Under the pieces are notes generated by a model that was not told the DNA's origin, did not search any database, and saw only the letters and a program-made list of their open reading frames with translations. A program made the position numbers and the translations under genes. DNA of 64,000 nt from Nocardia mangyaensis (lineage in GTDB: Bacteria > Actinomycetota > Actinomycetes > Mycobacteriales > Mycobacteriaceae): positions 5,456,001 to 5,520,000 of the forward strand of contig NZ_CP018082.1 of assembly GCF_001886715.1 (NCBI RefSeq). The letters are read 5' to 3'. Shown here one piece after another: positions 1-64,000 of this stretch; the first letter of the stretch is position 1, and the number at the start of each line of letters is the position of its first letter.

Positions 1-786
1 GTCGACCTTCATCTGCTCCTTGGACAGGCCCAGCTCGTCGACGAAGAAGCGCCGTACCGGCCGCAGCGAGGTCGATTCCCCGGCCGCCCAGGCGAAGACC
101 CGGCCCTCGGGTCGCTCCAGTTCGCGAATCGCCTCCACCAGCAGCGTGGTGGTGCCGGGCGCGGCTGCACCACGGTGCAGATACCGCACCCGAACGCGGT
201 CGGAGACCGGCAGGGCGATCTCGTCCTCGACATCGGTGACCTCGACGACAGCGCGCACCTGCTTGTCGGCGGGCAGTTCCTCCAGCCAGCGGTTCAGCGC
301 GGGCAACGCGGTCTCGTCGGCGGCCAGCAGGTACCAGTCGTAGCCGACGGGATAGATGTGCGAGCCACGCGGGCCGATCACACCGATCCGGTCGCCGGGC
401 TGCGCGGCAGCGGCCCAGCTGCCCCCGACGCCATGGGTGTGCAGCACGAAATCGATGGTGACCGCGCGCTTCTCGGCATCGTAGGCGCGAATGGTGTAGT
501 CGCGGAACTGCGGACGCCGCCCGTCGGCGCGCGGGGCGAGCCCGAACGGACCGATCTCCGGCATCACCAGCTCACCGGTCTCCGGCTCGGGGAAGAACAG
601 CTTGAAGTGACTGTCCGCGGCCATCGGCACGAACGGGAAGTCGTCCTCGATATCGGTGCCGCCCAGCACGATCCGCTGCATGCGCGGGGTCAGCGCGATG
701 GTCTCCAGCACCTCGAGCACCCGGGGCGCGATCGGATGCATGACCAGGTTGATCGTGTCCTGGCCGGGGGTCGCCACATTGTTCAC
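1..786 (-). CDS. Siderophore-interacting flavoprotein (SIP family ferric-siderophore reductase), 3' end outside window
   Basis: A cytoplasmic FAD/NAD(P)H reductase of the SIP family, expected to release iron by reducing imported ferric siderophore. The visible 262 residues begin at a GTG (784-786) that overlaps the TGA of the upstream ATPase gene (GTGA). The flavin-binding motif RDYTIR lies at residues 95-100, followed by a GVGGSWA loop near 119-125 and a C-terminal reductase fold with WAAGES. The reading frame runs open off position 1, so the last few dozen residues are missing. It is the last visible gene of a six-gene iron-uptake operon. In mycobacterial IrtA this domain is fused to the transporter; here it is separate. 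Family assignment is firm, substrate is inferred. Confidence 0.93.
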   Translation of the reverse strand, partial: MNNVATPGQDTINLVMHPIAPRVLEVLETIALTPRMQRIVLGGTDIEDDFPFVPMAADSHFKLFFPEPETGELVMPEIGPFGLAPRADGRRPQFRDYTIRAYDAEKRAVTIDFVLHTHGVGGSWAAAAQPGDRIGVIGPRGSHIYPVGYDWYLLAADETALPALNRWLEELPADKQVRAVVEVTDVEDEIALPVSDRVRVRYLHRGAAAPGTTTLLVEAIRELERPEGRVFAWAAGESTSLRPVRRFFVDELGLSKEQMKVD

Positions 787-1628
787 AGCAGTTCCTTTCG
801 TGCGGAGGCAGCCTGGTGCTCGCGCGCGCGTTCGGAGGCGCGGACGCGCGGAATCACCAGGGGGGTACCCGATTCCGGGTCGTCGATGATGCGGCAGGCC
901 AGCCCGAAGACGTGCTCGACCAGCTTCGCGGTGATCACGTCCTCCGGGCGGCCCTCGGCCACGATGGCGCCGTCCTTCATGGCGATCAGGTGATCGCCGT
1001 AGCGGCAGGCGTGGTTGAGGTCGTGCAGCACCGCGACCATGGTGTGCGCGCGGTCGCGATTGAGATCGCGGAACAGTTCGAGCAGTTCGATCTGATGGGC
1101 GATGTCAAGGAAGGTCGTCGGCTCGTCGAGCAGCATCAGCGGCGTCTCCTGGGCCAGCACCATGGCCACCCACACACGCTGGCGCTGACCGCCCGACAGC
1201 TCGTCGACCAGGCGCGGGGACAGTTCGGTGACCCCGGTCGCGGCCATTGCCGCGATCACCGCGTCCTCGTCGGCGCGCGACCACTGCCGAATCAGCTTCT
1301 GGTGCGGGTACCGGCCGCGCGCGACCAGATCGGCGACCGAGATGCCGTCCGGCGCGGTCGAGGTCTGCGGCAGCAGGCCCAGCTTGCGGGCCGCCTCCTT
1401 GGCCGGATACGACGAGATCGCCTTGCCATCGAGCAGCACGGTGCCCTTCGACGGTGTGAGCAGCCGCGACAGCGCGCGCAACAGCGTGGACTTGCCGCAG
1501 GCGTTGGGCCCGACGATCACGGTGAACGCGTTGTCGGGGATCTGCACAGTCAGCTGCGAGCTGATCACCCGTTTGTCGTAGCCGATGGTGATCTCGTGCG
1601 CGGCCAGCCGCGAAATCCCAGTGCTCAA
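783..1628 (-). CDS. Iron-siderophore ABC transporter ATP-binding protein (FecE/FepC type)
   Basis: Cytoplasmic ATPase subunit that powers uptake through the two FecCD permeases encoded just upstream. The 281-residue product has Walker A GPNACGKST at residues 40-48, Q-loop Gln at 88, signature LSGGQ at 144-148 and Walker B LLDEPT near 166-171, then an H-loop histidine (VLHDLNH). I chose the TTG at 1626-1628 because it overlaps the permease TGA (TTGA), sits behind a GGGAGGT ribosome binding site, and gives the normal family length; a longer open frame extends upstream but only as a shadow of the permease. Its stop overlaps the SIP reductase start, so all six genes appear translationally coupled. 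Confidence 0.93.
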   Translation of the reverse strand: MSTGISRLAAHEITIGYDKRVISSQLTVQIPDNAFTVIVGPNACGKSTLLRALSRLLTPSKGTVLLDGKAISSYPAKEAARKLGLLPQTSTAPDGISVADLVARGRYPHQKLIRQWSRADEDAVIAAMAATGVTELSPRLVDELSGGQRQRVWVAMVLAQETPLMLLDEPTTFLDIAHQIELLELFRDLNRDRAHTMVAVLHDLNHACRYGDHLIAMKDGAIVAEGRPEDVITAKLVEHVFGLACRIIDDPESGTPLVIPRVRASERAREHQAASARKELL

Positions 1629-2689
1629 CGTCGTACCTCCCGTGCCAGCAACCAGACGAAATACAGGCCGCCGATCGACACCGTGACCACCCCGACCGGC
1701 AACTGGTTCGGAGCGAAGGCGCGCTGGGCGATCCAGTCCGCGGTGACCAGCAGCAGCGCGCCCATCGCCGCGGCGGGCAGCACCGCCACCGACGCGGTCC
1801 TGGTGAGCCTGCGGGCGAGCTGCGGCGCGGCCAGCGAGACGAACACGATCGGACCGGCCGCCGCGGTGGCCAAGGCGGTGAGGGCCACGCCCACCAGCAC
1901 CAGCGCGAGCCGGGTCGGTTCCACCCGGACGCCGAGCGCGCGGGCGGCATCGTCGCCGAGGTCCAGAATCGGGATCCGGTAGGCGAGCAGCACCGCGCAC
2001 GGCAGCAGCACGGCGAGCACGATCGTCACCGGCAGCACCTGCTCCCAGCCCAGCCCGGCCAACGAGCCCTGCCCCCACACCGCGGCGGCCATGGCCGCGG
2101 TCAGGTCGGCCTTGAGGATCAGCCAGACGTTCATCGACTGCAGCATCGCGCTGATCGCGATGCCGACGATGATCAGCCGGAAACCCTGCACGCCGTTCTT
2201 GAAGGCGAGCACGTAGACCACCGCGGCCGTGGCCAACCCACCGAGCAGGGCGCCCGCCGCGGTCTGGTAGTAGCCGCCGCCGATGATCAACATGACGAAC
2301 AGCGCGCCGGTGTAGGCGCCGAAATTGAAGCCGATGATGTCGGGACTGCCCAGCGGATTGCGGGTCAGCGACTGGAAGATCGCGCCACTGGCGCCCAACG
2401 CCGCACCGAACAGCACAGCCAGCAGCACGCGCGGCATCCGCCACTTGCCGACCACGAGTTCGTCGGTGCGCGAGCCCTCGCCGACGATGGCGCGCACCAC
2501 GCCCGGCGGGGAGATCGTGTAGTCGCCGGTGCCGAGCGCGATGATCGCGACGACGCAGGTCAGCGTGAGCAGCACGGCGACGACCGCGACGACCCGAAGG
2601 CCGATCCGCGCCGAGAGCTGGTCGGCGACGCGGACCGTGCTGACGGCACGGCCGAAGTCGACGCGCGCGCTGTCCCGGATGATCCTCAC
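1625..2689 (-). CDS. FecCD-family iron-siderophore ABC permease, second subunit
   Basis: Polytopic inner-membrane permease of 354 residues that should pair with the neighbouring FecCD protein to form the translocation channel. The sequence has the family hallmarks: hydrophobic helices from about residue 25, a MPRVLLAVLFGAALG segment, NPLGSPDIIGFNFGA after the third helix, and AGPIVFVSLAAPQLAR near the C-terminus, the region that contacts the ATPase. The start is a GTG at 2687-2689 overlapping the TGA of the preceding permease (GTGA). No periplasmic or lipoprotein substrate-binding protein is encoded next to the permease pair, which is unusual for a FecCD importer. Confidence 0.92.
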   Translation of the reverse strand: MRIIRDSARVDFGRAVSTVRVADQLSARIGLRVVAVVAVLLTLTCVVAIIALGTGDYTISPPGVVRAIVGEGSRTDELVVGKWRMPRVLLAVLFGAALGASGAIFQSLTRNPLGSPDIIGFNFGAYTGALFVMLIIGGGYYQTAAGALLGGLATAAVVYVLAFKNGVQGFRLIIVGIAISAMLQSMNVWLILKADLTAAMAAAVWGQGSLAGLGWEQVLPVTIVLAVLLPCAVLLAYRIPILDLGDDAARALGVRVEPTRLALVLVGVALTALATAAAGPIVFVSLAAPQLARRLTRTASVAVLPAAAMGALLLVTADWIAQRAFAPNQLPVGVVTVSIGGLYFVWLLAREVRR

Positions 2690-3756
2690 AGTCCACTCGC
2701 CTTCTTGCGGCGGACCAGCAGGATCAGCACCGGCGCGCCGACGAAGGCGGTCACGATGCCGACCTGCAGTTCCGCGGGTCGCAGCACGATCCGGCCGAGC
2801 ACATCCGAGAGCAGCACCAGGGTGGCCGCGCCGAACACGGTGTAGGGCAGGATCCAGCGCTGATCCGGGCCGACCAGCCAGCGGGCGACGTGCGGCACCA
2901 TCAGGCCGACGAAGCCGATCGGACCGGCCGCTGCCGTCGCGGCACCACACAGCAGCGTCACCGCGATGATGCCGAGCGTGCGGGTGTTCTTGATGTCGAC
3001 ACCCAGCGAGCGGGCCAGGTCGTCGCCGAGGGCGATCGAGTTGAGCGGACGTGCCACCGACAGGCCGAGCAGCAGCCCGAGCGCGACGAATCCGCTGACC
3101 GCCCAGACCACGTCGAGGTCGGCGCCCGCGATCGAACCCGCGAACCAGAACCGCAGGTGATCGAAGGTCTTGGGATCGATCAGCATCAGCCCGTTGGTGA
3201 TGCCGGTGAGCACCGCGCCGATCGCGACACCGGACAGGGTGATCCGGATGGGGGTCGTCCCGCCGCGACCCAGTGAGCCCAGCGCGTACACCGCGACCGT
3301 CACCACCACCGCGCCGAGGAAGGCGAACCACACATACGACCAGATACTGGTGAAGCCGAAGATCGCCACGGCCAGCGCGACGAAGAAGGCGGCACCGGCG
3401 TTCACGCCGAGGATGCCCGGGTCGGCCAGCGGGTTGCGGGTCAGCGCCTGGATCAGCGCGCCCGCCACCCCGAGCGCCATGCCGACCAGCAGGCCGAGCA
3501 TGGTTCGCGGCACCCGCAGCGACCGAACGACCAACTGATCGGGCGAACCGTCGTAGTGCCACAGCGCGTCCCACACCGTGCCGAGCGCGATGTCGCGCGT
3601 GCCGACGGTGAGGCTCAGGGCCAGTGCGACGAGCAGGATCAGCGCCGCGACCAGCAGGCCGAGCGCGCGACCGCGGTTCGAGGTGACCGTAGCCTTCGTG
3701 CGGACCGGCTTCTCGGTGGTCCCCACGACGTCCTCGGCGGTGGTCGTGGAACTCAT
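2686..3756 (-). CDS. FecCD-family iron-siderophore ABC permease, first subunit
   Basis: A 356-residue membrane permease of the BtuC/FecCD family. After a charged N-terminal tail of about 30 residues come roughly nine or ten hydrophobic segments, with RVPRTMLGLLVGMALG, NPLADPGILGVNAGAA and AAGPIGFVGLMVPHVAR motifs typical of siderophore permeases. Its ATG overlaps the stop of the upstream exporter-type gene (ATGA) and its own TGA overlaps the next permease start, so it is embedded in the operon. It probably forms a heterodimer with the second permease. The function as a ferric-siderophore channel follows from family and context. Confidence 0.93.
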   Translation of the reverse strand: MSSTTTAEDVVGTTEKPVRTKATVTSNRGRALGLLVAALILLVALALSLTVGTRDIALGTVWDALWHYDGSPDQLVVRSLRVPRTMLGLLVGMALGVAGALIQALTRNPLADPGILGVNAGAAFFVALAVAIFGFTSIWSYVWFAFLGAVVVTVAVYALGSLGRGGTTPIRITLSGVAIGAVLTGITNGLMLIDPKTFDHLRFWFAGSIAGADLDVVWAVSGFVALGLLLGLSVARPLNSIALGDDLARSLGVDIKNTRTLGIIAVTLLCGAATAAAGPIGFVGLMVPHVARWLVGPDQRWILPYTVFGAATLVLLSDVLGRIVLRPAELQVGIVTAFVGAPVLILLVRRKKASGL

Positions 3757-5501
3757 GCCGTGGTCCCCGCGCCGATCTTCCAGTGTTGCGCGCGTTCCTG
3801 TTCGGTCCAGAAATCGGCGTAGCGGCCACCGGCGGCGAGCAGTTCGTCGTGGGTGCCGGTCTCGGCGACGCGGCCGTGCTCGAGAAAGACGATGCGGTCG
3901 GCGGCGCGCACGGTGTCGAGCCGGTGCGCGATGACCAGGACCGTTCGCCCCTCGGTGAGCGCCGTGGTGGCGGCGCGGATCGTGGCCTCGTTCTCGGCGT
4001 CCAGCGCTGAGGTGGCCTCGTCGAGCAGCACCACGGGCGCGTCCTTGAGCAGGGCGCGTGCCAGCGAAATCCGTTGCCGCTCACCGCCTGACAGTGCCGC
4101 GCCGCCCTCACCGACGGTGGTGTCCCAGCCCTCGGGCAGCCGGTCGACGATCTCGTCGACCCTGGCCCGCGCGGCCGCGGCGGCCAACTGCGCCTCGGTG
4201 GCGTCCGGGCGGGCGATGAGCACGTTCTCGCGGATGGTGCCGTCGAACAGGTACACGTCCTGGAACACCATCGATACCGCGGCCATCAGCTCGGTCGAGT
4301 CGATCGCACGGATATCCTTGCCGCCCAGGGTGATCGACCCGGCGTCGACGTCCCAGAACCGGGCGACGAGCCGGGCCAGGGTGGTCTTGCCGGAACCGGA
4401 AGGGCCGACGATCGCGCAGACCGTGCCTTGCGGGACGGCGAAGCCGACCCCGTCGATGATGGTGCGCTCGGCGTCGTAGCCGAAGGTGATGTCCTCGACC
4501 ACGATCGAGGTGTCCGCGGGCGCCGAGGTGTCGGAACCGGCTGCGGGTTCGGGCAGCACCGGGGTGGCCACGATGTCACCGATCTCGGCGAGGGTCCGTT
4601 CGGCGGCCCAGATGACGCTGCCGGTGCGTCCGAGCGCGGCCATCGAGTCGACCAGCAGCGCGGCCAGCACGATGGCGATCGTCGCGACCACCGCGCTCAC
4701 CGCACCGGATTCGGCCCGGTACAGCGCGGTCAGCAGCACCGCGGACAGGAACAGCGCGGTACCGGTCTGGAAGACGACCGACCCGGTCACCGCGCCACGG
4801 AAGTAGGCGGCCGAGGCGGCGCGCACCCGCTCGAGCGCGCCGGTCATCTCCGAATCGGCCTGCGCGGTCTGCCCATAGGCGCGCAGCACCGACTGCAACT
4901 GGGCGAACTCGACGAGTTCGGCGTTGATCTGCTCGGTGGTGCTGTTGCCCGCCGCGGTGGCACCGCGCAGCAAGCGCGCGGCCGCGAAGTACAGCACCAC
5001 CAGGATCGCCAGCCCGATCGCGGCGACGGCGCCGGTCACCGGATCGACCACCAGCAGCACCACCCAGACCGCACCGGCCAGCGCGGCGGCGCGAATGTTC
5101 ACCGCGACCACGCCGTTCAGCGTCGCGGCCAGCATCCGGGTCGCCTCGTTGGTCAGCCTGGTCAACGCGGCGGCGCGGGCCGGGGAGAACCAGCCCAGCG
5201 GCAGCGCGACCACGTGCTCGGCCAGGCGATGCTGCAGCGAGGCGACGATCTCGCTGGTCACCGCGCGCTGACGCGCGGTGGCGGCGCGGTGGGAGCCGAC
5301 GGCGAGCACGAGCAGCACGCCCAGCGTGGCGGCCCACCACCAGGCCTGCGGGAACCGGTCCCCGATCAGGGTGTCCAGCAGCGGCACCAGGACGGCGAAA
5401 CAGGCGCCTTCGACCAGCGCCGAGGCCGCGACCAGCCAGTAGCATCGGCGCATCCGCTGCCGGACCGGTTCGGTGACGACACCTCCTGCCAACGCGATCA
5501 T
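3753..5501 (-). CDS. Exporter-fold ABC transporter, IrtB/YbtQ-like half transporter
   Basis: A 582-residue fused membrane/ATPase half transporter: six hydrophobic helices in the first ~300 residues, then a nucleotide-binding domain with Walker A GPSGSGKTT, signature LSGGERQR, Walker B VVLLDEATSALD and H-loop AHRLDTV. Exporter-type pairs of this kind (IrtAB in mycobacteria, YbtPQ in Yersinia) import ferric siderophores or reduce them at the membrane, despite their fold. The ATG at 5499-5501 overlaps the preceding TGA (ATGA); an open frame reaching 5552 is only upstream read-through. Its stop overlaps the FecCD start. I infer a heterodimer with the gene upstream. Confidence 0.9.
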   Translation of the reverse strand: MIALAGGVVTEPVRQRMRRCYWLVAASALVEGACFAVLVPLLDTLIGDRFPQAWWWAATLGVLLVLAVGSHRAATARQRAVTSEIVASLQHRLAEHVVALPLGWFSPARAAALTRLTNEATRMLAATLNGVVAVNIRAAALAGAVWVVLLVVDPVTGAVAAIGLAILVVLYFAAARLLRGATAAGNSTTEQINAELVEFAQLQSVLRAYGQTAQADSEMTGALERVRAASAAYFRGAVTGSVVFQTGTALFLSAVLLTALYRAESGAVSAVVATIAIVLAALLVDSMAALGRTGSVIWAAERTLAEIGDIVATPVLPEPAAGSDTSAPADTSIVVEDITFGYDAERTIIDGVGFAVPQGTVCAIVGPSGSGKTTLARLVARFWDVDAGSITLGGKDIRAIDSTELMAAVSMVFQDVYLFDGTIRENVLIARPDATEAQLAAAAARARVDEIVDRLPEGWDTTVGEGGAALSGGERQRISLARALLKDAPVVLLDEATSALDAENEATIRAATTALTEGRTVLVIAHRLDTVRAADRIVFLEHGRVAETGTHDELLAAGGRYADFWTEQERAQHWKIGAGTTA

Positions 5502-7279
5502 CGCGCCGTCACCTCCGTCTGCCGGGTGGAGCCTTTCGCCGAGGCCGCCCACATCCGGGCGTAGTGCCCGTCGGCGGCGAGTAGTTCGGCGTGCGTGCCG
5601 GATTCGGCGATCCGGCCCTCGTCGAGCACGACAATGGTGTCGGCGTCGACCACGGTGTTGAGCTGGTGAGCGATCACCAGGGTGGTCTTGTCCGCCAGGA
5701 GATTCGACAGCGCGTCCTGGATGCGGGCGGCCGATTCCGGATCGGCCGAGGCGGTCGGCTCGTCGAGGACCAGGATCGGGGCGTCGGCCAGGATCGCGCG
5801 CGCGATCGCGACGCGCTGGGACTCACCGCCGGACAGGCGCGCGTCGTCTCCGACCACCGAGTCGTAGCCGCGGGGCAGCTCGGCGATGCGGTCATCGATG
5901 CCGGCCAGCCGCGCCGCTTCGGCCACGGTGGCCTCGTCGGCGTCGGGCTTGGCCAGGCGGATGTTGTCGGCGATCGAGCGTCGCAACAGCTGGGGGTCCT
6001 GGAAGACGAAAGCCAGGTCGCGGTACAGCTGCTCGGGTTCGACCTCGCGAATATCGCGCCCGCACACCCGGATCACGCCCGCGTCGACATCCCAGAACCG
6101 TGGAATCAGCCGGGCGAGGGTGGATTTGCCCGAGCCGGACGCACCGACCACGGCGGTCACGGTGCCCGGCGCGAGCCGCAGATCGATCTCGCGCAGCACC
6201 GGCTTGTCGGCGCGGTAGCCGAAGCTCACCCCGGCGAATTCGACGGCGGGTTCTGCCCGCGGCGTCTCGCCTCGGCGGACCTCGAGCGGGGTCTCCCCGA
6301 AGATCTGGGCCAGCGACATCCCGACCATCCGGGCGCGCCGACCGGCCATCAGCACCATCGGCAGCGACCACACCCCGCGCGAGATGACCCACGACAGCAG
6401 CAGGAACGGCACGACGACGATGCCGTCGATCCAGCCCGCGGCGGTGAACACGGTTCCGGCGAGCGCGGTGACCACGAGGGTGACGATCCACGATGACAGG
6501 ATCGAGGTGAGCCGGGTGCGGCGGGCCTCGACGGCCTCGGCGCGCAGGTAGGTCTCGGCGAACCGGTCCGCGGCGGTGCCGAAGCGCTGGGTACCGCGTT
6601 GGGCCTGGCCGAAGACCTTGAAGACCGAGATGCCCTGGGCGAGTTCGGTGGTGCGGGCGCCGAGCAGGCGCGCGGCGTCCTCGTGCTCGGCTTCCTCGGC
6701 ACTGGGGTTGCGGCCCTGCCGGGTGATGATCACGGTGGCGGCCACGGTCGGCGCCATCACCACCAGCGCGAGTCGCCAGTCGACCCACAGCAGGTAGCCG
6801 GTGGACAGCACTGTCGTGGCGACGAAGCGCGGCAGCATCGGAATGCCCTCGCCGACCAGCACACTCAGCGAACCGATGTCGGCGCCGACCGTCTTGCGGA
6901 CCTGGGCCGAGCCGTTGCGGGTGAACCAGCCAAGCGGCAGGCGTTCGAGGTGAGCGACCACCGCGCGGCGCGCGGCGTACTCCACCTGGCGACTCGCCCC
7001 GAAGCTCAGCGCGAACGAGATCCCGTGCGCGGCGGGCGCGGCGAAGAGGCCGATCACGGCGACCCAGGCCCAGCCACGCACCGAGTCGGTGACGCCGTCG
7101 CCGATCAGCGCGCTCAGCAACTGGCCGAGGGCGATGAAGGTTAGCACCGTCAGCACGGCGACGAGAAGTTGCAGCAGGGCCGCGGCGATCAGTCGCGTCC
7201 GCACCGGGCGCAGCAGCAGCGCCAGCTGCGATGGGCCGGCCGGATGACCGGGCCCGCCATCCGCGGCAGTCCGCGACAT
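5498..7279 (-). CDS. Exporter-fold ABC transporter, IrtA/YbtP-like half transporter without SIP domain
   Basis: First gene of the iron operon, 593 residues. A membrane domain with about six helices is followed by an ATPase domain containing Walker A GASGSGKST, signature LSGGESQR, Walker B ILVLDEPTASADPES and H-loop AHQLNTV. Mycobacterial IrtA carries an N-terminal siderophore-interacting flavoprotein domain; this protein starts directly with the membrane domain, and the flavoprotein is instead the last gene of the operon. Start is an ATG preceded by a GGAGG-type site (7282-7289 region, minus strand). It probably heterodimerises with the next gene. Substrate, likely a nocobactin-type siderophore, is inferred from the hydroxylase gene nearby. 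Confidence 0.9.
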   Translation of the reverse strand: MSRTAADGGPGHPAGPSQLALLLRPVRTRLIAAALLQLLVAVLTVLTFIALGQLLSALIGDGVTDSVRGWAWVAVIGLFAAPAAHGISFALSFGASRQVEYAARRAVVAHLERLPLGWFTRNGSAQVRKTVGADIGSLSVLVGEGIPMLPRFVATTVLSTGYLLWVDWRLALVVMAPTVAATVIITRQGRNPSAEEAEHEDAARLLGARTTELAQGISVFKVFGQAQRGTQRFGTAADRFAETYLRAEAVEARRTRLTSILSSWIVTLVVTALAGTVFTAAGWIDGIVVVPFLLLSWVISRGVWSLPMVLMAGRRARMVGMSLAQIFGETPLEVRRGETPRAEPAVEFAGVSFGYRADKPVLREIDLRLAPGTVTAVVGASGSGKSTLARLIPRFWDVDAGVIRVCGRDIREVEPEQLYRDLAFVFQDPQLLRRSIADNIRLAKPDADEATVAEAARLAGIDDRIAELPRGYDSVVGDDARLSGGESQRVAIARAILADAPILVLDEPTASADPESAARIQDALSNLLADKTTLVIAHQLNTVVDADTIVVLDEGRIAESGTHAELLAADGHYARMWAASAKGSTRQTEVTAR

Positions 7280-7370
7280 GGAGGTCCTCCTGAACTCATC
7301 GCCCGACCAGCGACAACTACTTACAAATGCACATACTGACAGTACAGGCTAAAAATCCCGCACATGCCGA

Positions 7371-7399
7371 TCGGCGGGCCCGAGAACCGGACCCGCCGA
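7371..7399 (-). terminator. Hairpin downstream of the secreted-protein gene
   Basis: TCGGCGGG (7371-7378) pairs with CCCGCCGA (7392-7399) around a 13-base loop. On the minus strand it follows the stop of the 7429-8136 gene and is followed by a T-rich run at 7351-7355, so it could terminate that transcript before the iron operon. Confidence 0.45.
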
Positions 7400-7428
7400 G
7401 GGCTGTACCGAAACCTGTTCGAGAAGAA

Positions 7429-8136
7429 TCAGGAAGCGGAAACGGTGAGGAAGTACTCGATCGCGGCGGCGATGGCCACCGGGACACCGACGAACAGCGC
7501 GCCGGCCATGGTGCCGACGGGCGCCAGCATGACCGCACCCGCGATGCAGCCGGCGATCGGGCCGCCACCGAGCAGCAACGCGATCGGCGCGGTCACCGCG
7601 CCGCCCACCACGCCACCAGCGATGCAACCGACACCCGCGGCGCCGACAGCGCCGATCAGGGCGCCGATCGCGGCACCGACCGACAGGCGGCTACCGAACT
7701 TCTGCCAGGCCGAGGCCTCGCGCTGCTGCGGAGAGACCGCGTTGATCTCCTTGGGCGCATTGGCCGAAGGCTTGTAGTAGGCCCCGTCGGTGGTCGGGGT
7801 CAGGCGCGCGGTGTTGCCGTTGATCTCGGCCTTCACCGGGTACGCGATGTCATCGATGCTGACCTCGAGCGGCACGCCGCCCACGATCACGCCGTCGGCG
7901 TTCTTGATCTGGAACTGGCCGTTGGCGACAGTCAGGGTGCCCGCGTCGGTGGTGATGATCGCCGCGGTGTCGTCACGATCGGCGGTGTAGTTCACCATGC
8001 CCGGGATGATCTGGGTCGCGATGCCGCCGGGGGGCGCGACCGGAGCGGGGACCGCACCAGCGTTGCCAGCCGTGCCGGCGATCCCGACCGCGGCGATAGC
8101 CACCATCGAGGCGATCGCCATCTTCCTCATCTTCAT
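7429..8136 (-). CDS. Secreted or membrane-associated glycine/alanine-rich protein of unknown function
   Basis: I do not recognise a characterised family. The 235-residue product starts at an ATG (8134-8136) with an AGAAGGA site upstream and has a signal peptide: Met-Lys-Met-Arg-Lys followed by a hydrophobic stretch and an Ala-Gly-Ala cleavage region near residue 28. The middle (about 40-120) is a hydrophilic domain, and the last ~100 residues are very rich in Gly, Ala, Ile and Val, with two Cys in GCIAGG-type motifs, suggesting membrane-inserted hairpins. An IdeR-like box lies about 150 bases upstream, and it sits between the iron-uptake operon and the lysine hydroxylase, so I infer an iron-regulated envelope protein. 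Confidence 0.75.
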   Translation of the reverse strand: MKMRKMAIASMVAIAAVGIAGTAGNAGAVPAPVAPPGGIATQIIPGMVNYTADRDDTAAIITTDAGTLTVANGQFQIKNADGVIVGGVPLEVSIDDIAYPVKAEINGNTARLTPTTDGAYYKPSANAPKEINAVSPQQREASAWQKFGSRLSVGAAIGALIGAVGAAGVGCIAGGVVGGAVTAPIALLLGGGPIAGCIAGAVMLAPVGTMAGALFVGVPVAIAAAIEYFLTVSAS

Positions 8137-8284
8137 GCTTTTCCTTCTGCTCGTCGACCGAGTGCCAGAGAACGGCCCGCTCGATCCGTCGGGAGTTGTT
8201 CGGCCGGTCGATTGCCGCAGACCGGCGACAACCGTGTTGCGCTGGTGTCTGGCCACGTCACAGCATTGTTCAGCCGAACGACGG

Positions 8285-8303
8285 TTAAGTTAGCCTATCC
8301 TGA
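8285..8303 (-). promoter_or_regulatory. Candidate IdeR/DmdR iron box
   Basis: TTAAGTTAGCCTATCCTGA matches the mycobacterial IdeR consensus (TTAGGTTAGSCTAACCTAA) at 16 of 19 positions, counting S as matched. It lies between the hydroxylase stop (8341) and the start of the secreted-protein gene (8136), so it would control the latter. The match is seen in the sequence; binding is inferred. Confidence 0.65.
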
Positions 8304-8340
8304 CTCAACGCACAAGCGGTTGGTAACCGTCAAGCAAATG

Positions 8341-9630
8341 TCAGCTGACCGGAGCATGGACACCGACGATGATCGAATCGAGGATTTCCGCCGCCCGCAC
8401 CGCGACGACCGAGAGCAGCGAGGAACTCAACCCGTGCGTTTCCTCGACACCACCGTTGAGATACACCCCACATGTCTGCCCCGCCGGCAGCCGGAGCCGA
8501 TAGTCGCGTTCCACCGGCGGTTTGCCCACCGCGGCGCCGACATCGACGAGCTCGGTGACATCGAAGGACCGGAAACCGGTCGCGTAGACCACCGCGTCGA
8601 CCGTCAGCGCGCCGCGCCGCTGATCCATCGTGTCGAACAGCTCCAGCCGCACGCCGTCGTCCTGCTCGGTCACCGAGTCGATCCGGGTGGCGTTGTGCAC
8701 GAACTGCCTGCGCTGCCCGGCGACCTTCTCCTCGTACTCGCGCCGGAACAGCTCGGCGATGAGCTCGCCGTCGACCGCGCTGTAGTTGGTGCCGCGGTGA
8801 TACGACATCATCCGCTCACGCACCGGCTCGGCGGCGCCGTACCAGCGGTCGACGGTGTCGGGGTCGAAAACCCGGTTGGCATAGGGACTGTCATCGGAGG
8901 GACTGAAGCCGAACCGGGAGATGATCGAGTGCACCTCGGCCTCGGGATACTGCGAGTGCAGGAACCGGATCACCTCGCCCGCGCTCTGCCCCGCGCCGAC
9001 CACGGCGAAGCGCCCGTGCGGACGGCTCGGCACCTGCCCGAGATGCTCGAGCAGCCGATGGTTGTGGAACACCCGCGCACTCGGCGTCACGCTCTCGGGC
9101 AGCTTGGGCACCAGGCCCGGTGCCACCACCACGTTCTTGCCGTAGACGGTCGTCACGCCGCCGGGACCGTGACAGGTCACCTCGACCAGCTCACCCACGC
9201 AGTCGACCTGGACGACCCTGGTGCCGTAACGCACCTCGGCCTCGACCCGGTCGGCGGCCCACCGCAGATAGTCGGCGAACTCCTGCCTACTGGGGAAGAA
9301 GGTCTGCAGGTTGACGAAGTCGACGATGCGCCCGTGCTCGTGCAGGTAGTTGAGGAAGGTGAACTCGCTGCGCGGATTGCGCAGTGTCGCCAGATCTTTG
9401 GCGAACGAGATCTGCATCGACGACCCGGGCAACAACATGCCAGGATGCCAGCCGAACTGCGCCTTCGCCTCCAGGAACACCGCGTCGATCCGGGTACCCG
9501 CGATCTGATTGCGCTCGTGCACGACTGTCGCCAGCGCCAGATTCGACGGCCCGAATCCGACCCCGATCAGGTCGTAGACGTGCGCTGCGACATCCGCTCC
9601 ATTCGTTGTGTGACGCAAGGAATATCCCAT
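8341..9630 (-). CDS. mbtG: L-lysine N6-monooxygenase (hydroxylase for mycobactin/nocobactin siderophore)
   Basis: A 429-residue flavin monooxygenase of the SidA/IucD/PvdA family that hydroxylates lysine side chains to build the hydroxamate iron ligands of mycobactin-type siderophores. Near the N-terminus is the FAD-binding VGFGPSNLALA (about residues 23-33), followed by FGWHPGMLLPG and MQISFAKDLATLRNP, all typical of the family; an NADPH-binding VVGAGQSAGEV lies mid-protein and ATGFRSF near the C-terminus. It is a single gene here with no NRPS/PKS genes in the window, so the assembly line must lie elsewhere. The gene lies next to the siderophore-transport operon. In Nocardia the equivalent is called nbtG. 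Confidence 0.9.
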   Translation of the reverse strand: MGYSLRHTTNGADVAAHVYDLIGVGFGPSNLALATVVHERNQIAGTRIDAVFLEAKAQFGWHPGMLLPGSSMQISFAKDLATLRNPRSEFTFLNYLHEHGRIVDFVNLQTFFPSRQEFADYLRWAADRVEAEVRYGTRVVQVDCVGELVEVTCHGPGGVTTVYGKNVVVAPGLVPKLPESVTPSARVFHNHRLLEHLGQVPSRPHGRFAVVGAGQSAGEVIRFLHSQYPEAEVHSIISRFGFSPSDDSPYANRVFDPDTVDRWYGAAEPVRERMMSYHRGTNYSAVDGELIAELFRREYEEKVAGQRRQFVHNATRIDSVTEQDDGVRLELFDTMDQRRGALTVDAVVYATGFRSFDVTELVDVGAAVGKPPVERDYRLRLPAGQTCGVYLNGGVEETHGLSSSLLSVVAVRAAEILDSIIVGVHAPVS

Positions 9631-9674
9631 CGATCGACCCCGGAGCCCCCGTTAACAATTCGCGGCGCGACAGT

Positions 9675-9693
9675 AGCACATAGCCTATCATTT
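9675..9693 (-). promoter_or_regulatory. Weak IdeR-like core upstream of the lysine hydroxylase
   Basis: The segment contains the core GATAGGCTATG on the minus strand, which resembles the centre of an IdeR box but matches the full consensus at only about 9 of 19 positions. It lies 45 bases upstream of the hydroxylase start, where an iron-responsive promoter would be expected. Confidence 0.25.
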
Positions 9694-9757
9694 TTGCGTG
9701 CCTCAATGTAGGCCGTTGGGGTACTTCACGTGGGGTCGAACCGCTGCTCGACGCAGC

Positions 9758-10531
9758 TCAGAACAGACCGGGTTGCCCGCCACGCGCCTCGGCGGCCAGC
9801 AGCTCGGGACCGTTGTTGCGAACGTTGTTGACCAGTGTCGACACCGGACGCGCCGTGATCCCCGCGACCAGCTCCGCCGACGGCGGCTCCAGCAGCTCCG
9901 CGGGCGCGGGATGGTCGGGGTCGAGCCAGGCCGCCCAGTGCTCGCGCGGCATCGGCAGCGGCATCCGGTCGTGGATGTCGGTCAGCGCACCCACCGCGTC
10001 GGTGGTGAGGATGGTGCACGACAGCAGCGGCGCCGCCTCGGGCTGGGACCGGTCCCGCCACACCGACCACAGTCCGGCCATGTACAGCCGCGAGCCGTCG
10101 GCGTTGGCCATGTAGAAGGGCTGCTTCACCGCCTTGCCCTGCCCGGTCGGCGAGGGTTCGACCAGCCACTCGTACCAGCCGTCCATCGGCACCAGGCACC
10201 GCTTGCGCTTGGCCGAGTCCCGGAAGGAGGGCGCGCTGACCGCCCGGTCGGCCCGGGCGTTGAACAGCGGCTTGCCCTTGGCCGGGACGCCCGGTTCGGC
10301 GGCCTTGGTCCAGGCCGGGATCAGCCCCCAGCGCATCGTGCGCACCCGCAGGCGCGGATCGTCGTCGGGGTCACCGTGGGCGTGGCGTTCCACCACCGTG
10401 AGCACCTGGGTGGTCGGCGCCACGTTGTAGCTCACCGCCGTGTCGGCACCGGATGCACCGGTCTCGTCGACCGCGTCCAGATCGGCCGCGAGCCGCGCCG
10501 GATTCGTCGTCGTCGCGTAGCGTCCACACAT
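9758..10531 (-). CDS. SOS response-associated peptidase (SRAP/YedK/HMCES family)
   Basis: A 257-residue protein of the family that forms covalent DNA-protein crosslinks with abasic sites in single-stranded DNA to protect them. The start codon at 10529-10531 follows GGAGGT and leaves the essential Cys as residue 2 (Met-Cys-Gly-Arg-Tyr) after Met removal. The family motifs are present: YNVAPTT near residue 38, [18 protein letters not shown] with the catalytic Glu, and a late HDRMP with the conserved His. An open frame reaches 10594 but the Cys2 requirement fixes the start. It is divergently arranged next to aroA, as I recall for mycobacteria. Confidence 0.93.
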
Positions 10532-10642
10532 ACCTCCATGGTGGCACCGCCCACCGACACCCGCGGCGAGTCGAGGCGCGCCCGGCGAAACCAACCGGAC
10601 CCAACCCGTGTGTCAGTCCCGCACATGGGCGAAGATGGTCGG

Positions 10643-11935
10643 GTGAGTTTCTGGCCAGCGCCCCACATCGAGGTCCCCGTCCACGCGACCGTGACCCTGC
10701 CCGGTTCGAAATCCATCACCAACCGCGCCCTGATCCTGGCCGCCCTGGCCGATGGGCCCGCGACCATCACCGGTGCCCTGCGCAGCCGCGACACCGACCT
10801 GATGATCGCCGCCCTGCGCGCCCTCGGCACGAAGATCGTCGGCGATGCCGAAACGCTCGAGATCACCCCCGCCCCGCTGCACAGCGCAGCCGTGGACTGC
10901 GGCCTGGCGGGCACCATCATGCGGTTCCTGCCGCCCGCGGCAGCCCTGGCCACCGGCGATGTCGCCTTCTTCGGCGACGAGCAGGCCGGCCACCGCCCGC
11001 TGACCACCATCCTCGACGCCCTGCGCGCACTCGGTCTCGACGTCGACGGCGATGCGCTGCCGTTCGTCGTGCACGGGACCGGCAGCCTGCGCGGCGGCGC
11101 CGTCACCATCGACGCCTCCGGCTCCTCGCAGTTCGTCTCGGGCCTGCTGCTCTCGGCCGCCCGCTTCGACGAGGGCATCACCGTCCACCACGACGGCAAG
11201 CAACTACCCTCGATGCCGCACATCGAGATGACGGTGGAGATGCTGCGCCGCGCCGACGTGGACGTGCGGACCCCGGCCGATTCCCGCAGCGCGCAAACCT
11301 GGGCGGTCGCGCCGGGGCCGATCCGCGCGGTCGACTGGGAGATCGAGCCCGACCTGTCCAACGCCACCCCGTTCCTGGCGGCCGCGGCGGTCACCGGCGG
11401 CCAGGTGAGCGTGCCGATGTGGCCGCGCGGCACCACCCAGCCCGGTGACGTGATCCGCGAGATCCTGGTGCGGATGGGCGCCGAGGCCCGCGTCTTCGAC
11501 GGCGTGCTCACCGTGCACGGCCCCGAGCGCCTGGCCGGGATAGACATCGATCTGCACGATGTCGGTGAGCTCACCCCCACCGTCGCCGCACTGGCCGCGC
11601 TCGCCGATTCGCCGTCCCACCTGCGTGGCATCGCGCATCTGCGCGGTCACGAGACCGACCGGTTGGCGGCGCTGACCACTGAGATCAACCGGCTCGGCGG
11701 CGATGTCACCGAGACCGAGGACGGGCTCGAGATCGTGCCCGCTCCCCTGCGCGGCGGCCGGTGGCACTCCTACGCCGACCACCGGATGGCCACCGCGGGC
11801 GCGATTCTGGGCCTGCGGGTGCCCGGTGTCGAGATCGAGGACATCGGCACCACGGCCAAGACGCTGCCGACCTTCGTCACCCTGTGGGAGCAGATGCTGG
11901 CACCGGCGTCATCCGGCGAGGGGGCGGCGCACTGA
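10643..11935 (+). CDS. aroA: 3-phosphoshikimate 1-carboxyvinyltransferase (EPSP synthase)
   Basis: Shikimate-pathway enzyme joining shikimate-3-phosphate and phosphoenolpyruvate. With the GTG at 10643 the product is 430 residues, the usual actinobacterial length; an in-frame ATG at 10625 would add six residues. The substrate-binding [12 protein letters not shown] (Lys at residue 23), the PEP-region [21 protein letters not shown], the central [13 protein letters not shown] and late [11 protein letters not shown] plus DHRMATAGA motifs are all present. Its stop overlaps the region where the following GTPase gene starts, indicating an operon. The gene seems intact and normal. Confidence 0.95.
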
Positions 11936-12936
11936 GCCGCGGCGGCCGTTCCACGGCCAGCTACGACGAGTCCGATGTCCGGGTCCGCCCGGGCAAGGCG
12001 TCCTCACGTCCGCGCACCAAGACCCGGCCCCAGCACAACGACGCCGAGGCCGCCATGGTGGTCGCGGTGGACCGCGGCCGCTGGGGCTGTGTCCTCGGTG
12101 GTGACGCCGAACGGCGGATCGTGGCCATGCGGGCCAGGGAACTCGGCCGCACTCCGATCGTGGTCGGCGACCAGGTCGACGTGGTCGGCGACCTGACCGG
12201 CAAGCCCGACACCCTGGCCAGGATCGTGCGGGTCTCCGAGCGCAGCACCGTCCTGCGCCGCACCGCCGACGACACCGATCCGTTCGAGCGGATCGTGGTG
12301 GCCAATGCCGAGCAGCTGTTCATCGTGGTGGCCCTGGCCGATCCGCCGCCGCGCACCGGTTTCGTCGAGCGTGCCATGGTGGCCGCGTATGCCGGTGGGC
12401 TGGAACCGATCCTGGTGCTGACCAAACGCGATCTGGTCGCGGAATCCGAATTCGCCGCCGCCTTCGAGGGTTTGGATCTGAAGATCCGCTACGCGGGGAT
12501 CGACGATCCGGTCGAGCCGGTGCTCGAACTGCTCACCGACCGGCTCACCGCGCTGATCGGGCACTCCGGCGTCGGCAAGTCGACCTTGGTGAATCGTCTC
12601 GTGCCCGATGCCTATCGGGCGGTCGGCGTGGTCTCCGGGGTCGGCAAGGGCAAGCACACCTCCACCCAGTCGGTGGCGCTCGCGCTGCCCGAGGGCGGCT
12701 GGGTGATCGACACCCCCGGCGTGCGCTCCTTCGGCCTGGCCCACATCACCCCCGACGATGTGATCGCCTCGTTCACCGATCTCGCCGACGCCATCGAGGA
12801 CTGCCCGCGCGGCTGCACCCATCTCGGCCCGCCGGCCGATCCGGAATGCGCGCTGGACCAGCTCCCCGGCACGGAACGCCGCGTCGCCGCGATTCGTCAG
12901 TTGCTGACGGCCCTGATCTCCAACGAGAGCTGGTAG
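11932..12936 (+). CDS. rsgA: Ribosome small subunit-dependent GTPase A (RsgA/YjeQ-like)
   Basis: A circularly permuted GTPase involved in 30S subunit maturation. It has an N-terminal basic tail and OB-fold, then the permuted G motifs in order: G4 LTKRDL, G1 [11 protein letters not shown]3 [10 protein letters not shown], followed by a zinc-binding-type tail (CPRGCTH and a later Cys). Homologues begin with a sequence like [16 protein letters not shown]; the only codon at that position is a CTG (11932) overlapping the aroA TGA. No ATG, GTG or TTG exists between GTG 11884, inside aroA, and ATG 12055, inside the conserved domain. I used the CTG to mark the conserved N-terminus; GTG 11884 (350 residues) is the main alternative. 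Confidence 0.88.
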
Positions 12937-12964
12937 CAACCGTTTCCGTGCCGGGAAGGGCGGG

Positions 12965-13831
12965 TCAGAACCCGAACGAACCGGTTCCGGTGCCGCCGTC
13001 ACCGGGGTCGGGGTCGGTCGGGAGTTCGGCCACGGTGACCACCTTGGTGGTGGAGGAGCTGGCCACCCCGCTGCGGCCGGAGAAGGTCGCGCCGATCGTG
13101 TAGGCGCCGGGCGCGCCCGGGGTCCAGACGATGCTCGCCTTGCCGTTGGCGGCGACGGGGATGTCGCCGAGCACGTTGTCGCCCGCCTTGAACTGGACCG
13201 TGCCACCGGCCGCGGCCGGGCTCACACTCGCCTCCAGTGTGACGGCCTTGCCGACCTGGGCGCCCGAGACATCGGCGAGCACCGTGTTCGACACCGCGTC
13301 GCTGGACACCGTGATATTGGGGCCCTTGCCCTGGTAGGTGCCGTCGCCGAGCGACCCGCCGTAGTGCATCGAGGTCGGCAACGGGGTGTCGCGGGCGCAG
13401 TTCACGCCCACCGTGTACTGCACCTCGAAGGTCTGCGACTTCGGCGAGATGTTCGGGTACACCGGGTATTTGGTGATGCCGAACTCGGCTCGCACCCAGT
13501 CCGAGGAGGAGGTGTCGAGCTGCACCGCGTCGCCCGACATCTTCGCCGAGCCGGGGACCGGGGTCAGGCACGCCGGGTGCAGGTCCTTGATCGAGTAGAT
13601 GTATTCCACCGGGATGCCGGTGCGTTCGAACTTGGTCGTGACGGTCACGGTGTCGCCGACGACTGGATTGGTGTTCGACACCGTCCTGGTGAATCGGCTG
13701 TTGCCGTCGTTCCAGGTGATCGTGCCCGGCGCGGCCGAGGCCGTCCCCGGCACCGCCGCCACCGCGAAACCCGCTGCCACCGCGAAGGCCGCCATCGAAC
13801 CGGCCACTCGCTGCACTCTTCTGTCCACCAT
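12965..13831 (-). CDS. Secreted protein with a C-terminal Ig-like (Big_3-type) domain
   Basis: A 288-residue exported protein. Residues 1-34 form a signal peptide (basic MVDRRVQR, hydrophobic core, cleavage after Ala-Ser-Ala). The middle region of about 150 residues contains an all-beta domain with two Cys (one in HPACLTP, one in GVNCARD) that could form a disulfide, and residues ~190-270 form a bacterial Ig-like domain (TVQFKAGDNVLG, GAYTIGATFSG). The tail is Pro/Asp/Gly rich. The ATG at 13829-13831 has a GGAG site eight bases upstream. It is convergent with rsgA, 28 bases apart. Function unknown; cell-surface adhesion or wall association is only a guess. Confidence 0.82.
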   Translation of the reverse strand: MVDRRVQRVAGSMAAFAVAAGFAVAAVPGTASAAPGTITWNDGNSRFTRTVSNTNPVVGDTVTVTTKFERTGIPVEYIYSIKDLHPACLTPVPGSAKMSGDAVQLDTSSSDWVRAEFGITKYPVYPNISPKSQTFEVQYTVGVNCARDTPLPTSMHYGGSLGDGTYQGKGPNITVSSDAVSNTVLADVSGAQVGKAVTLEASVSPAAAGGTVQFKAGDNVLGDIPVAANGKASIVWTPGAPGAYTIGATFSGRSGVASSSTTKVVTVAELPTDPDPGDGGTGTGSFGF

Positions 13832-14025
13832 TGTTCGCTCCAGGTACCACGGACGCCCTCGACCACCTCGTCGAGGCGCTGATTCGCCCGGGTAGGCGAG
13901 CAGTAGATCACGGCCGGACGCCCCGACGGAGAAGAATCAGAAACAGATATCAGTCAGATTGCGAATTCGACTCGTGTCCGCTCGCGTTCACGACGTCGAC
14001 ACCCCGCGCCGGTACCGTCATCCCC

Positions 14026-14340
14026 ATGAAACCACCGGCGATCGGTTATCTGCGCCGCGACATCTCGGGTGTCGCCCAGTCCTGGGACGAAACGCAGATC
14101 CGTTCCCTAGCCGAACGCCTCGGCTACCGGTTCACCAAGACCGTCGTCTTCAGCGACCGCACCACCGAGCCGCTGCGCCGCCTCCTCGATGTGGTCACCA
14201 CCACCGAGGCCGCCGCGGTCGTCACCCCCAGCCTCAACCATCTCGGCGATCTCCCCGACGCCCTGCTCGCCGCCTGCGACGTCATCACCGTCACTCCCGA
14301 GATCACCCACACCAGAACGCTGCCCGCGTTACCCGCGTGA
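14026..14340 (+). CDS. Small orphan protein resembling the N-terminal fold of serine recombinases
   Basis: A 104-residue protein starting at ATG 14026. The opening AIGYLRRDISG and the spacing ETQIRSLAERLGYRF, then VVTPSLNHLG, resemble the catalytic domain of serine resolvases (GYxRvSt, Q...L...G). The usual catalytic Tyr-x-Arg-x-Ser arrangement is altered and there is no DNA-binding or recombinase domain, so recombinase activity is unlikely. Similar short proteins occur singly in actinomycete genomes as far as I recall. It overlaps the stop of the convergent downstream gene by 12 bases. Role unknown. Confidence 0.6.
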   Translation: MKPPAIGYLRRDISGVAQSWDETQIRSLAERLGYRFTKTVVFSDRTTEPLRRLLDVVTTTEAAAVVTPSLNHLGDLPDALLAACDVITVTPEITHTRTLPALPA

Positions 14341-15042
14341 CTCCTTGTCCAGGGCCTTCCACGCGCCACTGAGTTCCATCAGTTCGCGGTAGGCGGCACG
14401 GTCGGCGGCGAGCCGCTCGGCGGCCGCGGCCAGGGTGGCCGGGGTGTAGTCACCGGCGCTGATCGCGGCCTGATGTTCGACGGCTTCGTCGGCGAGGGCG
14501 ACCAAGAGATCCGCCAGCCGGTTGATCTGCTGCTCCACCGCACCGGACTGCCGGCCGCCGAGGTGATCGGTCATCCCGTCGGCGACGGCCAGTTGGTGCA
14601 GCCGCGCCATGGATGACGGCAGCCCGCGGACGCTGTTCGGGTCGACCCAGCCCTGCCGCTGCAGTTCGGTGATCACGTTCCATGCCTGGACGAGCCGGTT
14701 CCACGGCATCTGCAACCGACCGGGCAACGGAGGGGGCGGAGGGGGCGGCAGGGGTGGCGGATACCTCAGAGCCGGTGGTGCGATCGGCGGCACGGGCACC
14801 GAGTCGTACACGGCCGTGCGCTTCCCGCGCGCCACCGCCCGCTCGTGCGCCAGCACATATCCCGCCGGCAACAGGCCCAGAACCACCAGTCCGAGAACGA
14901 GTTTGGCGGCGCCCACGATGACACCACCGTCGTGAAACGACGGCTCGGACGCGGCAGCCACACACAGCGCCAGCATCACCAGGAACCAGCCACCCGCGAC
15001 AGCCCGGAGAAAGTGCACCGGATCGGTGCCACGAGGCTTCAT
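14329..15042 (-). CDS. Membrane protein with proline-rich linker, unknown function
   Basis: Unrecognised protein of 237 residues if translated from ATG 15042; an in-frame start at 15096 would add 18 basic residues. Two transmembrane helices (about residues 11-31 and 45-65) are followed by a short basic stretch, a striking run of prolines (PPPLPPPPPPPLP, about residues 96-108) and a mostly helical, acidic/Ala-rich cytoplasmic domain of about 120 residues (ELQRQGWVDPNSVRG, LAAAAERLAADRAAYREL). It looks like a membrane-anchored coiled-coil protein. Its 3' end overlaps that of the convergent resolvase-like gene. No function can be assigned. Confidence 0.65.
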   Translation of the reverse strand: MKPRGTDPVHFLRAVAGGWFLVMLALCVAAASEPSFHDGGVIVGAAKLVLGLVVLGLLPAGYVLAHERAVARGKRTAVYDSVPVPPIAPPALRYPPPLPPPPPPPLPGRLQMPWNRLVQAWNVITELQRQGWVDPNSVRGLPSSMARLHQLAVADGMTDHLGGRQSGAVEQQINRLADLLVALADEAVEHQAAISAGDYTPATLAAAAERLAADRAAYRELMELSGAWKALDKESRG

Positions 15043-15141
15043 CGCGGCCCGCCGGCGCCAGATTTCCACACAGCGACCATTATGCCGTCGAACCACCCGC
15101 TGGGATCGTGCGACCCGGATCGGCCACCGGAGCCGGGCACC

Positions 15142-15831
15142 TCAGAGTGCCGCGAGGACCGCGGCCGCGAGTGGGCCTGCCGAGGCGGGGTTCTGGCCGG
15201 TGTGCAGGTTGCGGTCGGCTTGCAGGAAGGGTTCGAAGGGTTCGCCCGAATGGTAGTCGGCGCCGAGTTCGACGAGGCGATCCTCCAGCAGCCAGCGGGC
15301 CTGATCGGCGAGGCCGCTGTGCCGCTCCTCGGCATCGCTGAACGCGGTGAGGCGGTACCCGGCGAACGGCGACGGACCGTCGGCAGCGGTGGCCAGTAGC
15401 GCGGCGGGACCGTGGCAGACCAGCGCCAGCGGCTTCCCCGAGCGCAGCGCCTCGACGAGCAGCGCCGCCGAATCAGCGTTCACGGCGAGATCTTCCATCG
15501 GGCCGTGGCCGCCGGGATAGAACACCGCGTCGTAGTCGGCCAAGCGCACCTCCGCCAGCGCGAGCGGTTGTTCGAGCGGCGTTGCGCCGGCGATGATCTC
15601 GGCGACCTTCGCCGCCTGCTCGTCCCCGCCATTGGCGTAGGGCGCCAGGCTCCCCCGGTCGACCGGCGGCACCACCCCGCCCGGCGTCGCCACGACAACC
15701 TCGTGCCCGGCCTCGGTGAAAGCCCGATAGGGCTCGGTGAACTCGTGGGCCCAGTAGCCGGTGTGGAATTTCGAGCCTTTGACCAGGGTCCACCGATCGG
15801 CGCCGGTCATCACGAACAGAATCTTCGCCAT
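15142..15831 (-). CDS. DJ-1/PfpI-family protein (Hsp31-like, type 1 glutamine amidotransferase fold)
   Basis: A 229-residue cytosolic protein of the DJ-1/PfpI superfamily, members of which act as glyoxalase III/deglycase-like enzymes or chaperones. The nucleophile elbow LALVCHGPAALL carries the catalytic Cys with adjacent His, and upstream YPGGHGPMEDL is the typical oxyanion region; the N-terminal TGYWAHEFTEPY supplies the Glu expected in the Hsp31-like subgroup. The ATG at 15829-15831 follows GGAGGCGATGCA, a good ribosome binding site; the longer frame to 15912 has none. It stands alone, divergent from the importer operon. Exact activity is not determinable from sequence. Confidence 0.88.
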   Translation of the reverse strand: MAKILFVMTGADRWTLVKGSKFHTGYWAHEFTEPYRAFTEAGHEVVVATPGGVVPPVDRGSLAPYANGGDEQAAKVAEIIAGATPLEQPLALAEVRLADYDAVFYPGGHGPMEDLAVNADSAALLVEALRSGKPLALVCHGPAALLATAADGPSPFAGYRLTAFSDAEERHSGLADQARWLLEDRLVELGADYHSGEPFEPFLQADRNLHTGQNPASAGPLAAAVLAAL

Positions 15832-15918
15832 TGCATCGCCTCCGAGCACTCGGTCGCCGGATCGGCCTGATGGCGCCAAGCCTAATCGCCGAGTGGACAG
15901 CCCCGCTATCATCTTTTC

Positions 15919-15930
15919 ATCTGTTCAGAT
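15919..15930. promoter_or_regulatory. Palindrome ATCTG-TT-CAGAT upstream of the importer operon
   Basis: A perfect 5-bp inverted repeat with a 2-base spacer, 21 bases before the substrate-binding protein start and within the AT-richest stretch of this intergenic region. It resembles half-sites of ArsR/SmtB-type metal sensors, but I can only say it is operator-like. Confidence 0.4.
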
Positions 15931-15951
15931 AAACATGAGTAGGGACGATAG

Positions 15952-17553
15952 ATGAGGCTCCGCACCCGGCCGCTGTTCGCTCTCGGGGCCGCGGTCGCGC
16001 TGGCCGCCGCGCTGGCCTCGTGCTCCGCACCCGCCAGCGGACCCACCGATTCCCTCGTCCTCGCCGACGCTTTCGAGCTGGGCGGCTACAACCCGATCGC
16101 GGGGTACGGCGCGGCCGGTGAGGCCAAGATCTACGACGGACTGCTGCGGCTCACCGGCGGCACCGGCCTGCCGGACTTCGCGCCCGCCCTGGCGACCGAG
16201 CTGCCGACAGCCGATGCCGATGCCACCGTGTGGACCGTGCCGCTGCGCGCGGGCGTGCGGTTCAGCGATGGCTCCGACTTCGACGCCGAGGATGTCGTCG
16301 CCACCTACCGGGCCATCCTGGATCCCGCGTCGGCCTCGGAGGTGCGCTCCTCGTTCTCGATGATCGAGCGGATCGAGGCGGTGGACCCGACCTCGGTCCG
16401 GTTCACCCTGCGCCACCCCTATGCCGCGTTCCCCACCAAGCTGCTCATCGGCGTCGTGCCCTCGGAGGCCGTCGCCACCCCGGGCCCAGCGACCGAGTCC
16501 TCGCTCAACTCCGCGCCGATCGGCACCGGCCCCTATCGGCTCACCACGCTGGAACCGACCAGGGCGATCTTCGAGGCGAACGAGGGATACTGGAACGGCG
16601 CACCCGAGGTCAAGCGACTCACCCTGCTCTACGTCCCCGACGACAACACCCGCGCGCAGCGGCTGGCCGGCGGCGAGCTCGACGGCACGACGCTGCCGCC
16701 ACTGCTGGCCGCAACCTTCGCCGATCGCGCGTCGATGTCGTTGCACGCCAACACCTCCGCGGACTGGCGCGGTGTCTCGATGCCCGCGGGCGACCCGGTG
16801 GCCGGTGACCCGGCGATCCGGCTGGCCCTCAATCACGCGGTGGATCGTCAGTCGATGATCGACAACATTCTGGGCGGCTACGGTCGCCCCGCCTACACGC
16901 CGTTCGCCGAGGTCTACGGCGAATCCCACGATCCGGCAGTCACTTTCGCCTTCGACCGGACCCGTGCCGAACACATACTCGACGAGGCAGGCTGGCGCGC
17001 GAGTGCCGACGGTGTCCGCGCGAAAGACGGTGTGCGAGCACGATTCACCCTCATGTACAACTCCGCCGACACCCTCCGGCGCGATCTCGCCCTGGCGTTC
17101 GCCTCCGATGCCCGCCGGGTGGGCGTCGAGGTCGACCTGGAGGCGCTGTCGTGGGACCGGATCGAACCGCGGATCGACCGGGCGGGCATCCTGCTCGGCG
17201 GCGGCAGCGAGCCCTACGATCCCGACACCCAGGCCTACAACACCCTGCATTCACCGTCGGCCGACCCGAGCGCGAGCAGTCCCTACGACAACGCGAGCCG
17301 CCACAGCGACCCGACGATCGACGACCAGCTCGAACTGGCACGGCGCAATGTCGATCCCGCCGTGCGGGCGAGCGCGTATCGGGCGGTGCAGAGCCGCTAC
17401 GCCACCGCGCCGAGCCATGTGTTCCTGGTGCACCTCGATCACACCTATGTGGTGAAGGACTCGTCGTGGACCATGTCGGGGCCGATCCTCGAGCCGCACA
17501 GCCACGGCGTCACCTGGGGGCCGTGGTGGTCACTGCAGACCTGGACCCGGTAG
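15952..17553 (+). CDS. ABC transporter substrate-binding lipoprotein (SBP_bac_5, Opp/Nik type)
   Basis: A 533-residue lipoprotein that captures a peptide, nickel or metallophore-type ligand outside the membrane. A lipobox Leu-Ala-Ser-Cys places the lipidated Cys at residue 24. The mature domain shows the family pattern: DAFELGGYNP near the start, AKIYDGLLRL, FSDGSDFDAEDVVATY, GTGPYRL, and late YNTLHSPSADP. It heads a five-gene operon (two permeases, two ATPases) whose genes overlap by one to eight bases. The start is ATG 15952 with a modest AGGGA-type site. Ligand cannot be read from sequence; nickel or opine-type metallophores are possible given the metal-sensor-like palindrome upstream. Confidence 0.88.
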   Translation: MRLRTRPLFALGAAVALAAALASCSAPASGPTDSLVLADAFELGGYNPIAGYGAAGEAKIYDGLLRLTGGTGLPDFAPALATELPTADADATVWTVPLRAGVRFSDGSDFDAEDVVATYRAILDPASASEVRSSFSMIERIEAVDPTSVRFTLRHPYAAFPTKLLIGVVPSEAVATPGPATESSLNSAPIGTGPYRLTTLEPTRAIFEANEGYWNGAPEVKRLTLLYVPDDNTRAQRLAGGELDGTTLPPLLAATFADRASMSLHANTSADWRGVSMPAGDPVAGDPAIRLALNHAVDRQSMIDNILGGYGRPAYTPFAEVYGESHDPAVTFAFDRTRAEHILDEAGWRASADGVRAKDGVRARFTLMYNSADTLRRDLALAFASDARRVGVEVDLEALSWDRIEPRIDRAGILLGGGSEPYDPDTQAYNTLHSPSADPSASSPYDNASRHSDPTIDDQLELARRNVDPAVRASAYRAVQSRYATAPSHVFLVHLDHTYVVKDSSWTMSGPILEPHSHGVTWGPWWSLQTWTR

Positions 17554-18545
17554 TGCCGCGCGGTCGGCTGCGCGACCGCGGCATCGGGTCGATGGCCGGC
17601 TGGCGGCTGGTGACGCTGGTTCCGGTGCTCGGCCTGGTCTCGGCGGGCCTGTTCGCCGCCGCGGCGGTCTCACCGTTCGACCCGCTCGTCGGCTATCTCG
17701 GCGCACGCTACGAGACGACCAGCGCCGCCGATCGCGCGCTGCTCACCGAGCAACTCGATCTCGACGCCGCCTGGTATCAGCTCTATGGCCGATGGATCAC
17801 CGACGTGTTCACCGGCGATCTCGGTGTCTCGCGCAGCTTCGCCCAACCGGTGAGTGAGCTGCTCGCCCAGCGTATTCCGTGGACGATGCTGCTGGTGGTG
17901 GCCGGGATGACGATCGCCGTCGTGCTCGCGCTGAGCGTGGGCGTGTGGGCGGGGATGCACCGCGGCGGACTCGTGGACCGGGCCGTCGCCGCCACCTGCG
18001 TGGCGCTGCAGGGACTGCCGCCGTTCGTGGTGTCGCTCGCGGCGATCGGGCTGTTCGCGGTCGGGCTCGGCTGGCTGCCACCCGCCGGCCTCACCGATGC
18101 CGGGGCCGATGCGAGCCTCGGGCAGGTGGCGCGCCACCTCATCCTGCCCGCGGGCGCGCTGGCGGTCTCCCAGGTGCCGTGGTTGCTGCTGGCGGTGCGG
18201 GAATCGGTCTCGGCCCAGCGCGGTGAGGATTTCGTGGTCGGCGCGGTCACCCGTGGCATCGATGCCCCCACGATCACGCGCCGACACATCCTGCCGGCCT
18301 CGCTGGCCCCCTTCGTGACGATCCTCGGCGTCCGGTTGCCGGAGATCGTGGTCGGGGCGGTGCTGGTGGAGGAGATCTTCTCCTGGCCCGGGATCGCCGG
18401 GGCGTTCGTGCAGTCGGCCAAGGACCTCGACATGGCCCTGCTGGCCATCCTGACCGTCGGTACGACCTGCGCGGTGATGCTCGGTTCGCTGCTCGCCGAT
18501 GTCGCGGTGGCACTGCTGGATCCACGGGTGCGGGCCGATGGCTGA
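17553..18545 (+). CDS. ABC permease, OppB/NikB type
   Basis: A 330-residue inner-membrane permease of the dipeptide/nickel family. It has an N-terminal helix, then a long periplasmic loop (about residues 40-100) and the five-helix BPD_transp_1 core, including ARHLILPAGALAVSQVPW and the EAA-loop equivalent RRHILPASLAPFVTILGVRLPE. I chose GTG 17553 because it overlaps the upstream TAG (TAGTG); ATG 17592, 13 codons in, is an alternative. Its 3' end overlaps the second permease by eight bases. It should pair with that protein to form the channel. Confidence 0.87.
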   Translation: MPRGRLRDRGIGSMAGWRLVTLVPVLGLVSAGLFAAAAVSPFDPLVGYLGARYETTSAADRALLTEQLDLDAAWYQLYGRWITDVFTGDLGVSRSFAQPVSELLAQRIPWTMLLVVAGMTIAVVLALSVGVWAGMHRGGLVDRAVAATCVALQGLPPFVVSLAAIGLFAVGLGWLPPAGLTDAGADASLGQVARHLILPAGALAVSQVPWLLLAVRESVSAQRGEDFVVGAVTRGIDAPTITRRHILPASLAPFVTILGVRLPEIVVGAVLVEEIFSWPGIAGAFVQSAKDLDMALLAILTVGTTCAVMLGSLLADVAVALLDPRVRADG

Positions 18546-19359
18546 GCGGCGGTTGTCTCTCGCGCTGTCGGTGCTGATCGCGGTGCTCGCGTACGCGGTG
18601 CTCGTGCCGTGGTTCGGCGGCGCCGACGATCGGCTGACCGATTTCGCCGACGCACGCCAGGCGCCGTCGGGGCAGTGGTGGTTCGGCACCGACTCGGCGG
18701 GGCGCTCGCTGTTCGTGCGGATCGCGGCGGCGTTGCGGACCTCGCTGGTGGTGGCCGCGTGCGCCGCGGCCTTGTCGACGGTGCTCGGCGTGCTGGTGGG
18801 CGCGGTGTCGGCGCTGGCGGGCGGGTGGGTCGACCGGGTGCTGATGCGGATCGCCGACACCGCGAACGCGCTGCCGCATCTGCTGCTCGGCATCGTCATC
18901 GTGGCGCTGTTCCGGGGGAACGTGCTGGCGGTGGTGTTGTCGATCGGGCTCACCCACTGGGTGCAGGTCGCCCGGATCGTGCGCGCGGAAAGTCTGAGTC
19001 TGTGTGAGCGCGACTATGTTTCGGCCGCGGTGCTGGCCGGAGCGAGCCGCACGCACTTGTTCAGCCGGCATCTGCTGCCCGCGGTCGCCCCGCAGGCGTT
19101 GATCGCCGTGGTTCTGCTCCTGCCGCACGCGATCTGGCACGAGTCGACACTGTCGTTCCTCGGCTTCGGGCTGCCGCCCCACGAGCCCAGCCTCGGCACC
19201 CTGCTGGCGGAGGCCCGCACCTCGCTGCTGCTCGGCGGATGGTGGACGCTGGTCTTCCCCGCCGGGTTCCTGGTGGTGACCACCGTGGCGGTGGCCGTCG
19301 CCGGATCGTCGCTGCGGCGGCGGCTGCTGCCACCGAAACCCTCGAGGATGCCGCGATGA
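18538..19359 (+). CDS. ABC permease, OppC/NikC type
   Basis: A 273-residue partner permease. The N-terminal helix is followed by WWFGTDSAGRSLFVRI, the diagnostic OppC/NikC motif for the segment before the core, then five helices with the EAA loop AAVLAGASRTHLFSRHLLPA and a C-terminal helix. ATG 18538 overlaps the preceding stop (ATGGCTGA). Its TGA overlaps the ATG of the ATPase gene (ATGA). The five-gene order SBP-OppB-OppC-OppD-OppF is the standard one for this transporter family. Confidence 0.87.
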   Translation: MAERRLSLALSVLIAVLAYAVLVPWFGGADDRLTDFADARQAPSGQWWFGTDSAGRSLFVRIAAALRTSLVVAACAAALSTVLGVLVGAVSALAGGWVDRVLMRIADTANALPHLLLGIVIVALFRGNVLAVVLSIGLTHWVQVARIVRAESLSLCERDYVSAAVLAGASRTHLFSRHLLPAVAPQALIAVVLLLPHAIWHESTLSFLGFGLPPHEPSLGTLLAEARTSLLLGGWWTLVFPAGFLVVTTVAVAVAGSSLRRRLLPPKPSRMPR

Positions 19360-20237
19360 CGGGCCTGACCATCGACGCACTGACCGTCCGGATCCCGCTG
19401 CGCGGCGGTGCCGTAGTGCACGCGGCGACCGAGGTCTCCCTCGAGCTCGCGGCGGGCACGGTGACCGCGCTCGTCGGCGAATCCGGTTGCGGCAAGTCGA
19501 TCGTGGCGAGCACGGTGCTCGGCGTGCTGCCGGGCGAGGCCGTCACCACCGGGTCGGTGCGGCTCTCACTCGGTGATCGGACGATCGACGTGCTGGCCGG
19601 TGTCGAACCGTACCGGGGCCGCCACATCGCGCTCGTACCGCAGTCGCCGAGTACGCATTTCACGCCGGTCCGCACCATCGGCTCCCAATTGGCCGAGACG
19701 ATCGACGCGCTCGGCACCACACACACTCCCGGCGATCTCGTCGCGCGTGCCGGTCTCTCGGTGTCCGCGCTCGAGCTGTACCCGCACGAACTCTCCGGTG
19801 GAATGGCCCAGCGTGCGGCGGTGGCGGCCGCGCTGGCCGGCGATCCCGAGGTGATCGTCGCCGACGAACCGACCTCCGGGCTCGACCGCGACCGCACCGA
19901 CCAGGTCGGAAAGCTCCTGCGGACGTGCGCTGACGCCGGGGCGGCGGTGCTGCTGATCACGCACGACCTGGGCCACCTGCTGCGCGCCGACCTCGCCGAC
20001 ACCGTCGCGATCATGTACGCCTCGCGGCTGATGGAAGTGGGACCGGGGACCGAGGTACTGGCCGACCCGTGGCACGACTACACCCGCGATCTGCTCTCGG
20101 CGCTGCCCGAGCGTGGTCTGCGCCCACTCCCCCACCCACCGCGCGCCCTGACCGATCTGTCCGAGATCTGCCCCTATGCGGGCGGACCCACCACGCTGAT
20201 CCGCAAGGAACAGCGCATGATTCGAGTGAGGTCCTGA
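19356..20237 (+). CDS. ABC ATP-binding protein, OppD/NikD type
   Basis: A 293-residue ATPase subunit. Walker A GESGCGKSI is near residue 37, followed by Q-loop VPQSPSTHFTPV, signature LSGGMAQR, Walker B VIVADEPTSGLD and H-loop THDLGH. A short C-terminal oligopeptide-transporter tail includes a single Cys in EICPYAGG; the usual Cys cluster of OppD/DppD [4Fe-4S]-type tails is incomplete. ATG 19356 overlaps the upstream TGA. The final Lys-Glu-Gln-Arg-rich tail ends in TGATG, overlapping the second ATPase gene. Confidence 0.88.
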   Translation: MTGLTIDALTVRIPLRGGAVVHAATEVSLELAAGTVTALVGESGCGKSIVASTVLGVLPGEAVTTGSVRLSLGDRTIDVLAGVEPYRGRHIALVPQSPSTHFTPVRTIGSQLAETIDALGTTHTPGDLVARAGLSVSALELYPHELSGGMAQRAAVAAALAGDPEVIVADEPTSGLDRDRTDQVGKLLRTCADAGAAVLLITHDLGHLLRADLADTVAIMYASRLMEVGPGTEVLADPWHDYTRDLLSALPERGLRPLPHPPRALTDLSEICPYAGGPTTLIRKEQRMIRVRS

Positions 20238-20881
20238 TGCTCGTCGCCGAGGCACTCACCGTCGGCCACCGACCCGATCGGCCCATCGTGCGGGACGTCG
20301 ATCTGCGGGTCGCCCCCGGCGAGATCATCGGCGTCACCGGCGAATCCGGTTCGGGGAAGACAACTCTCGCCCGCACGCTCGCCGGACTGCTCACCCCGAC
20401 CGCCGGCCGGGTCACCGTCGACGGGAAGTCACCGCGTCAGGCGCGCGGCGAGATCGCCATGGTCTTCCAATCCCCCCGCACCGCGACGAATCCCCAGTTC
20501 ACCCTCGCCCAGATCATCGCCGAACCCGCCCGCATCCGCCGCACCCCCACCCCCGACCTCACCGCCCTGGCCGGCACCGTCGGCCTCACCCCCGACCTCC
20601 TCACCCGCCGCCCACACGCCCTCAGCGACGGCCAGCTCCAACGCGCCTGCCTGGCCCGAGCCCTGGCCCAGAACCCCCGCTACCTGATCCTCGACGAACC
20701 CACCGCCATGCTCGACGCCGCCACCACCGCCACCATCATCCACCTCGTCGCATCCCGAGCCGCACAGCACACCGGCGTCCTGCTCATCAGCCACGACACC
20801 CCCCTGCTGGAGGTGGCCTGCACCCGCATCGCCACCGTCCACGCGGGCACCCTGACCCCGCACGAGGTATCTCCGCGATGA
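20237..20881 (+). CDS. ABC ATP-binding protein, OppF/NikE type (short form)
   Basis: A compact 214-residue ATPase with Walker A GESGSGKTT (about residues 37-45), Q-loop FQSPRTATNPQFT, an atypical signature LSDGQLQR in place of LSGGQ, Walker B LILDEPTAMLD and H-loop SHDTPL. The C-terminal oligopeptide domain of typical OppF is absent. ATG 20237 overlaps the preceding stop. Codons in the second half are strongly biased to C-ending triplets. It completes the importer. A 37-codon frame overlapping its stop (ATG 20878) runs into the next gene's antisense and is probably not real. Confidence 0.87.
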   Translation: MLVAEALTVGHRPDRPIVRDVDLRVAPGEIIGVTGESGSGKTTLARTLAGLLTPTAGRVTVDGKSPRQARGEIAMVFQSPRTATNPQFTLAQIIAEPARIRRTPTPDLTALAGTVGLTPDLLTRRPHALSDGQLQRACLARALAQNPRYLILDEPTAMLDAATTATIIHLVASRAAQHTGVLLISHDTPLLEVACTRIATVHAGTLTPHEVSPR

Positions 20882-20954
20882 GCACGCACCGCTCAGCCTC
20901 AGCGCGGGGGTCTGTCTCGGACCTGTCGCGGCGACTGGGGCTGCTCGCCGGTGG

Positions 20955-22166
20955 TCAGCCCGCGAGGCGGATTCGCAGGGTTTCGTAGGTGGGGATGAAA
21001 ACCTTGCGGCGGTAGCGGCGTTCGACGATCTGCCAGGGGCGACCGTCGGCGGTGAGGGCGGCCAGCAGGGCGGTGAGTTCGGAGTGGACGAGCTGGGCAC
21101 CCAGGCACAGGTGGCGGCCACCGCCGAACCAGAGTTGGCGGGTCTCGGGGACGTAGTCGCGGTGGATGGCGAAGTCGCCGACGGCGTTGTTGATCGTCCA
21201 GGTGAGGATCTTGACGTGTTCGCCCGCGCGCAGATCACGGTCGGCGACGCGCACATCGGCGATGACCGAGCGACCGACCAGGTAGGCGGGACTGGTCACC
21301 CGCAGGGTCTCGCGCACCGCGTCGGGCAGCCGGTCCGGCGCGGCGAGCAGGGCGCGGTGCTCACCGGTGTCGTGCATGATCGCGACCATCCTGGTCATGG
21401 CGCTGGCGAGAGTGTCGGTGCCCGCCACCGCCATCAGGATGGCCAGCCCGGCCGCGTGCTCGACCTCGAGACCGAGTTCCCGGCAGCGACCGAGCGTGGT
21501 GTCGGGATCGGCGCGCGCGTAAGCGGTGGGGACATTGACGGCGAGCCGGGTGGCCAGCTCGCGGGCGCGCGCCACCGCCACCGGGTCGAGGGTGGTTGAC
21601 GCCATGGTGCCGAATCCGAGGTTGACGAGCTCCTCGACGTGATGGAACAGCCGCAGGAACAGCGTGTCCTGATCGTCGGTGTGGTCGCCGCCGATGGCCG
21701 CGGCGATGTCCTCGGGACGCATGCCGACCAGGTCGGACACGCTGCGCCCGACCAGGATCTGGGCGCGGGCGGCGATGTCGACGGTCTCGCCCGCCGCGAG
21801 CCGTTCGCGCAGGTCACGCAGGTCGGGACCGATGACGCGCTCGACCAGGGCGTCGGTGTGGGCGAGGGTGAACAGGTCACGCACCTTGGTCCGCAATTCG
21901 GTGTGGCCCGGACCTTCGAACAGGTCTTCGACCCAGTCGCCGATCACCTGCGCCCACCAGTGCCCGGCCGCGCCCTCGGAGACGATGCTGAAGTGCGTGC
22001 TGTCGTTGTAGATCTGACGCGCGACCAGCGGATCCGCCACGAACCAGCCGAGTGTGGGGACCTTGCGGATCGGCCGCGCGACCCGCCCCAGCAGCAGTAA
22101 TCCGGGCAACCACGGTTGACCTGCGGCGAGTAAGGTGAGTTCATGGCGTCGGGCAGCACTCCACAC
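20955..22166 (-). CDS. Cytochrome P450
   Basis: A 403-residue soluble-type P450 monooxygenase. The heme motif FGGGRHLCLG places the axial Cys at about residue 354; the K-helix ExxR is RETLRVTSP and the I-helix oxygen-activation motif is AVAGTDTLASAM. I chose GTG 22166 because a -10-like TAGATT (22175-22180) with TTCACT 17 bases further upstream predicts a transcript starting at or just before this codon; the open frame to ATG 22250 would leave almost no room for the divergent promoter. It is divergent from, and probably functionally linked to, the ketosynthase operon. Substrate unknown; an alkyl chain oxidation is plausible. Confidence 0.85.
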   Translation of the reverse strand: MWSAARRHELTLLAAGQPWLPGLLLLGRVARPIRKVPTLGWFVADPLVARQIYNDSTHFSIVSEGAAGHWWAQVIGDWVEDLFEGPGHTELRTKVRDLFTLAHTDALVERVIGPDLRDLRERLAAGETVDIAARAQILVGRSVSDLVGMRPEDIAAAIGGDHTDDQDTLFLRLFHHVEELVNLGFGTMASTTLDPVAVARARELATRLAVNVPTAYARADPDTTLGRCRELGLEVEHAAGLAILMAVAGTDTLASAMTRMVAIMHDTGEHRALLAAPDRLPDAVRETLRVTSPAYLVGRSVIADVRVADRDLRAGEHVKILTWTINNAVGDFAIHRDYVPETRQLWFGGGRHLCLGAQLVHSELTALLAALTADGRPWQIVERRYRRKVFIPTYETLRIRLAG

Positions 22167-22174
22167 CCCGGCAC

Positions 22175-22203
22175 AATCTAGTTGACCTGGCCCGATTAGT
22201 GAA
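22175..22203 (-). promoter_or_regulatory. Predicted promoter giving a leaderless P450 transcript
   Basis: On the minus strand TTCACT (22198-22203) and TAGATT (22175-22180) are separated by 17 bases; eight bases separate the -10 from the GTG start of the P450. The spacing fits a leaderless mRNA. Confidence 0.5.
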
Positions 22204-22276
22204 GGTCTGCGACTAGGATCGACGGGATGCGCGGATGGCGGACTGAGCATCCCGCGATATCCGGAAGTGACGAAGT

Positions 22277-23302
22277 ATGAGATCGACTATCGAAGCCGTC
22301 GGGGCCTACCTGCCCAGCCGCGAGGTGACCACGGCCGACCTGCTGGGTCAGCTGGCGGTGGACACACCGCTGGATCTGGAGAAGGTCAGCGGGGTGCGGG
22401 CGCGGCGAGTACGCGGCGTCGACGAGGACTCGTTCACCCTCGCGCTGGCCGCCGCCAGGAGCGCGCTGGCCAACTCCCGCTACACCGCCGCCGACCTGGA
22501 TGTGATCATCTCCTGCTCGATCACCCGCACCCGCGGCGCGGATTTCTGTCTGGAGCCCTCGTTCGCGCTGATGCTGCGCACCACGCTCGGCGCCACCCGA
22601 GCCATCCACTTCGACGTCTCCAATGCCTGCGCGGGCATGATGACCGGAGTCCTGCTGCTGGATCGGATGATCCGTGCCGGCGCGGTGCGCCGCGGCCTGG
22701 TGGTCTCGGGCGAGTGCATCACGCCGATCTCCGACACCGCGGTGCGCGAGATCTCGCAGAAGTACGACCCGCAGTTCGCCTCGCTGACCGTCGGTGACGC
22801 GGGCGCCGCGGTCGTGCTCGACGGCACCGACGGGCCCGGCCTCGACTATGTGGAACTCAACACCAGCGCGGCCTTCGCGAAGCTGTGCCTCGGCATGCCG
22901 AGCGACCAGGGACCGGGCGTGGCGCTCTACACCGACAACCGGGCCATGCACAACGAGTCGCGCTATCTGCTGTGGACCTCGCGCCAGCAGGAATTCCTCA
23001 CCGGCCGCGGTTCCCGCTTCGCCGACGAGGGCTACGACTACCTCATCCACCACCAATTCAGTGGCCCCGCGGTGGAATTGATCGACAAGATCGCCGAGCG
23101 GGAATTCGACGCTCCGATGCCGCCCAAGCTGGCGGTGTTGGACAGGTACGGCAACACCGCCTCCACCTCGCACTTCGTGGTGCTGCACGACGCGCTCTCG
23201 CGCGGACTGCTCGCGCCGGGGTCGCGCGTACTGCTGGTTCCGGCGGCCTCCGGGGTGGTCGCCGGGTTCTTGTCGGTGACAATCGGCGATCTTCGGGTAT
23301 AG
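22277..23302 (+). CDS. OleA-like thiolase-fold 3-oxoacyl synthase (KAS III family), catalytic subunit
   Basis: A 341-residue ketosynthase with a complete Cys-His-Asn triad: Cys118 in DVSNACAGMM, His259 in LIHHQF and Asn293 in YGNTAST. The segment CLEPSFAL (Glu93) resembles the glutamate motif (LEPS) that distinguishes OleA, which condenses two fatty acyl groups head-to-head, from FabH. It heads a tightly packed operon with a second thiolase-fold gene 6 bases downstream, a small membrane protein, a glycosyltransferase and an OleC-like adenylating enzyme. I infer formation of a long-chain beta-keto acid. Start ATG 22277 has a GGAAG site. Exact chain lengths and whether it works as a heterodimer are unknown. 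Confidence 0.83.
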   Translation: MRSTIEAVGAYLPSREVTTADLLGQLAVDTPLDLEKVSGVRARRVRGVDEDSFTLALAAARSALANSRYTAADLDVIISCSITRTRGADFCLEPSFALMLRTTLGATRAIHFDVSNACAGMMTGVLLLDRMIRAGAVRRGLVVSGECITPISDTAVREISQKYDPQFASLTVGDAGAAVVLDGTDGPGLDYVELNTSAAFAKLCLGMPSDQGPGVALYTDNRAMHNESRYLLWTSRQQEFLTGRGSRFADEGYDYLIHHQFSGPAVELIDKIAEREFDAPMPPKLAVLDRYGNTASTSHFVVLHDALSRGLLAPGSRVLLVPAASGVVAGFLSVTIGDLRV

Positions 23303-23308
23303 GACAGT

Positions 23309-24175
23309 ATGGGAATCATCATTTCTTCGGCCGTCACGCACACCGGCGGAGTCAGCTCGGTGGGACAGGCGGCCGATGCCGCGCGTGAGGCGCTGACCGG
23401 TGCGGGCTGTCCGCCCGAGCAGGTCGACGCCCTGATCAACGTCGGTGTATACCGCGACGCGAACCTGGTCGAACCGGCCGTGGCCGCGCTCATCCAGCAG
23501 GCCGCCGGGATCGGCCTCGACTATCGGCCCGGCGATGTGCCGTGCCTGTCGTTCGACCTGATGAACGGGGCGTGTGGACTGGTGAACGCCGTCGGCGTCG
23601 CCGCCTCGTTGCTGGCCGATCTGCCCGCCGGGCACGTGGTCGTGGTCTCCGGTGACGCGCATCCGTCGATGCGGGCCGATGCGGAGTTCGCGTTCGAACC
23701 TGTCGGCGCGGCGCTGGTCCTGGAGAACTCCGCCGAGGCGGCCGGATTCGGTGGCGTGCACGTGAGCGCCGGTGACACACTGCCCGATCCACAGGGTTAC
23801 GTCACCCTGTCGGAGATGGGCGCCGAGGGTCGGTCCGCGCTGACGGTCGAACTCGCCACCAGCACCGCCGAACTGGTCGAGCACGCCGCCACCGCGGGCC
23901 GGGAGGCCCTGGCGGCCGACCACATCGACGCCACGCGTGCGGTACTGGTGTGTGGCAAGCCGACCGAGGACTTCGCCACCGAACTGGCCGCCGAACTCGG
24001 CATCGCCGTCTTCGTCACCGACGAATTCACCGGCGACGCACACACTTCCGCACTCACCGCGGCCTATGTCGCGGCCCGCGATGCCGGCCTGGCCGATCGC
24101 CCCCTGCTGTTCGTCGCCGCCGACGGAGGACCCACCGCCGCCGCGGTGACCTATCGCGGGCCGGGTGTGGCATGA
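23309..24175 (+). CDS. OleA-like partner ketosynthase with degenerate active site
   Basis: A 288-residue thiolase-fold protein. It keeps a Cys (Cys89 in LMNGACGLVNA) and an OleA-type glutamate segment VEPAVAAL (Glu55), but the region that should carry the catalytic His reads CGKPTEDF and the GNTAS loop reads GDAHTSA, so His and Asn of the triad are lost or moved. It is shorter than the upstream synthase by about 50 residues. Its placement six bases after the intact synthase suggests a non-identical dimer partner, as described for NltA/NltB in nocardiolactone formation. Start ATG 23309; its TGA overlaps the next ATG. Confidence 0.75.
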   Translation: MGIIISSAVTHTGGVSSVGQAADAAREALTGAGCPPEQVDALINVGVYRDANLVEPAVAALIQQAAGIGLDYRPGDVPCLSFDLMNGACGLVNAVGVAASLLADLPAGHVVVVSGDAHPSMRADAEFAFEPVGAALVLENSAEAAGFGGVHVSAGDTLPDPQGYVTLSEMGAEGRSALTVELATSTAELVEHAATAGREALAADHIDATRAVLVCGKPTEDFATELAAELGIAVFVTDEFTGDAHTSALTAAYVAARDAGLADRPLLFVAADGGPTAAAVTYRGPGVA

Positions 24176-24570
24176 CCGGGGCGCACCGACCGAGGCGCGC
24201 CACACCCGCGCGCGAGGGCAGCGCGCGGGAGGCGTGGGCAGCCCGGATTCAGCACGGCGAGCAGCCGCGACACCGCGCGATCGGCACCACACCCCCCGCG
24301 CCGGGCCGATCGACCGTCCTGGCCCTGCGCTCGATTCCGGTGCTGGGCTGGGCTTTTTTGCTGCTCGGTGTCGTGCGTCCGTTCCGGTCGAAGCCGCTGC
24401 GCGCGATCTTCTGGATCGACGCGTTCCTGAGCATCGTGGTGCACGCGGCGCAGATTCCGGTCGCCCGCCGCGAGGCCGCCAAGCGCGGGATCGCACCCGG
24501 GCGGACCGCGGTGATGACCATGGTGTTCGGGGCGACCTGGTGGAAGACACTGGGTGAGGACGAGCGGTGA
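24172..24570 (+). CDS. Small membrane-associated protein in the ketosynthase operon
   Basis: Unrecognised 132-residue protein. The first ~45 residues are basic, Pro/Arg-rich and probably disordered; then two hydrophobic segments (SIPVLGWAFLLLGVV and AIFWIDAFLSIVVHAAQI) flank a short basic linker, and the C-terminus contains TAVMTMVFGATWWKTLGEDER. ATG 24172 overlaps the ketosynthase stop (ATGA) and its own TGA overlaps a GTG (GTGA). Topology suggests two membrane helices with a cytosolic N-terminus. A role as membrane anchor or helper for the lipid pathway is only inference from position. Confidence 0.7.
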   Translation: MTGAHRPRRATPAREGSAREAWAARIQHGEQPRHRAIGTTPPAPGRSTVLALRSIPVLGWAFLLLGVVRPFRSKPLRAIFWIDAFLSIVVHAAQIPVARREAAKRGIAPGRTAVMTMVFGATWWKTLGEDER

Positions 24571-24798
24571 ATCCGGTTCTGCCCGACGCCGGGTCGGGGA
24601 CGGCACGGAGCGGCCGGGCCGACACCGCGGCGCGTGGCGATCGTCGGTCACGCACACCCCGCACCTCCGAAGCACGGCACCCACTGGCAACAGCAGGTCG
24701 GCGGGCACATCGACCGCGGCGCGCTCGGCCGGCGCCATGACGCGGCGACCTTCCGCGCGGTCGGCCGGGTGCACTCGCGGGGCGTGGTGACGCGATGA
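24567..24798 (+). pseudogene. Frameshifted or two-part small gene, His-rich C-terminal half
   Basis: Between the membrane protein and the glycosyltransferase, coding-type codon use (G/C third bases) is in the frame of GTG 24567 up to about 24632, then switches to the frame of GTG 24634, which runs to a TGA at 24796-24798. The first part overlaps the upstream stop (GTGA) and the second overlaps the next ATG (ATGA), exactly as the real genes here do. The second part (54 codons) encodes HAHPAPPKHGTHWQQQ with several His. Either one gene of about 76 codons has a +1 frameshift near 24632 (or a sequencing error), or a 54-codon gene is intact. No family recognised. Confidence 0.4.
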
Positions 24799-25550
24799 CC
24801 AATGCACTGTGGGTGGTGATTCCCGCCTTCGACGAGGAGCACGGCATCGGTGCGACACTGGCTGCCCTTGCCGCACAACGGGATACCGACTTCGCCGTCG
24901 TCGTGGTCGACAACAACTCGTCGGACCGCACCGTCGAGGTCGTCCGTACCTTCGCTGCCGAGCATCCGGTGCCGCCGATCGCGGTGATCACCGAGCAGCA
25001 GAAGGGCACCGGGGCCGCCGCCGACACCGGTATGCGACACGCCATCACCCAGGGCGCCACGTGGGTGGCGCGCACCGACGCGGACTGCCTGCCCGCGCCG
25101 GAATGGACGCAGCGGATCAAGGCGGGCTTCGACTCGGGGCTGCGGCTGGTGAGCGGGCAGTTGATTCCGCGGACCGACGAAGGGGTTTCGTGGCTCGACC
25201 GCACCATCATCCGGGTCGCATTGGAGGTGGCGTCGATCTTCGGGAAGGTGCGCTCGGGCAATCGGGGCCCGAAGTATCTGGGACCCTATGTGATGACGCC
25301 GGGCTGCAATATGGCGATCACGGCCGAGCTCTATCTCGCCGCAGGGGGTTTCCCGCGCACGGCCATCGAGGATCTGCACGAGGACCGTGCGCTGGTCAAC
25401 GCGGTGCGCACGATCACCACCGACTACGGGTTGCGCAGGGATGTGCGCGTATACGGGTCGAATCGCCGGGTCCGCGCCTGGGGCATTCGTAAGACACTGG
25501 CCTGGTATGCCGATCACCGGTACCGACCCGAGGTGGTCGATATCCGGTGA
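24795..25550 (+). CDS. Family 2 glycosyltransferase (GT-A fold)
   Basis: A 251-residue cytosolic GT2 enzyme. The N-terminal VVIPAFDEEHGI and VVVVDNNSSDRT are the nucleotide-binding segments, TDADC (within VARTDADCLP) is the metal-binding DxD, and AIEDLHEDRAL supplies the acidic catalytic region. No transmembrane helices are visible, unlike dolichol-type GT2 enzymes. ATG 24795 overlaps an upstream TGA. Its place between ketosynthases and the adenylating enzyme suggests it glycosylates the lipid product, though sugar and acceptor are unknown. Downstream to the ligase lies a 180-base gap. Confidence 0.82.
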   Translation: MTNALWVVIPAFDEEHGIGATLAALAAQRDTDFAVVVVDNNSSDRTVEVVRTFAAEHPVPPIAVITEQQKGTGAAADTGMRHAITQGATWVARTDADCLPAPEWTQRIKAGFDSGLRLVSGQLIPRTDEGVSWLDRTIIRVALEVASIFGKVRSGNRGPKYLGPYVMTPGCNMAITAELYLAAGGFPRTAIEDLHEDRALVNAVRTITTDYGLRRDVRVYGSNRRVRAWGIRKTLAWYADHRYRPEVVDIR

Positions 25551-25730
25551 GTTCGCCACTACCGTTGCCACTGACGCCGACCGCCTTGCCCAGGTCAGTA
25601 CCGAGGGTGTCCATCGAGCCACCCGGATGATCGCGGCCACCATCACCACCATCCCGCCGATGGCGATTCGTGACTGTCGTGGCGGTGACCACACAGTCGG
25701 TCGGATCGCCGACTTCCGAGGAGCCAGCCG
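25551..25730 (+). other. Gap with a possible gene remnant before the ligase
   Basis: No convincing gene. One frame shows coding-like composition and ends at a TGA (25732-25734) that overlaps the ligase ATG, with a possible short start at ATG 25627 (35 codons, RIADFRGASR at the end). It may be a remnant of a deleted gene or a leader peptide. Confidence 0.25.
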
Positions 25731-27254
25731 ATGAGCCCCGATTTCCTGGATCGCCTCGCCGCACAGGCCGACCGTATCCCGGATGCCTCGGCCCTCGGCA
25801 CGGTCGGCAAGCGCGCGCTCACCTATCGCGAACTGGTCGACACGATCGGCCGGGTCGCGCACAACCTCGCCCAGGCCGGATTACGGCCGGGCGATCGGAT
25901 GCTGTTCTCCATCCGGCCGAGTGTGTCCTCGGTGACCTTGATCTTCGGGGCGATCGCGGCGGGCGCGACGATCGTCTTCGTCGATCCCGGAGTCGGCCCC
26001 GAGTTGTTCGCCAAGCGGATCGGATTGGTCGAACCGGCTTGGGCGGCAACAGAATCCTTGCTCTACACCGTGAGCGGGCCCCTGGCAGCCTTCGGTCGCA
26101 GGCGCGGGTTGGCGCTGCCCCGGTTCGGCGCGCTCGATGTGCGCCACATCCACAGTGGCGTGTGGATGCCGGGCACACCGTTCGGTTCGACTCCGTTGCG
26201 CCGGATCACCGGCGACGCCTCCAGGACCGACCTGGCACCGGCCGATCCGGATGCCGCGGCGCTGATCGTGTTCACCTCCGGGACCACCGACGAGCCGAAA
26301 GCCGTTGTACACACGCGTGCTTCGCTGAGCGCCGGCCTCACCGCGATGGGCGGCCGGACCAGCCTGGCCCCCGGCGCCTTCCTGCACACCGAGCAACTCA
26401 TGATGGGCTTACCAGCGCTGATGACCGGCGCGCGCTGGGCGATGCCGCGCTATCCGCGCTTCGGCACCCACATCGACCCCGTGCGATTCACCCGCAATCT
26501 GCGCAGTGCCACCCACGCCTTCTACACACCCGCCGATCTGGCCCTCGCCCTCGACGCGCTCGAATCCGGCGCGATCACGCCCCCGCCACATCTGCGCCAG
26601 GTCGCGCTGGGTGGCGCGCCGGTCACCACCGCCCTCCTGCGCCGAGCCCGTCAATCGTTGCCCGACACCGAGTTCCTCGCCATCTACGGAATGACCGAGA
26701 TCCTGCCGGTGGCCGTCGCGACCGACACCGCCAAGCTCGCCCACGACGGTGACCTGCTCGGCGCACCCGTGCGCGGGGTCGTGGCCCGCGTCGCCGACGA
26801 CGGCGAACTCGTCCTGGCCGGCCCGAACCTGTGCCGCGGCTACCTCGGCGCCGAACCCCTCACCGAGGTCGCCACCGGCGACCTGGCCCGCTGGGACGAC
26901 GGCCAGTTGGTCCTCACCGGCCGCAAGAAGGACATGATGATCCGCGGCAAGACCAACATCTACCCCGGCCTCTACGAACCGGTGATCACCGCCATCGACG
27001 GCGTCCGCGAGGCGATCATGGTCGGCATCCCCGACGAGATCGGCGACGAAGCCATCGTCCTCGCCGTAGTAGCCGCTCCCGACGCCGGCGACATCGCCGC
27101 CCGCCTGCGCACCAGCCTCCCCCACCTCATCGACACCACCGCCCTCCCCGACGAGATCGTCGTCCTCGACCACATCCCGGTCACCGGCCGCACCAACAAA
27201 CCCGACCGCAACGCCTTGCGCGAACTGCTCGCCCAGCGCCGACGGGCTTCGTAG
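25731..27254 (+). CDS. Adenylate-forming enzyme, OleC/beta-lactone-synthetase-like AMP-binding protein
   Basis: A 507-residue ANL-superfamily enzyme. Motifs in order: P-loop VFTSGTTDEPKAV, MGLPALMTGARW, YGMTEILPVAVAT, GDLARWDDG and GRKKDMMIRGKTNIYPGLYEP with the C-terminal catalytic Lys (GRTNKPDR). The YGMTEILPVA segment resembles OleC proteins (YGxTEALPVA), which close beta-hydroxy acids into beta-lactones, rather than ordinary acyl-CoA ligases. ATG 25731 overlaps a small frame's TGA. No OleD reductase (short-chain dehydrogenase) is encoded in the window, so an OleC reaction would need one from elsewhere; a plain fatty acyl-AMP ligase is the alternative. Confidence 0.8.
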   Translation: MSPDFLDRLAAQADRIPDASALGTVGKRALTYRELVDTIGRVAHNLAQAGLRPGDRMLFSIRPSVSSVTLIFGAIAAGATIVFVDPGVGPELFAKRIGLVEPAWAATESLLYTVSGPLAAFGRRRGLALPRFGALDVRHIHSGVWMPGTPFGSTPLRRITGDASRTDLAPADPDAAALIVFTSGTTDEPKAVVHTRASLSAGLTAMGGRTSLAPGAFLHTEQLMMGLPALMTGARWAMPRYPRFGTHIDPVRFTRNLRSATHAFYTPADLALALDALESGAITPPPHLRQVALGGAPVTTALLRRARQSLPDTEFLAIYGMTEILPVAVATDTAKLAHDGDLLGAPVRGVVARVADDGELVLAGPNLCRGYLGAEPLTEVATGDLARWDDGQLVLTGRKKDMMIRGKTNIYPGLYEPVITAIDGVREAIMVGIPDEIGDEAIVLAVVAAPDAGDIAARLRTSLPHLIDTTALPDEIVVLDHIPVTGRTNKPDRNALRELLAQRRRAS

Positions 27255-27261
27255 CATTCTG

Positions 27262-27289
27262 TACACGGTGTAGCGCGCGAGTACACTGT
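27262..27289 (+). promoter_or_regulatory. vapBC promoter/operator with leaderless start
   Basis: The perfect palindrome TACACGGTGTA (27262-27272) is followed by a second GTACACTGT (27281-27289). The TACACT at 27282-27287 lies seven bases before the antitoxin ATG, consistent with a -10 element of a leaderless transcript autoregulated by the antitoxin. Confidence 0.5.
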
Positions 27290-27294
27290 CGACC

Positions 27295-27546
27295 ATGAAG
27301 CAGATCGCGCAACGCGACCTTCGCAACGACAGCGGAAGAGTGCTCGCCGCGGTCGAAGCGGGCGAGAGCTTCATCATCACCCGCAACGGCAATCCCGTGG
27401 CCAAACTGGAGCCGCTCGTCCGCCGGACCTTCGTGCCCGTGGCCGAACTCGCGCGGACCAGCGCACGGCTCCCGCATGTCGATTACGCCCAGTGGCGGGC
27501 CGATCTGGATGCCATGATCGACCAGGAAATGCCCGACCGTGAGTGA
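27295..27546 (+). CDS. Type II antitoxin, Phd/YefM (VapB) family
   Basis: An 83-residue antitoxin. The N-terminal MKQIAQRDLRNDSGRVL and FIITRNGNPVAKLEPL are typical of the Phd/YefM DNA-binding domain; the C-terminal ~35 residues (DYAQWRADLDAMIDQEM) form the toxin-neutralising tail. It overlaps the toxin gene by eight bases, as usual for vapBC pairs. There is no ribosome binding site, and a -10-like TACACT lies seven bases before the ATG, so translation is probably leaderless. It should repress its own promoter at the palindrome just upstream. Confidence 0.88.
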   Translation: MKQIAQRDLRNDSGRVLAAVEAGESFIITRNGNPVAKLEPLVRRTFVPVAELARTSARLPHVDYAQWRADLDAMIDQEMPDRE

Positions 27547-27952
27547 TTCCGCCGTGCCGCTGTACATCCTCCTGGACACGTCGGTTCTGATCGACTACGC
27601 CGAGATACACGCGAGTCTGCCTGACGACGCCGATGCCGCGATCAGCGCCGTGAGCCTCGCCGAACTCGCCGCCGGGATCCACGCAACGAAGGACCCGGTA
27701 CGGCAGGCGCAGCGTCAACTTCAGTTCCAGTGGGTGGTTCGATCGTTCGATCCGCTCGCTTTCGATGCCGAGACAGCGCACGTGTATGGCTCGCTGGCCC
27801 TGCTGGTCGAACAGGTCGGTCGAAAGCCGCGCGGTCGCGTGGCCAACCTGCAGATCGCGGCGACCGCCGTCCAACACGCGCTGCCGCTCTACACCCGCAA
27901 TCCGGACGACTTCAAGGGGCTGGGTCCGCTACTCGACGTCGTGTCCGTGTAA
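27539..27952 (+). CDS. PIN-domain toxin (VapC family) with an Asn at a conserved acidic position
   Basis: A 137-residue PIN-domain protein; VapC toxins cleave tRNA or rRNA using a cluster of acidic residues. Asp13 (LLDTSVLIDY) and Glu42 (SLAELAAGI) are in place, as is the later NPDDF. The segment VANLQIAATA carries Asn103 where family members normally have Asp (DLxIAATA), which could weaken or abolish nuclease activity. Start is GTG 27539, eight bases inside the antitoxin gene. The gene is otherwise full length. Whether the toxin is active needs testing. Confidence 0.87.
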   Translation: MSDSAVPLYILLDTSVLIDYAEIHASLPDDADAAISAVSLAELAAGIHATKDPVRQAQRQLQFQWVVRSFDPLAFDAETAHVYGSLALLVEQVGRKPRGRVANLQIAATAVQHALPLYTRNPDDFKGLGPLLDVVSV

Positions 27953-27967
27953 GCGAGGGCGTGCACG

Positions 27968-29281
27968 TCAGTGCCGCGTGGTCACGGGATGCGAGATTCC
28001 GCGCGCCAGGGGTGCGACGGTGTGGTCGGCCAGGGTTTCGATGGTGGCGTGCTCGAGCACGGTGTCGACGTAGCAGAAGGTGATCGACAGGGTGGCGTCG
28101 AGGGTGGCCACGGCGACTGTCAGGGCGCTGGCGCAGGGGTTGGTCCCTGCGACTGTGAGGGCCGAGATATGGAGGGGCTCTGGGGTTTCGGGCTGAGTGA
28201 GGCGGCCGAGGTTGCTCATGGTGACATTCCAGGGGGCGCGGCGGTCGATGAGTTCGATGGTGCGCCTGCCGGATTCGAGGGTGCGGGGGCAGCCGTAGCG
28301 GATCGCGGCCAGAGCGGAGAGATCGGCGCCGCGGGTCAAGCGCTGGGAGAGTTGCCCTTTCGCGGTTCGGGCAGCATCCCAGAGTGACTTTTCGGGTCCG
28401 TAGGGGACGAAAGTGGGGACAACGGCGGTGAACATGCCGGGTTCGTCGTCGTCCGGAGCGGGGTGCAGTCGCGAGCGTAGGTCCACCGGTATGCCGATAC
28501 CGGCGACACCGGAGCGCCGCGGGCGGGCGAGGTCGCCGAGGGCACCCGCCAGTGCGGCGGCGAGGGCGGCGTTGACGGTGACGCCTTCCTGCTGGCAGCG
28601 GGCGCGCAGGGCGGCGAGCTGCGCGCCCTCGATGGTGCGAATCACTGTGCGGGTGCGGCGAATCGCAAGCGGTGGCAGGACGCCGGGGAGTTTGGTGGCG
28701 CGTCGGATGACGGCGGTGAGCTGCCCGGCCAGGTTGGCGCGCAGGCAGCGCAACAGCCCGGTGTGCGCGGCCGGGATCAGATCGTCGGGAGCGGGGATCG
28801 GTGGGCGCGAGGTCGCCGGAGGCTCTTCGCCGAAGGCACAGGCGAGAATTCGCCAGCCGAGCGCCGTCATCGAGCGGCCGTCGAGCAGCACGTGGGACAG
28901 CACCAGGATCAGATCGTGGTGTTCCTCGCAAGTGCCTGGGCGCCAAGCGAGATCGATGAGCCGGCCCGACGCTGTCGACAGGTCGATCGGGGTGGCGAGC
29001 TGGTCGTCGAAGACGGTGTGCCACTCGTCGGGGTCGGTGACGATGCGGTGTAGGACCGGGAGGTGTGGGTCGGCCGAGGTCACGAAGCTCGGACCGTCGG
29101 TCACCACCGCGCGCAGCAGCGGAAACTCCGCGACCACCGCATTCGCGGCCTCCTCCAACCGATACGCCCCGATCGGCCCGCGCACCCGCAACCGAACCAC
29201 ACAGTTGGCGGGCGAGAGCTGGTCGATGAGCCAGAACCACCGCTGCGCCGCCGACAGCGGTCGCACGACCTCTTCGCCCAT
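27968..29281 (-). CDS. PapA5-like / condensation-domain-type acyltransferase
   Basis: A 437-residue acyltransferase of the BAHD/condensation superfamily. The catalytic motif appears as LSHVLLDG with His130 and Asp134-Gly135; the preceding position, the first His of HHxxxDG, is Ser, as in PapA5-type polyketide-associated acyltransferases. NVTMSNLGRLT near the C-terminus resembles the second conserved region (NSNIG-like). PapA proteins transfer acyl chains onto alcohols of complex lipids. It lies 15 bases from the vapC stop on the opposite strand and its partner substrate is unknown; the OleA-like cluster nearby could supply one, but that is only position-based. Confidence 0.78.
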   Translation of the reverse strand: MGEEVVRPLSAAQRWFWLIDQLSPANCVVRLRVRGPIGAYRLEEAANAVVAEFPLLRAVVTDGPSFVTSADPHLPVLHRIVTDPDEWHTVFDDQLATPIDLSTASGRLIDLAWRPGTCEEHHDLILVLSHVLLDGRSMTALGWRILACAFGEEPPATSRPPIPAPDDLIPAAHTGLLRCLRANLAGQLTAVIRRATKLPGVLPPLAIRRTRTVIRTIEGAQLAALRARCQQEGVTVNAALAAALAGALGDLARPRRSGVAGIGIPVDLRSRLHPAPDDDEPGMFTAVVPTFVPYGPEKSLWDAARTAKGQLSQRLTRGADLSALAAIRYGCPRTLESGRRTIELIDRRAPWNVTMSNLGRLTQPETPEPLHISALTVAGTNPCASALTVAVATLDATLSITFCYVDTVLEHATIETLADHTVAPLARGISHPVTTRH

Positions 29282-29407
29282 GGCCCGAGCGTAGGGCCTG
29301 ACGACCCCGTCGCGTGCCCCAGTGACCGAGACGCCGGTCGCGCTCGCCACACTCCGTCGCGGGCAGAATCCTGTCCTCCGCATCTATCGTGCCGGTTACT
29401 ACGTGCG

Positions 29408-29413
29408 TATTAT
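29408..29413 (+). promoter_or_regulatory. -10 element TATTAT before the BrnT-like toxin
   Basis: TATTAT is followed by seven bases and ATG 29421, the spacing expected for a leaderless transcript. It supports the ATG at 29421 over the ATG at 29412, which overlaps this element. Confidence 0.45.
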
Positions 29414-29420
29414 GGACCTC

Positions 29421-29699
29421 ATGGGTTTCGAGTGGCCTGATTGGGCGATCGCTCACCTGATCGGCATCGAACCCAGCGAGGTTCGGCAGGTCCTCGCAGC
29501 GTCACGACGGTGGCCACGCCCGGCCTTCGACGGCCAGGTGTCCGTCCTGACGGTGTGGGGGCGCACCACGGCGGGCCGCCCGCTGATCGTGGTCACACGA
29601 CAGCGCGACGACTGGACGTGGGTGATCATCGGCGCCCGCGCGATGCGCGCCGAGGAACTGGCGCGATTCGAGCAGTGGGAAAGTGAGACCCGATCATGA
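29421..29699 (+). CDS. BrnT-like toxin of a type II toxin-antitoxin pair
   Basis: A 92-residue protein whose second half resembles BrnT-family ribonuclease toxins: VLTVWGRTTAGRPLIVVTRQ followed by WVIIGARAMRAEELARFEQWE (compare IISARxxxxxExxxYE). The N-terminal part differs from BrnT (no FEWDxxK...H stretch) and instead contains WAIAHLIGIEPSEVRQVL, which may be an added helix-turn-helix-like element. The ATG at 29421 is preferred because a TATTAT lies seven bases upstream. The TGA overlaps the antitoxin ATG (ATGA). Toxin activity is inferred from position and fold likeness. Confidence 0.65.
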   Translation: MGFEWPDWAIAHLIGIEPSEVRQVLAASRRWPRPAFDGQVSVLTVWGRTTAGRPLIVVTRQRDDWTWVIIGARAMRAEELARFEQWESETRS

Positions 29700-30013
29700 G
29701 CGATCTTCCGTCCAGCAAAGAAGAACTCGCCGATTTCATGGATCGGCTGAGCTTCTCCGACACCCCCGCCGACGCCCCGCCACGCCTGCCCGCCAACGAA
29801 GACATCATGGTGACGACGTCGATCCGCCTCCCCCTCGGCCTGCATTCCCGCCTCAAGGAACTGGCGGACGAACGCCGAGTCGGCGTCTCCACGCTCCTGC
29901 GCGAATGGGCCGAAGCGGCGGTCGCCGAGATCGACGACGAAGACCAGATGATCTCGTTGGCCGAGGCCAAGCGCGCCCTGTCCCGAGTCCACCCGATTCA
30001 TCGAGCCAGCTGA
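29696..30013 (+). CDS. Ribbon-helix-helix antitoxin of the BrnT-like pair
   Basis: A 105-residue CopG/Arc-type protein. The first ~37 residues are acidic and probably disordered (toxin binding or linker); residues 38-72 (VTTSIRLPLGLHSRL, then VGVSTLLREWAEAAV) form the ribbon-helix-helix DNA-binding domain. The order toxin then antitoxin matches BrnT/BrnA-type modules. It overlaps the toxin stop by four bases. The antitoxin probably represses the leaderless promoter upstream of the toxin. Confidence 0.72.
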   Translation: MSDLPSSKEELADFMDRLSFSDTPADAPPRLPANEDIMVTTSIRLPLGLHSRLKELADERRVGVSTLLREWAEAAVAEIDDEDQMISLAEAKRALSRVHPIHRAS

Positions 30014-30331
30014 ACCGGCCGTCATTTCGAATCGGTCCCGACCGTCCACAGCGAACTGATCGGACAGCCTGAGTGACGATCTGCCGAAGGGGTGGGTGAC
30101 GATCTGCCGCCCGCCTCGCCCGGTGGAGACGTTTGTGGTCACGCTGCCTGCGCGATGGCTGCCGAGGTAGCAAAAGCCCAGATCAGTGCCCGGCAGATTG
30201 CGATCTGCCTGGAACCTGTCTTCCTCGTGGCGAGCGCGGCGGCGATCACCGTGCCTGCGCGTTCCTTGCGGGATTGCCGGAAACAGGGGAAGCGGTAGGC
30301 TCGGCTCGCCTGTGACGACGAGGAGCTGACC
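30014..30331. other. Gene-free interval with a short direct repeat
   Basis: No gene is supportable. It contains two copies of GTGACGATCTGCCG (30073-30086 and 30096-30109) 23 bases apart, upstream of the Uma2 gene, which could be regulatory half-sites or a slippage product. Confidence 0.4.
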
Positions 30332-30943
30332 ATGACCGCGGCGCATCCGGACGAGACGCATCGCATCACTGCCGAGGAATTCCTGGCGGCCGAGCCCGAC
30401 TCGCTCAGTAGCACCTTCGGCGATTTCGAGGTCATTGACGGGCTCGTCGTGCGCGCGATGGCACAGAGTGAGGCACACAGTCGGGTGGTGCGTCGGCTGG
30501 CCGCTGCGCTCGAAGACGCACGCGACCCTGCCGGGCCTTGCTTGCGGATCGGGTCGGACGTGGCGGTGCGATTCGCGGATGCCGAGGAGGGATCTGCCGA
30601 CCGCCGACTCAATGTCAGGTACCCCGACATCTTCGTGCGCGACTGTGAACCGTACGACGTCAACACCGTTCGTGACCACATCACGCTGGTCGCCGAAGTC
30701 GCCTCACGGGAGACGGTCGACAGCGACACCGGGGTGAAATACCAGCTCTACGCTCGCGCGGGCATCGCGGTCTACCTGATCGTGCACTTCGACAAGAGCT
30801 GGGAACTCATCGACCGAATCGAGGAGTACCGGCTCGACTGGTCCGGGATGCGGTACATGCCGCACCGAGTGCATCGCACGGCGCTGGTTCTGGACACTCC
30901 GGTCACGTTGGCCGTCACCCTCGACTCACTGCATCGTCCATAA
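30332..30943 (+). CDS. Uma2 family (DUF820) PD-(D/E)XK-type endonuclease
   Basis: A 203-residue protein. Conserved elements include TAEEFLAAEPDS near the N-terminus, VIDGLVVRAM, RYPDIFVRDC (the PD-type acidic motif) and LVAEVASRETVDSD with KYQLYARAGI, characteristic of the Uma2 restriction-nuclease-like family common in actinomycetes and cyanobacteria. The function of these proteins is not established; they often occur near toxin-antitoxin genes. The ATG at 30332 is preceded by a GAGGAGCTGACC site. The gene sits in the toxin-antitoxin-rich island and may have arrived with it. Confidence 0.8.
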   Translation: MTAAHPDETHRITAEEFLAAEPDSLSSTFGDFEVIDGLVVRAMAQSEAHSRVVRRLAAALEDARDPAGPCLRIGSDVAVRFADAEEGSADRRLNVRYPDIFVRDCEPYDVNTVRDHITLVAEVASRETVDSDTGVKYQLYARAGIAVYLIVHFDKSWELIDRIEEYRLDWSGMRYMPHRVHRTALVLDTPVTLAVTLDSLHRP

Positions 30944-31073
30944 CACTCTCGGCGCCGTGCGGGTGCCGCCCACCGCGAACGGGTGGCGGCAGGCGGGGTC
31001 TCCGGCGCGGGACCGTCGTTGCGGCAGTGCCGCGGCCATGGCGGTCGCGATGGACTCGGCCCCGGCGCGCAGG

Positions 31074-31436
31074 TCAGCCCGCAGGTCCGGCGAGCCGCGC
31101 ACGGGGAACGAGCGGTTGGACCAATCCGCTCCCCAGGTTGTCGCGGAGATCCCAGATTCTGGGGACGGGTACGCGGGTGACAGGGACTTCTGGATCGAGC
31201 TTTTCAGGGCGGCGACGGCTTGCGCGGCTCGGTTGACGTTTCCTGTTCGGGTGAAGTGGTGGATCACCGAGAGGACATCGATGGTCCAGTGCTGCGGGGC
31301 GATCCAGCGGTTGTCGGCTTCCAAGGCAGTGCGGCACTGATCGCCGAGGGGATCGGGGTTGAGTGTCCTGACGGCGGGCCTCGTCGCGGATGAGGTCGAA
31401 CAGGAAGGCCTGCGGGGAGTGTCCGCGGCGCACATA
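31074..31436 (-). pseudogene. Decayed vapC-type PIN-domain toxin
   Basis: Fragments of one VapC protein lie in different minus-strand frames. One frame shows AFLFDLIRDEAR and, further on, VPVTRVPVPRIWDLRDNL, while another carries TALEADNRWIAPQHWTIDVL and NRAAQAVAAL between them. In order these match PIN toxins of the LPVTRVP-PRIWELRxNL group, interrupted by at least two frameshifts, and the N-terminal Asp motif and C-terminal end are not intact. Continued homology may extend to about 31000. No matching antitoxin is visible. I therefore call it a remnant of a third toxin system in this island. Confidence 0.55.
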
Positions 31437-31447
31437 CCGGATGCGAC

Positions 31448-31477
31448 GAAGGCCCCCGCGTCATGACGGGGGCCTTC
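31448..31477. terminator. Strong bidirectional hairpin after secA
   Basis: GAAGGCCCCCG (31448-31458) and CGGGGGCCTTC (31467-31477) form a perfect 11-bp stem around an 8-base loop, 12 bases beyond the secA stop on the minus strand. Confidence 0.75.
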
Positions 31478-31488
31478 GGTGGAGTTAC

Positions 31489-34308
<2,820 letters not shown>

Positions 34309-34493
34309 GGGTCTCGTCAGTCCTCTGGTCGGAGTTTTTCGGCTAGTCAGCCACGGTGTAGTGGGCGTTGTGGGCCATCGTAGTCCGCAGACCACCGTAC
34401 CCGGCGGCGTGTACCCGTGCCCGGTGTACCGGGGGCTCGTATCGGCCCAGGTCACGGCGTCCGATGAGCGCCCTTGCCCGGCACCGCGATCCA

Positions 34494-34511
34494 CCTACGT
34501 TGACGTAGGAT
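34494..34511 (+). promoter_or_regulatory. Palindromic operator (TACG-N4-CGTA) overlapping the promoter
   Basis: CCTACGT-TG-ACGTAGG (34494-34509) is a perfect inverted repeat directly before the acyltransferase start; its right half overlaps a -10-like TAGGAT (34506-34511). The same TACG-N4-CGTA core occurs in the promoters of the ferredoxin reductase and second desaturase genes. Confidence 0.6.
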
Positions 34512-35973
34512 GTCCAACGTGCCCGATCTGCGCCATACGGCACCGGAAGGAGCTTCGGAGCGCGTGATCACGAGACTGACGCCGCAGGACGCGTCGTTCT
34601 ATCGGCTCGAGTCGAGCAGCAACCCGATCCACATCGGCTCTCTCGCGATCCTCCAGAACACCTCCCCCGATGCCACGGGCCAGGTCCTGGATTACGAACG
34701 CCTCATCGACCTGGTCGAATCCCGGCTGCCGCTGGTGCCGCGCTACCGCCGCAAGGTGCGCGAGATCCCGCTGGCGCTGGGCCGGCCGGTGTGGGTCGAG
34801 GACAGCCGATTCGACATCAGCTATCACATCCGCCGCTCCGCGCTGCCCGGTCCCGGCAGCGACGAACAGCTCTACGACCTGGTCGCCCGGCTCGCCTCGC
34901 GTCCACTGGATCAGGGCAGGCCGCTGTGGGAGATGTATCTGATCGAGGGGCTGGCCGACGGCCGCAGCGCGGTGTTCACCAAGTCGCACTCCGCACTCGT
35001 CGACGGTGACACCGCGCTCGAGATCGGGCACGTGATCCTCGACAACAGCCCGCTGCCGCGGGAACTGGCCGACGACGCGTGGCGCGCGCCGCGCGAACCC
35101 AGCGATGTGGAGTTGCTCGCCGGGGCACTCTCGCAACTGGCCGCCCAACCCGGCGAGGCCTACGAGGTCGTGCGCGACGCGGGATCGAACGCGTTCGGGG
35201 TGGTGCGCGGCACCCGGATGGCGGTCAGAGCCGCGGCCAACGCCGTGCGCGCGGCGACCTCGGGCGCACCCGACAGCCCGCTCAACGCGCGCACCTCCCG
35301 CAGCCGCCGCTTCGATGTGGTCCGCACCGACCTCGAGGACTACCGCACGATCCGGCGCCACTTCGACTGCTCCATCAACGACACGGTGCTGGCCGTGGTC
35401 ACCGGCGCGCTGCGCAACTGGCTGCTCTCGCGCAACGAGGCGCTGGTCGAGTCGACGAATCTGCGCGCGGTGGTGCCGATGTCGGTCTACGTCGACGGCG
35501 ACAACCAGCTGACCCCGGCCAGCGAGGTGTCCTCGTTCCTGATCGACCTGCCGGTCGGCGAACCGAACCCGACGATGCGCCTGTCCCACATCTCGCACGC
35601 CACCGAGGCCACCGCCCGGCAGCGGCGCGGGGTGCGGGCGCGCACGCTGGTCCATCTGGCCGGATTCGCCCCGGCCAGCCTGCACGCCATGAGTGTGCGG
35701 GCGGCGAGTACCTTCGCCGACAACACGTTCAATCTGGTGATCACCAACGCGCCGGGACCACAGACCGCGATGTACATCGGCGGAGCGCGGATGCTGGAGA
35801 TGTATCCGGTCTCGCCGCTGCTGCGCAACCAGACCTTGAGTTTCGGGCTCACCTCGTACGACGGTCAGGTCTTCTACGGACTCAACGCCGACCGAGACGC
35901 CATGGCCGATATCGACGTCCTCGCGGCGTCGGTGCACGAATCGATGGAGGAGTTGCTCGGTGCCTGTCTCTGA
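34510..35973 (+). CDS. WS/DGAT-family acyltransferase with Ser at the catalytic His position
   Basis: A 487-residue protein of the wax ester synthase/diacylglycerol acyltransferase family (Tgs in mycobacteria), which makes storage triacylglycerol or wax esters at the membrane. The active-site motif HHxxxDG reads H160-S161-ALV-D165-G166, so the second, normally catalytic His is Ser. The rest looks normal: PLWEMYLIEGL, later SINDTVLAVVTGALR and NLVITNAPGP (the ND/NxPGP region). It may be inactive or act differently. Start is ATG 34510; GTG 34519, seven bases after TAGGAT, would be a leaderless alternative. It overlaps the next gene by 14 bases. Confidence 0.87.
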   Translation: MSNVPDLRHTAPEGASERVITRLTPQDASFYRLESSSNPIHIGSLAILQNTSPDATGQVLDYERLIDLVESRLPLVPRYRRKVREIPLALGRPVWVEDSRFDISYHIRRSALPGPGSDEQLYDLVARLASRPLDQGRPLWEMYLIEGLADGRSAVFTKSHSALVDGDTALEIGHVILDNSPLPRELADDAWRAPREPSDVELLAGALSQLAAQPGEAYEVVRDAGSNAFGVVRGTRMAVRAAANAVRAATSGAPDSPLNARTSRSRRFDVVRTDLEDYRTIRRHFDCSINDTVLAVVTGALRNWLLSRNEALVESTNLRAVVPMSVYVDGDNQLTPASEVSSFLIDLPVGEPNPTMRLSHISHATEATARQRRGVRARTLVHLAGFAPASLHAMSVRAASTFADNTFNLVITNAPGPQTAMYIGGARMLEMYPVSPLLRNQTLSFGLTSYDGQVFYGLNADRDAMADIDVLAASVHESMEELLGACL

Positions 35974-36529
35974 GAACGGCAAGTTGCGGGTCTACATCCC
36001 GGCGACGATCCCGATCCTGCGTCAGTTGGTCGAGGACCGGGAGTTCTTCCCGCTCGGCGCGACCGCCTTCGCCGTGACCCCCGCCCTGCGCGAGGCCTAC
36101 GCCGCGGGCGACGACGACGAGCTCGCCGAGGTGGCGATGCAGGAGGCGGCCCGTGCCTCGATGCGCCTGATCGCCGCCGAACGCGACGGACTCGACGACA
36201 CCACCGCCGACGACGAGGGCGCTGCCGCGAACCCGGGCAGCCCGGTGTACCGGCGCGCGGTGGTCGCCGCCGATGTCATCGGCGCGAAGCTGCGGCCCGA
36301 CCTCGACGACGCCGTGGTGAAGCTCGCCGGGCCGATCGGCTACGACCAGGTGGCGTCGGTGCACGTCGACCTGGCCGAGGCCGAACCGCAGGTCGCCAAG
36401 GCGGTCGACGTGATCGACGCCGCCGACCTCGGCGATCCCGATGCCGAGTTCGTCCTCGGTGACGCCGAGGACCACCAGCTGGCCTGGTACGCCACCCAGG
36501 AGCTGTCTTTCCTGCTCGATCTCCTGTGA
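35960..36529 (+). CDS. Conserved actinobacterial protein (DUF6912-like)
   Basis: A 189-residue hypothetical protein starting at GTG 35960 within the acyltransferase gene's end. It opens LRVYIPATIPILRQLVED and has FFPLGATAFAVTPALREAY, an acidic middle, then VASVHVDLAEAEPQVAKAVDVI and an acidic ELSFLLDLL end. No catalytic motif is apparent and there are no membrane segments. I recall a homologue (Rv3231c) in the same neighbourhood as desA3 in M. tuberculosis, so it is part of the conserved lipid-desaturation block. Function unknown. Confidence 0.72.
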   Translation: MPVSENGKLRVYIPATIPILRQLVEDREFFPLGATAFAVTPALREAYAAGDDDELAEVAMQEAARASMRLIAAERDGLDDTTADDEGAAANPGSPVYRRAVVAADVIGAKLRPDLDDAVVKLAGPIGYDQVASVHVDLAEAEPQVAKAVDVIDAADLGDPDAEFVLGDAEDHQLAWYATQELSFLLDLL

Positions 36530-36663
36530 TATGGCGGCTGGTGCCGCGGTTCTCGGCCCTGTTCCCCGACTCTTCCCTCCCTCCGGGCACTCCTTCGTCG
36601 CACCCTCCACTCAGTCCAGAGCCGGGCGGGCCGAGAACATGGCATATGACAACTCGCGCTCAA

Positions 36664-36681
36664 CCTACGATGCCGTAACCT
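36664..36681 (+). promoter_or_regulatory. TACG-N4-CGTA operator upstream of the reductase gene
   Basis: CCTACGATGCCGTAACC contains TACG and CGTA separated by ATGC; the right half overlaps a -10-like TAACCT (36676-36681). It matches the element before the second desaturase (CAACCTACG-N4-CGTAAC) almost exactly. Confidence 0.55.
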
Positions 36682-36740
36682 GAGGTGCGAGCGAGCCACC
36701 CCACGGTGGCACGGATGCACAACAGGGAGTAACGGCACAG

Positions 36741-37871
36741 ATGGTCCTGAACAAGTTCCGGGAATGGCTCGAAGCACCGGCCGCCGAGGTCGGCGATCGC
36801 GGCGGCAAGCTCAATGTGCTGCGTGGCGCGGTCGCCCGGGTGACCACGCCCCTGCTGCCGGACGACTACCTGCACCTGGCCAACCCGCTGTGGTCGGCAC
36901 GTGAGCTGCGCGGGCGCATCGTCGAGGTGCAGAAGGAGACCGCCGACTCGGCCACACTGGTGATCAAGCCGGGCTGGGGCTTCGACTTCAAGTACCGGCC
37001 GGGCCAGTACATCGGCATCGGCATCCTGATCGACGGCCGCTGGAACTGGCGCTCCTACTCGCTGACCTGCCCGCCGGACTGGACCGGCGAAGGCGGCAAG
37101 CGGCTGATCTCGATCGCGGTGAAGGCGATGCCCGAGGGCAAGCTCTCCAGCCATCTCGTCAACGGGGTCGCCGCCGGGACCATCGTGCGCCTGGCCGCGC
37201 CGCAGGGCGGGTTCGTGCTCCCCGAGCCGCCACCGGCGAAGGTGCTCTTCCTCACCGCGGGCAGCGGGATCACCCCGGTGATGTCGATGCTGCGCACCAT
37301 GGACCGCCGCGACGGCGTCACCGACGTGGTGCACGTGCACTCCGCGCCCACCGACGCCGATGTCATGTTCGGCGCCGAACTGCGTGACCTGCACGACCGG
37401 CACCCGAGCTTCGTCTCGCACCTGCAGCTCACCGACTCCCACGGCCTGTTCTCCCTCGACAGCCTCGACGAGCTCTACCCGGACTGGCGCGAACGCGAGA
37501 CCTGGGCCTGTGGACCCGCGGGCATGCTCGACGCGATCGAACAGCATTGGAAGAGTGCGGGTGTCGCCGACAAGCTGCACATCGAACGCTTCGAGGTCGA
37601 ACGCTCGGCGGTCGGCGAAGGCGGCACCGTCACCTTCGGCACGACCGGCCGCACCCTCACCGTCGACGGCGCCACCAGCCTGCTCGAGGCCGGTGAGTCG
37701 GTGGGCGTGCAACTGCCCTTCGGCTGCCGGATGGGCATCTGCCAGACCTGCGTGGTGACGCTGTCGGCGGGACACGCCCGCGACCTGCGCAACGGTGACG
37801 AGCGTCAACCGGGCGACAAAGTGCAGACCTGTATCTCCGCGGCGGCAGGCGACTGCACACTCGACATCTGA
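36741..37871 (+). CDS. Ferredoxin reductase (FAD and 2Fe-2S), electron donor of the desaturase
   Basis: A 376-residue flavoprotein-ferredoxin fusion that passes electrons from NAD(P)H to a membrane desaturase. FAD binding is at RSYSLTCPP (about residues 109-117) and NAD(P)H binding at [15 protein letters not shown]; the C-terminal plant-type ferredoxin has the cluster Cys in [11 protein letters not shown] and a final [11 protein letters not shown]. It starts at ATG 36741 after an AGGGAG site. In M. tuberculosis the equivalent gene (Rv3230c) supports the oleoyl desaturase DesA3. The desaturase genes follow, and a TACG-N4-CGTA operator precedes it. Confidence 0.92.
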
Positions 37872-37990
37872 ACGGCCCGCCCGTGCCGGCCAGCAGGTAC
37901 TCTCGGAGTAATGCATCGGTCGGATAACGACTGACAAGTGGCTGGTCCAGGTCTACCGAACCGCGCCGCCAACAAACAGAGAGGACCCCG

Positions 37991-39397
37991 GTGGCGATCA
38001 CCGATATCCAGGGCTACACCCATCTGACCGCAGCCGACATCGAAACACTGGGGAAAGAACTCGATTCGATCCGCCGTTCGGTCGAGACCTCGCGCGGTGA
38101 ACGTGACGCGCGCTACATCCGGCGCACCATCGCCGCCCAGCGCTGCCTCGAGGTCGCGGGCCGGGCGGTGCTGTTCGGCAGCCGCAACCGCTGGGCCTGG
38201 CTGGGCGGCACCGCGCTGCTCTCGGTGGCCAAGATCATCGAGAACATGGAGCTCGGGCACAACGTGAGCCACGGGCAGTGGGATTGGATGAACGATCCCG
38301 AGATCCACTCCACCAGTTGGGAGTGGGACATGACCGGGCCCTCGGCGCAGTGGCGGCGCGCGCACAACTATTCGCACCACACCTACACCAATGTCCTCGG
38401 CAAAGACGAGGACCTGGGTTTCGGCATCCTGCGGATGACGCGCGACGAGGCATGGCGCCCCGTGCATCTGGCACAGCCCGCGGCGAATCTGCTGCTGGCG
38501 GCCACCTTCGAGTGGGGTATCGCGCTGCACGATCTCGGCATCGAGAAGGAGCTCGCCGGGATTCCGGACAAGAAGCTCACCTCGCCGCCGGACCTGGAGT
38601 TCGCCCGCAAGGTCAGCCGTCAGGTGGCCAAGGACTTCGTGCTCTACCCGGCGCTGACCGGTCCGGCGTGGAAGTCGACGCTCAAGGCCAACGCGACCGC
38701 CAACCTGGTGCGCAACCTGTGGGCGTACGCGGTGATCTTCTGCGGGCACTTCCCCGACGGCGCGGAGAAGTTCACCATCGAGCAGCTCGACGGGGAGACC
38801 CAGGGCGAGTGGTACCTGCGCCAGATGCTCGGCAGCGCCAATTTCAAGGCCGGTCCGGTCATGGCGTTCATGAGCGGCAACCTCTGCTACCAGATCGAGC
38901 ACCACCTTTTCCCGGATCTGCCGAGCAACCGGTACTCCGAGGTCGCGGTGCGCGTGCGTGAGCTGTGCGACAAGTACGACCTGCCCTACACCACCGGCTC
39001 ACTGGGCAAGCAGTACCTGCTCGCCTTCCGGACCATCCACAAGCTGGCACTGCCGGACCGCTTCCTCAAGCGGACCTCCGACGACGCGCCCGAGACGTCC
39101 TCGGAACGCAAATTCAGCGACATCTCGCTGCCCGAGCGGCTGCGGGTCGACCCGGAGACGGGTAAGCGATTCGGTCTGCGCTCGGCGCTGCAGGACGCGA
39201 AGGCGTCGCTGCAGGAGAAGGCGCGGCACGAGAAGGAAGTGCTGCGCGAGGCCAAGGTGGCCCTGAAGGCGCGCGCCCGGCAGGAGAAGGCGGCGCTGCG
39301 CGAGGCCAAGCGGGCACTGGGCGAGCGCGCGACCCATGAGCGCGAGGTCCTGCAAGACAAAGCCGCCCGCCGCTGGGGCCGACGCGTCGCTAGATAA
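37991..39397 (+). CDS. desA3: Membrane fatty acid desaturase (DesA3-like) with 18-residue C-terminal repeats
   Basis: A 468-residue integral-membrane acyl desaturase that inserts a cis double bond (delta-9) into stearoyl-type substrates. The three iron-binding His boxes are HNVSH (90-94), HNYSHH (125-130) and QIEHHLFPD near residue 300; hydrophobic segments lie between them. Unlike the paralogue downstream it has a tail of three 18-residue tandem repeats (residues about 404-457; KASLQEKARHEKEVLREA and two variants), predicted to be a charged coiled coil. ATG 37991 follows a GAGGACCCC-type site. It probably receives electrons from the reductase upstream. Confidence 0.9.
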   Translation: MAITDIQGYTHLTAADIETLGKELDSIRRSVETSRGERDARYIRRTIAAQRCLEVAGRAVLFGSRNRWAWLGGTALLSVAKIIENMELGHNVSHGQWDWMNDPEIHSTSWEWDMTGPSAQWRRAHNYSHHTYTNVLGKDEDLGFGILRMTRDEAWRPVHLAQPAANLLLAATFEWGIALHDLGIEKELAGIPDKKLTSPPDLEFARKVSRQVAKDFVLYPALTGPAWKSTLKANATANLVRNLWAYAVIFCGHFPDGAEKFTIEQLDGETQGEWYLRQMLGSANFKAGPVMAFMSGNLCYQIEHHLFPDLPSNRYSEVAVRVRELCDKYDLPYTTGSLGKQYLLAFRTIHKLALPDRFLKRTSDDAPETSSERKFSDISLPERLRVDPETGKRFGLRSALQDAKASLQEKARHEKEVLREAKVALKARARQEKAALREAKRALGERATHEREVLQDKAARRWGRRVAR

Positions 39398-39456
39398 CAT
39401 CTCCATCTCGATTTCGCAATAGGACCTATCACACAATCCGGGCTCGAATTCACCAA

Positions 39457-39484
39457 CCTACGCTCTCGTAACTTACGGTACTGT
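39457..39484 (+). promoter_or_regulatory. TACG-N4-CGTA operator and leaderless -10 of the second desaturase
   Basis: CCTACGCTCTCGTAAC (39457-39472) contains TACG and CGTA around CTCT. TACTGT (39479-39484) lies seven bases before ATG 39492, fitting a leaderless start; the operator would block it. Confidence 0.6.
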
Positions 39485-39491
39485 AACCGCC

Positions 39492-40763
39492 ATGGCGATC
39501 TCGGATGTCAAGGAATACGCGCACCTCACCGCCGCGGATGTCGAAGCTCTCGGTGCGGAGTTCGACGCGATCCGCCGGGAAATCGAATCCGCACGGGGCG
39601 AGTCGGATGCCCGCTACATCCGCAACGTCATCCGTTTACAGCGCGCACTGGAGATCAGCGGCCGCACCGTGCTGTTCGCCAGCTTCCTGCCCCCGGCCTG
39701 GCTGGCCGGCGTTGCCCTGCTCGGCACCGCCAAGATCATCGAGAACATGGAGATCGGGCACAACGTCATGCACGGGCAGTGGGACTGGATGAACGATCCG
39801 GAAATCCACTCCACCTCGTGGGAATGGGACAACGCGGGCCCCTCGGCGCACTGGAAGATCACCCACAACTTCCTGCACCACAAGTACACCAACGTGCTCG
39901 GCATGGACGACGACATCGGCTACGGCCTGCTGCGCGTCACCCGTGACCAGCGCTGGATGCCGTTCTACCTGGGCAACCCGATCTACAACTTCCTGCTGCA
40001 GGCGCTGTTCGAGTACGGCGTCGCGATCCAGCACCTCGAACTGGGCAAGGTCGCGAAGAAGAAGTGGGACAAGGACTCTCCCGAGTGGAAGCAGTTCGAC
40101 GCCGACCGCAAGCTGGTGCTCCAGAAGATCGGCAAGCAGGCCGCCAAGGACTACGTGGTCTTCCCCCTGCTGACCGGTCCGTCGTTCTTCACCACCCTCA
40201 CGGCCAACTTCGCCGCCAATGTGGTGCGCAATGTGTGGACCAACGCGGTGATCTTCTGCGGACACTTCCCCGACGGTGCCGAGAAGTTCACCAAGGAGGA
40301 CATCGCGAACGAGACCAAGGGCGAGTGGTACCTGCGCCAGATGCTGGGCAGCGCCAACATCACCGGCGGCCCAGTCATGCATTTCATGACCGGCAACCTC
40401 AGCCACCAGATCGAGCACCACCTGTTCCCCGATCTGCCGAGCAACCACTACGCCGACATCGCGGTGCGGGTGCGCGAGCTGGCCGACAAGTACGACCTGC
40501 CCTACACCACCGGCTCGCTGCCGGTGCAGTATTTCAAGTCCTGGCGCACGATCCTGAAGCTGGCGCTGCCCAACAAGTACCTGCGCCACACCAGCGACGA
40601 TGCCCCCGAGACCAAGTCCGAGCGGCTTTTCGGCGGCAACACCGTCGCCACCATCGACCCGGCCACCGGTCGGCGTCAGGGCCTGCGGACCGCGCTGGCA
40701 GCGGGACGTCGCCGTGGCGTGCGCACCGCAGTGTCCGCTGGGCGGACCCTGGTCCGCCGCTGA
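39492..40763 (+). CDS. Second membrane fatty acid desaturase (DesA3 paralogue)
   Basis: A 423-residue paralogue of the preceding desaturase, sharing its MA-I-(S/T)-D opening and the same His boxes (HNVMH, HNFLHH, QIEHHLFPD). The tail is a short basic Arg-rich stretch rather than repeats. It has its own promoter: a TACG-N4-CGTA element and a -10-like TACTGT seven bases before the ATG, and no ribosome binding site, so the transcript is probably leaderless. It may differ from the first in chain length or lipid specificity. Duplication of desaturases here is lineage-specific in my judgement. Confidence 0.9.
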   Translation: MAISDVKEYAHLTAADVEALGAEFDAIRREIESARGESDARYIRNVIRLQRALEISGRTVLFASFLPPAWLAGVALLGTAKIIENMEIGHNVMHGQWDWMNDPEIHSTSWEWDNAGPSAHWKITHNFLHHKYTNVLGMDDDIGYGLLRVTRDQRWMPFYLGNPIYNFLLQALFEYGVAIQHLELGKVAKKKWDKDSPEWKQFDADRKLVLQKIGKQAAKDYVVFPLLTGPSFFTTLTANFAANVVRNVWTNAVIFCGHFPDGAEKFTKEDIANETKGEWYLRQMLGSANITGGPVMHFMTGNLSHQIEHHLFPDLPSNHYADIAVRVRELADKYDLPYTTGSLPVQYFKSWRTILKLALPNKYLRHTSDDAPETKSERLFGGNTVATIDPATGRRQGLRTALAAGRRRGVRTAVSAGRTLVRR

Positions 40764-40794
40764 GGAAACCCGCGGGTCTGGTTCACTGGTCGGC

Positions 40795-41430
40795 GTGAGT
40801 ACCGACCAGTTGAGCGTTTACGACGCGATCCGCCTGCGTCGTGATGTGCGCGCCGAGTTCACCGGCGAACTCGTCGACGACCAGACCCTGTGGCGAATCC
40901 TGGCGGCGGCCCATCGCGCGCCCAGCGTCGGCAATTCGCAGCCGTGGGATTTCGTGGTGATCCGATCCGCGGACACGCTGCGCCGATTCGCCGAGCATGT
41001 CGCGGACAAGCGCGACGAGTTCGCCGCCGCGCTGCCCACCGATCGGGCCGCGACCTTCGCCCCGATCAAGATCGAGGGGATCGTCGAGAGCGGCACCGGC
41101 GTGGTGGTCACCCATGACGATCGCCGTGGTGGCCCGCAGGTGCTCGGGCGGGCGAGCGTGCCCGAGACCGGGGTGTACTCGACGGTGCTGGCGATCCAGA
41201 ACCTGTGGCTCGCCGCGACCGCGGAGGGTATCGGCGTGGGGTGGGTGTCGTTCTACGAGCCCGAGGTCCTGAGCGAGCTGGTCGGGCTGCCCGCCGGGAT
41301 CAAGCCGGTGGCCTGGCTGTGCGTGGGTCCTGTGCGCGAATTCCAGCAGGTGCCCGACCTGGAACGGTTCGGATGGCGGGCCGGGCGCTCCCTCGACGAG
41401 GCTGTGCACCGCGAGACCTTCGGCGGCTGA
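40795..41430 (+). CDS. bluB: 5,6-dimethylbenzimidazole synthase (BluB) / nitroreductase-fold
   Basis: A 211-residue flavin enzyme. The opening VYDAIRLRRDVRAEF and AAHRAPSVGNSQPWDFVVI match BluB, which cannibalises FMN to make the lower ligand of vitamin B12; the RRDVR and APSVGxxQPW motifs separate BluB from other nitroreductases. The late VGWVSFYEPE and GPVREFQQVPDLE also fit. GTG 40795 is the start, since upstream in-frame sequence lies inside the desaturase gene. No cobalamin genes or riboswitch are visible in this window, so the assignment rests on the motifs. Confidence 0.82.
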   Translation: MSTDQLSVYDAIRLRRDVRAEFTGELVDDQTLWRILAAAHRAPSVGNSQPWDFVVIRSADTLRRFAEHVADKRDEFAAALPTDRAATFAPIKIEGIVESGTGVVVTHDDRRGGPQVLGRASVPETGVYSTVLAIQNLWLAATAEGIGVGWVSFYEPEVLSELVGLPAGIKPVAWLCVGPVREFQQVPDLERFGWRAGRSLDEAVHRETFGG

Positions 41431-41436
41431 AACGAG

Positions 41437-41469
41437 ATCCGGGCACCCGCTGCTGGCGGATGCCCGGAT
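41437..41469. terminator. Bidirectional hairpin between bluB and hpf
   Basis: ATCCGGGCA (41437-41445) pairs perfectly with TGCCCGGAT (41461-41469) around a 15-base loop, in the 51-base gap between two convergent genes. Confidence 0.6.
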
Positions 41470-41481
41470 GTTTCGACGGGG

Positions 41482-42174
41482 TCAGGCCAATCGGATCAGG
41501 CCGTAGTCGAAGGCGTGTCTGCGGTAGACCACCGAGGGACGGTCGGTCTCGCGATCGTGGAACAGGAAGAAGTCGTGGCCGACGAGTTCCATCTGGTAGA
41601 GGGCATCGTCGACTGACATCGGGGTAGCGGTGTGCACCTTGGTGCGCACGATGTGGCCGGGACCGCTCTCGTCGGGTTCCTCGGCATGCTGATGCGCGGC
41701 GCCGTTGGGCGGGGCGAACAGTGAGTCGTCCACCAGGGTGGCGGTCGCCTGGGCGACGGAGACGGGGGTCTTCTCGCCGTAGTGCACGACGCGCCGCTTG
41801 TCCTTGGCTCGGCGCAGCCTGCTCTCGATCTTCTGGGTGGCCGACTCGAACGCGGCGTAGAAACTGTCGGCGCACGCCTCGGCACGCACGATGGGTCCCC
41901 GGCCACGCGCGGTGATCTCCACACGCTGACAGGCCTTGCGTTGACGACGGTTGCGTTCGTGGAAGAGCTCCACATCGAAGAGAAAGATCGACGGATCGAA
42001 GCGCTCGAGTCGAGCGAGCTTCTCCGACACGTAGATTCGATAGTGGTCAGGGATTTCGACATTGCGACCGGACACCACCACTTCGGCGTGTGTGGTCTCG
42101 GTCGAGTCGTCGGCACTGTCCACCAGGGCCGAAGGGTCAGCGTCTCGCACTGATGCCCGTGAAGAAGTCGTCAC
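41482..42174 (-). CDS. hpf: Ribosome hibernation-promoting factor, long form
   Basis: A 230-residue protein that inactivates and dimerises idle ribosomes. The N-terminal domain (about residues 30-130) binds the 30S decoding region (VVVSGRNVEIPDHYRIYV, EKLARLERFDPSIF, ITARGRGPIVRAEA), and the C-terminal ~60-residue domain (VRTKVHTATPMSVDDALYQM, VYRRHAFDYGLIRLA) mediates dimerisation, so this is the long actinobacterial type. I chose GTG 42174 because it follows GGGAGGT; the frame stays open upstream to 42642 without homology. It is transcribed in the same direction as comF and the mtrAB genes. Confidence 0.92.
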   Translation of the reverse strand: MTTSSRASVRDADPSALVDSADDSTETTHAEVVVSGRNVEIPDHYRIYVSEKLARLERFDPSIFLFDVELFHERNRRQRKACQRVEITARGRGPIVRAEACADSFYAAFESATQKIESRLRRAKDKRRVVHYGEKTPVSVAQATATLVDDSLFAPPNGAAHQHAEEPDESGPGHIVRTKVHTATPMSVDDALYQMELVGHDFFLFHDRETDRPSVVYRRHAFDYGLIRLA

Positions 42175-42356
42175 GCGTACCTCCCGGATATGGCCGCACG
42201 CTGCGAAGCGAGTGCGGCGGGATTGAGCTGTGCCGATCGGGAATCGCTCGGCACCAGATGTCCGCGGCGCCACCTCCCAAACTCGTGTTCGGTGTGTGAT
42301 CGCGACGCTAGTCCGCCACGGGCAAGTCCGCCACTGTTCACGCAAATTTCGCGCCG

Positions 42357-43001
42357 TCAAGCCGCACAGGTCACCAAAACGGCTCTCGCCGGTACACCGA
42401 TCCGACCAAGAACCCGCACCGATTCGCATGCGGTCGCCCCGGTCGTGAGCACATCGTCGACCAGGACCACCTCGACTTTCGCGCCGATTCCGGCCCGCGC
42501 CAGCACCGCCTCGTCGACCATGACCTTGTCGCGCAGATTGTGTGCACGCTGCCACGTCGTCAGGCCCACCGAATCGCGCACGCCACGCGCGAGCCGCAGC
42601 AGCGGGACGGTCCGGCAATCGATCAGCCACCCGGCCGCGCACCGGGCGGCGCGGGCCACCGGGTCACCGCCGCGGCGCCGCGCGGCCGCCGCTCTGGTCG
42701 GGGCGGGCACGAGCACCAGGGGGCGGTCTGGGGCCCGTAGCCGGGCCAGCGCCAGCGCCGATGCCAGGCCGAGCGGTTCGGCCAGGTCGCGCCTACCGTG
42801 TTCCTTGGCGGCCAGTACCGCGCGTCGACCCGGACCGGCGTAGGGACCGAGCGCCCAGCACGGCACGCCGGGGTCGGCGCGGGGATGGATCCGTACCGGA
42901 GGTCGCGCGAGCTCGGCCGCACACGCGACACACCACGGCTGCCCGGCCAGGCCACACCCGCCGCACCGGTCGGGCAACATCAGATCGAGCAGTGCCGTCA
43001 T
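42357..43001 (-). CDS. ComF family protein (amidophosphoribosyltransferase-like)
   Basis: A 214-residue ComF-type protein. A Cys4 zinc motif at the N-terminus (CGGCGLAGQPWCVAC) precedes a type I phosphoribosyltransferase fold with the PRPP loop VVLVDDVLTTGAT near residues 178-190. ComF proteins act in DNA uptake in naturally competent bacteria; in actinomycetes the role is unclear. It follows lpqB with a 33-base gap. The start ATG is at 42999-43001. Arg/Ala-rich stretches give it a strongly basic composition. Confidence 0.83.
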   Translation of the reverse strand: MTALLDLMLPDRCGGCGLAGQPWCVACAAELARPPVRIHPRADPGVPCWALGPYAGPGRRAVLAAKEHGRRDLAEPLGLASALALARLRAPDRPLVLVPAPTRAAAARRRGGDPVARAARCAAGWLIDCRTVPLLRLARGVRDSVGLTTWQRAHNLRDKVMVDEAVLARAGIGAKVEVVLVDDVLTTGATACESVRVLGRIGVPARAVLVTCAA

Positions 43002-43034
43002 AGCGAGCGAGTATGGCAGTGGGTACCGACAGGC

Positions 43035-44849
43035 TCAGCTCGGCAGGACCGGGACGACCTGTTCCCCCGTCAACCCGGGCACCTCACGCCAGAAGCGGTC
43101 GTTGCGCGACGGGTCGGCGGTCTGCAGTTGCAGGACAGCGCGAGAATCGGCGACGTACTGGGTGGCCGGCGCCGCGGTGACCACCCGGACCGGCGGGGTG
43201 AGATTCTGGGGAGTGACCGGGGTGAACTGCGAACCGTCGATCGACACGGTGAAGACCGGGTCGACATTGCCCTCCCGCGCCACCATGAGGGTGTCGCCGG
43301 TCGCCCAGCTCAGCGACACCGCACTGGTACTCAGGCCGAGCGCGACCGGCAGCGGCGAGGTGAGCGCGTACCGGCCGTCGGGACGGCGCTCGATCACCGC
43401 GACATAGACCTTGCCGTCGGCGATCAGGGCCGCGCGCACCCCGGTGCGCGAGACCGCCAGCTCGCTGATCTCGGGATCGGTGGAACCGAAGGCCTCGAAC
43501 AGCGCGGTGGTGTCGACGTCCTGTACCGAGACGTTGCCGGTGGCGCGGTCGGTGACCGCCCGGATCACCTGATCACCGTTGAGCACGGTCCAGGCCGCGC
43601 CGCCGTCGGGTGTCCACGAGGGCCGGGCGATGGTGGCGCCCTCGGCGACCGGGAACGCCCTGGCGCCGTAGTTGCCGATCAGCAGTGACCGCGCCGGTTC
43701 CGGGTCGGCCCGGCCGGTGTCGGCGACCGCGGCCACGAACTGACCGTCGGCGGAGATGCCGACCGACTGCAGATTGGTCGCCTCGCCGAAGGACCCGCTC
43801 GGGGTGACGATGCCGTCCGGGGTGACCTGGACCAGCGTGCCGTTGCGCAGCGCGTGCAGGCCGACCCGGTTCTGGCCCGGCGCCGAGGCGCTGTACTGGT
43901 CCAGATCGGCGACCGACCAGCCGTTGGCCGCGTACCGCTCGTCGAGCGGTTTGCCGTCGGCGAGCAGCACGTACGGGCCGAGGATGTCGGCGCCGGACAG
44001 CGTCATCACCACCTGCGCGGCGACCAGTTCGCGCTCGCGCTGGCCGAACCCGCCGAGCCCGGCGAAGTCGATGCGCACCCCGCCGATCCCGATCCCGACC
44101 TCGCCCGGTTCGTTGTTGGCCTTGGTGATCGGCTCGCGCACGGTGACCGGCGGGGCCAACTGATTGCGGACCACCGGCGCGATCGCCGATTGCGGGCCCT
44201 GCCCGAGCATGGTGATCAGCCGCTCGGTGAGCTGGCCGCGTGGCACCGAGACCCAGCGCGGATCCGGCACCAGCAGGGAACTGTCCGGGTCGACGTAGTA
44301 CAGGACGTGGCGACGGTAGGACTTGTCGAAGGCGTTCGCGTCCATGACGACGCCCGAGGGCAGCGAAGTGATCCGCCATTCACCGTCGATCTTGCTCATC
44401 TCGATCTTGTTCTCCAGCGTGCCCTCGGTGGCGCGGTAGCCCCCGTCGCCGGCGAGCTCACCGACCTTGCGGGCGCGGATCACGTAGCTGGCCTTGTCCG
44501 CCGAGCGCGACTCGCGCAGGGTGTCGGGCCGGTCGACGATGGTGGTGCTCGCCTCGTCGTTCCAGCTGCCCGCGGTCTCGGCCGTCAAGTACTGGCGGGC
44601 GGCGGCGTGCCGGTCGGTCGGGTCGGCGCTGGCGGTGAGGAAATCGCTGACCAGCAGGTCGGGATCGCGACCCGACAGCGGCGGCGGTGGGCCTGCCGAG
44701 GTGGGCGCCCGGTTGATCGTGCCCAGTGCCTGGGGGGCCGAGGACTCCGGCAGACTGGCGCATCCGGTGAGGACGAGCAGACCGGTCAGGATGGCCGCGA
44801 GCAGTGCCACGCTGTGCCGTCCCGTGCGATCACCACGCGCCATCGTCAT
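43035..44849 (-). CDS. lpqB: Lipoprotein LpqB (GerMN and beta-propeller), MtrAB accessory
   Basis: A 604-residue lipoprotein anchored at Cys30 of a Leu-Thr-Gly-Cys lipobox. An N-terminal GerMN-type domain (to about residue 250) is followed by a large C-terminal beta-propeller. LpqB interacts with the MtrB sensor and modulates the MtrAB system that controls cell wall and osmotic responses in mycobacteria and corynebacteria. The ATG at 44849 overlaps the mtrB stop (ATGA), giving translational coupling. Length matches the family. Confidence 0.92.
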
Positions 44850-46690
44850 GTCTGTCGGTCTCCGGTCTCGGTGGGCATCGGCTGGTCGTCGTCCGCGCCG
44901 CTCGCGGTGTCACCGCGACCGTTGGTCGCGGCCAGGTCGCCGGTGCGCTCGGCCGGTGTGCTGTCCTGGGGTGTGTGCTCCGGCGCCGTGGGCTCCGTGG
45001 CGTCGGGATCGTCGGCCGATTCGGCGGCGGGCAGCTCGATGACGGCCGGCTCGACCGATTCGGATTCCGGCAACGCCGGTACCTTGCGCAGCATCGGTTC
45101 CAGCGCGAGCGGGCTCTGCCCGAGCTTACGGCCACGCACCATCGGCAGCAGCAATCGGAAGCTGGCGCCGATGCCGGGATCACCCCAGGCCTCGAGCCTG
45201 CCCTCGTGCAGGTTCGCGTCCTCGACGCTGATCGACAGGCCGAGCCCGGTCCCGCCGGAGCGACGCACCCGCGAGGGGTCCGAGCGCCAGAACCGGTTGA
45301 ACACCAGCTTCTCCTCGCCCGGCCGCAGCCCGACGCCCTGATCGCGCACCACCGTGGCGACCGCGTTGGCCTCGGCGTCGCCACGCATCCGGATCAGCAC
45401 CGGCTTGCCCTCGCTGTGGTCGATGGCGTTGGCGAGCAGATTGCGCAGCACCCGTTCGACGCGCCGCGGGTCGACCTCGGCGACCACCGGCTCCTCCGGC
45501 AGATCGATGACCACCTCGACCCCGGCATCCTTGGCCAGGTGGCGCACGGTGGAGATCGCGGCCCGCGCGCACATCCGCACGTCCAGCGACTCCACCTGCA
45601 GCTCGGCCACGCCGGCGTCGTGGCGCGAGATCTCGAGCAGATCGTTCAGCAGACCCTCGAACCGGTCCAGTTCGTTGACCAGCAATTCCGAACTGCGGGC
45701 CAGCGCCGGGTCGAGATCGTCGCTGGAGCCGTGGATGAGATCGGCGGCCATGCGCACGGTCGTCAGCGGAGTACGCAGCTCATGGCTGACATCGGAGGTG
45801 AAGCGGCGCTGCAGATTGCCGAATTCCTCGAGCTGGGTGATCTGGTTCGAGAGGCTCTCGGCCATCTCGTTGAACGCCTGCGCCAGGCGGGCCATGTCGT
45901 CCTCGCCGCGCACGAGCATGCGTTCCTTGAGCCGGCCGTCGGCGAATCGACCCGCGATCCGCGCGGCCGACCGAATCGGCAGCACCACCTGCCTGGTGAC
46001 CAGTGCGGTGATCGCGGCGAGCAGCACCAGCAGCACCACGCCGCCGATGAGCATCGTGCCGCGCATCAGCGACAGGCTCGACTCCTCGCTGGCCAGCGGG
46101 AAGATCAGGTAGATCTCCAGGGTCGCGACCTCGGCGCTCGGGCTGCCGATGATCAGCGCGCGGCCGCGGTAGCCATCCGGGTCGGCGACGGTGGTGAACT
46201 GGTAGGAGACCTGATTGCGCTGGACGAAGCGGCGCAGTTCCTGGGGCACCTGCGAGATAGGGCCGGTGGTGAGCTCCTGGGGCGGGGTGCCGCCCACCAT
46301 CGCCAGCGCCGAGTCGAAGCTGCCCGCGGCGCCGCTGGACTGGCCGGTGCCGCCGCGGCTGGACAGCGCGCTGCGCGCGTCGGCGAGCCGCTGCTGCTGA
46401 CTGCTCGCGTCGTGCACGCCGGCGAGCCGGTTCTCGACCGTGCTGCGGGCACGATCCATCTCCTCGACCGCCGCGTTGATCTTGGCTTCGAGGAGCCGGT
46501 CGGTGATCTGACCGGTCAGCACGACCCCGAGGATCGTGATCACGATGAGCGAGAGGGTCAGCGTGGACACGATGACCCGCAGCTGCAGCGACCGGCGCCA
46601 CAGGTGGCCCAGTGCGGTCCCCACGGCCTGGAACCAGGCCAGTACGGGGGCCGCCCATCGCCGCAGCTGCGCGATGAACCGATCGGTCAC
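44846..46690 (-). CDS. mtrB: Sensor histidine kinase MtrB
   Basis: A 614-residue membrane kinase. Two transmembrane helices (about residues 37-62 and 210-240) flank an extracytoplasmic sensor loop; a HAMP domain, the H-box [14 protein letters not shown] with the phosphoaccepting His, N-box [16 protein letters not shown]1 DQGVGL and G2 GGTGLGLSI follow. The C-terminal ~100 residues are acidic and Pro/Glu-rich and likely disordered, ending in [15 protein letters not shown]. It phosphorylates MtrA, encoded 22 bases upstream. The four-gene block mtrA-mtrB-lpqB-comF is typical of the group. Confidence 0.95.
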
Positions 46691-46712
46691 CGCGGCGCCT
46701 CGCAGCGACCGA

Positions 46713-47390
46713 TCACGGCGGTCCGGCCTTGTAGCCGACCCCGCGGACGGTCAGCACGATCTCCGGGTTCTCCGGGTCCTTCTCGACCTTGGCGCGTAGT
46801 CGCTGCACGTGCACGTTGACCAGGCGGGTGTCGGCGGCGTGCCGGTAGCCCCAGACCTGTTCGAGCAGCACCTCGCGGGTGAACACCTGACGCGGCTTGC
46901 GCGCGAGCGCGACCAGCAGGTCGAACTCCAGCGGGGTCAGCGAGATCTGCGTACCGCCGCGGGTCACCTTGTGCGCGGGCACGTCGATGACGATGTCGGC
47001 GATGGAGAGCAGCTCGGCGGGCTCGTCCTCGGTGCGGCGCAGGCGCGCGCGCACGCGGGCGACGAGTTCCTTGGGCTTGAACGGCTTGACGATGTAATCG
47101 TCCGCGCCGGACTCCAGACCGAGCACCACGTCGACCGTGTCGGTCTTGGCGGTGAGCATCACGATCGGGACGCCGGAATCGGCCCGTAGCACGCGGCACA
47201 CATCGATGCCGTTCATGCCGGGCAGCATCAGGTCCAGCAACACCAGGTCGGGGCGGATCTCCCGCACCGCCGACAGGGCCTGCGTGCCATCGCCGACCAC
47301 GTGCGGGTCGAACCCTTCCCCGCGCAAGACGATGGTCAGCATCTCAGCGAGTGCCATATCGTCGTCGACGACCAGAATCTTGGGCTTCAT
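46713..47390 (-). CDS. mtrA: Response regulator MtrA (OmpR family)
   Basis: A 225-residue DNA-binding response regulator. The receiver domain has VVDDD at residues 7-11, the phosphoacceptor Asp53 in [10 protein letters not shown] and [23 protein letters not shown]; a winged-helix OmpR domain follows with [12 protein letters not shown] and [21 protein letters not shown]. MtrA in mycobacteria binds oriC and cell-wall gene promoters and is essential. The gene precedes mtrB and is preceded by tmk 77 bases upstream on the same strand. Intact and normal for the group. Confidence 0.95.
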
Positions 47391-47467
47391 AGTCCTATGT
47401 TGTCATCTCCCAGGCCAGGATCGGGCCGCCACGCCATTAATGGTGCGAACCCGTCGCGTATCCAACC

Positions 47468-48115
47468 TCATCCGGCATGAATTTCCGTACAGAGGGTGAG
47501 TAGCGCTGGTCTATCGTCATCGGATCGGTATGTCCACCACCGGCCGAACCAGTCGCGGTCGGCCAGCTCACGATAGACCTCCCCCGTGCGCCGCTGCAGA
47601 CCGCCGTCCCGTTCGTAGGCATCCAGCGCTCGCGTACCGTCGAGTTCGCCACGGCGCCGGGCACGTTCGGCCGCGACCTCGGCGGGAATGTCGAGCAGCA
47701 CGGTCAGCTCCGGGACGGGCAGGGCGAGCCTGCCGAATTCCAGATCACCCACCCAGGAGACGATTTCGCCGTCGGCATCCTGTTCGGCCCGCGCCGCCGA
47801 GTACGCGGCATTGGAGGCCACCCAGCGGTCCAGGATCACGATGTCGTTGGCGTCCAACGAATTCGACAGCTCGGCCGCGGCGTCGGCCCGGTCGAGGGCG
47901 AACATGATCGCCATGGCGTTGATCGAAGCGGCCAGGTCGCCGTGGGCGCCGCGCAGCGCTTCCGCCGCGAGATCGGCGTGGATCGAATGCCCGTATTGCG
48001 GAAAGGCCAGGCTGTCGGCCCGCAGCCCTTTGCCCGACAGTTCGGCGATCACCCCGTCGATCAGCGTCCGTTTACCGGCACCGTCGAGGCCTTCCACCGC
48101 AATCAACACGCCCAT
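47468..48115 (-). CDS. tmk: dTMP kinase (thymidylate kinase)
   Basis: A 215-residue nucleotide kinase that makes dTDP. The P-loop is EGLDGAGKRTLI (residues 8-19), followed by the substrate site DRWVASNAAYSAARAEQD and the arginine-bearing ERARRRGELDGT lid. The P-loop Lys and following Arg-Thr are as in mycobacterial Tmk, with Arg replacing Ser after the Lys (GKRT rather than GKST). It precedes mtrA in the same order as M. tuberculosis (tmk-mtrA-mtrB-lpqB). Confidence 0.93.
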   Translation of the reverse strand: MGVLIAVEGLDGAGKRTLIDGVIAELSGKGLRADSLAFPQYGHSIHADLAAEALRGAHGDLAASINAMAIMFALDRADAAAELSNSLDANDIVILDRWVASNAAYSAARAEQDADGEIVSWVGDLEFGRLALPVPELTVLLDIPAEVAAERARRRGELDGTRALDAYERDGGLQRRTGEVYRELADRDWFGRWWTYRSDDDRPALLTLCTEIHAG

Positions 48116-48342
48116 ATCGCGTGAGGCTACCGGCGCGTGTCACGCGGTGTCGGCCCACCCCCCAAGCAATACCGGTCCGGTCGGGTAGAGCGCCCACGCC
48201 GGCCGGACCGGCCATGGGGCCCCCAACGTTCGTGGCTACCGGGATTCGGAGACGACTGACATGGTCATTGGCGAACCAACACGATCACCACGCACTCCGA
48301 GGGCATCATCGCCCCGGGGACCGCGTCGAATCAGGAGTCACC

Positions 48343-48576
48343 ATGCATCGCAAGTCACTGCGCACCGCCGTTGCCGCCCTCACCGTCGGCTTCGCCCTCC
48401 TGGGTGGCGCGGCTACGGCGGCCGCCGAGCCGTACTCGCCCGCTCCGGTTGCCGACTCCGGGAGCGGCGGCATCATCGTCTTGACGCTCGCCGGCCTGCT
48501 TCGTGAGCTCGGCCTCGCGACGGGAAGCATCGAGCCCTGCGACTACACCGAGTTCCCGTCCAACTGCGCCTACTGA
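48343..48576 (+). CDS. Small secreted peptide, unknown function
   Basis: A 77-residue protein with a classical signal peptide (MHRKSLRTAV, a hydrophobic core and a cleavage site after Ala-Ala-Ala, about residues 1-28). The mature part is about 49 residues with a hydrophobic GIIVLTLAGLL segment and two Cys near the end (EPCDYTEFPSNCAY). A good AGGAG site sits ahead of ATG 48343. It lies alone between tmk and ahcY and looks like a short exported peptide with one disulfide; no family recognised. Confidence 0.65.
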   Translation: MHRKSLRTAVAALTVGFALLGGAATAAAEPYSPAPVADSGSGGIIVLTLAGLLRELGLATGSIEPCDYTEFPSNCAY

Positions 48577-48622
48577 TTCCCGGCTGCCCGCGGCGACAGC
48601 TGAACGCCGCGCGACTGACGAA

Positions 48623-48656
48623 CAGTGGCCCGTCGACCGATGTCGACGGGCCACTG
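48623..48656. terminator. Strong bidirectional hairpin between the secreted peptide and ahcY
   Basis: CAGTGGCCCGTCGAC (48623-48637) pairs perfectly over 15 bp with GTCGACGGGCCACTG (48642-48656) around a 4-base loop, between convergent genes. Confidence 0.75.
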
Positions 48657-48667
48657 TCGTTCAAGGA

Positions 48668-50167
<1,500 letters not shown>

Positions 50168-50246
50168 CAGCCTCTCCTGGTAGTCAGTACCGAGGCAAGG
50201 CTACCGCCTGTGGGCGCGCTCGTTCCCCGGTCCTTGGAGGCCATGG

Positions 50247-51404
50247 TCAGGCCGCGGCGCGGTATCGGGCCAGCAAACGTCGCGGTTTGCGTGGGGCGAC
50301 GTTGGCCAGACTCAGGTCGCCGCCGTAATGCGCGGCGACTTTGGGGTCCATCACCACACGCCACAGCGGCGGGATGGCTGCCAGCAGGATCATCGTGGCG
50401 TATCCGGCGGGCAGCTGTGGTGCCTCGCTGGTGCTGCGCAGGGTCTGGTAGCGACGGCCGGGGTTGGCGTGGTGGTCGCTGTGACGCTGCAGATGGAACA
50501 GGAAGATGTTGGTGACCAGGCGATCGGAGTTCCAGCTGTCGCGTGGGGAGCAGCGTTCCCAGCGGCCGTTGGGCTTGCGGGCGCGCAGCAGACCGTAGTG
50601 CTCGACGTAGTTGACGGTCTCGAGCAGCGCGGCGCCGATCGCGGCCTGCAGGATCAGCCACGGCAGGATCTCCAGGCCGAAGGCGACCAGCAGCGAACCG
50701 AACAGCACCACCGTCATCGCCCACGCCTGCAGGATGTTGTTACGCGGGCTCCACCAGCCACGACCCTGTCTGGCCAGGCGAGCACGTTCGAGTTCGAGCG
50801 CGGAACGGAAACCGCCGAACACGCTGCGCGGCAAGAACTCCCACAGCGATTCGCCCAGTCGCGCGCTGGCCGGATCCTCGGGCGTGGCGACGCGGGCGTG
50901 GTGGCCGCGATTGTGCTCGACGAAGAAGTGACCGTAGGCCGACTGGGCGAGCGCGATCTTCGACAGCAATTTTTCAGCACGCTCGACGCGATGGCCCAAT
51001 TCGTGGGCGGCGTTGATGCCGATGCCGCTGACGAAGCCGACCGTGGCGGCCAGACCGAGCTTGTCGACGAGGTCCAGATCGCTGCCCGCCCACATGAAGC
51101 AGGCGATGGTGAGGCCGATCAGCTGGATCGGCAGGAACAGATAGGTGCACCAGCGGTAGTACTTGTCGGCCGAGAGTGCCTCGTAGTCCTCGTCGCGGGG
51201 ATTGTTGCCGTCCTCACCGACGATCCAGTCCAGAACGGGAATGGCGATCAACACGATGACCGGGCCGATCCACCAGAAGACTTCGGCACCGGTGCGGTAC
51301 ACGAGCTGGGAAGGCAACAGCGCACACGCCGGAGCGATCAACCCTAGAGCCCAGAGATACCGTTTGGGATCACGAAAACCCCCCGGTTTGCCAACCGTTT
51401 GCAC
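50247..51404 (-). CDS. alkB: Alkane 1-monooxygenase (AlkB), second copy
   Basis: A 385-residue membrane diiron alkane hydroxylase. The His motifs are NAAHELGHR, EHNRGHHARVATPEDPASA and LQRHSDHHANPGRRYQTL, and NYVEHYGLLRARK is the diagnostic AlkB hydroxylase motif. It stands alone, without rubredoxin, 80 bases from ahcY and 123 bases from the TetR gene, and is distinct from the rubredoxin-linked alkB upstream. I infer tandem or later duplication with divergence; it may prefer different chain lengths or use the rubredoxins encoded upstream. Confidence 0.9.
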   Translation of the reverse strand: MQTVGKPGGFRDPKRYLWALGLIAPACALLPSQLVYRTGAEVFWWIGPVIVLIAIPVLDWIVGEDGNNPRDEDYEALSADKYYRWCTYLFLPIQLIGLTIACFMWAGSDLDLVDKLGLAATVGFVSGIGINAAHELGHRVERAEKLLSKIALAQSAYGHFFVEHNRGHHARVATPEDPASARLGESLWEFLPRSVFGGFRSALELERARLARQGRGWWSPRNNILQAWAMTVVLFGSLLVAFGLEILPWLILQAAIGAALLETVNYVEHYGLLRARKPNGRWERCSPRDSWNSDRLVTNIFLFHLQRHSDHHANPGRRYQTLRSTSEAPQLPAGYATMILLAAIPPLWRVVMDPKVAAHYGGDLSLANVAPRKPRRLLARYRAAA

Positions 51405-51526
51405 ACCCGCTCCGCTGTAAAAAGACCAATCGTCGACCGATGTGAATACTGACAGACCGCAGACGCGTTACACAGCGGCAGATCCGCAAACGTGGCGATG
51501 GTTACACCCTGGCGAATCAGAGCACA

Positions 51527-52189
51527 TCAGCGCGAATCGTGACTATTGTCACCGACTGGGGTGCGGACACCTCGCACCTGCACGATCGCCTCCACATAGG
51601 GACTGAGCAGGGCGCTCATCTCGGCGGGAGCATCACGTTCGGGCACCGGCGGATTCGGGATGTAGCTCAGCGCGATCCGCACCAGGGCGTGCGCGAACAC
51701 GTCGGCCTCCTCGTCGCTCGCGTCGACCCAACTGTGCTGAACCACATGTGCCAGCCGCGCGGTGGCGTGTTCGAGCAATGGTCCCGCGTCGAGGGTGATC
51801 AGGCGCAGCAGGTCCGGCTTCATCTCCCCCGCCAGCAGCGAGCGCACCAGCGGGTCGGCCGCGGCGGCGAGGAAGAAGCCGGACATGCCGACCCGGATGG
51901 CGGCGCGAGCGTCGCCGACATTGGCGTCGAGCGCCTCGCGCACATGGTCGACGAGTTCGTCGGCCAGGCGCAGCGCGTAGGCCTGGGAAAGGCCGGAGCG
52001 AGAACCGAACTCGTTGTAGAGGGTCTGCCTGCTCACTCCGGCCCGCGCCGCGACGTCACCGAGGGTGATCTTGGACCAATCCCGCTCGGTGAGCAGTTCG
52101 CGCATCCCGTCCAGGACCGAGGTGCGCAACAACTCGCGCACGGCCTCCTGATACGGGATGCGCGCACCCGTGCGCGGCGCGATACTCAC
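51527..52189 (-). CDS. TetR-family regulator of the alkane hydroxylase operon
   Basis: A 220-residue repressor. Residues ~10-65 form the HTH ([23 protein letters not shown]), with a helical ligand-binding C-terminal domain. Its ATG overlaps the rubredoxin stop (ATGA), so it is the last gene of the alkB-rubA-rubB-tetR operon, as I recall for M. tuberculosis Rv3249c. It probably represses its own operon at the inverted repeats upstream of alkB (53843-53877). Ligand likely an alkane or fatty acid product; unproven. Confidence 0.85.
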
Positions 52190-52368
52190 GAACGTTCGAT
52201 CTCGACCATGAAGAAGTCGGCCTTGGCGGCGCCGCAGTCCGGGCAGCTCCAGTCGTCGGGAATGTCGTCCCAGCGGGTACCGGGGGCGATGCCGTCATCG
52301 GGCCAGCCCTCGGCCTCGTCGTATTCGAAACCGCACTGAATACACTGGTAGAGCTTGTATTCGGTCAC
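52186..52368 (-). CDS. rubB: Rubredoxin, second copy
   Basis: A 60-residue electron carrier to AlkB. The two Cys pairs that bind iron are CIQCG and CPDCG, with the typical [19 protein letters not shown] between them. GTG 52366-52368 overlaps the preceding stop (GTGA). Together with the upstream rubredoxin it supplies electrons for alkane hydroxylation; the pair follows the alkB gene directly. Confidence 0.93.
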
Positions 52369-52538
52369 TGGGAAACTCCTACCGCCTCGAAGTCGATCTT
52401 TTCCCGCACACCGCAGTCCGGACAACACCAGTCGTCGGGCACCGCCGCCCACCGTGTGCCTGCCGGAAATCCCTCGCGCGGGGCTCCTCGCGTTTCGTCG
52501 TAGACATAATCACAGACCGGGCACTTGTAGGAACTCAT
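52365..52538 (-). CDS. rubA: Rubredoxin, first copy
   Basis: A 57-residue rubredoxin with [10 protein letters not shown] and CCPDCGV iron-binding motifs. It lies between alkB and the second rubredoxin and overlaps both (ATGA at the start, GTGA at the end). Unlike the second copy it has an extra Cys before the distal CPDC pair (CCPDC). Such paired rubredoxins (AlkG1/AlkG2 types) are typical of actinobacterial alkB operons. Confidence 0.93.
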
Positions 52539-53770
52539 GGCCGGACCTCCGTCCCGTACCGCGCCAGCACCTTCTCCCGACGCTTGGGTTCGATGTTGGC
52601 GCGGGTGACGTCGCCGTCGTAGTGGGCGAGCACGCGCTTGTCCATCACCTTGCGCCAGATCGGCGGGAAGTAGGCGATCAGGATCATGCTGGCGTAGCCG
52701 CTCGGCAGATTCGGCGCACCGTCCCAACTGCGCAGGGTCTGATAGCGCCGCGTCGGGTACGCGTGGTGGTCGCTGTGTCGCTGCAGGTGGTACAGGAAGA
52801 TGTTGGTGACGATGTGGTCGCTGTTCCAGCTGTGCTGGGGCGCGGGCCGCTCATAGCGTCCACTCTTGGTCTTCTGCCGCACCAGGCCGTAGTGCTCGAG
52901 GTAGTTCACCGACTCGAGCAGGCTGAAGCCGATGATGGCCTGCAGGATCAGATACGGCAGCACCTCGATGCCGAAGACCGCGATCAGGCCGAGCCACAGC
53001 ACCACCGACATCGCCCAGGCGTTGAGCACATCATTGCGCAGCGTCCACGGACTCTTGTCCAGTCGGCCGAGGCGTTCTTTCTCCAGATGCCACGCCGAGC
53101 GGAAGCTGCCCCACACGGTGCGCGGCCAGAACGCCCAGAAGGTCTCACCGATGCGGGCGCTGGCCGGGTCCTCCGGGGTGGCGACGCGGACGTGGTGGCC
53201 GCGGTTGTGCTCGATGTAGAAGTGCCCGTAGAACGACTGGGCCAGCGCGATGCGGGCGAGCCAGCGCTCCATCTCGACCTTCTTGTGGCCGAGCTCGTGC
53301 GCGGTGTTGATGCCGATGCCGCCGATCATGCCGACGCTGATCGCGATGCCGATCTTGTCGACCAGGCTCGCCCCGCCGGAGAAGCCGAGCCAGTGCAGGT
53401 TCGGCGCGGTGATGATGTAGCAGGCGAAGATCAGCGACGCGTACTGGAACGGCAAGTACAGGTAGGTGAGGTAGCGGTAGTACTTGTCGTTCTCCAGGTA
53501 CTCCATCACTTCGTCCGGCGGATTGTCGCCGTCCGGGCCGAAGAACAGGTCGGCCATCGGGATCACCAGGTAGACCAGGACCGGCCCCAGCCAGAACGGC
53601 ACGTGGGCCAGGCCGTGCCAGCCGAGTTGGTTCAGACCCCAGATCAGCGGGATCGCGATCGTGAACAGGCCGGTCGGGGCGAACAGGCCCCACAGCCACA
53701 GATAACGCTTGGCATCACGCCACTGCGGCGGCGCCACCCGCTGCTCGGACGCGTTGGCATCGGTCGACAT
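52535..53770 (-). CDS. alkB: Alkane 1-monooxygenase (AlkB), first gene of the alkane operon
   Basis: A 411-residue integral-membrane diiron hydroxylase that oxidises terminal carbons of n-alkanes. The four His motifs are TAHELGHKK, EHNRGHHVRVATPEDPASA, NYLEHYGLVR and LQRHSDHHAYPTRRYQTL, all as in actinobacterial AlkB; six or so transmembrane segments are visible. ATG 53770 is chosen because a GGAG-type site sits just ahead (the alternative ATG 53782 has none); its stop overlaps the rubredoxin start. Regulation probably involves the inverted repeats at 53797-53811 and 53843-53877. Confidence 0.92.
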   Translation of the reverse strand: MSTDANASEQRVAPPQWRDAKRYLWLWGLFAPTGLFTIAIPLIWGLNQLGWHGLAHVPFWLGPVLVYLVIPMADLFFGPDGDNPPDEVMEYLENDKYYRYLTYLYLPFQYASLIFACYIITAPNLHWLGFSGGASLVDKIGIAISVGMIGGIGINTAHELGHKKVEMERWLARIALAQSFYGHFYIEHNRGHHVRVATPEDPASARIGETFWAFWPRTVWGSFRSAWHLEKERLGRLDKSPWTLRNDVLNAWAMSVVLWLGLIAVFGIEVLPYLILQAIIGFSLLESVNYLEHYGLVRQKTKSGRYERPAPQHSWNSDHIVTNIFLYHLQRHSDHHAYPTRRYQTLRSWDGAPNLPSGYASMILIAYFPPIWRKVMDKRVLAHYDGDVTRANIEPKRREKVLARYGTEVRP

Positions 53771-53796
53771 CGTCGTCTCCATCCTGAGGCACATCT

Positions 53797-53811
53797 CACA
53801 TCTGTGATGTG
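53797..53811. repeat. Inverted repeat CACATC-TGT-GATGTG near the alkB start
   Basis: A perfect 6-bp inverted repeat with a 3-base spacer 27 bases before the alkB ATG, in the leader region. It may be a second repressor site or part of the leader structure. Confidence 0.45.
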
Positions 53812-53842
53812 CGTAACTCTCTGTCACAGACGATAGAGCCCG

Positions 53843-53877
53843 ATTTGTCCGGCGTCTAGACAAATTAGGAAATTTGT
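53843..53877. promoter_or_regulatory. Multiple inverted repeats, candidate TetR operator of the alkane operon
   Basis: ATTTGTC (53843-53849) and GACAAAT (53859-53865) form a perfect 7-bp repeat with nine bases between; the overlapping ACAAATT (53860-53866) and AATTTGT (53871-53877) form another with a 4-base spacer. These three half-sites suggest cooperative repressor binding. Confidence 0.55.
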
Positions 53878-53903
53878 AAAGACGCAACGGTCAGATAACG
53901 AAA

Positions 53904-53935
53904 CGGCGGTCGTGCCCATCGGGGCACGACCGCCG
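53904..53935. terminator. Strong bidirectional hairpin between the NUDIX gene and alkB promoter
   Basis: CGGCGGTCGTGCCC (53904-53917) pairs perfectly over 14 bp with GGGCACGACCGCCG (53922-53935) around a 4-base loop, ending the F420 operon transcript before alkB. Confidence 0.75.
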
Positions 53936-53967
53936 TAGTTGCAGGTCAAAGACCTGTTCAGCAGAAG

Positions 53968-54489
53968 TTACGCGCGCAGCGCGACATCGGCGCCAGGTGG
54001 TAGCCCGGCCACCGGCCACCACCGCAGATCGGTCGACTCGGCACTGCGCACCGGCACCGCCTCGGGCGGCGCGACCAGCTCGAACAGCAGGTCGAGGTGC
54101 CGTGTCGGCAGTCCGAGCGAGCAGGTGATCGGATGCGCCTGGGCGCCGTAGAGACCGGGCGTCAGGCGCAGGTCCGCGATCCCCGATTCCTCGGTCGCCT
54201 CGCGCAGGGCGGCACCGGCCACCGTCTCGTCGCCGGGCTCGCAGTGGCCGCCGAGCTGGATCCAGCGACCCACCCGCGGATGCAGGGTCAGCAGCACTTC
54301 GCTGCGGTCGTGGGAGAACACGATCGCCGAGGCCGTGATGTGCCCGGGCGCGTGTTCACGCAGACAGCCGCGCGGCGCCGAACCGAGGAACGCCAGCATC
54401 GCCTCGCGCAGTGAGCGATCCGCGCGCTCCTCGGGCCGCCAATCGGTGAGCAGTTCCGTCGCCGAGGCGTGCAGGGATTCCGCGCTCAT
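53968..54489 (-). CDS. NUDIX hydrolase
   Basis: A 173-residue pyrophosphohydrolase. The Nudix box is present as GGHCEPGDETVAGAALREATEESGI (central Glu/Arg/Glu residues around residue 95) with the preceding LHPRVGRWIQL. ATG 54489 follows GGGGAGGCCG; upstream in-frame sequence belongs to the gap after fbiB. It is the last gene of the fbiA-fbiB operon. Substrate unknown, but position next to F420 biosynthesis suggests a nucleotide by-product clean-up role; that is inference. Confidence 0.85.
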   Translation of the reverse strand: MSAESLHASATELLTDWRPEERADRSLREAMLAFLGSAPRGCLREHAPGHITASAIVFSHDRSEVLLTLHPRVGRWIQLGGHCEPGDETVAGAALREATEESGIADLRLTPGLYGAQAHPITCSLGLPTRHLDLLFELVAPPEAVPVRSAESTDLRWWPVAGLPPGADVALRA

Positions 54490-54547
54490 CGGACGGCCTC
54501 CCCTACCGGCCGCCACGTGACGCGGCCGGCCGCGACGAGCACCGAGT

Positions 54548-55894
54548 TCACAGCTCGACCAGTCCGGCCCCCGGCTCGCCGAGGGTGCGCGGGGCGGGCT
54601 CGTCGAGCGGGTGGCCGATCGCAATGGCGCCCAGGGGCATCCAGTCGTCGTCGAGGTCGAGTACCTCGCGGGTCACCTCCGGAGCGAAGATCGTCGAGCC
54701 GATCCAGCAGCTGCCGAGACCGTCGGCGGCCAGCGCCACCAGCAGCCCCTGCACCGCCGCGCCGACCGCCACGGTGAACATCGTCTGCTCGGCACCCTGG
54801 CGGCGCGCGTCGGGATAGTCGTGCGCGCCGTCGGGGACACAGAACGGGATGATCATCTCCGGCGCGTCGAACAGGATGCGCCCGCGCGCGATTCGGCGCT
54901 CCACCCGCTCGGGGTCGAGCCCGTCGGCGGTCAGATCGGCGCGCCACTGCTCGGCCATGGCGGTGAGCAACCCGGCGCGCAACGCCGGCTCGCGCACCCA
55001 GACGAAGCGCACCGGCCGGGTGTGATGCGGCGCGGGTGCGGTGAGGCCGGCGGCGACGGCGGCTCTGATCCGCTCCGGATCGACCGGCTCGGCGGAGAAG
55101 GCACGGACCGAACGGCGCAGCGGCACAGCCTCTTTGCGTCCCCGTTCGATCGCCTCGGCGGTGCCCAGCCAGAACAGGTCGTCGACCCCGCCGCGCAGCA
55201 ACGCCGCCGCGGTGGACCCGTCGTCCTCGGTCGCCAGCCCGCGGACCACGGCCACCGGGACGCCGCCGAGCTTGCCCTTCACCAGATCGGCGGCAGCGGC
55301 GAGTTCGTCGGCGACGGCCACCTGGGTGACGTGTAGTTCGTTGCCCTGTCCATCGACCGCGCCCGCGTAGTCGTGCAGCACGCGCAGCCCGGCCGAGCCG
55401 ATGGCCGCGTCGATCTGGCCGTTGCGCCAGGCCCGGCCCATGGTGTCGGTGATGACCACAGCCACCTCGACCCCGAGCCGTTGGGCCAGCGCGGTCCGCA
55501 GGGCTTTGGCACTGCCGTCGGGATCGGTGGGCAGCAGCACCAATTCACCCTCGGCCACATTGGAGCCGTCGACGCCGGAAGCGGCCTGCACGATGCCGAG
55601 CCGGTTCTCGGTGATCAGGGTGCGCCCCTTGCGCGCCAGCACCCGTACCGCCTCCTCATCGACCAGCTTGCGCCGGGCGGCGTCGCGCTCGTCGGGATCG
55701 GTCGGCGCGGCGACGATGCGTCCCTCTGCCTTGGACACGATCTTGCTGGTGATTACGACGACATCGCCGTCGGCGAGCCAAGGCGCCCGCGCGGCAAGAT
55801 GTTCGGCGAGATCGTCGCCGGGACGGAACTCCGGCAGACCGGTGACCGGCAGGATCCGCAGTTCGGTGGCGGCGTGGTCGGGCAGCACACTCAT
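54548..55894 (-). CDS. fbiB: Coenzyme F420-0:L-glutamate ligase FbiB
   Basis: A 448-residue bifunctional enzyme of F420 biosynthesis. The N-terminal ~250 residues form the gamma-glutamyl ligase domain ([46 protein letters not shown]), and the C-terminal ~200 residues a nitroreductase-like FMN domain ([34 protein letters not shown]) that reduces dehydro-F420-0. ATG 55894 overlaps the fbiA stop (ATGA). Order fbiA-fbiB is as in mycobacteria. Confidence 0.94.
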
Positions 55895-56877
55895 ACCTTG
55901 ACTCCCGCCAGTTCCAGTGCGGCACGGGCCATTTCGGCTGTGGCTTCAGGGTCGGTCATGAGCAGCGGAACACTGCGCACCTCGACGCCGGGCACGTCGG
56001 CGGTGTCGGTGGAATGCACCAGCCAGCCGTCGAGGATGCCGGTGGCCGAGCGGGCACCGTAGTGGCGGCCGATCGCCTCGGCGGTGGACTCGACGCCGAT
56101 CACCGACAGGCACTCATCGGCCATGCCGCGCAACGGCTTTCCGTCGATCACCGGGGACAGCCCGATCACCTTGGCGTCGGTGGTGCGCAGCGCGCCCCTG
56201 ATCCCGGGGACGGAGAGGATCGCGCCGATGCTCACAACGGGGTTCGACGGGGCGAGCAACACCGCGTCAGCGGACGCTATGATATCGGTCACATTCGGGG
56301 CGGGAGAGGCTTGTTCGGCGCCGATCGAGGCGAATCCGTGGGTCGGGAGCGCCGCGCGGTACCGCACCCACCACTCCTGGAAGTGGATCGCGCGACGTTC
56401 GCCAGCATTGTCGGGATCGCTGACCACGACGTGGGTTTCGCAGCGATCGTCGGTCGCCGGGATCAGCCGCACGCCCGGCTGCCACCGATTGCACAGCGCT
56501 TCGGTGACCGCCGAGAGCGGGTATCCGGCGTTGAGCATCTCGGTGCGAATGAGGTGGGTGGCGATGTCGCGATCGCCCAGGCCGAACCAATCGGGCTGGG
56601 CGTTGTATTTCGCCAGCTCCTCTTTCGCGTGCCAGGTCTCGTTGCGGTGACCCCAGCCGCGCTCGGTGTCGATGCCGCCACCGAGGGTGTACATGCAGGT
56701 GTCGAGGTCGGGACAGATCCGGAGGCCGTGCATCCAGACGTCGTCACCGACGTTGACGATCGCGGAGATGTCGGCGTCGGGCAGCAGCTGCCGGACGCCC
56801 TGGAGGAAGCGGGCACCGCCCACGCCGCCGACCAGAACGGCGATCTCGGGCTCGCGCGCCGCGTGTTGTGCAGTCAC
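55891..56877 (-). CDS. fbiA: 2-phospho-L-lactate (enolpyruvyl) transferase FbiA
   Basis: A 328-residue enzyme that attaches the phospholactyl/phosphoenolpyruvyl moiety to the Fo deazaflavin to form (dehydro)F420-0. The family pattern is clear: [56 protein letters not shown] and [23 protein letters not shown] 56877 gives the usual start ([18 protein letters not shown]) and the frame open to 56934 shows no homology. It is divergent from whiB2 across a 357-base gap. Confidence 0.93.
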
Positions 56878-57234
56878 AGGGTCACAGCCTATGCGGTGGC
56901 CGCTACCACTCGGTGCCCCGGCGAAGTTCAGCAAAGTAGCTGGTCATTTGCCACAACGGATAACAAGATCAACACGAAAGGCGGGTGTGGAGTGTAACGG
57001 AAGGGTGACGGCGGGTTGACCACCGGCAAGTGCGGCGTGTCTAATCACAGACATGTCATTCCGGTCACCGCGAAAAGGCATGACGCGGGGGCGTTTGCGA
57101 GCGGGTGTTGGCTCGCCGGAAGGCAGGCTCGGGGAAGCCCGCGAGACTACGTCGCGGTGTTGGGCCGTCGGGGTTCGAGTTGGTCCGACGGAAAGAATCA
57201 TTCTGCGCTAACACATGAGTGAGGAGGCGGAACG
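56878..57234 (+). promoter_or_regulatory. Divergent fbiA/whiB2 intergenic region with a whiB2 promoter
   Basis: Gene-free. TTGACC (57016-57021) and TCTAAT (57040-57045) with an 18-base spacer make a plausible promoter for whiB2, followed by the small inverted repeat TGTCT...AGACA (57039-57054 region) and a leader of about 180 bases. A 68-codon open frame at 57016-57222 lacks support. No IdeR, SAM or other riboswitch pattern is evident. Confidence 0.5.
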
Positions 57235-57612
57235 ATGACCGATGACATGGTCTCGCCGACCGATTCCACAGCAGGCGCAGCTCACGCTGTCTGCGCTGAA
57301 ACGAGCTGGCCGGAACCGGACGTGGTAAGCGAAGTCGCGGCCCCCCGGCTGAGTCTGGTCGTGACGGGCTTCGACGAGATGTTCGAGTCCATCGAGGAAC
57401 AGTGGCAAGAGCGCGCACTGTGCGCTCAGACAGACCCCGAGGCGTTCTTCCCCGAGAAGGGCGGCTCGACTCGTGAGGCGAAGCGAATCTGCTTGGGCTG
57501 TGAAGTACGCGATCAGTGCCTGGAATACGCACTGGCGCATGATGAACGTTTCGGTATCTGGGGCGGTCTCTCGGAACGAGAGCGTCGCAGGCTGAAGCGC
57601 GGAATCGGTTAA
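57235..57612 (+). CDS. whiB2: WhiB2-family iron-sulfur transcription factor
   Basis: A 125-residue WhiB-type protein that binds a [4Fe-4S] cluster and acts with sigma factors in cell-division and development control. The four cluster Cys are at about 63, 86, 89 and 95 (ALCAQ and ICLGCEVRDQC), followed by GIWGG at 107-111 and a basic C-terminus (ERERRRLKRGIG). The N-terminal ~50 residues are variable. The place near fbiA and manB matches mycobacterial whiB2. ATG 57235 follows GAGGAGGCGGAACG. Confidence 0.93.
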   Translation: MTDDMVSPTDSTAGAAHAVCAETSWPEPDVVSEVAAPRLSLVVTGFDEMFESIEEQWQERALCAQTDPEAFFPEKGGSTREAKRICLGCEVRDQCLEYALAHDERFGIWGGLSERERRRLKRGIG

Positions 57613-57730
57613 GTGACTGTTCGAAAGTAGACTCTCCAGGCCTGGCCCGGAGCCACGCAGGCGCAGTACGTCGGTGTCTCCGGGCGAACGCCCTTTTCAG
57701 ACGGTGCAGGCGAGAGAGCGGAGAAGTCCC

Positions 57731-58213
57731 ATGGCCCGATCCCGGCGTCATCCCCCGGCACCCACCGCACGCTCGGTGACCCGCCGAGGCCGAGGTGTTC
57801 GTGGCCCCATGCTCCCGCCGACGGTGCCCGCGTGGCGCACCAGGGGGCAGAAATTCGACCGGCTGGTGCTCGAGGCCTTCGCACCGCTGGACACCCGCTG
57901 GCACGACCGGCTCACCAAGCTCGACATCGCCGTCGACGACGTGCCGAAAATCCGTCCACTGCATCCCGATTCGGTCACCTGGCCGGACGAGGTGGTCGCC
58001 GACGGACCGGTGCCGCTGTCGCGACTGATTCCCGCCGGTGTCGACTCCCGTGGCGCGGCCACCCGGGCCAGGGTGGTGCTGTTCCGCAAGCCACTCGAAT
58101 TGCGCGCCGCCGATCCCGACGATCTGGTGGAACTGTTGCGCGAAGTGCTCGTGCAACAGATCGCGACCTATCTCGGCGTCGACCCGGACCTGATCGATCC
58201 AGAACCCGAATAG
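57731..58213 (+). CDS. Zincin-like (DUF1025) family protein with degenerate HExxH site
   Basis: A 160-residue protein of the metallopeptidase-like Zincin_1 (DUF1025) family. It has a basic Arg/Pro-rich N-terminus (about 30 residues), then the conserved ARVVLFRKPLELRAAD and a C-terminal LREVLVQQIATYLGVDPDLI. At the position where family members carry HExxH (for example HEIAHHFG), this protein reads QQIATYLG, so the metal-binding site is lost. ATG 57731 is used since it has a GAGAAGTCCC-type leader; Rv3259 in M. tuberculosis seems similar. It probably has a non-catalytic role. Confidence 0.72.
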   Translation: MARSRRHPPAPTARSVTRRGRGVRGPMLPPTVPAWRTRGQKFDRLVLEAFAPLDTRWHDRLTKLDIAVDDVPKIRPLHPDSVTWPDEVVADGPVPLSRLIPAGVDSRGAATRARVVLFRKPLELRAADPDDLVELLREVLVQQIATYLGVDPDLIDPEPE

Positions 58214-58347
58214 GCGAAACCTCCGCATCCGCTCCGGCCATGCGCGGTTTAGGGAACGCTGCCGCGACTGCGCCACTTGGGCGAAACCTCCGCATCCGCT
58301 CCGGCCATGCGCGGTTTAGGGAACGCTTTCGCGACTGTGTCCACTTT
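58213..58347. repeat. 67-bp tandem repeat (two copies)
   Basis: A unit beginning GGCGAAACCTCCGCATCCGC occurs at 58213 and again at 58280, with the next ~45 bases (CTCCGGCCATGCGCGGTTTA..) nearly identical; the copies differ at a few positions (for example GCCGCGACTG against TTCGCGACTG). It begins right at the stop of the preceding gene. Confidence 0.7.
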
Positions 58348-58384
58348 GGGGCGTGTCCGTATCCACTTTTACCGGCTGGAGGGT

Positions 58385-58390
58385 TAATCT
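58385..58390 (+). promoter_or_regulatory. -10 element TAATCT of the DUF3499 gene
   Basis: TAATCT is followed by seven bases and GTG 58398, consistent with a leaderless transcript. Confidence 0.45.
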
Positions 58391-58397
58391 CGACGTC

Positions 58398-58781
58398 GTG
58401 ATCCCCATGCGTCGTTGCTGCCGACCCGGCTGCAAGAACCCGGCTGTAGCGACGCTGACGTATGTGTACTCCGATTCGACCGCCGTCGTCGGACCACTGG
58501 CCACCGTCGCCGAACCACATTCCTGGGATCTGTGCGAAACCCACGCCTGCCGCATCACCGCCCCCAAAGGCTGGGAACTGGTGCGCCACGAAGGCGGCTT
58601 CTCCTCCAGCACACCCGACGACGACGATCTGACCGCCCTGGCCGAAGCCGTCCGTGAGGCCGGCCTGCGCCGCCGCCCCGGCGACCCGGACCAGCCCGGC
58701 TACCGCGACACCGCCCCCGCGGCCCCACGCACCACTCGCACCGGCCGCCGCGGCCACCTACGAGTCCTCCCCGACCCGTAA
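58398..58781 (+). CDS. DUF3499 family protein
   Basis: A 127-residue conserved actinobacterial protein (Rv3258c-like). The N-terminal Cys motif (RRCCRPGCKNPAVATLT) and later HSWDLCETHACRITAPKGWELVR suggest a zinc ribbon; the rest is basic and Pro/Arg-rich and probably disordered. GTG 58398 fits the -10 element seven bases upstream; ATG 58407, three codons in, is an alternative. Its place between the zincin-like gene and manB follows the mycobacterial order. Function unknown. Confidence 0.77.
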   Translation: MIPMRRCCRPGCKNPAVATLTYVYSDSTAVVGPLATVAEPHSWDLCETHACRITAPKGWELVRHEGGFSSSTPDDDDLTALAEAVREAGLRRRPGDPDQPGYRDTAPAAPRTTRTGRRGHLRVLPDP

Positions 58782-58824
58782 GCAATCCCGCCTCTCCGCG
58801 ACTTCAGGCCAGACCAGTCGGGAC

Positions 58825-58856
58825 CTCGACAGTACGTACAGGTCCTACCTGTCGAG
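58825..58856. repeat. Stem-loop CTCGACAG/CTGTCGAG
   Basis: CTCGACAG (58825-58832) pairs perfectly with CTGTCGAG (58849-58856) around a 16-base loop that itself contains TACGTA, upstream of manB. It may end the DUF3499 transcript or fold in a leader. Confidence 0.5.
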
Positions 58857-58881
58857 CGCACAGCTGGGAGGCGGCCGCTGA

Positions 58882-58914
58882 GTTACCCATGTACTCCCGA
58901 AATCAGTGGGTAAC
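58882..58914. repeat. Inverted repeat GTTACCCA/TGGGTAAC upstream of manB
   Basis: A perfect 8-bp inverted repeat with a 17-base spacer, 61 bases before the manB start and upstream of the -10-like TAGGGT (58963-58968). Its position fits an operator or a leader hairpin. Confidence 0.45.
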
Positions 58915-58974
58915 GTCGACTACCTGGCGGGTGCCTCGTCACCACCGAGCGACCGCGCCGTTTAGGGTAGAGCC

Positions 58975-60354
58975 ATGACGACTGTCGCGCGCTCCAGCGA
59001 ACTCGTGAACGCCGTGATCAAGGCCTATGACGTCCGCGGAGTGGTGGGCGAACAGATCGACGCGGGGTTCGTCGAAGACGTCGGCGCCTCCTTCGCCCGG
59101 TTGATGCGCGCCGAAGGCGCGACCCAGGTCGTGATCGGGCACGACATGCGCGAGTCCTCCCCCGCCCTGTCGCGGGCCTTCGCCGAAGGAGTGCAGGGGC
59201 AGGGCCTCGATGTGGTGCACATCGGGCTGGCTTCCACCGATCAGCTCTACTTCGCCTCCGGCCGGCTCGGCTGCCCCGGCGCCATGTTCACCGCCAGCCA
59301 CAACCCGGCCCGCTACAACGGCATCAAGCTGTGCCGGGCCAACGCGCTGCCGGTCGGGCAGGACACCGGACTGGCCACCATCGCCGCCGAGGTCGTCGAC
59401 GGCGTGCCCGCCTACGACGGCGCACCGGGCACCACGACCACCACCGATCTGCTCGACGACTACGCGAGCTTCCTGCGCGAGCTGGTGCCCCTCGACCAGA
59501 TCCGGCCGCTGACCATCGCGGTCGACGCGGGCAACGGCATGGGCGGGCACACGGTGCCCGCCGTGCTCGGCGCGCTCGGCCCGATCACCATCGTGCCGCT
59601 GTACTTCGAACTCGACGGCTCGTTCCCCAACCACGAGGCCAACCCGCTGGACCCGAAGAACCTGGTCGACCTGCAGGCGCTGGTCCGTTCCAGCGGGGCC
59701 GACATCGGCCTGGCCTTCGACGGCGACGCCGACCGCTGCTTCGTCGTCGACGAGCGCGGCGAGCCGGTCTCGCCCTCCGCGATCACCGCGCTGGTGGCCC
59801 AGCGCGAGCTGGCCAAGGAGCCGGGCGCGACCGTCATCCACAACCTGATCACCTCGCGAGCGGTGCCCGAACTGGTCGAGGAGCTGGGCGGCAAGCCGGT
59901 ACGCACCCGAGTCGGGCACTCGTTCATCAAGCAGGAGATGGCCTCGACCGGCGCGGTGTTCGGTGGCGAGCACTCCGCGCACTACTACTTCCGCGCCTTC
60001 TGGGGTGCCGACTCGGGCATGCTGGCCGCGCTGCACGTGCTGGCCGCCCTCGGTGAGGGTCAGCGGCCGGTCTCGGAGCTGATGGCCGCCTACGACGTCT
60101 ACGCGGCCTCCGGCGAGATCAACTCCACCGTCGCCGACGCCGCCGAGCGCACCGCGGCCGTGCTCGCCGCCTTCGCCGACCGCACGGAGTCGGTGGACCG
60201 TCTCGACGGCGTGACCGTCGATCTCGGCGACCACGCCTGGTTCAACCTGCGTGCCTCCAATACCGAACCACTGCTTCGGCTCAACGTCGAAGCCGGATCG
60301 CAGGCCGACGTAAACGCACTCGTGACCGAGATCCTGAGCATCGTCCGCGCCTGA
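58975..60354 (+). CDS. manB: Phosphomannomutase (ManB/PmmA)
   Basis: A 459-residue alpha-D-phosphohexomutase converting mannose-6-phosphate to mannose-1-phosphate for GDP-mannose, needed for mannolipids and glycans. The phosphoserine loop is TASHNP with Ser108, the metal loop DGDAD at about 249-253, the sugar-binding GGEHSAHYYFR and the C-terminal RASNTEP phosphate-binding loop. A -10-like TAGGGT lies six bases before the ATG, so the start may be leaderless. Its last nine codons are the start of a 96-bp tandem duplication (60325-60516). It precedes a TobH-like gene and manA. Confidence 0.94.
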   Translation: MTTVARSSELVNAVIKAYDVRGVVGEQIDAGFVEDVGASFARLMRAEGATQVVIGHDMRESSPALSRAFAEGVQGQGLDVVHIGLASTDQLYFASGRLGCPGAMFTASHNPARYNGIKLCRANALPVGQDTGLATIAAEVVDGVPAYDGAPGTTTTTDLLDDYASFLRELVPLDQIRPLTIAVDAGNGMGGHTVPAVLGALGPITIVPLYFELDGSFPNHEANPLDPKNLVDLQALVRSSGADIGLAFDGDADRCFVVDERGEPVSPSAITALVAQRELAKEPGATVIHNLITSRAVPELVEELGGKPVRTRVGHSFIKQEMASTGAVFGGEHSAHYYFRAFWGADSGMLAALHVLAALGEGQRPVSELMAAYDVYAASGEINSTVADAAERTAAVLAAFADRTESVDRLDGVTVDLGDHAWFNLRASNTEPLLRLNVEAGSQADVNALVTEILSIVRA

Positions 60355-60555
60355 CTGGGAAAATGAAACCAGTACAGGTGCGACCACATGTCCCAGACCA
60401 ACCAAACGGCTCTGTCCGATACCGAGATCCTGAGCATCGTCCGCGCCTGACTGGGAAAATGAAACCAGTACAGGTGCGACCACATGTCCCAGACCAAGCA
60501 GACGGCTCTGTTCGATTTCGAGATCGTGGGCATCGGCCGCGTCTGGCTGGAATAG
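60325..60555. repeat. 96-bp tandem duplication of the manB 3' end (two copies plus a decayed third)
   Basis: The unit starts in the last nine codons of manB at 60325 and recurs at 60421 with only a few differences, and a diverged third begins near 60517. The second copy still encodes TEILSIVRA followed by a stop. Within the unit CTGGGA and TCCCAG and other short palindromes could form a hairpin. Confidence 0.8.
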
Positions 60556-60628
60556 TGGAATCACAGACCTTGTATTCGCCGACGGCTCGGCGCACGACAC
60601 AGCGCGATGAGGGGAGGTGGAATCGGCG

Positions 60629-61852
60629 ATGATCGCTGGAACACCGGTATTCGACCTCGACGATGCCGCGTCGCTGGAGGCCGCCGACACCGGCGGCGCC
60701 TTACGCTCGGCCGCATCCGGCGGGGCCCAGGTGCGGGCGACGGCGGCCGCGGTCGCGGAGACCTCGCTCACCGAACGACTCGCCGAGCTGCGCCCGCGCA
60801 GTCTCGTGCTGGTCACCGGCTCGGGCCGGGCGACACGCGCGGCCGGACTCCTCGTCGCCACCCTGGGCGATCGGGCCGGGCTGCCGATCGTGCCGGTCAG
60901 CTCGCTGCCGCCCTGGGTCGGCCCGCTGGACGTGGTCCTGGTCGCCGGGGACGACGCGGGCGATCCCCGCCTGATCGATGCCGTCGATCGTGCGCTGCGC
61001 CGCAGTGCCGAAGTGGTGATCGCGGCGCCGAACGAAGGCCCACTGCGTGCGGTCGCGGCCGGTCGGGCGATCGTGCTCGAACCGAGGGTGCCGGTCCTCG
61101 ACCACAACCGGCTGCTGCGATTCCTCGCCGTGGGCATCGCGGTGCTGCGCGGCATCGACGCCCAGCGCAGCGGACCCGCTACCCCCGACCTCACCGCGCT
61201 GGCCGACATGCTCGACGCCGAGGCGCTGCGCGACGGCCCGCACAACGAGGTCTTCCACAACCCGGCCAAGACCCTGGCCGCGCGGATGCACGGGGTCGGC
61301 GTCGTGCTGGCCGGTGACTCCCCGGCCGCGGTCGAACTGGCCGGGCACGGCACCGAGGTGCTGTTGCAGTCGGCGGGCAGGCTGGCCTCGGCCGCCGATC
61401 TGGCCGACGTGGTCGCCGCGGTCGGTCGCCTGACCGCGGCCGCGGGCGGCAGCGCGCCGGGTTTCGATCCGCTGTTCCACGACGAGGAACTCGACGGCCC
61501 CGCGCCGGTCGACCGGGTGCGGGTCCTGGCGCTGAGCGTGCACCCCGATCAGGCCGCCGCCCGGCGCAAGCTGGCGGTGTTCGAGGGCACGGGCGCCGGA
61601 CTGGTCGATGCCGATCTGGTGCACGCCGATGTCGATGTGCTGCGGTCCCAGCTCGACGAGCCGGGCTCCGCACCGAGCACCGAGAGCGCGACCGCCGGCT
61701 CGGCGGCGGGGGGCGGCCATGGCAGCGAGCTCGAGCAGCTGGCCGTACTGGCCGTGCGCCTCGACATGGCCGCGGCCTATCTCCGACTGACCGGTGCGCG
61801 CGGTACGGCCGCGCCCGAGCCGGATCGATACCACGACGGGGGACGCTACTAG
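60629..61852 (+). CDS. TobH-like / SIS-domain-type protein between manB and manA
   Basis: A 407-residue protein equivalent to Rv3256c. The N-terminal half (LVLVTGSGRATRAAGLLVA and DVVLVAGDDAGDPRLIDAV) and middle VVIAAPNEGPLRAVAAGR resemble phosphosugar isomerase (SIS)-type folds; catalytic residues are unclear. ATG 60629 lies 11 bases after a GGGGAGG site; a GTG at 60617 abuts that site and is less likely. Its TAG overlaps the manA GTG start (TAGTG). Position between two mannose-activation genes implies a role in mannose metabolism. Confidence 0.82.
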   Translation: MIAGTPVFDLDDAASLEAADTGGALRSAASGGAQVRATAAAVAETSLTERLAELRPRSLVLVTGSGRATRAAGLLVATLGDRAGLPIVPVSSLPPWVGPLDVVLVAGDDAGDPRLIDAVDRALRRSAEVVIAAPNEGPLRAVAAGRAIVLEPRVPVLDHNRLLRFLAVGIAVLRGIDAQRSGPATPDLTALADMLDAEALRDGPHNEVFHNPAKTLAARMHGVGVVLAGDSPAAVELAGHGTEVLLQSAGRLASAADLADVVAAVGRLTAAAGGSAPGFDPLFHDEELDGPAPVDRVRVLALSVHPDQAAARRKLAVFEGTGAGLVDADLVHADVDVLRSQLDEPGSAPSTESATAGSAAGGGHGSELEQLAVLAVRLDMAAAYLRLTGARGTAAPEPDRYHDGGRY

Positions 61853-63072
61853 TGCAGGAACTCGTTGGTGCGCTGCGTTCTTACGCATGGGGATCGCGCA
61901 CCGCGCTCGCTCAGCTGTGCGGCAGGCCGGTGCCCTCGGCCCATCCCGAGGCCGAACTCTGGTTCGGAGCGCACCCGGCCGATCCCGCGCACATCAAGAC
62001 CAACGGCAACACCCGCTCGTTGCTCGCGGTGCTCGATGCCGATCCGGTCCACGAACTCGGGCCGGTCGCCGAGGCCTTCGGTGACCGGCTGCCGTTCCTG
62101 CTCAAGATCCTGGCCGCCGAGGAACCGCTGTCGCTGCAGGCCCATCCCAGTTCGGCGCAGGCACGGGCCGGTTTCGAGCGGGAGAACCGCACCGGGGTGC
62201 CGTTGGACTCGCCGCTGCGCAACTACCGCGACGACAGCCACAAGCCGGAGCTGGTCGTCGCGCTCGAACGGTTCGAGGCGCTGGCCGGGTTCCGCGATCC
62301 GCACCGCACCGTCGACCTGCTGCGCGCGCTGAACGTCCCCGGGCTCAATGTCTACGCCGAACTGCTTGCCGCTCAGCCCGATTCGGCGGGTCTGCGGACG
62401 CTGTTCACCACCTGGATCACGCTGCCGCCCGCCGCGCTGTCGGCGCTGCTGCCCACCGTGCTCGAAGGGTGTGTGCGCTACCTGTCCGGGAAGGGCGCAC
62501 GCGAGTTCACCGCCGAGGTTCGCACCGCACTCGAGCTGGCCGAGGTCTATCCCGGCGACGCGGGCGTGCTGGCCGCGCTGCTGCTCAACCGGCTGACCCT
62601 CGAACCCGGGCAGGCGCTGTTCCTGGCAGCCGGAAATCTGCACGCCTACCTGCGCGGGGTCGGCGTGGAGATCATGGCCAACTCCGACAACGTGCTGCGT
62701 GGTGGGCTCACCCCCAAGCACGTCGACGTGCCGGAACTGCTGCGGGTGCTCGACTTCGAACCCATCGACCTGCCGATCATCGAACCCGAGCCGGGCGGGG
62801 ACGGTGGCGTCCGGTACCGCACGCCCGCACCGGAGTTCGCGCTGTGCCGGTTCGATCTGCCCGCCGGCGCCGAACCGGTGGTACTGGCCGATGCCGGGCC
62901 CGGGATCGTGTTGTGCACCGAGGGCACGGTCGAGCTGTTCCAGAACGGGCGCGTGCTCACCGTCGAGCGGGGTGGTGCGGCCTGGATCTCCGCGGCCGAC
63001 ACCGATATCCGCGCTCGCGCGATCCGTGGGGCCGCGCAGTTGTTCAGCGCGTGCGTCGGTAATCACCACTGA
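61852..63072 (+). CDS. manA: Mannose-6-phosphate isomerase, class I
   Basis: A 406-residue zinc isomerase interconverting fructose-6-phosphate and mannose-6-phosphate. The zinc-binding LSLQAHPSSAQAR (Gln/His), HKPELVVAL (Glu) and NLHAYLRGVGVEIMANSDNVLRGGLTPKHVD (His/Arg) regions are intact, all typical of type I enzymes. GTG 61852 overlaps the previous TAG. Together with manB it funnels hexose phosphate into GDP-mannose for phosphatidylinositol mannosides and lipoarabinomannan-type glycans. Confidence 0.94.
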   Translation: MQELVGALRSYAWGSRTALAQLCGRPVPSAHPEAELWFGAHPADPAHIKTNGNTRSLLAVLDADPVHELGPVAEAFGDRLPFLLKILAAEEPLSLQAHPSSAQARAGFERENRTGVPLDSPLRNYRDDSHKPELVVALERFEALAGFRDPHRTVDLLRALNVPGLNVYAELLAAQPDSAGLRTLFTTWITLPPAALSALLPTVLEGCVRYLSGKGAREFTAEVRTALELAEVYPGDAGVLAALLLNRLTLEPGQALFLAAGNLHAYLRGVGVEIMANSDNVLRGGLTPKHVDVPELLRVLDFEPIDLPIIEPEPGGDGGVRYRTPAPEFALCRFDLPAGAEPVVLADAGPGIVLCTEGTVELFQNGRVLTVERGGAAWISAADTDIRARAIRGAAQLFSACVGNHH

Positions 63073-63205
63073 ACCCGGACCAGGCTGTTGCCGCACGAGC
63101 GTATCCGCCGCCGCGGACGAGACAGCGGCTGGTGCCGCCGCGGTTCGGGCGACACGATGAGTGGGTCGGCGGTGCGTCCGGGGACTGGCGGTAGCGTGCC
63201 CGGGT

Positions 63206-64000
63206 ATGGCCGCCGAAGGTGGAGACAGCAGGATCGCGATCCTCGCCGCGCTCGGGGCGAACGCGGGGATCATGGTCGCGAAGTTCCTCGGCGCGTTCAT
63301 CACGGGCTCGTCGTCGATGCTGGCCGAGGCGGTGCACTCGGTGGCCGACACCGGCAACGAGGCGCTGCTGTTGGTCGGGCGCAAGGGCGCCGAGCAGCGG
63401 CCGGACACGCTGCATCCGTTCGGGTACTCGCGCAACCGCTACTTCTACTCCTTCGTCGTGGCGCTGGTGCTGTTCACGATGGGCTGCCTGTTCGCCGTGA
63501 ACGAGGCGATCCACAAGATCCGCTTCCCGGAGGAGATCTCCTCCCCCGCGGTCGCCTTCGTCATCCTCGGCGTGTCGATGGTGTTGGAGGCGGCCAGTTT
63601 CCGCACCGCGCGCAAGCAGTCGGCGCCGTTGAAGGGCAAGCATTCCTGGTGGCATTTCATCCGCAACACCCGTAATCCCGAACTGCCGGTGGTGTTGCTC
63701 GAGGACGCGGGCGCGCTGACCGGCCTGGTGTTCGCACTCGGCGGAGTGAGTCTGACGGTGCTCACCGGCAACGCGGTCTGGGACGGCATCGGCACCCTGC
63801 TCATCGGCCTGTTGCTCGGGGTGAACGCCATCGTGCTGATCATCGAGACCAAGAGCCTGCTGATCGGCGAGGGCGCAACAGCCAAGGAGGGCACCGCGAT
63901 TCACGCCGCGCTGCTCGCCGACCCGCGCATCCTGCGCGTCATCCGCGTCCAGACCCAGTACCTCGGCCCCGAGGACCTGCTGGTCAACGCCAAGATCGCC
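63206..64000 (+). CDS. Cation diffusion facilitator (CDF) transporter, 3' end outside window
   Basis: The first 265 codons of a metal efflux protein of the CDF family. Conserved helices begin IAILAALGANAGIMVAKF, with the metal-binding HxxxD pattern in SSMLAEAVHSVADTGNEALLL and the later LLEDAGALTGLVF (a second D-x-x-x-pattern), and the inter-helix HPFGYSRNRYFYSFV. The C-terminal cytosolic domain has begun (RVIRVQTQYLGPEDLLVN) and the frame runs off position 64000. Start ATG 63206; metal (Zn/Fe/Mn) not determinable. Confidence 0.9.
   Translation, partial: MAAEGGDSRIAILAALGANAGIMVAKFLGAFITGSSSMLAEAVHSVADTGNEALLLVGRKGAEQRPDTLHPFGYSRNRYFYSFVVALVLFTMGCLFAVNEAIHKIRFPEEISSPAVAFVILGVSMVLEAASFRTARKQSAPLKGKHSWWHFIRNTRNPELPVVLLEDAGALTGLVFALGGVSLTVLTGNAVWDGIGTLLIGLLLGVNAIVLIIETKSLLIGEGATAKEGTAIHAALLADPRILRVIRVQTQYLGPEDLLVNAKIA

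Follow-up and report, generated by a model that had tools for sequence, protein, structure and literature searches.

The window analysed here, a stretch of 64,000 nucleotides from Nocardia mangyaensis, raises the question of which lipid is produced by a cluster that combines paired ketosynthases, an adenylating enzyme, a cytochrome P450 and a GT2 glycosyltransferase, and whether this cluster is built, as the initial annotation proposed, with OleC and without the OleD ketoreductase. That reading is attractive but misleading, and we correct it here. Our comparisons suggest that the cluster is a Nocardia variant in which a ketosynthase pair resembling LstAB replaces the single ketosynthase of a wider actinobacterial family. 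Its product is likely a 2-alkyl-3-hydroxy (or 3-keto) lipid that carries a sugar and probably also an acyl group; a beta-lactone is possible and not favoured.

Gene content and the wider cluster family

All six genes of the initial annotation are open reading frames clustered at 20955..27254. The cytochrome P450 (20955-22250, minus strand; p450 PF00067, 31.7 bits) is divergent from the ketosynthase operon. The latter begins with KS-A (22277-23302, plus strand; Pfam ACP_syn_III and its C-terminal domain), an LstA/OleA-like candidate catalytic subunit, followed by KS-B (23309-24175, plus strand), an intact reading frame without a Pfam match and an LstB-like candidate partner subunit, and by a small hydrophobic protein (24172-24570, plus strand), likewise without a Pfam match. 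Next come the 224 bp that form the OleD slot in relatives and hold no OleD match here (24571-24794), the GT2 glycosyltransferase (24795-25550, plus strand; Glycos_transf_2 PF00535, 81.8 bits; DAD motif) and the AMP-forming acyl ligase (25731-27254, plus strand; AMP-binding PF00501, 150.5 bits). The P450 and GT2 assignments were confirmed, and both are co-conserved tailoring genes. The coupled starts described earlier hold for KS-A and KS-B (6 bp apart) and for KS-B and the small gene (4-bp overlap), but not across the 224-bp gap before GT2, the 180-bp gap between GT2 and the ligase, or for the divergent P450. A convergent gene for a PapA/condensation-type acyltransferase (27968-29383, minus strand; PF16911, 55.9 bits; PF00668, 43.6 bits) likely also belongs to the cluster.

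The GT2 gene appears to be the hallmark of this cluster family. It is present in 38 of the 148 genomes of the genus, and these 38, picked by GT2 alone, carry in their clusters the ligase (38), the PapA gene (34), KS-B (34), KS-A (32) and the P450 (27); PapA and P450 matches are missing from some clusters, and two of the four PapA misses (G019 and G054) sit at contig ends. The ligase adjoins GT2 in all 38 Nocardia genomes, and among 49 listed loci outside Nocardia the two occur together in 48, which argues for clustering beyond chance. Those 49 loci also include a ketosynthase in 48 and OleD in 45; the single locus without the ligase and the four without OleD lie at contig ends, whereas L141, the one without a ketosynthase, does not. 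Comparison of seven genes with their counterparts in locus L042 gave dN/dS values of 0.11-0.28.

Homologues of the window's GT2 and ligase lie side by side across a wider actinobacterial family of loci with one ketosynthase, GT2, ligase, P450 and OleD. The single ketosynthase there is of its own lineage, whereas the window has an LstAB-like pair and no in-cluster OleD. GT2 relatives in Lentzea, Saccharothrix and S. chumphonensis are 67-73% identical. The P450 heme motif FGGGRHLCLG and the I-helix motif AGTDT are both kept in 27/27 copies examined, the window's included; a divergent P450 (43-47% identity) lies beside the GT2 cluster in five of the eight loci L141-L148, and the next P450 match in the window's own genome reaches 32%. 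The PapA motif SHxxxDG is kept in 29 of 30 copies examined. The ExxR pattern of P450s and the Y...K pattern of OleD are too loose and were left out of the motif evidence. The small protein, which accompanies 18 of the 38 Nocardia clusters and in four nlt-like clusters (L056, L058, L061 and L063) is encoded between OleC and OleD, weakly matches the DUF1145 model (21.8 bits; cut-off 118); the membrane character ascribed to it is a reading of its hydrophobic stretches.

A paired and conserved ketosynthase

KS-A has the triad Cys118-His259-Asn293, and its triad motifs together with EPSFA are kept in 32/32 copies, in agreement with the intact ketosynthase of the initial annotation. KS-B, which had been called degenerate, lacks the Cys-His-Asn triad in every copy examined and has NGAxG at the Cys site in 34/34. 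By alignment, its Glu55 occupies the position of the OleA glutamate (residue 117, counted along the alignment), within a Glu-Pro-Ala motif found in 34/34 copies and in 9/9 nlt-like KS-B proteins; KS-A too has Glu there, and the three FabHs of the genome do not. The dN/dS values are 0.11 for KS-A (against L042) and 0.21 for KS-B (against one relative). Decay of KS-B as a pseudogene is ruled out by its intact reading frame, its low dN/dS and the absence of the triad from every copy. As judged from its sequence conservation, KS-B is a putative partner subunit, conserved and not degenerate.

This arrangement resembles LstAB of lipstatin biosynthesis, in which LstA carries the triad C128/H271/N305 and E60 of LstB is essential (PMC12141560). 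Going by the published residues, both systems have adjacent KAS-III genes with the triad on one subunit and the glutamate on the other (PMC12141560, PMC7064751), whereas the portions of these accounts that cover lipstatin mention no GT2, which the window's cluster has. In the ketosynthase tree, the nearest rows to KS-A and KS-B outside clusters of the window's type come from nlt-like clusters (KS-KS-OleC-OleD), of which the window's genome holds one; KS-A groups with nlt-like KS-A (support 100), and the single ketosynthases of the wider family form one group (96). The earlier proposal of a lipid cluster with an nlt-type ketosynthase pair is supported, the pair by this placement. The nlt cluster of nocardiolactone biosynthesis reportedly has paired ketosynthases. 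It has been described from Nocardia (PMC7413640), and we call the second cluster of the window's genome (L036, KS-KS-OleC-OleD) nlt-like from its gene content. That cluster has OleC and OleD beside its ketosynthase pair; the window's cluster has neither, its ligase being of another kind, and contains a P450, GT2 and PapA in addition.

Family models and structures separate OleA from FabH less sharply. The FabH model TIGR00747 gives KS-A 103.8 bits, below the model's cut-off of 292.1. This cut-off is cleared by three further KAS-III genes in this genome (357.4, 305.4 and 334.1 bits), which stand apart from KS-A in the tree. The model scores of KS-A are close and all below cut-off (OleA-like, 122.6 bits; FabH-side, 113.8 and 103.8 bits), and the PDB sequences that match it best are those of FabHs rather than OleA. 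The best PDB sequence match of KS-B is 3fk5, followed by 4kti (OleA C143A). Its predicted structure has a KAS-III fold (pLDDT 83), and FabH (TMq 0.76) ranks above OleA (0.74, rank 42), so the fold does not separate the two.

An acyl ligase outside OleC and a reductase lost repeatedly

The motif YGMTEILPVA, quoted with the OleC-like label, is present in the ligase, and from domain content alone this clade would be called OleC. The label was not upheld by family models, phylogeny or motifs. NF045786, the OleC model (named olefin beta-lactone synthetase; cut-off 900), gives 86.3 bits for the window's ligase and 523.5 for the OleC-like enzyme of the second cluster, neither of which passes. NF006754, a model titled only 'fatty acid CoA ligase family protein' whose cut-off lies at 478, gives 142.8 and 607.5. 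In the ligase tree, proteins of the window's kind (19 rows) form their own clade (support 100/99), separate from that of 14 OleC rows chosen by NF045786 (100/100). A C-terminal motif read from this alignment, PVDxRHxxK, occurs in 6/6 aligned OleC rows and 0/18 rows of the window's kind; the window's ligase retains the ordinary acyl-ligase signature GRxxDM...N[IV]YPG (here GRKKDM...NIYP) and GRTNKPDR. The models, the separate clade and the missing C-terminal motif lead us to reject OleC identity and to place the enzyme in an acyl-ligase clade of its own. For the initial annotation the evidence is divided: the OleC clade does not include the ligase, but KS-A lies below the FabH cut-off and apart from the genome's FabHs, and the genes are co-conserved. 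Relative to the OleABCD olefin pathway, OleA-type chemistry is likely and OleD occurs in relatives, but OleC is absent by model, tree and motif (compared in part by the description in PMC7064751).

The lack of a ketoreductase was correctly noted, in that tblastn found no OleD in the window's cluster. An OleD-type reductase gene lies between the small gene and GT2 in 11 of the 38 Nocardia clusters and is absent from 27, including the window, and at least six changes of OleD state are required on the tree. The best NCBIfam model for this reductase is OleD in 11/11 (192-222 bits, all under the cut-off of 580), and the in-cluster OleD is the sister of nlt-like OleD. All 27 genomes without it in the cluster carry an OleD relative elsewhere, with at least 70% identity to nlt-like OleD. 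Some OleD relative is present in 38/38 genomes and nlt-like OleD in 36; G006 and G125, which lack a second OleD, both retain the gene in the cluster (loss in the cluster versus second OleD, Fisher p 0.078, kinship uncorrected). In the window's own genome, OleD lies only inside the second cluster at 3.79 Mb, 1.7 Mb away. We reject the idea of a cluster designed without OleD, given the 11 clusters that have it, its presence elsewhere in the genome and the number of changes on the tree. The missing gene is, as read from this distribution, a lineage-specific and repeated loss. For remains of OleD in the 224-bp gap, the best tblastn E value was 0.17, and blastn matches at the near end correspond to the small gene common to relatives. 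Separately, some 13-45 bp just 5' of the GT2 start resemble what precedes the OleD start of some relatives (best E 0.004), a weak hint of a clean deletion.

Proposed pathway and alternative readings

From gene content, residues, phylogeny, co-conservation and the repeated loss of OleD, we propose that the cluster makes a branched long-chain lipid, glycosylated and probably also acylated, through a ketosynthase pair of the LstAB kind with OleD acting in trans, a reading that we hold at roughly even weight. KS-A and KS-B would form one heterodimeric ketosynthase, in which Cys118-His259-Asn293 of KS-A loads the first acyl chain and Glu55 of KS-B serves as the base activating the second acyl-CoA. 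Non-decarboxylative condensation would yield a 2-alkyl-3-keto acid, which the OleD of the nlt-like cluster might reduce in trans to the 2-alkyl-3-hydroxy acid. The AMP-forming ligase could activate a carboxylate, either that of the product acid or that of a fatty acid fed to the ketosynthase pair. The P450 would oxidize a chain, GT2 would attach a sugar, and the PapA-type enzyme might attach an acyl group. Supply of OleD in trans is suggested by co-occurrence, and the nlt-like OleD is there in 36 of the 38 genomes regardless.

We also consider, tentatively and with some doubt, that two paralogous LstAB-type clusters on a single Nocardia chromosome draw on common intermediates. The nlt-like one would furnish the reductase, and in some species the ketosynthase as well; the second would steer the branched hydroxy acid away from a beta-lactone and into glycosylated, acylated lipids of a new class by way of a ligase clade without known function. 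The claims that replace the earlier reading are testable: an inactive-looking, conserved ketosynthase supplying a catalytic glutamate, and a reductase maybe common to two clusters. If true, they would define a broad actinobacterial glycolipid family (Nocardia, Lentzea, Streptomyces, Actinoplanes, Promicromonospora and others) and show a biosynthetic step handed between clusters.

The AMP-forming enzyme could instead close a beta-lactone like OleC, giving a glycosylated or hydroxylated beta-lactone. For the oleA-GT-oleC-P450-oleD region of Actinoplanes atraurantiacus, the same gene set, a glycosylated, hydroxylated beta-lactone was predicted in 2020 (PMC7064751). As far as the published description goes, that region likewise brings together a KAS-III enzyme, a glycosyltransferase, an AMP-binding enzyme and a P450, but it names one OleA and includes OleD where the window has paired ketosynthases and has lost OleD; PapA and the small hydrophobic gene are, set against it, Nocardia features (PMC7064751). 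Other Actinoplanes and Streptomyces loci carry GT2 and ligase genes homologous to the window's. The suggestion that the product is not yet described was partly overtaken by this prediction; beyond it, we found no product of the cluster family in the open-licence literature, preprints excluded. The beta-lactone would also fit the sister relationship of the ketosynthase pair and in-cluster OleD to the genes of KS-KS-OleC-OleD clusters, and possibly of the ligase clade to OleC, a placement with 42/72 support in the tree. The ligase's low scores relative to the second cluster's enzyme, its separate clade and its ordinary signature in place of PVDxRHxxK make this outcome unlikely.

Alternatively, no OleD may be used, and the 2-alkyl-3-keto acid would decarboxylate to a long-chain ketone decorated by the P450 and GT2. 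The 27 clusters without OleD, and the dispensability suggested by its repeated change of state, agree with this idea, but an OleD relative somewhere in every genome, OleD in most of the listed loci outside Nocardia and its retention in the clusters of G006 and G125 render it improbable. A further view, which overlaps our preferred pathway and which we regard as quite improbable, takes P450, GT2, ligase and PapA as the core, acting on a lipid made by enzymes outside this set, such as a product of the second cluster or an ordinary fatty acid, with the ketosynthase pair as an optional Nocardia addition. Both ketosynthases are absent from G011, G073 and G114, and KS-A is absent from G049 and truncated in G028; all five keep GT2 and ligase, so the ketosynthases may be dispensable, and each carries a KS-A paralogue that is distant or lies on a separate contig. 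A sixth deficient cluster, in G054, is cut by its contig and stands outside this count. The low dN/dS of KS-A and KS-B here and the near-constant ketosynthase outside Nocardia speak against this view. Extra KS-A copies occur in 37 of the 38 genomes with the GT2 cluster versus 78 of the other 110 (Fisher p 0.0002), a hand count, uncorrected for kinship, whose threshold admits remoter fused ketosynthases and which we do not rely on.

Two neighbouring gene sets complete the setting. A Phd/YefM antitoxin and PIN toxin pair (27295-27952, plus strand; PF02604, PF01850) between the ligase and PapA genes probably lies outside the pathway; it recurs in L044, L098 and L099, and L043 has an antitoxin fragment. 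An oligopeptide/nickel-type ABC transporter (15952-20881, plus strand; PF00496, PF00528, PF00005), a possible further member of the cluster, precedes the P450, and its binding protein falls inside the fetched stretch in 13 of the 38 genomes, the window's own included.

Gene content and distribution of the cluster

The window occupies positions 5,456,001-5,520,000 of one 7.31 Mb contig. All six genes of the initial annotation are present as open reading frames: a P450 on the minus strand (20955-22250) and, on the plus strand, the ketosynthases KS-A (22277-23302) and KS-B (23309-24175), a small hydrophobic protein (24172-24570), the sugar transferase GT2 (24795-25550) and an AMP-forming ligase (25731-27254). 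A convergent gene for a PapA/condensation-type acyltransferase (27968-29383, minus strand) lies close to the ligase in 34 of 38 Nocardia clusters and is probably a seventh member of the set.

A search with GT2 alone as probe (E 1e-60) gave these 38 clusters; it covered 148 genomes of the genus, a sample from a larger group. Neighbourhoods were fetched for all 38 genomes, the window's included, that of G054 only on a 5.5 kb contig. Counting by tblastn only copies that cover at least half of the query, and leaving out partial ones, we found beside GT2 the ligase (38/38), PapA (34), KS-B (34), KS-A (32), the P450 (27), the small gene (18), the binding protein of an ABC transporter (13) and the reductase OleD (11).

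Across a phylum-wide sample of 396 genomes (E 1e-30), GT2 matched only in the window's own genome and in two of another family in the class. When named genomes were scanned, 201 relatives came up, and the 80 best were kept: 31 from Nocardia and 49 from other genera, among them Lentzea, Saccharothrix, Streptomyces, Kitasatospora, Actinoplanes, Micromonospora, Virgisporangium, Promicromonospora and Brevibacterium. In the 49 non-Nocardia loci of these best 80 of 201, tblastn (E 1e-3) detected a ketosynthase in 48 loci and a ligase likewise in 48, an OleD in 45 and, often as a short match, a P450 in 43. The ligase miss and the four OleD misses fall at contig ends; the ketosynthase miss, which is in Brevibacterium (L141), does not. 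Of the six P450 misses, three also lie away from contig ends. No second ketosynthase was seen in these 49 loci.

A Phd/PIN toxin-antitoxin pair (27295-27952) lies between the ligase and PapA genes; it recurs in L044, L098 and L099, with an antitoxin fragment in L043, and these four loci are not the window's closest kin on the cluster tree. An oligopeptide/nickel-type ABC transporter (15952-20881) stands beside the cluster, and the 13 genomes with its binding protein in the fetched stretch, the window's own among them, all belong to the window's half of that tree. A putative Uma2-family endonuclease gene (30332-30943) is preceded by two short frames, at 29322 and 29696, without a Pfam match.

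The ligase and the OleD reductase

The initial annotation had called the adenylating enzyme OleC-like, an assignment that we reject given its low model score, separate clade and C-terminal motif. Against the olefin beta-lactone synthetase model NF045786, the ligase scores 86.3 bits, below a general ligase model (151.5); the enzyme of a second cluster in the same genome reaches 523.5, also under the cut-off of 900. With the broader NF006754 (cut-off 478), the second-cluster enzyme scores 607.5 and the window ligase 142.8. A tree of 57 rows places the ligase in one clade with 18 relatives of this cluster family (100/99) and the 14 NF045786-picked enzymes in another (100/100), their mutual position being without clear support. 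A C-terminal PVDxRHxxK is common to the six OleC rows of the alignment; the window's kind carries GRxxDM...N[IV]YPG instead.

That the cluster has no OleD, as first noted, holds for the window cluster itself and not for the genome. The reductase stands between the small gene and GT2 in 11 of the 38 Nocardia clusters, and OleD is the best NCBIfam model for all 11 (NF042422, 192-222 bits, below the cut-off of 580). On the combined GT2 and ligase tree, its presence requires at least six changes. Since the window's five nearest kin all keep OleD (93/88), as do eight of its supported clade of 12 (98/98), the loss in the window's line is most simply its own, to judge from the tree.

The only OleD relative found elsewhere in the genome (E 1e-20) belongs to L036, where the genes at 3.79 Mb form a KS-KS-OleC-OleD cluster. 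An OleD at least 70% identical to it occurs in 27/27 genomes with OleD-less clusters and in nine of the 11 with an in-cluster copy (the G146 copy is partial, with an internal stop); G006 and G125, without it, have kept theirs in the cluster. This distribution is compatible with supply in trans, though it is weak as statistics (p 0.078, uncorrected for relatedness). Five clusters (G011, G073, G114, G049 and G028) have also lost ketosynthase genes or carry broken ones, and all five genomes have a KS-A paralogue at another place.

Origin, proposed pathway and precedent

Relatives of KS-A, KS-B, the small gene and the in-cluster OleD are found in clusters resembling that for nocardiolactone (nlt), those of GT2 and the ligase in the wider cluster family, and a likely counterpart of the divergent P450 (43-47%) in five of the eight loci L141-L148. 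The Nocardia cluster therefore resembles a mosaic, in which a block in common with nlt-like clusters has taken the place of the ketosynthase and OleD of a GT2-ligase-P450 set. The pathway could comprise condensation of the type performed by LstAB, the paired lipstatin ketosynthase, OleD-type reduction, AMP-dependent activation by the ligase, P450 oxidation, sugar transfer by GT2 and PapA-type acylation; these steps follow from the named families, and their order is a guess.

The general idea is known in print, and the window cluster is a variant of a kind without a known product. A ketosynthase, sugar transferase, AMP-binding enzyme, P450 and OleD have been proposed to yield a glycosylated beta-lactone in Actinoplanes atraurantiacus, and the OleA of this species showed activity in a p-nitrophenyl ester assay (PMC7064751); the window version differs by its paired ketosynthases. 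The OleC label of the published Actinoplanes gene appears in a figure coloured, according to its legend, by Pfam domain (PMC7064751). The Actinoplanes utahensis gene falls in the window's ligase clade in the 57-row tree. Searches of one open library gave no report of a glycosylated version with paired ketosynthases, of the separate ligase clade or of the losses of OleD. One genus survey counted 36 homologous nocardiolactone clusters (PMC7413640).

The ketosynthase pair

KS-B had been described as degenerate, which its conservation does not bear out. KS-A keeps the Cys-His-Asn motifs in 32/32 copies; KS-B is without them, yet retains Glu-Pro-Ala in 34/34, and dN/dS against L042 is 0.21 for KS-B and 0.11 for KS-A. 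The KS-B Glu aligns with that of Xanthomonas OleA and is missing from three FabHs of the same genome, all above the FabH model cut-off; KS-A also carries a Glu at this position. The arrangement resembles LstAB, where the triad lies on LstA, as on KS-A, and exchange of Glu60 on the partner LstB, the presumed counterpart of the KS-B Glu, abolished activity (PMC12141560). Because of the kept motif, the aligned OleA Glu and this precedent, KS-B is best read as a putative working partner subunit.

The predicted structure of KS-B has a KAS-III fold (22 sequences, pLDDT 83, pTM 0.85). The best PDB sequence matches differ, being OleA for KS-B and FabHs for KS-A. In a tree from a short search, for which the program warned of the meeting of long KS-B and FabH branches, KS-A joins nlt-like KS-A (100), KS-B joins nlt-like KS-B (99), and the single ketosynthase of the cluster family elsewhere forms its own group (96), apart from both.

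A further KS-A/KS-B group occurs in Nocardia (L059, L060, L062 and L065), in which the EP-motif Glu is replaced by Ala in three of four KS-A copies and the KS-B Glu is kept in all four, a natural contrast for which subunit's Glu matters. Near 1.3 Mb of the window's own genome, a 1740-residue protein (L037:6886-12108, minus strand) begins with condensation, adenylation and carrier domains and continues with KAS-III parts, which match KS-A at 35% and half of KS-B at 33%. It seems to be an NRPS with a fused LstAB-like pair, and a DH-ER-KR-carrier protein adjoins it.
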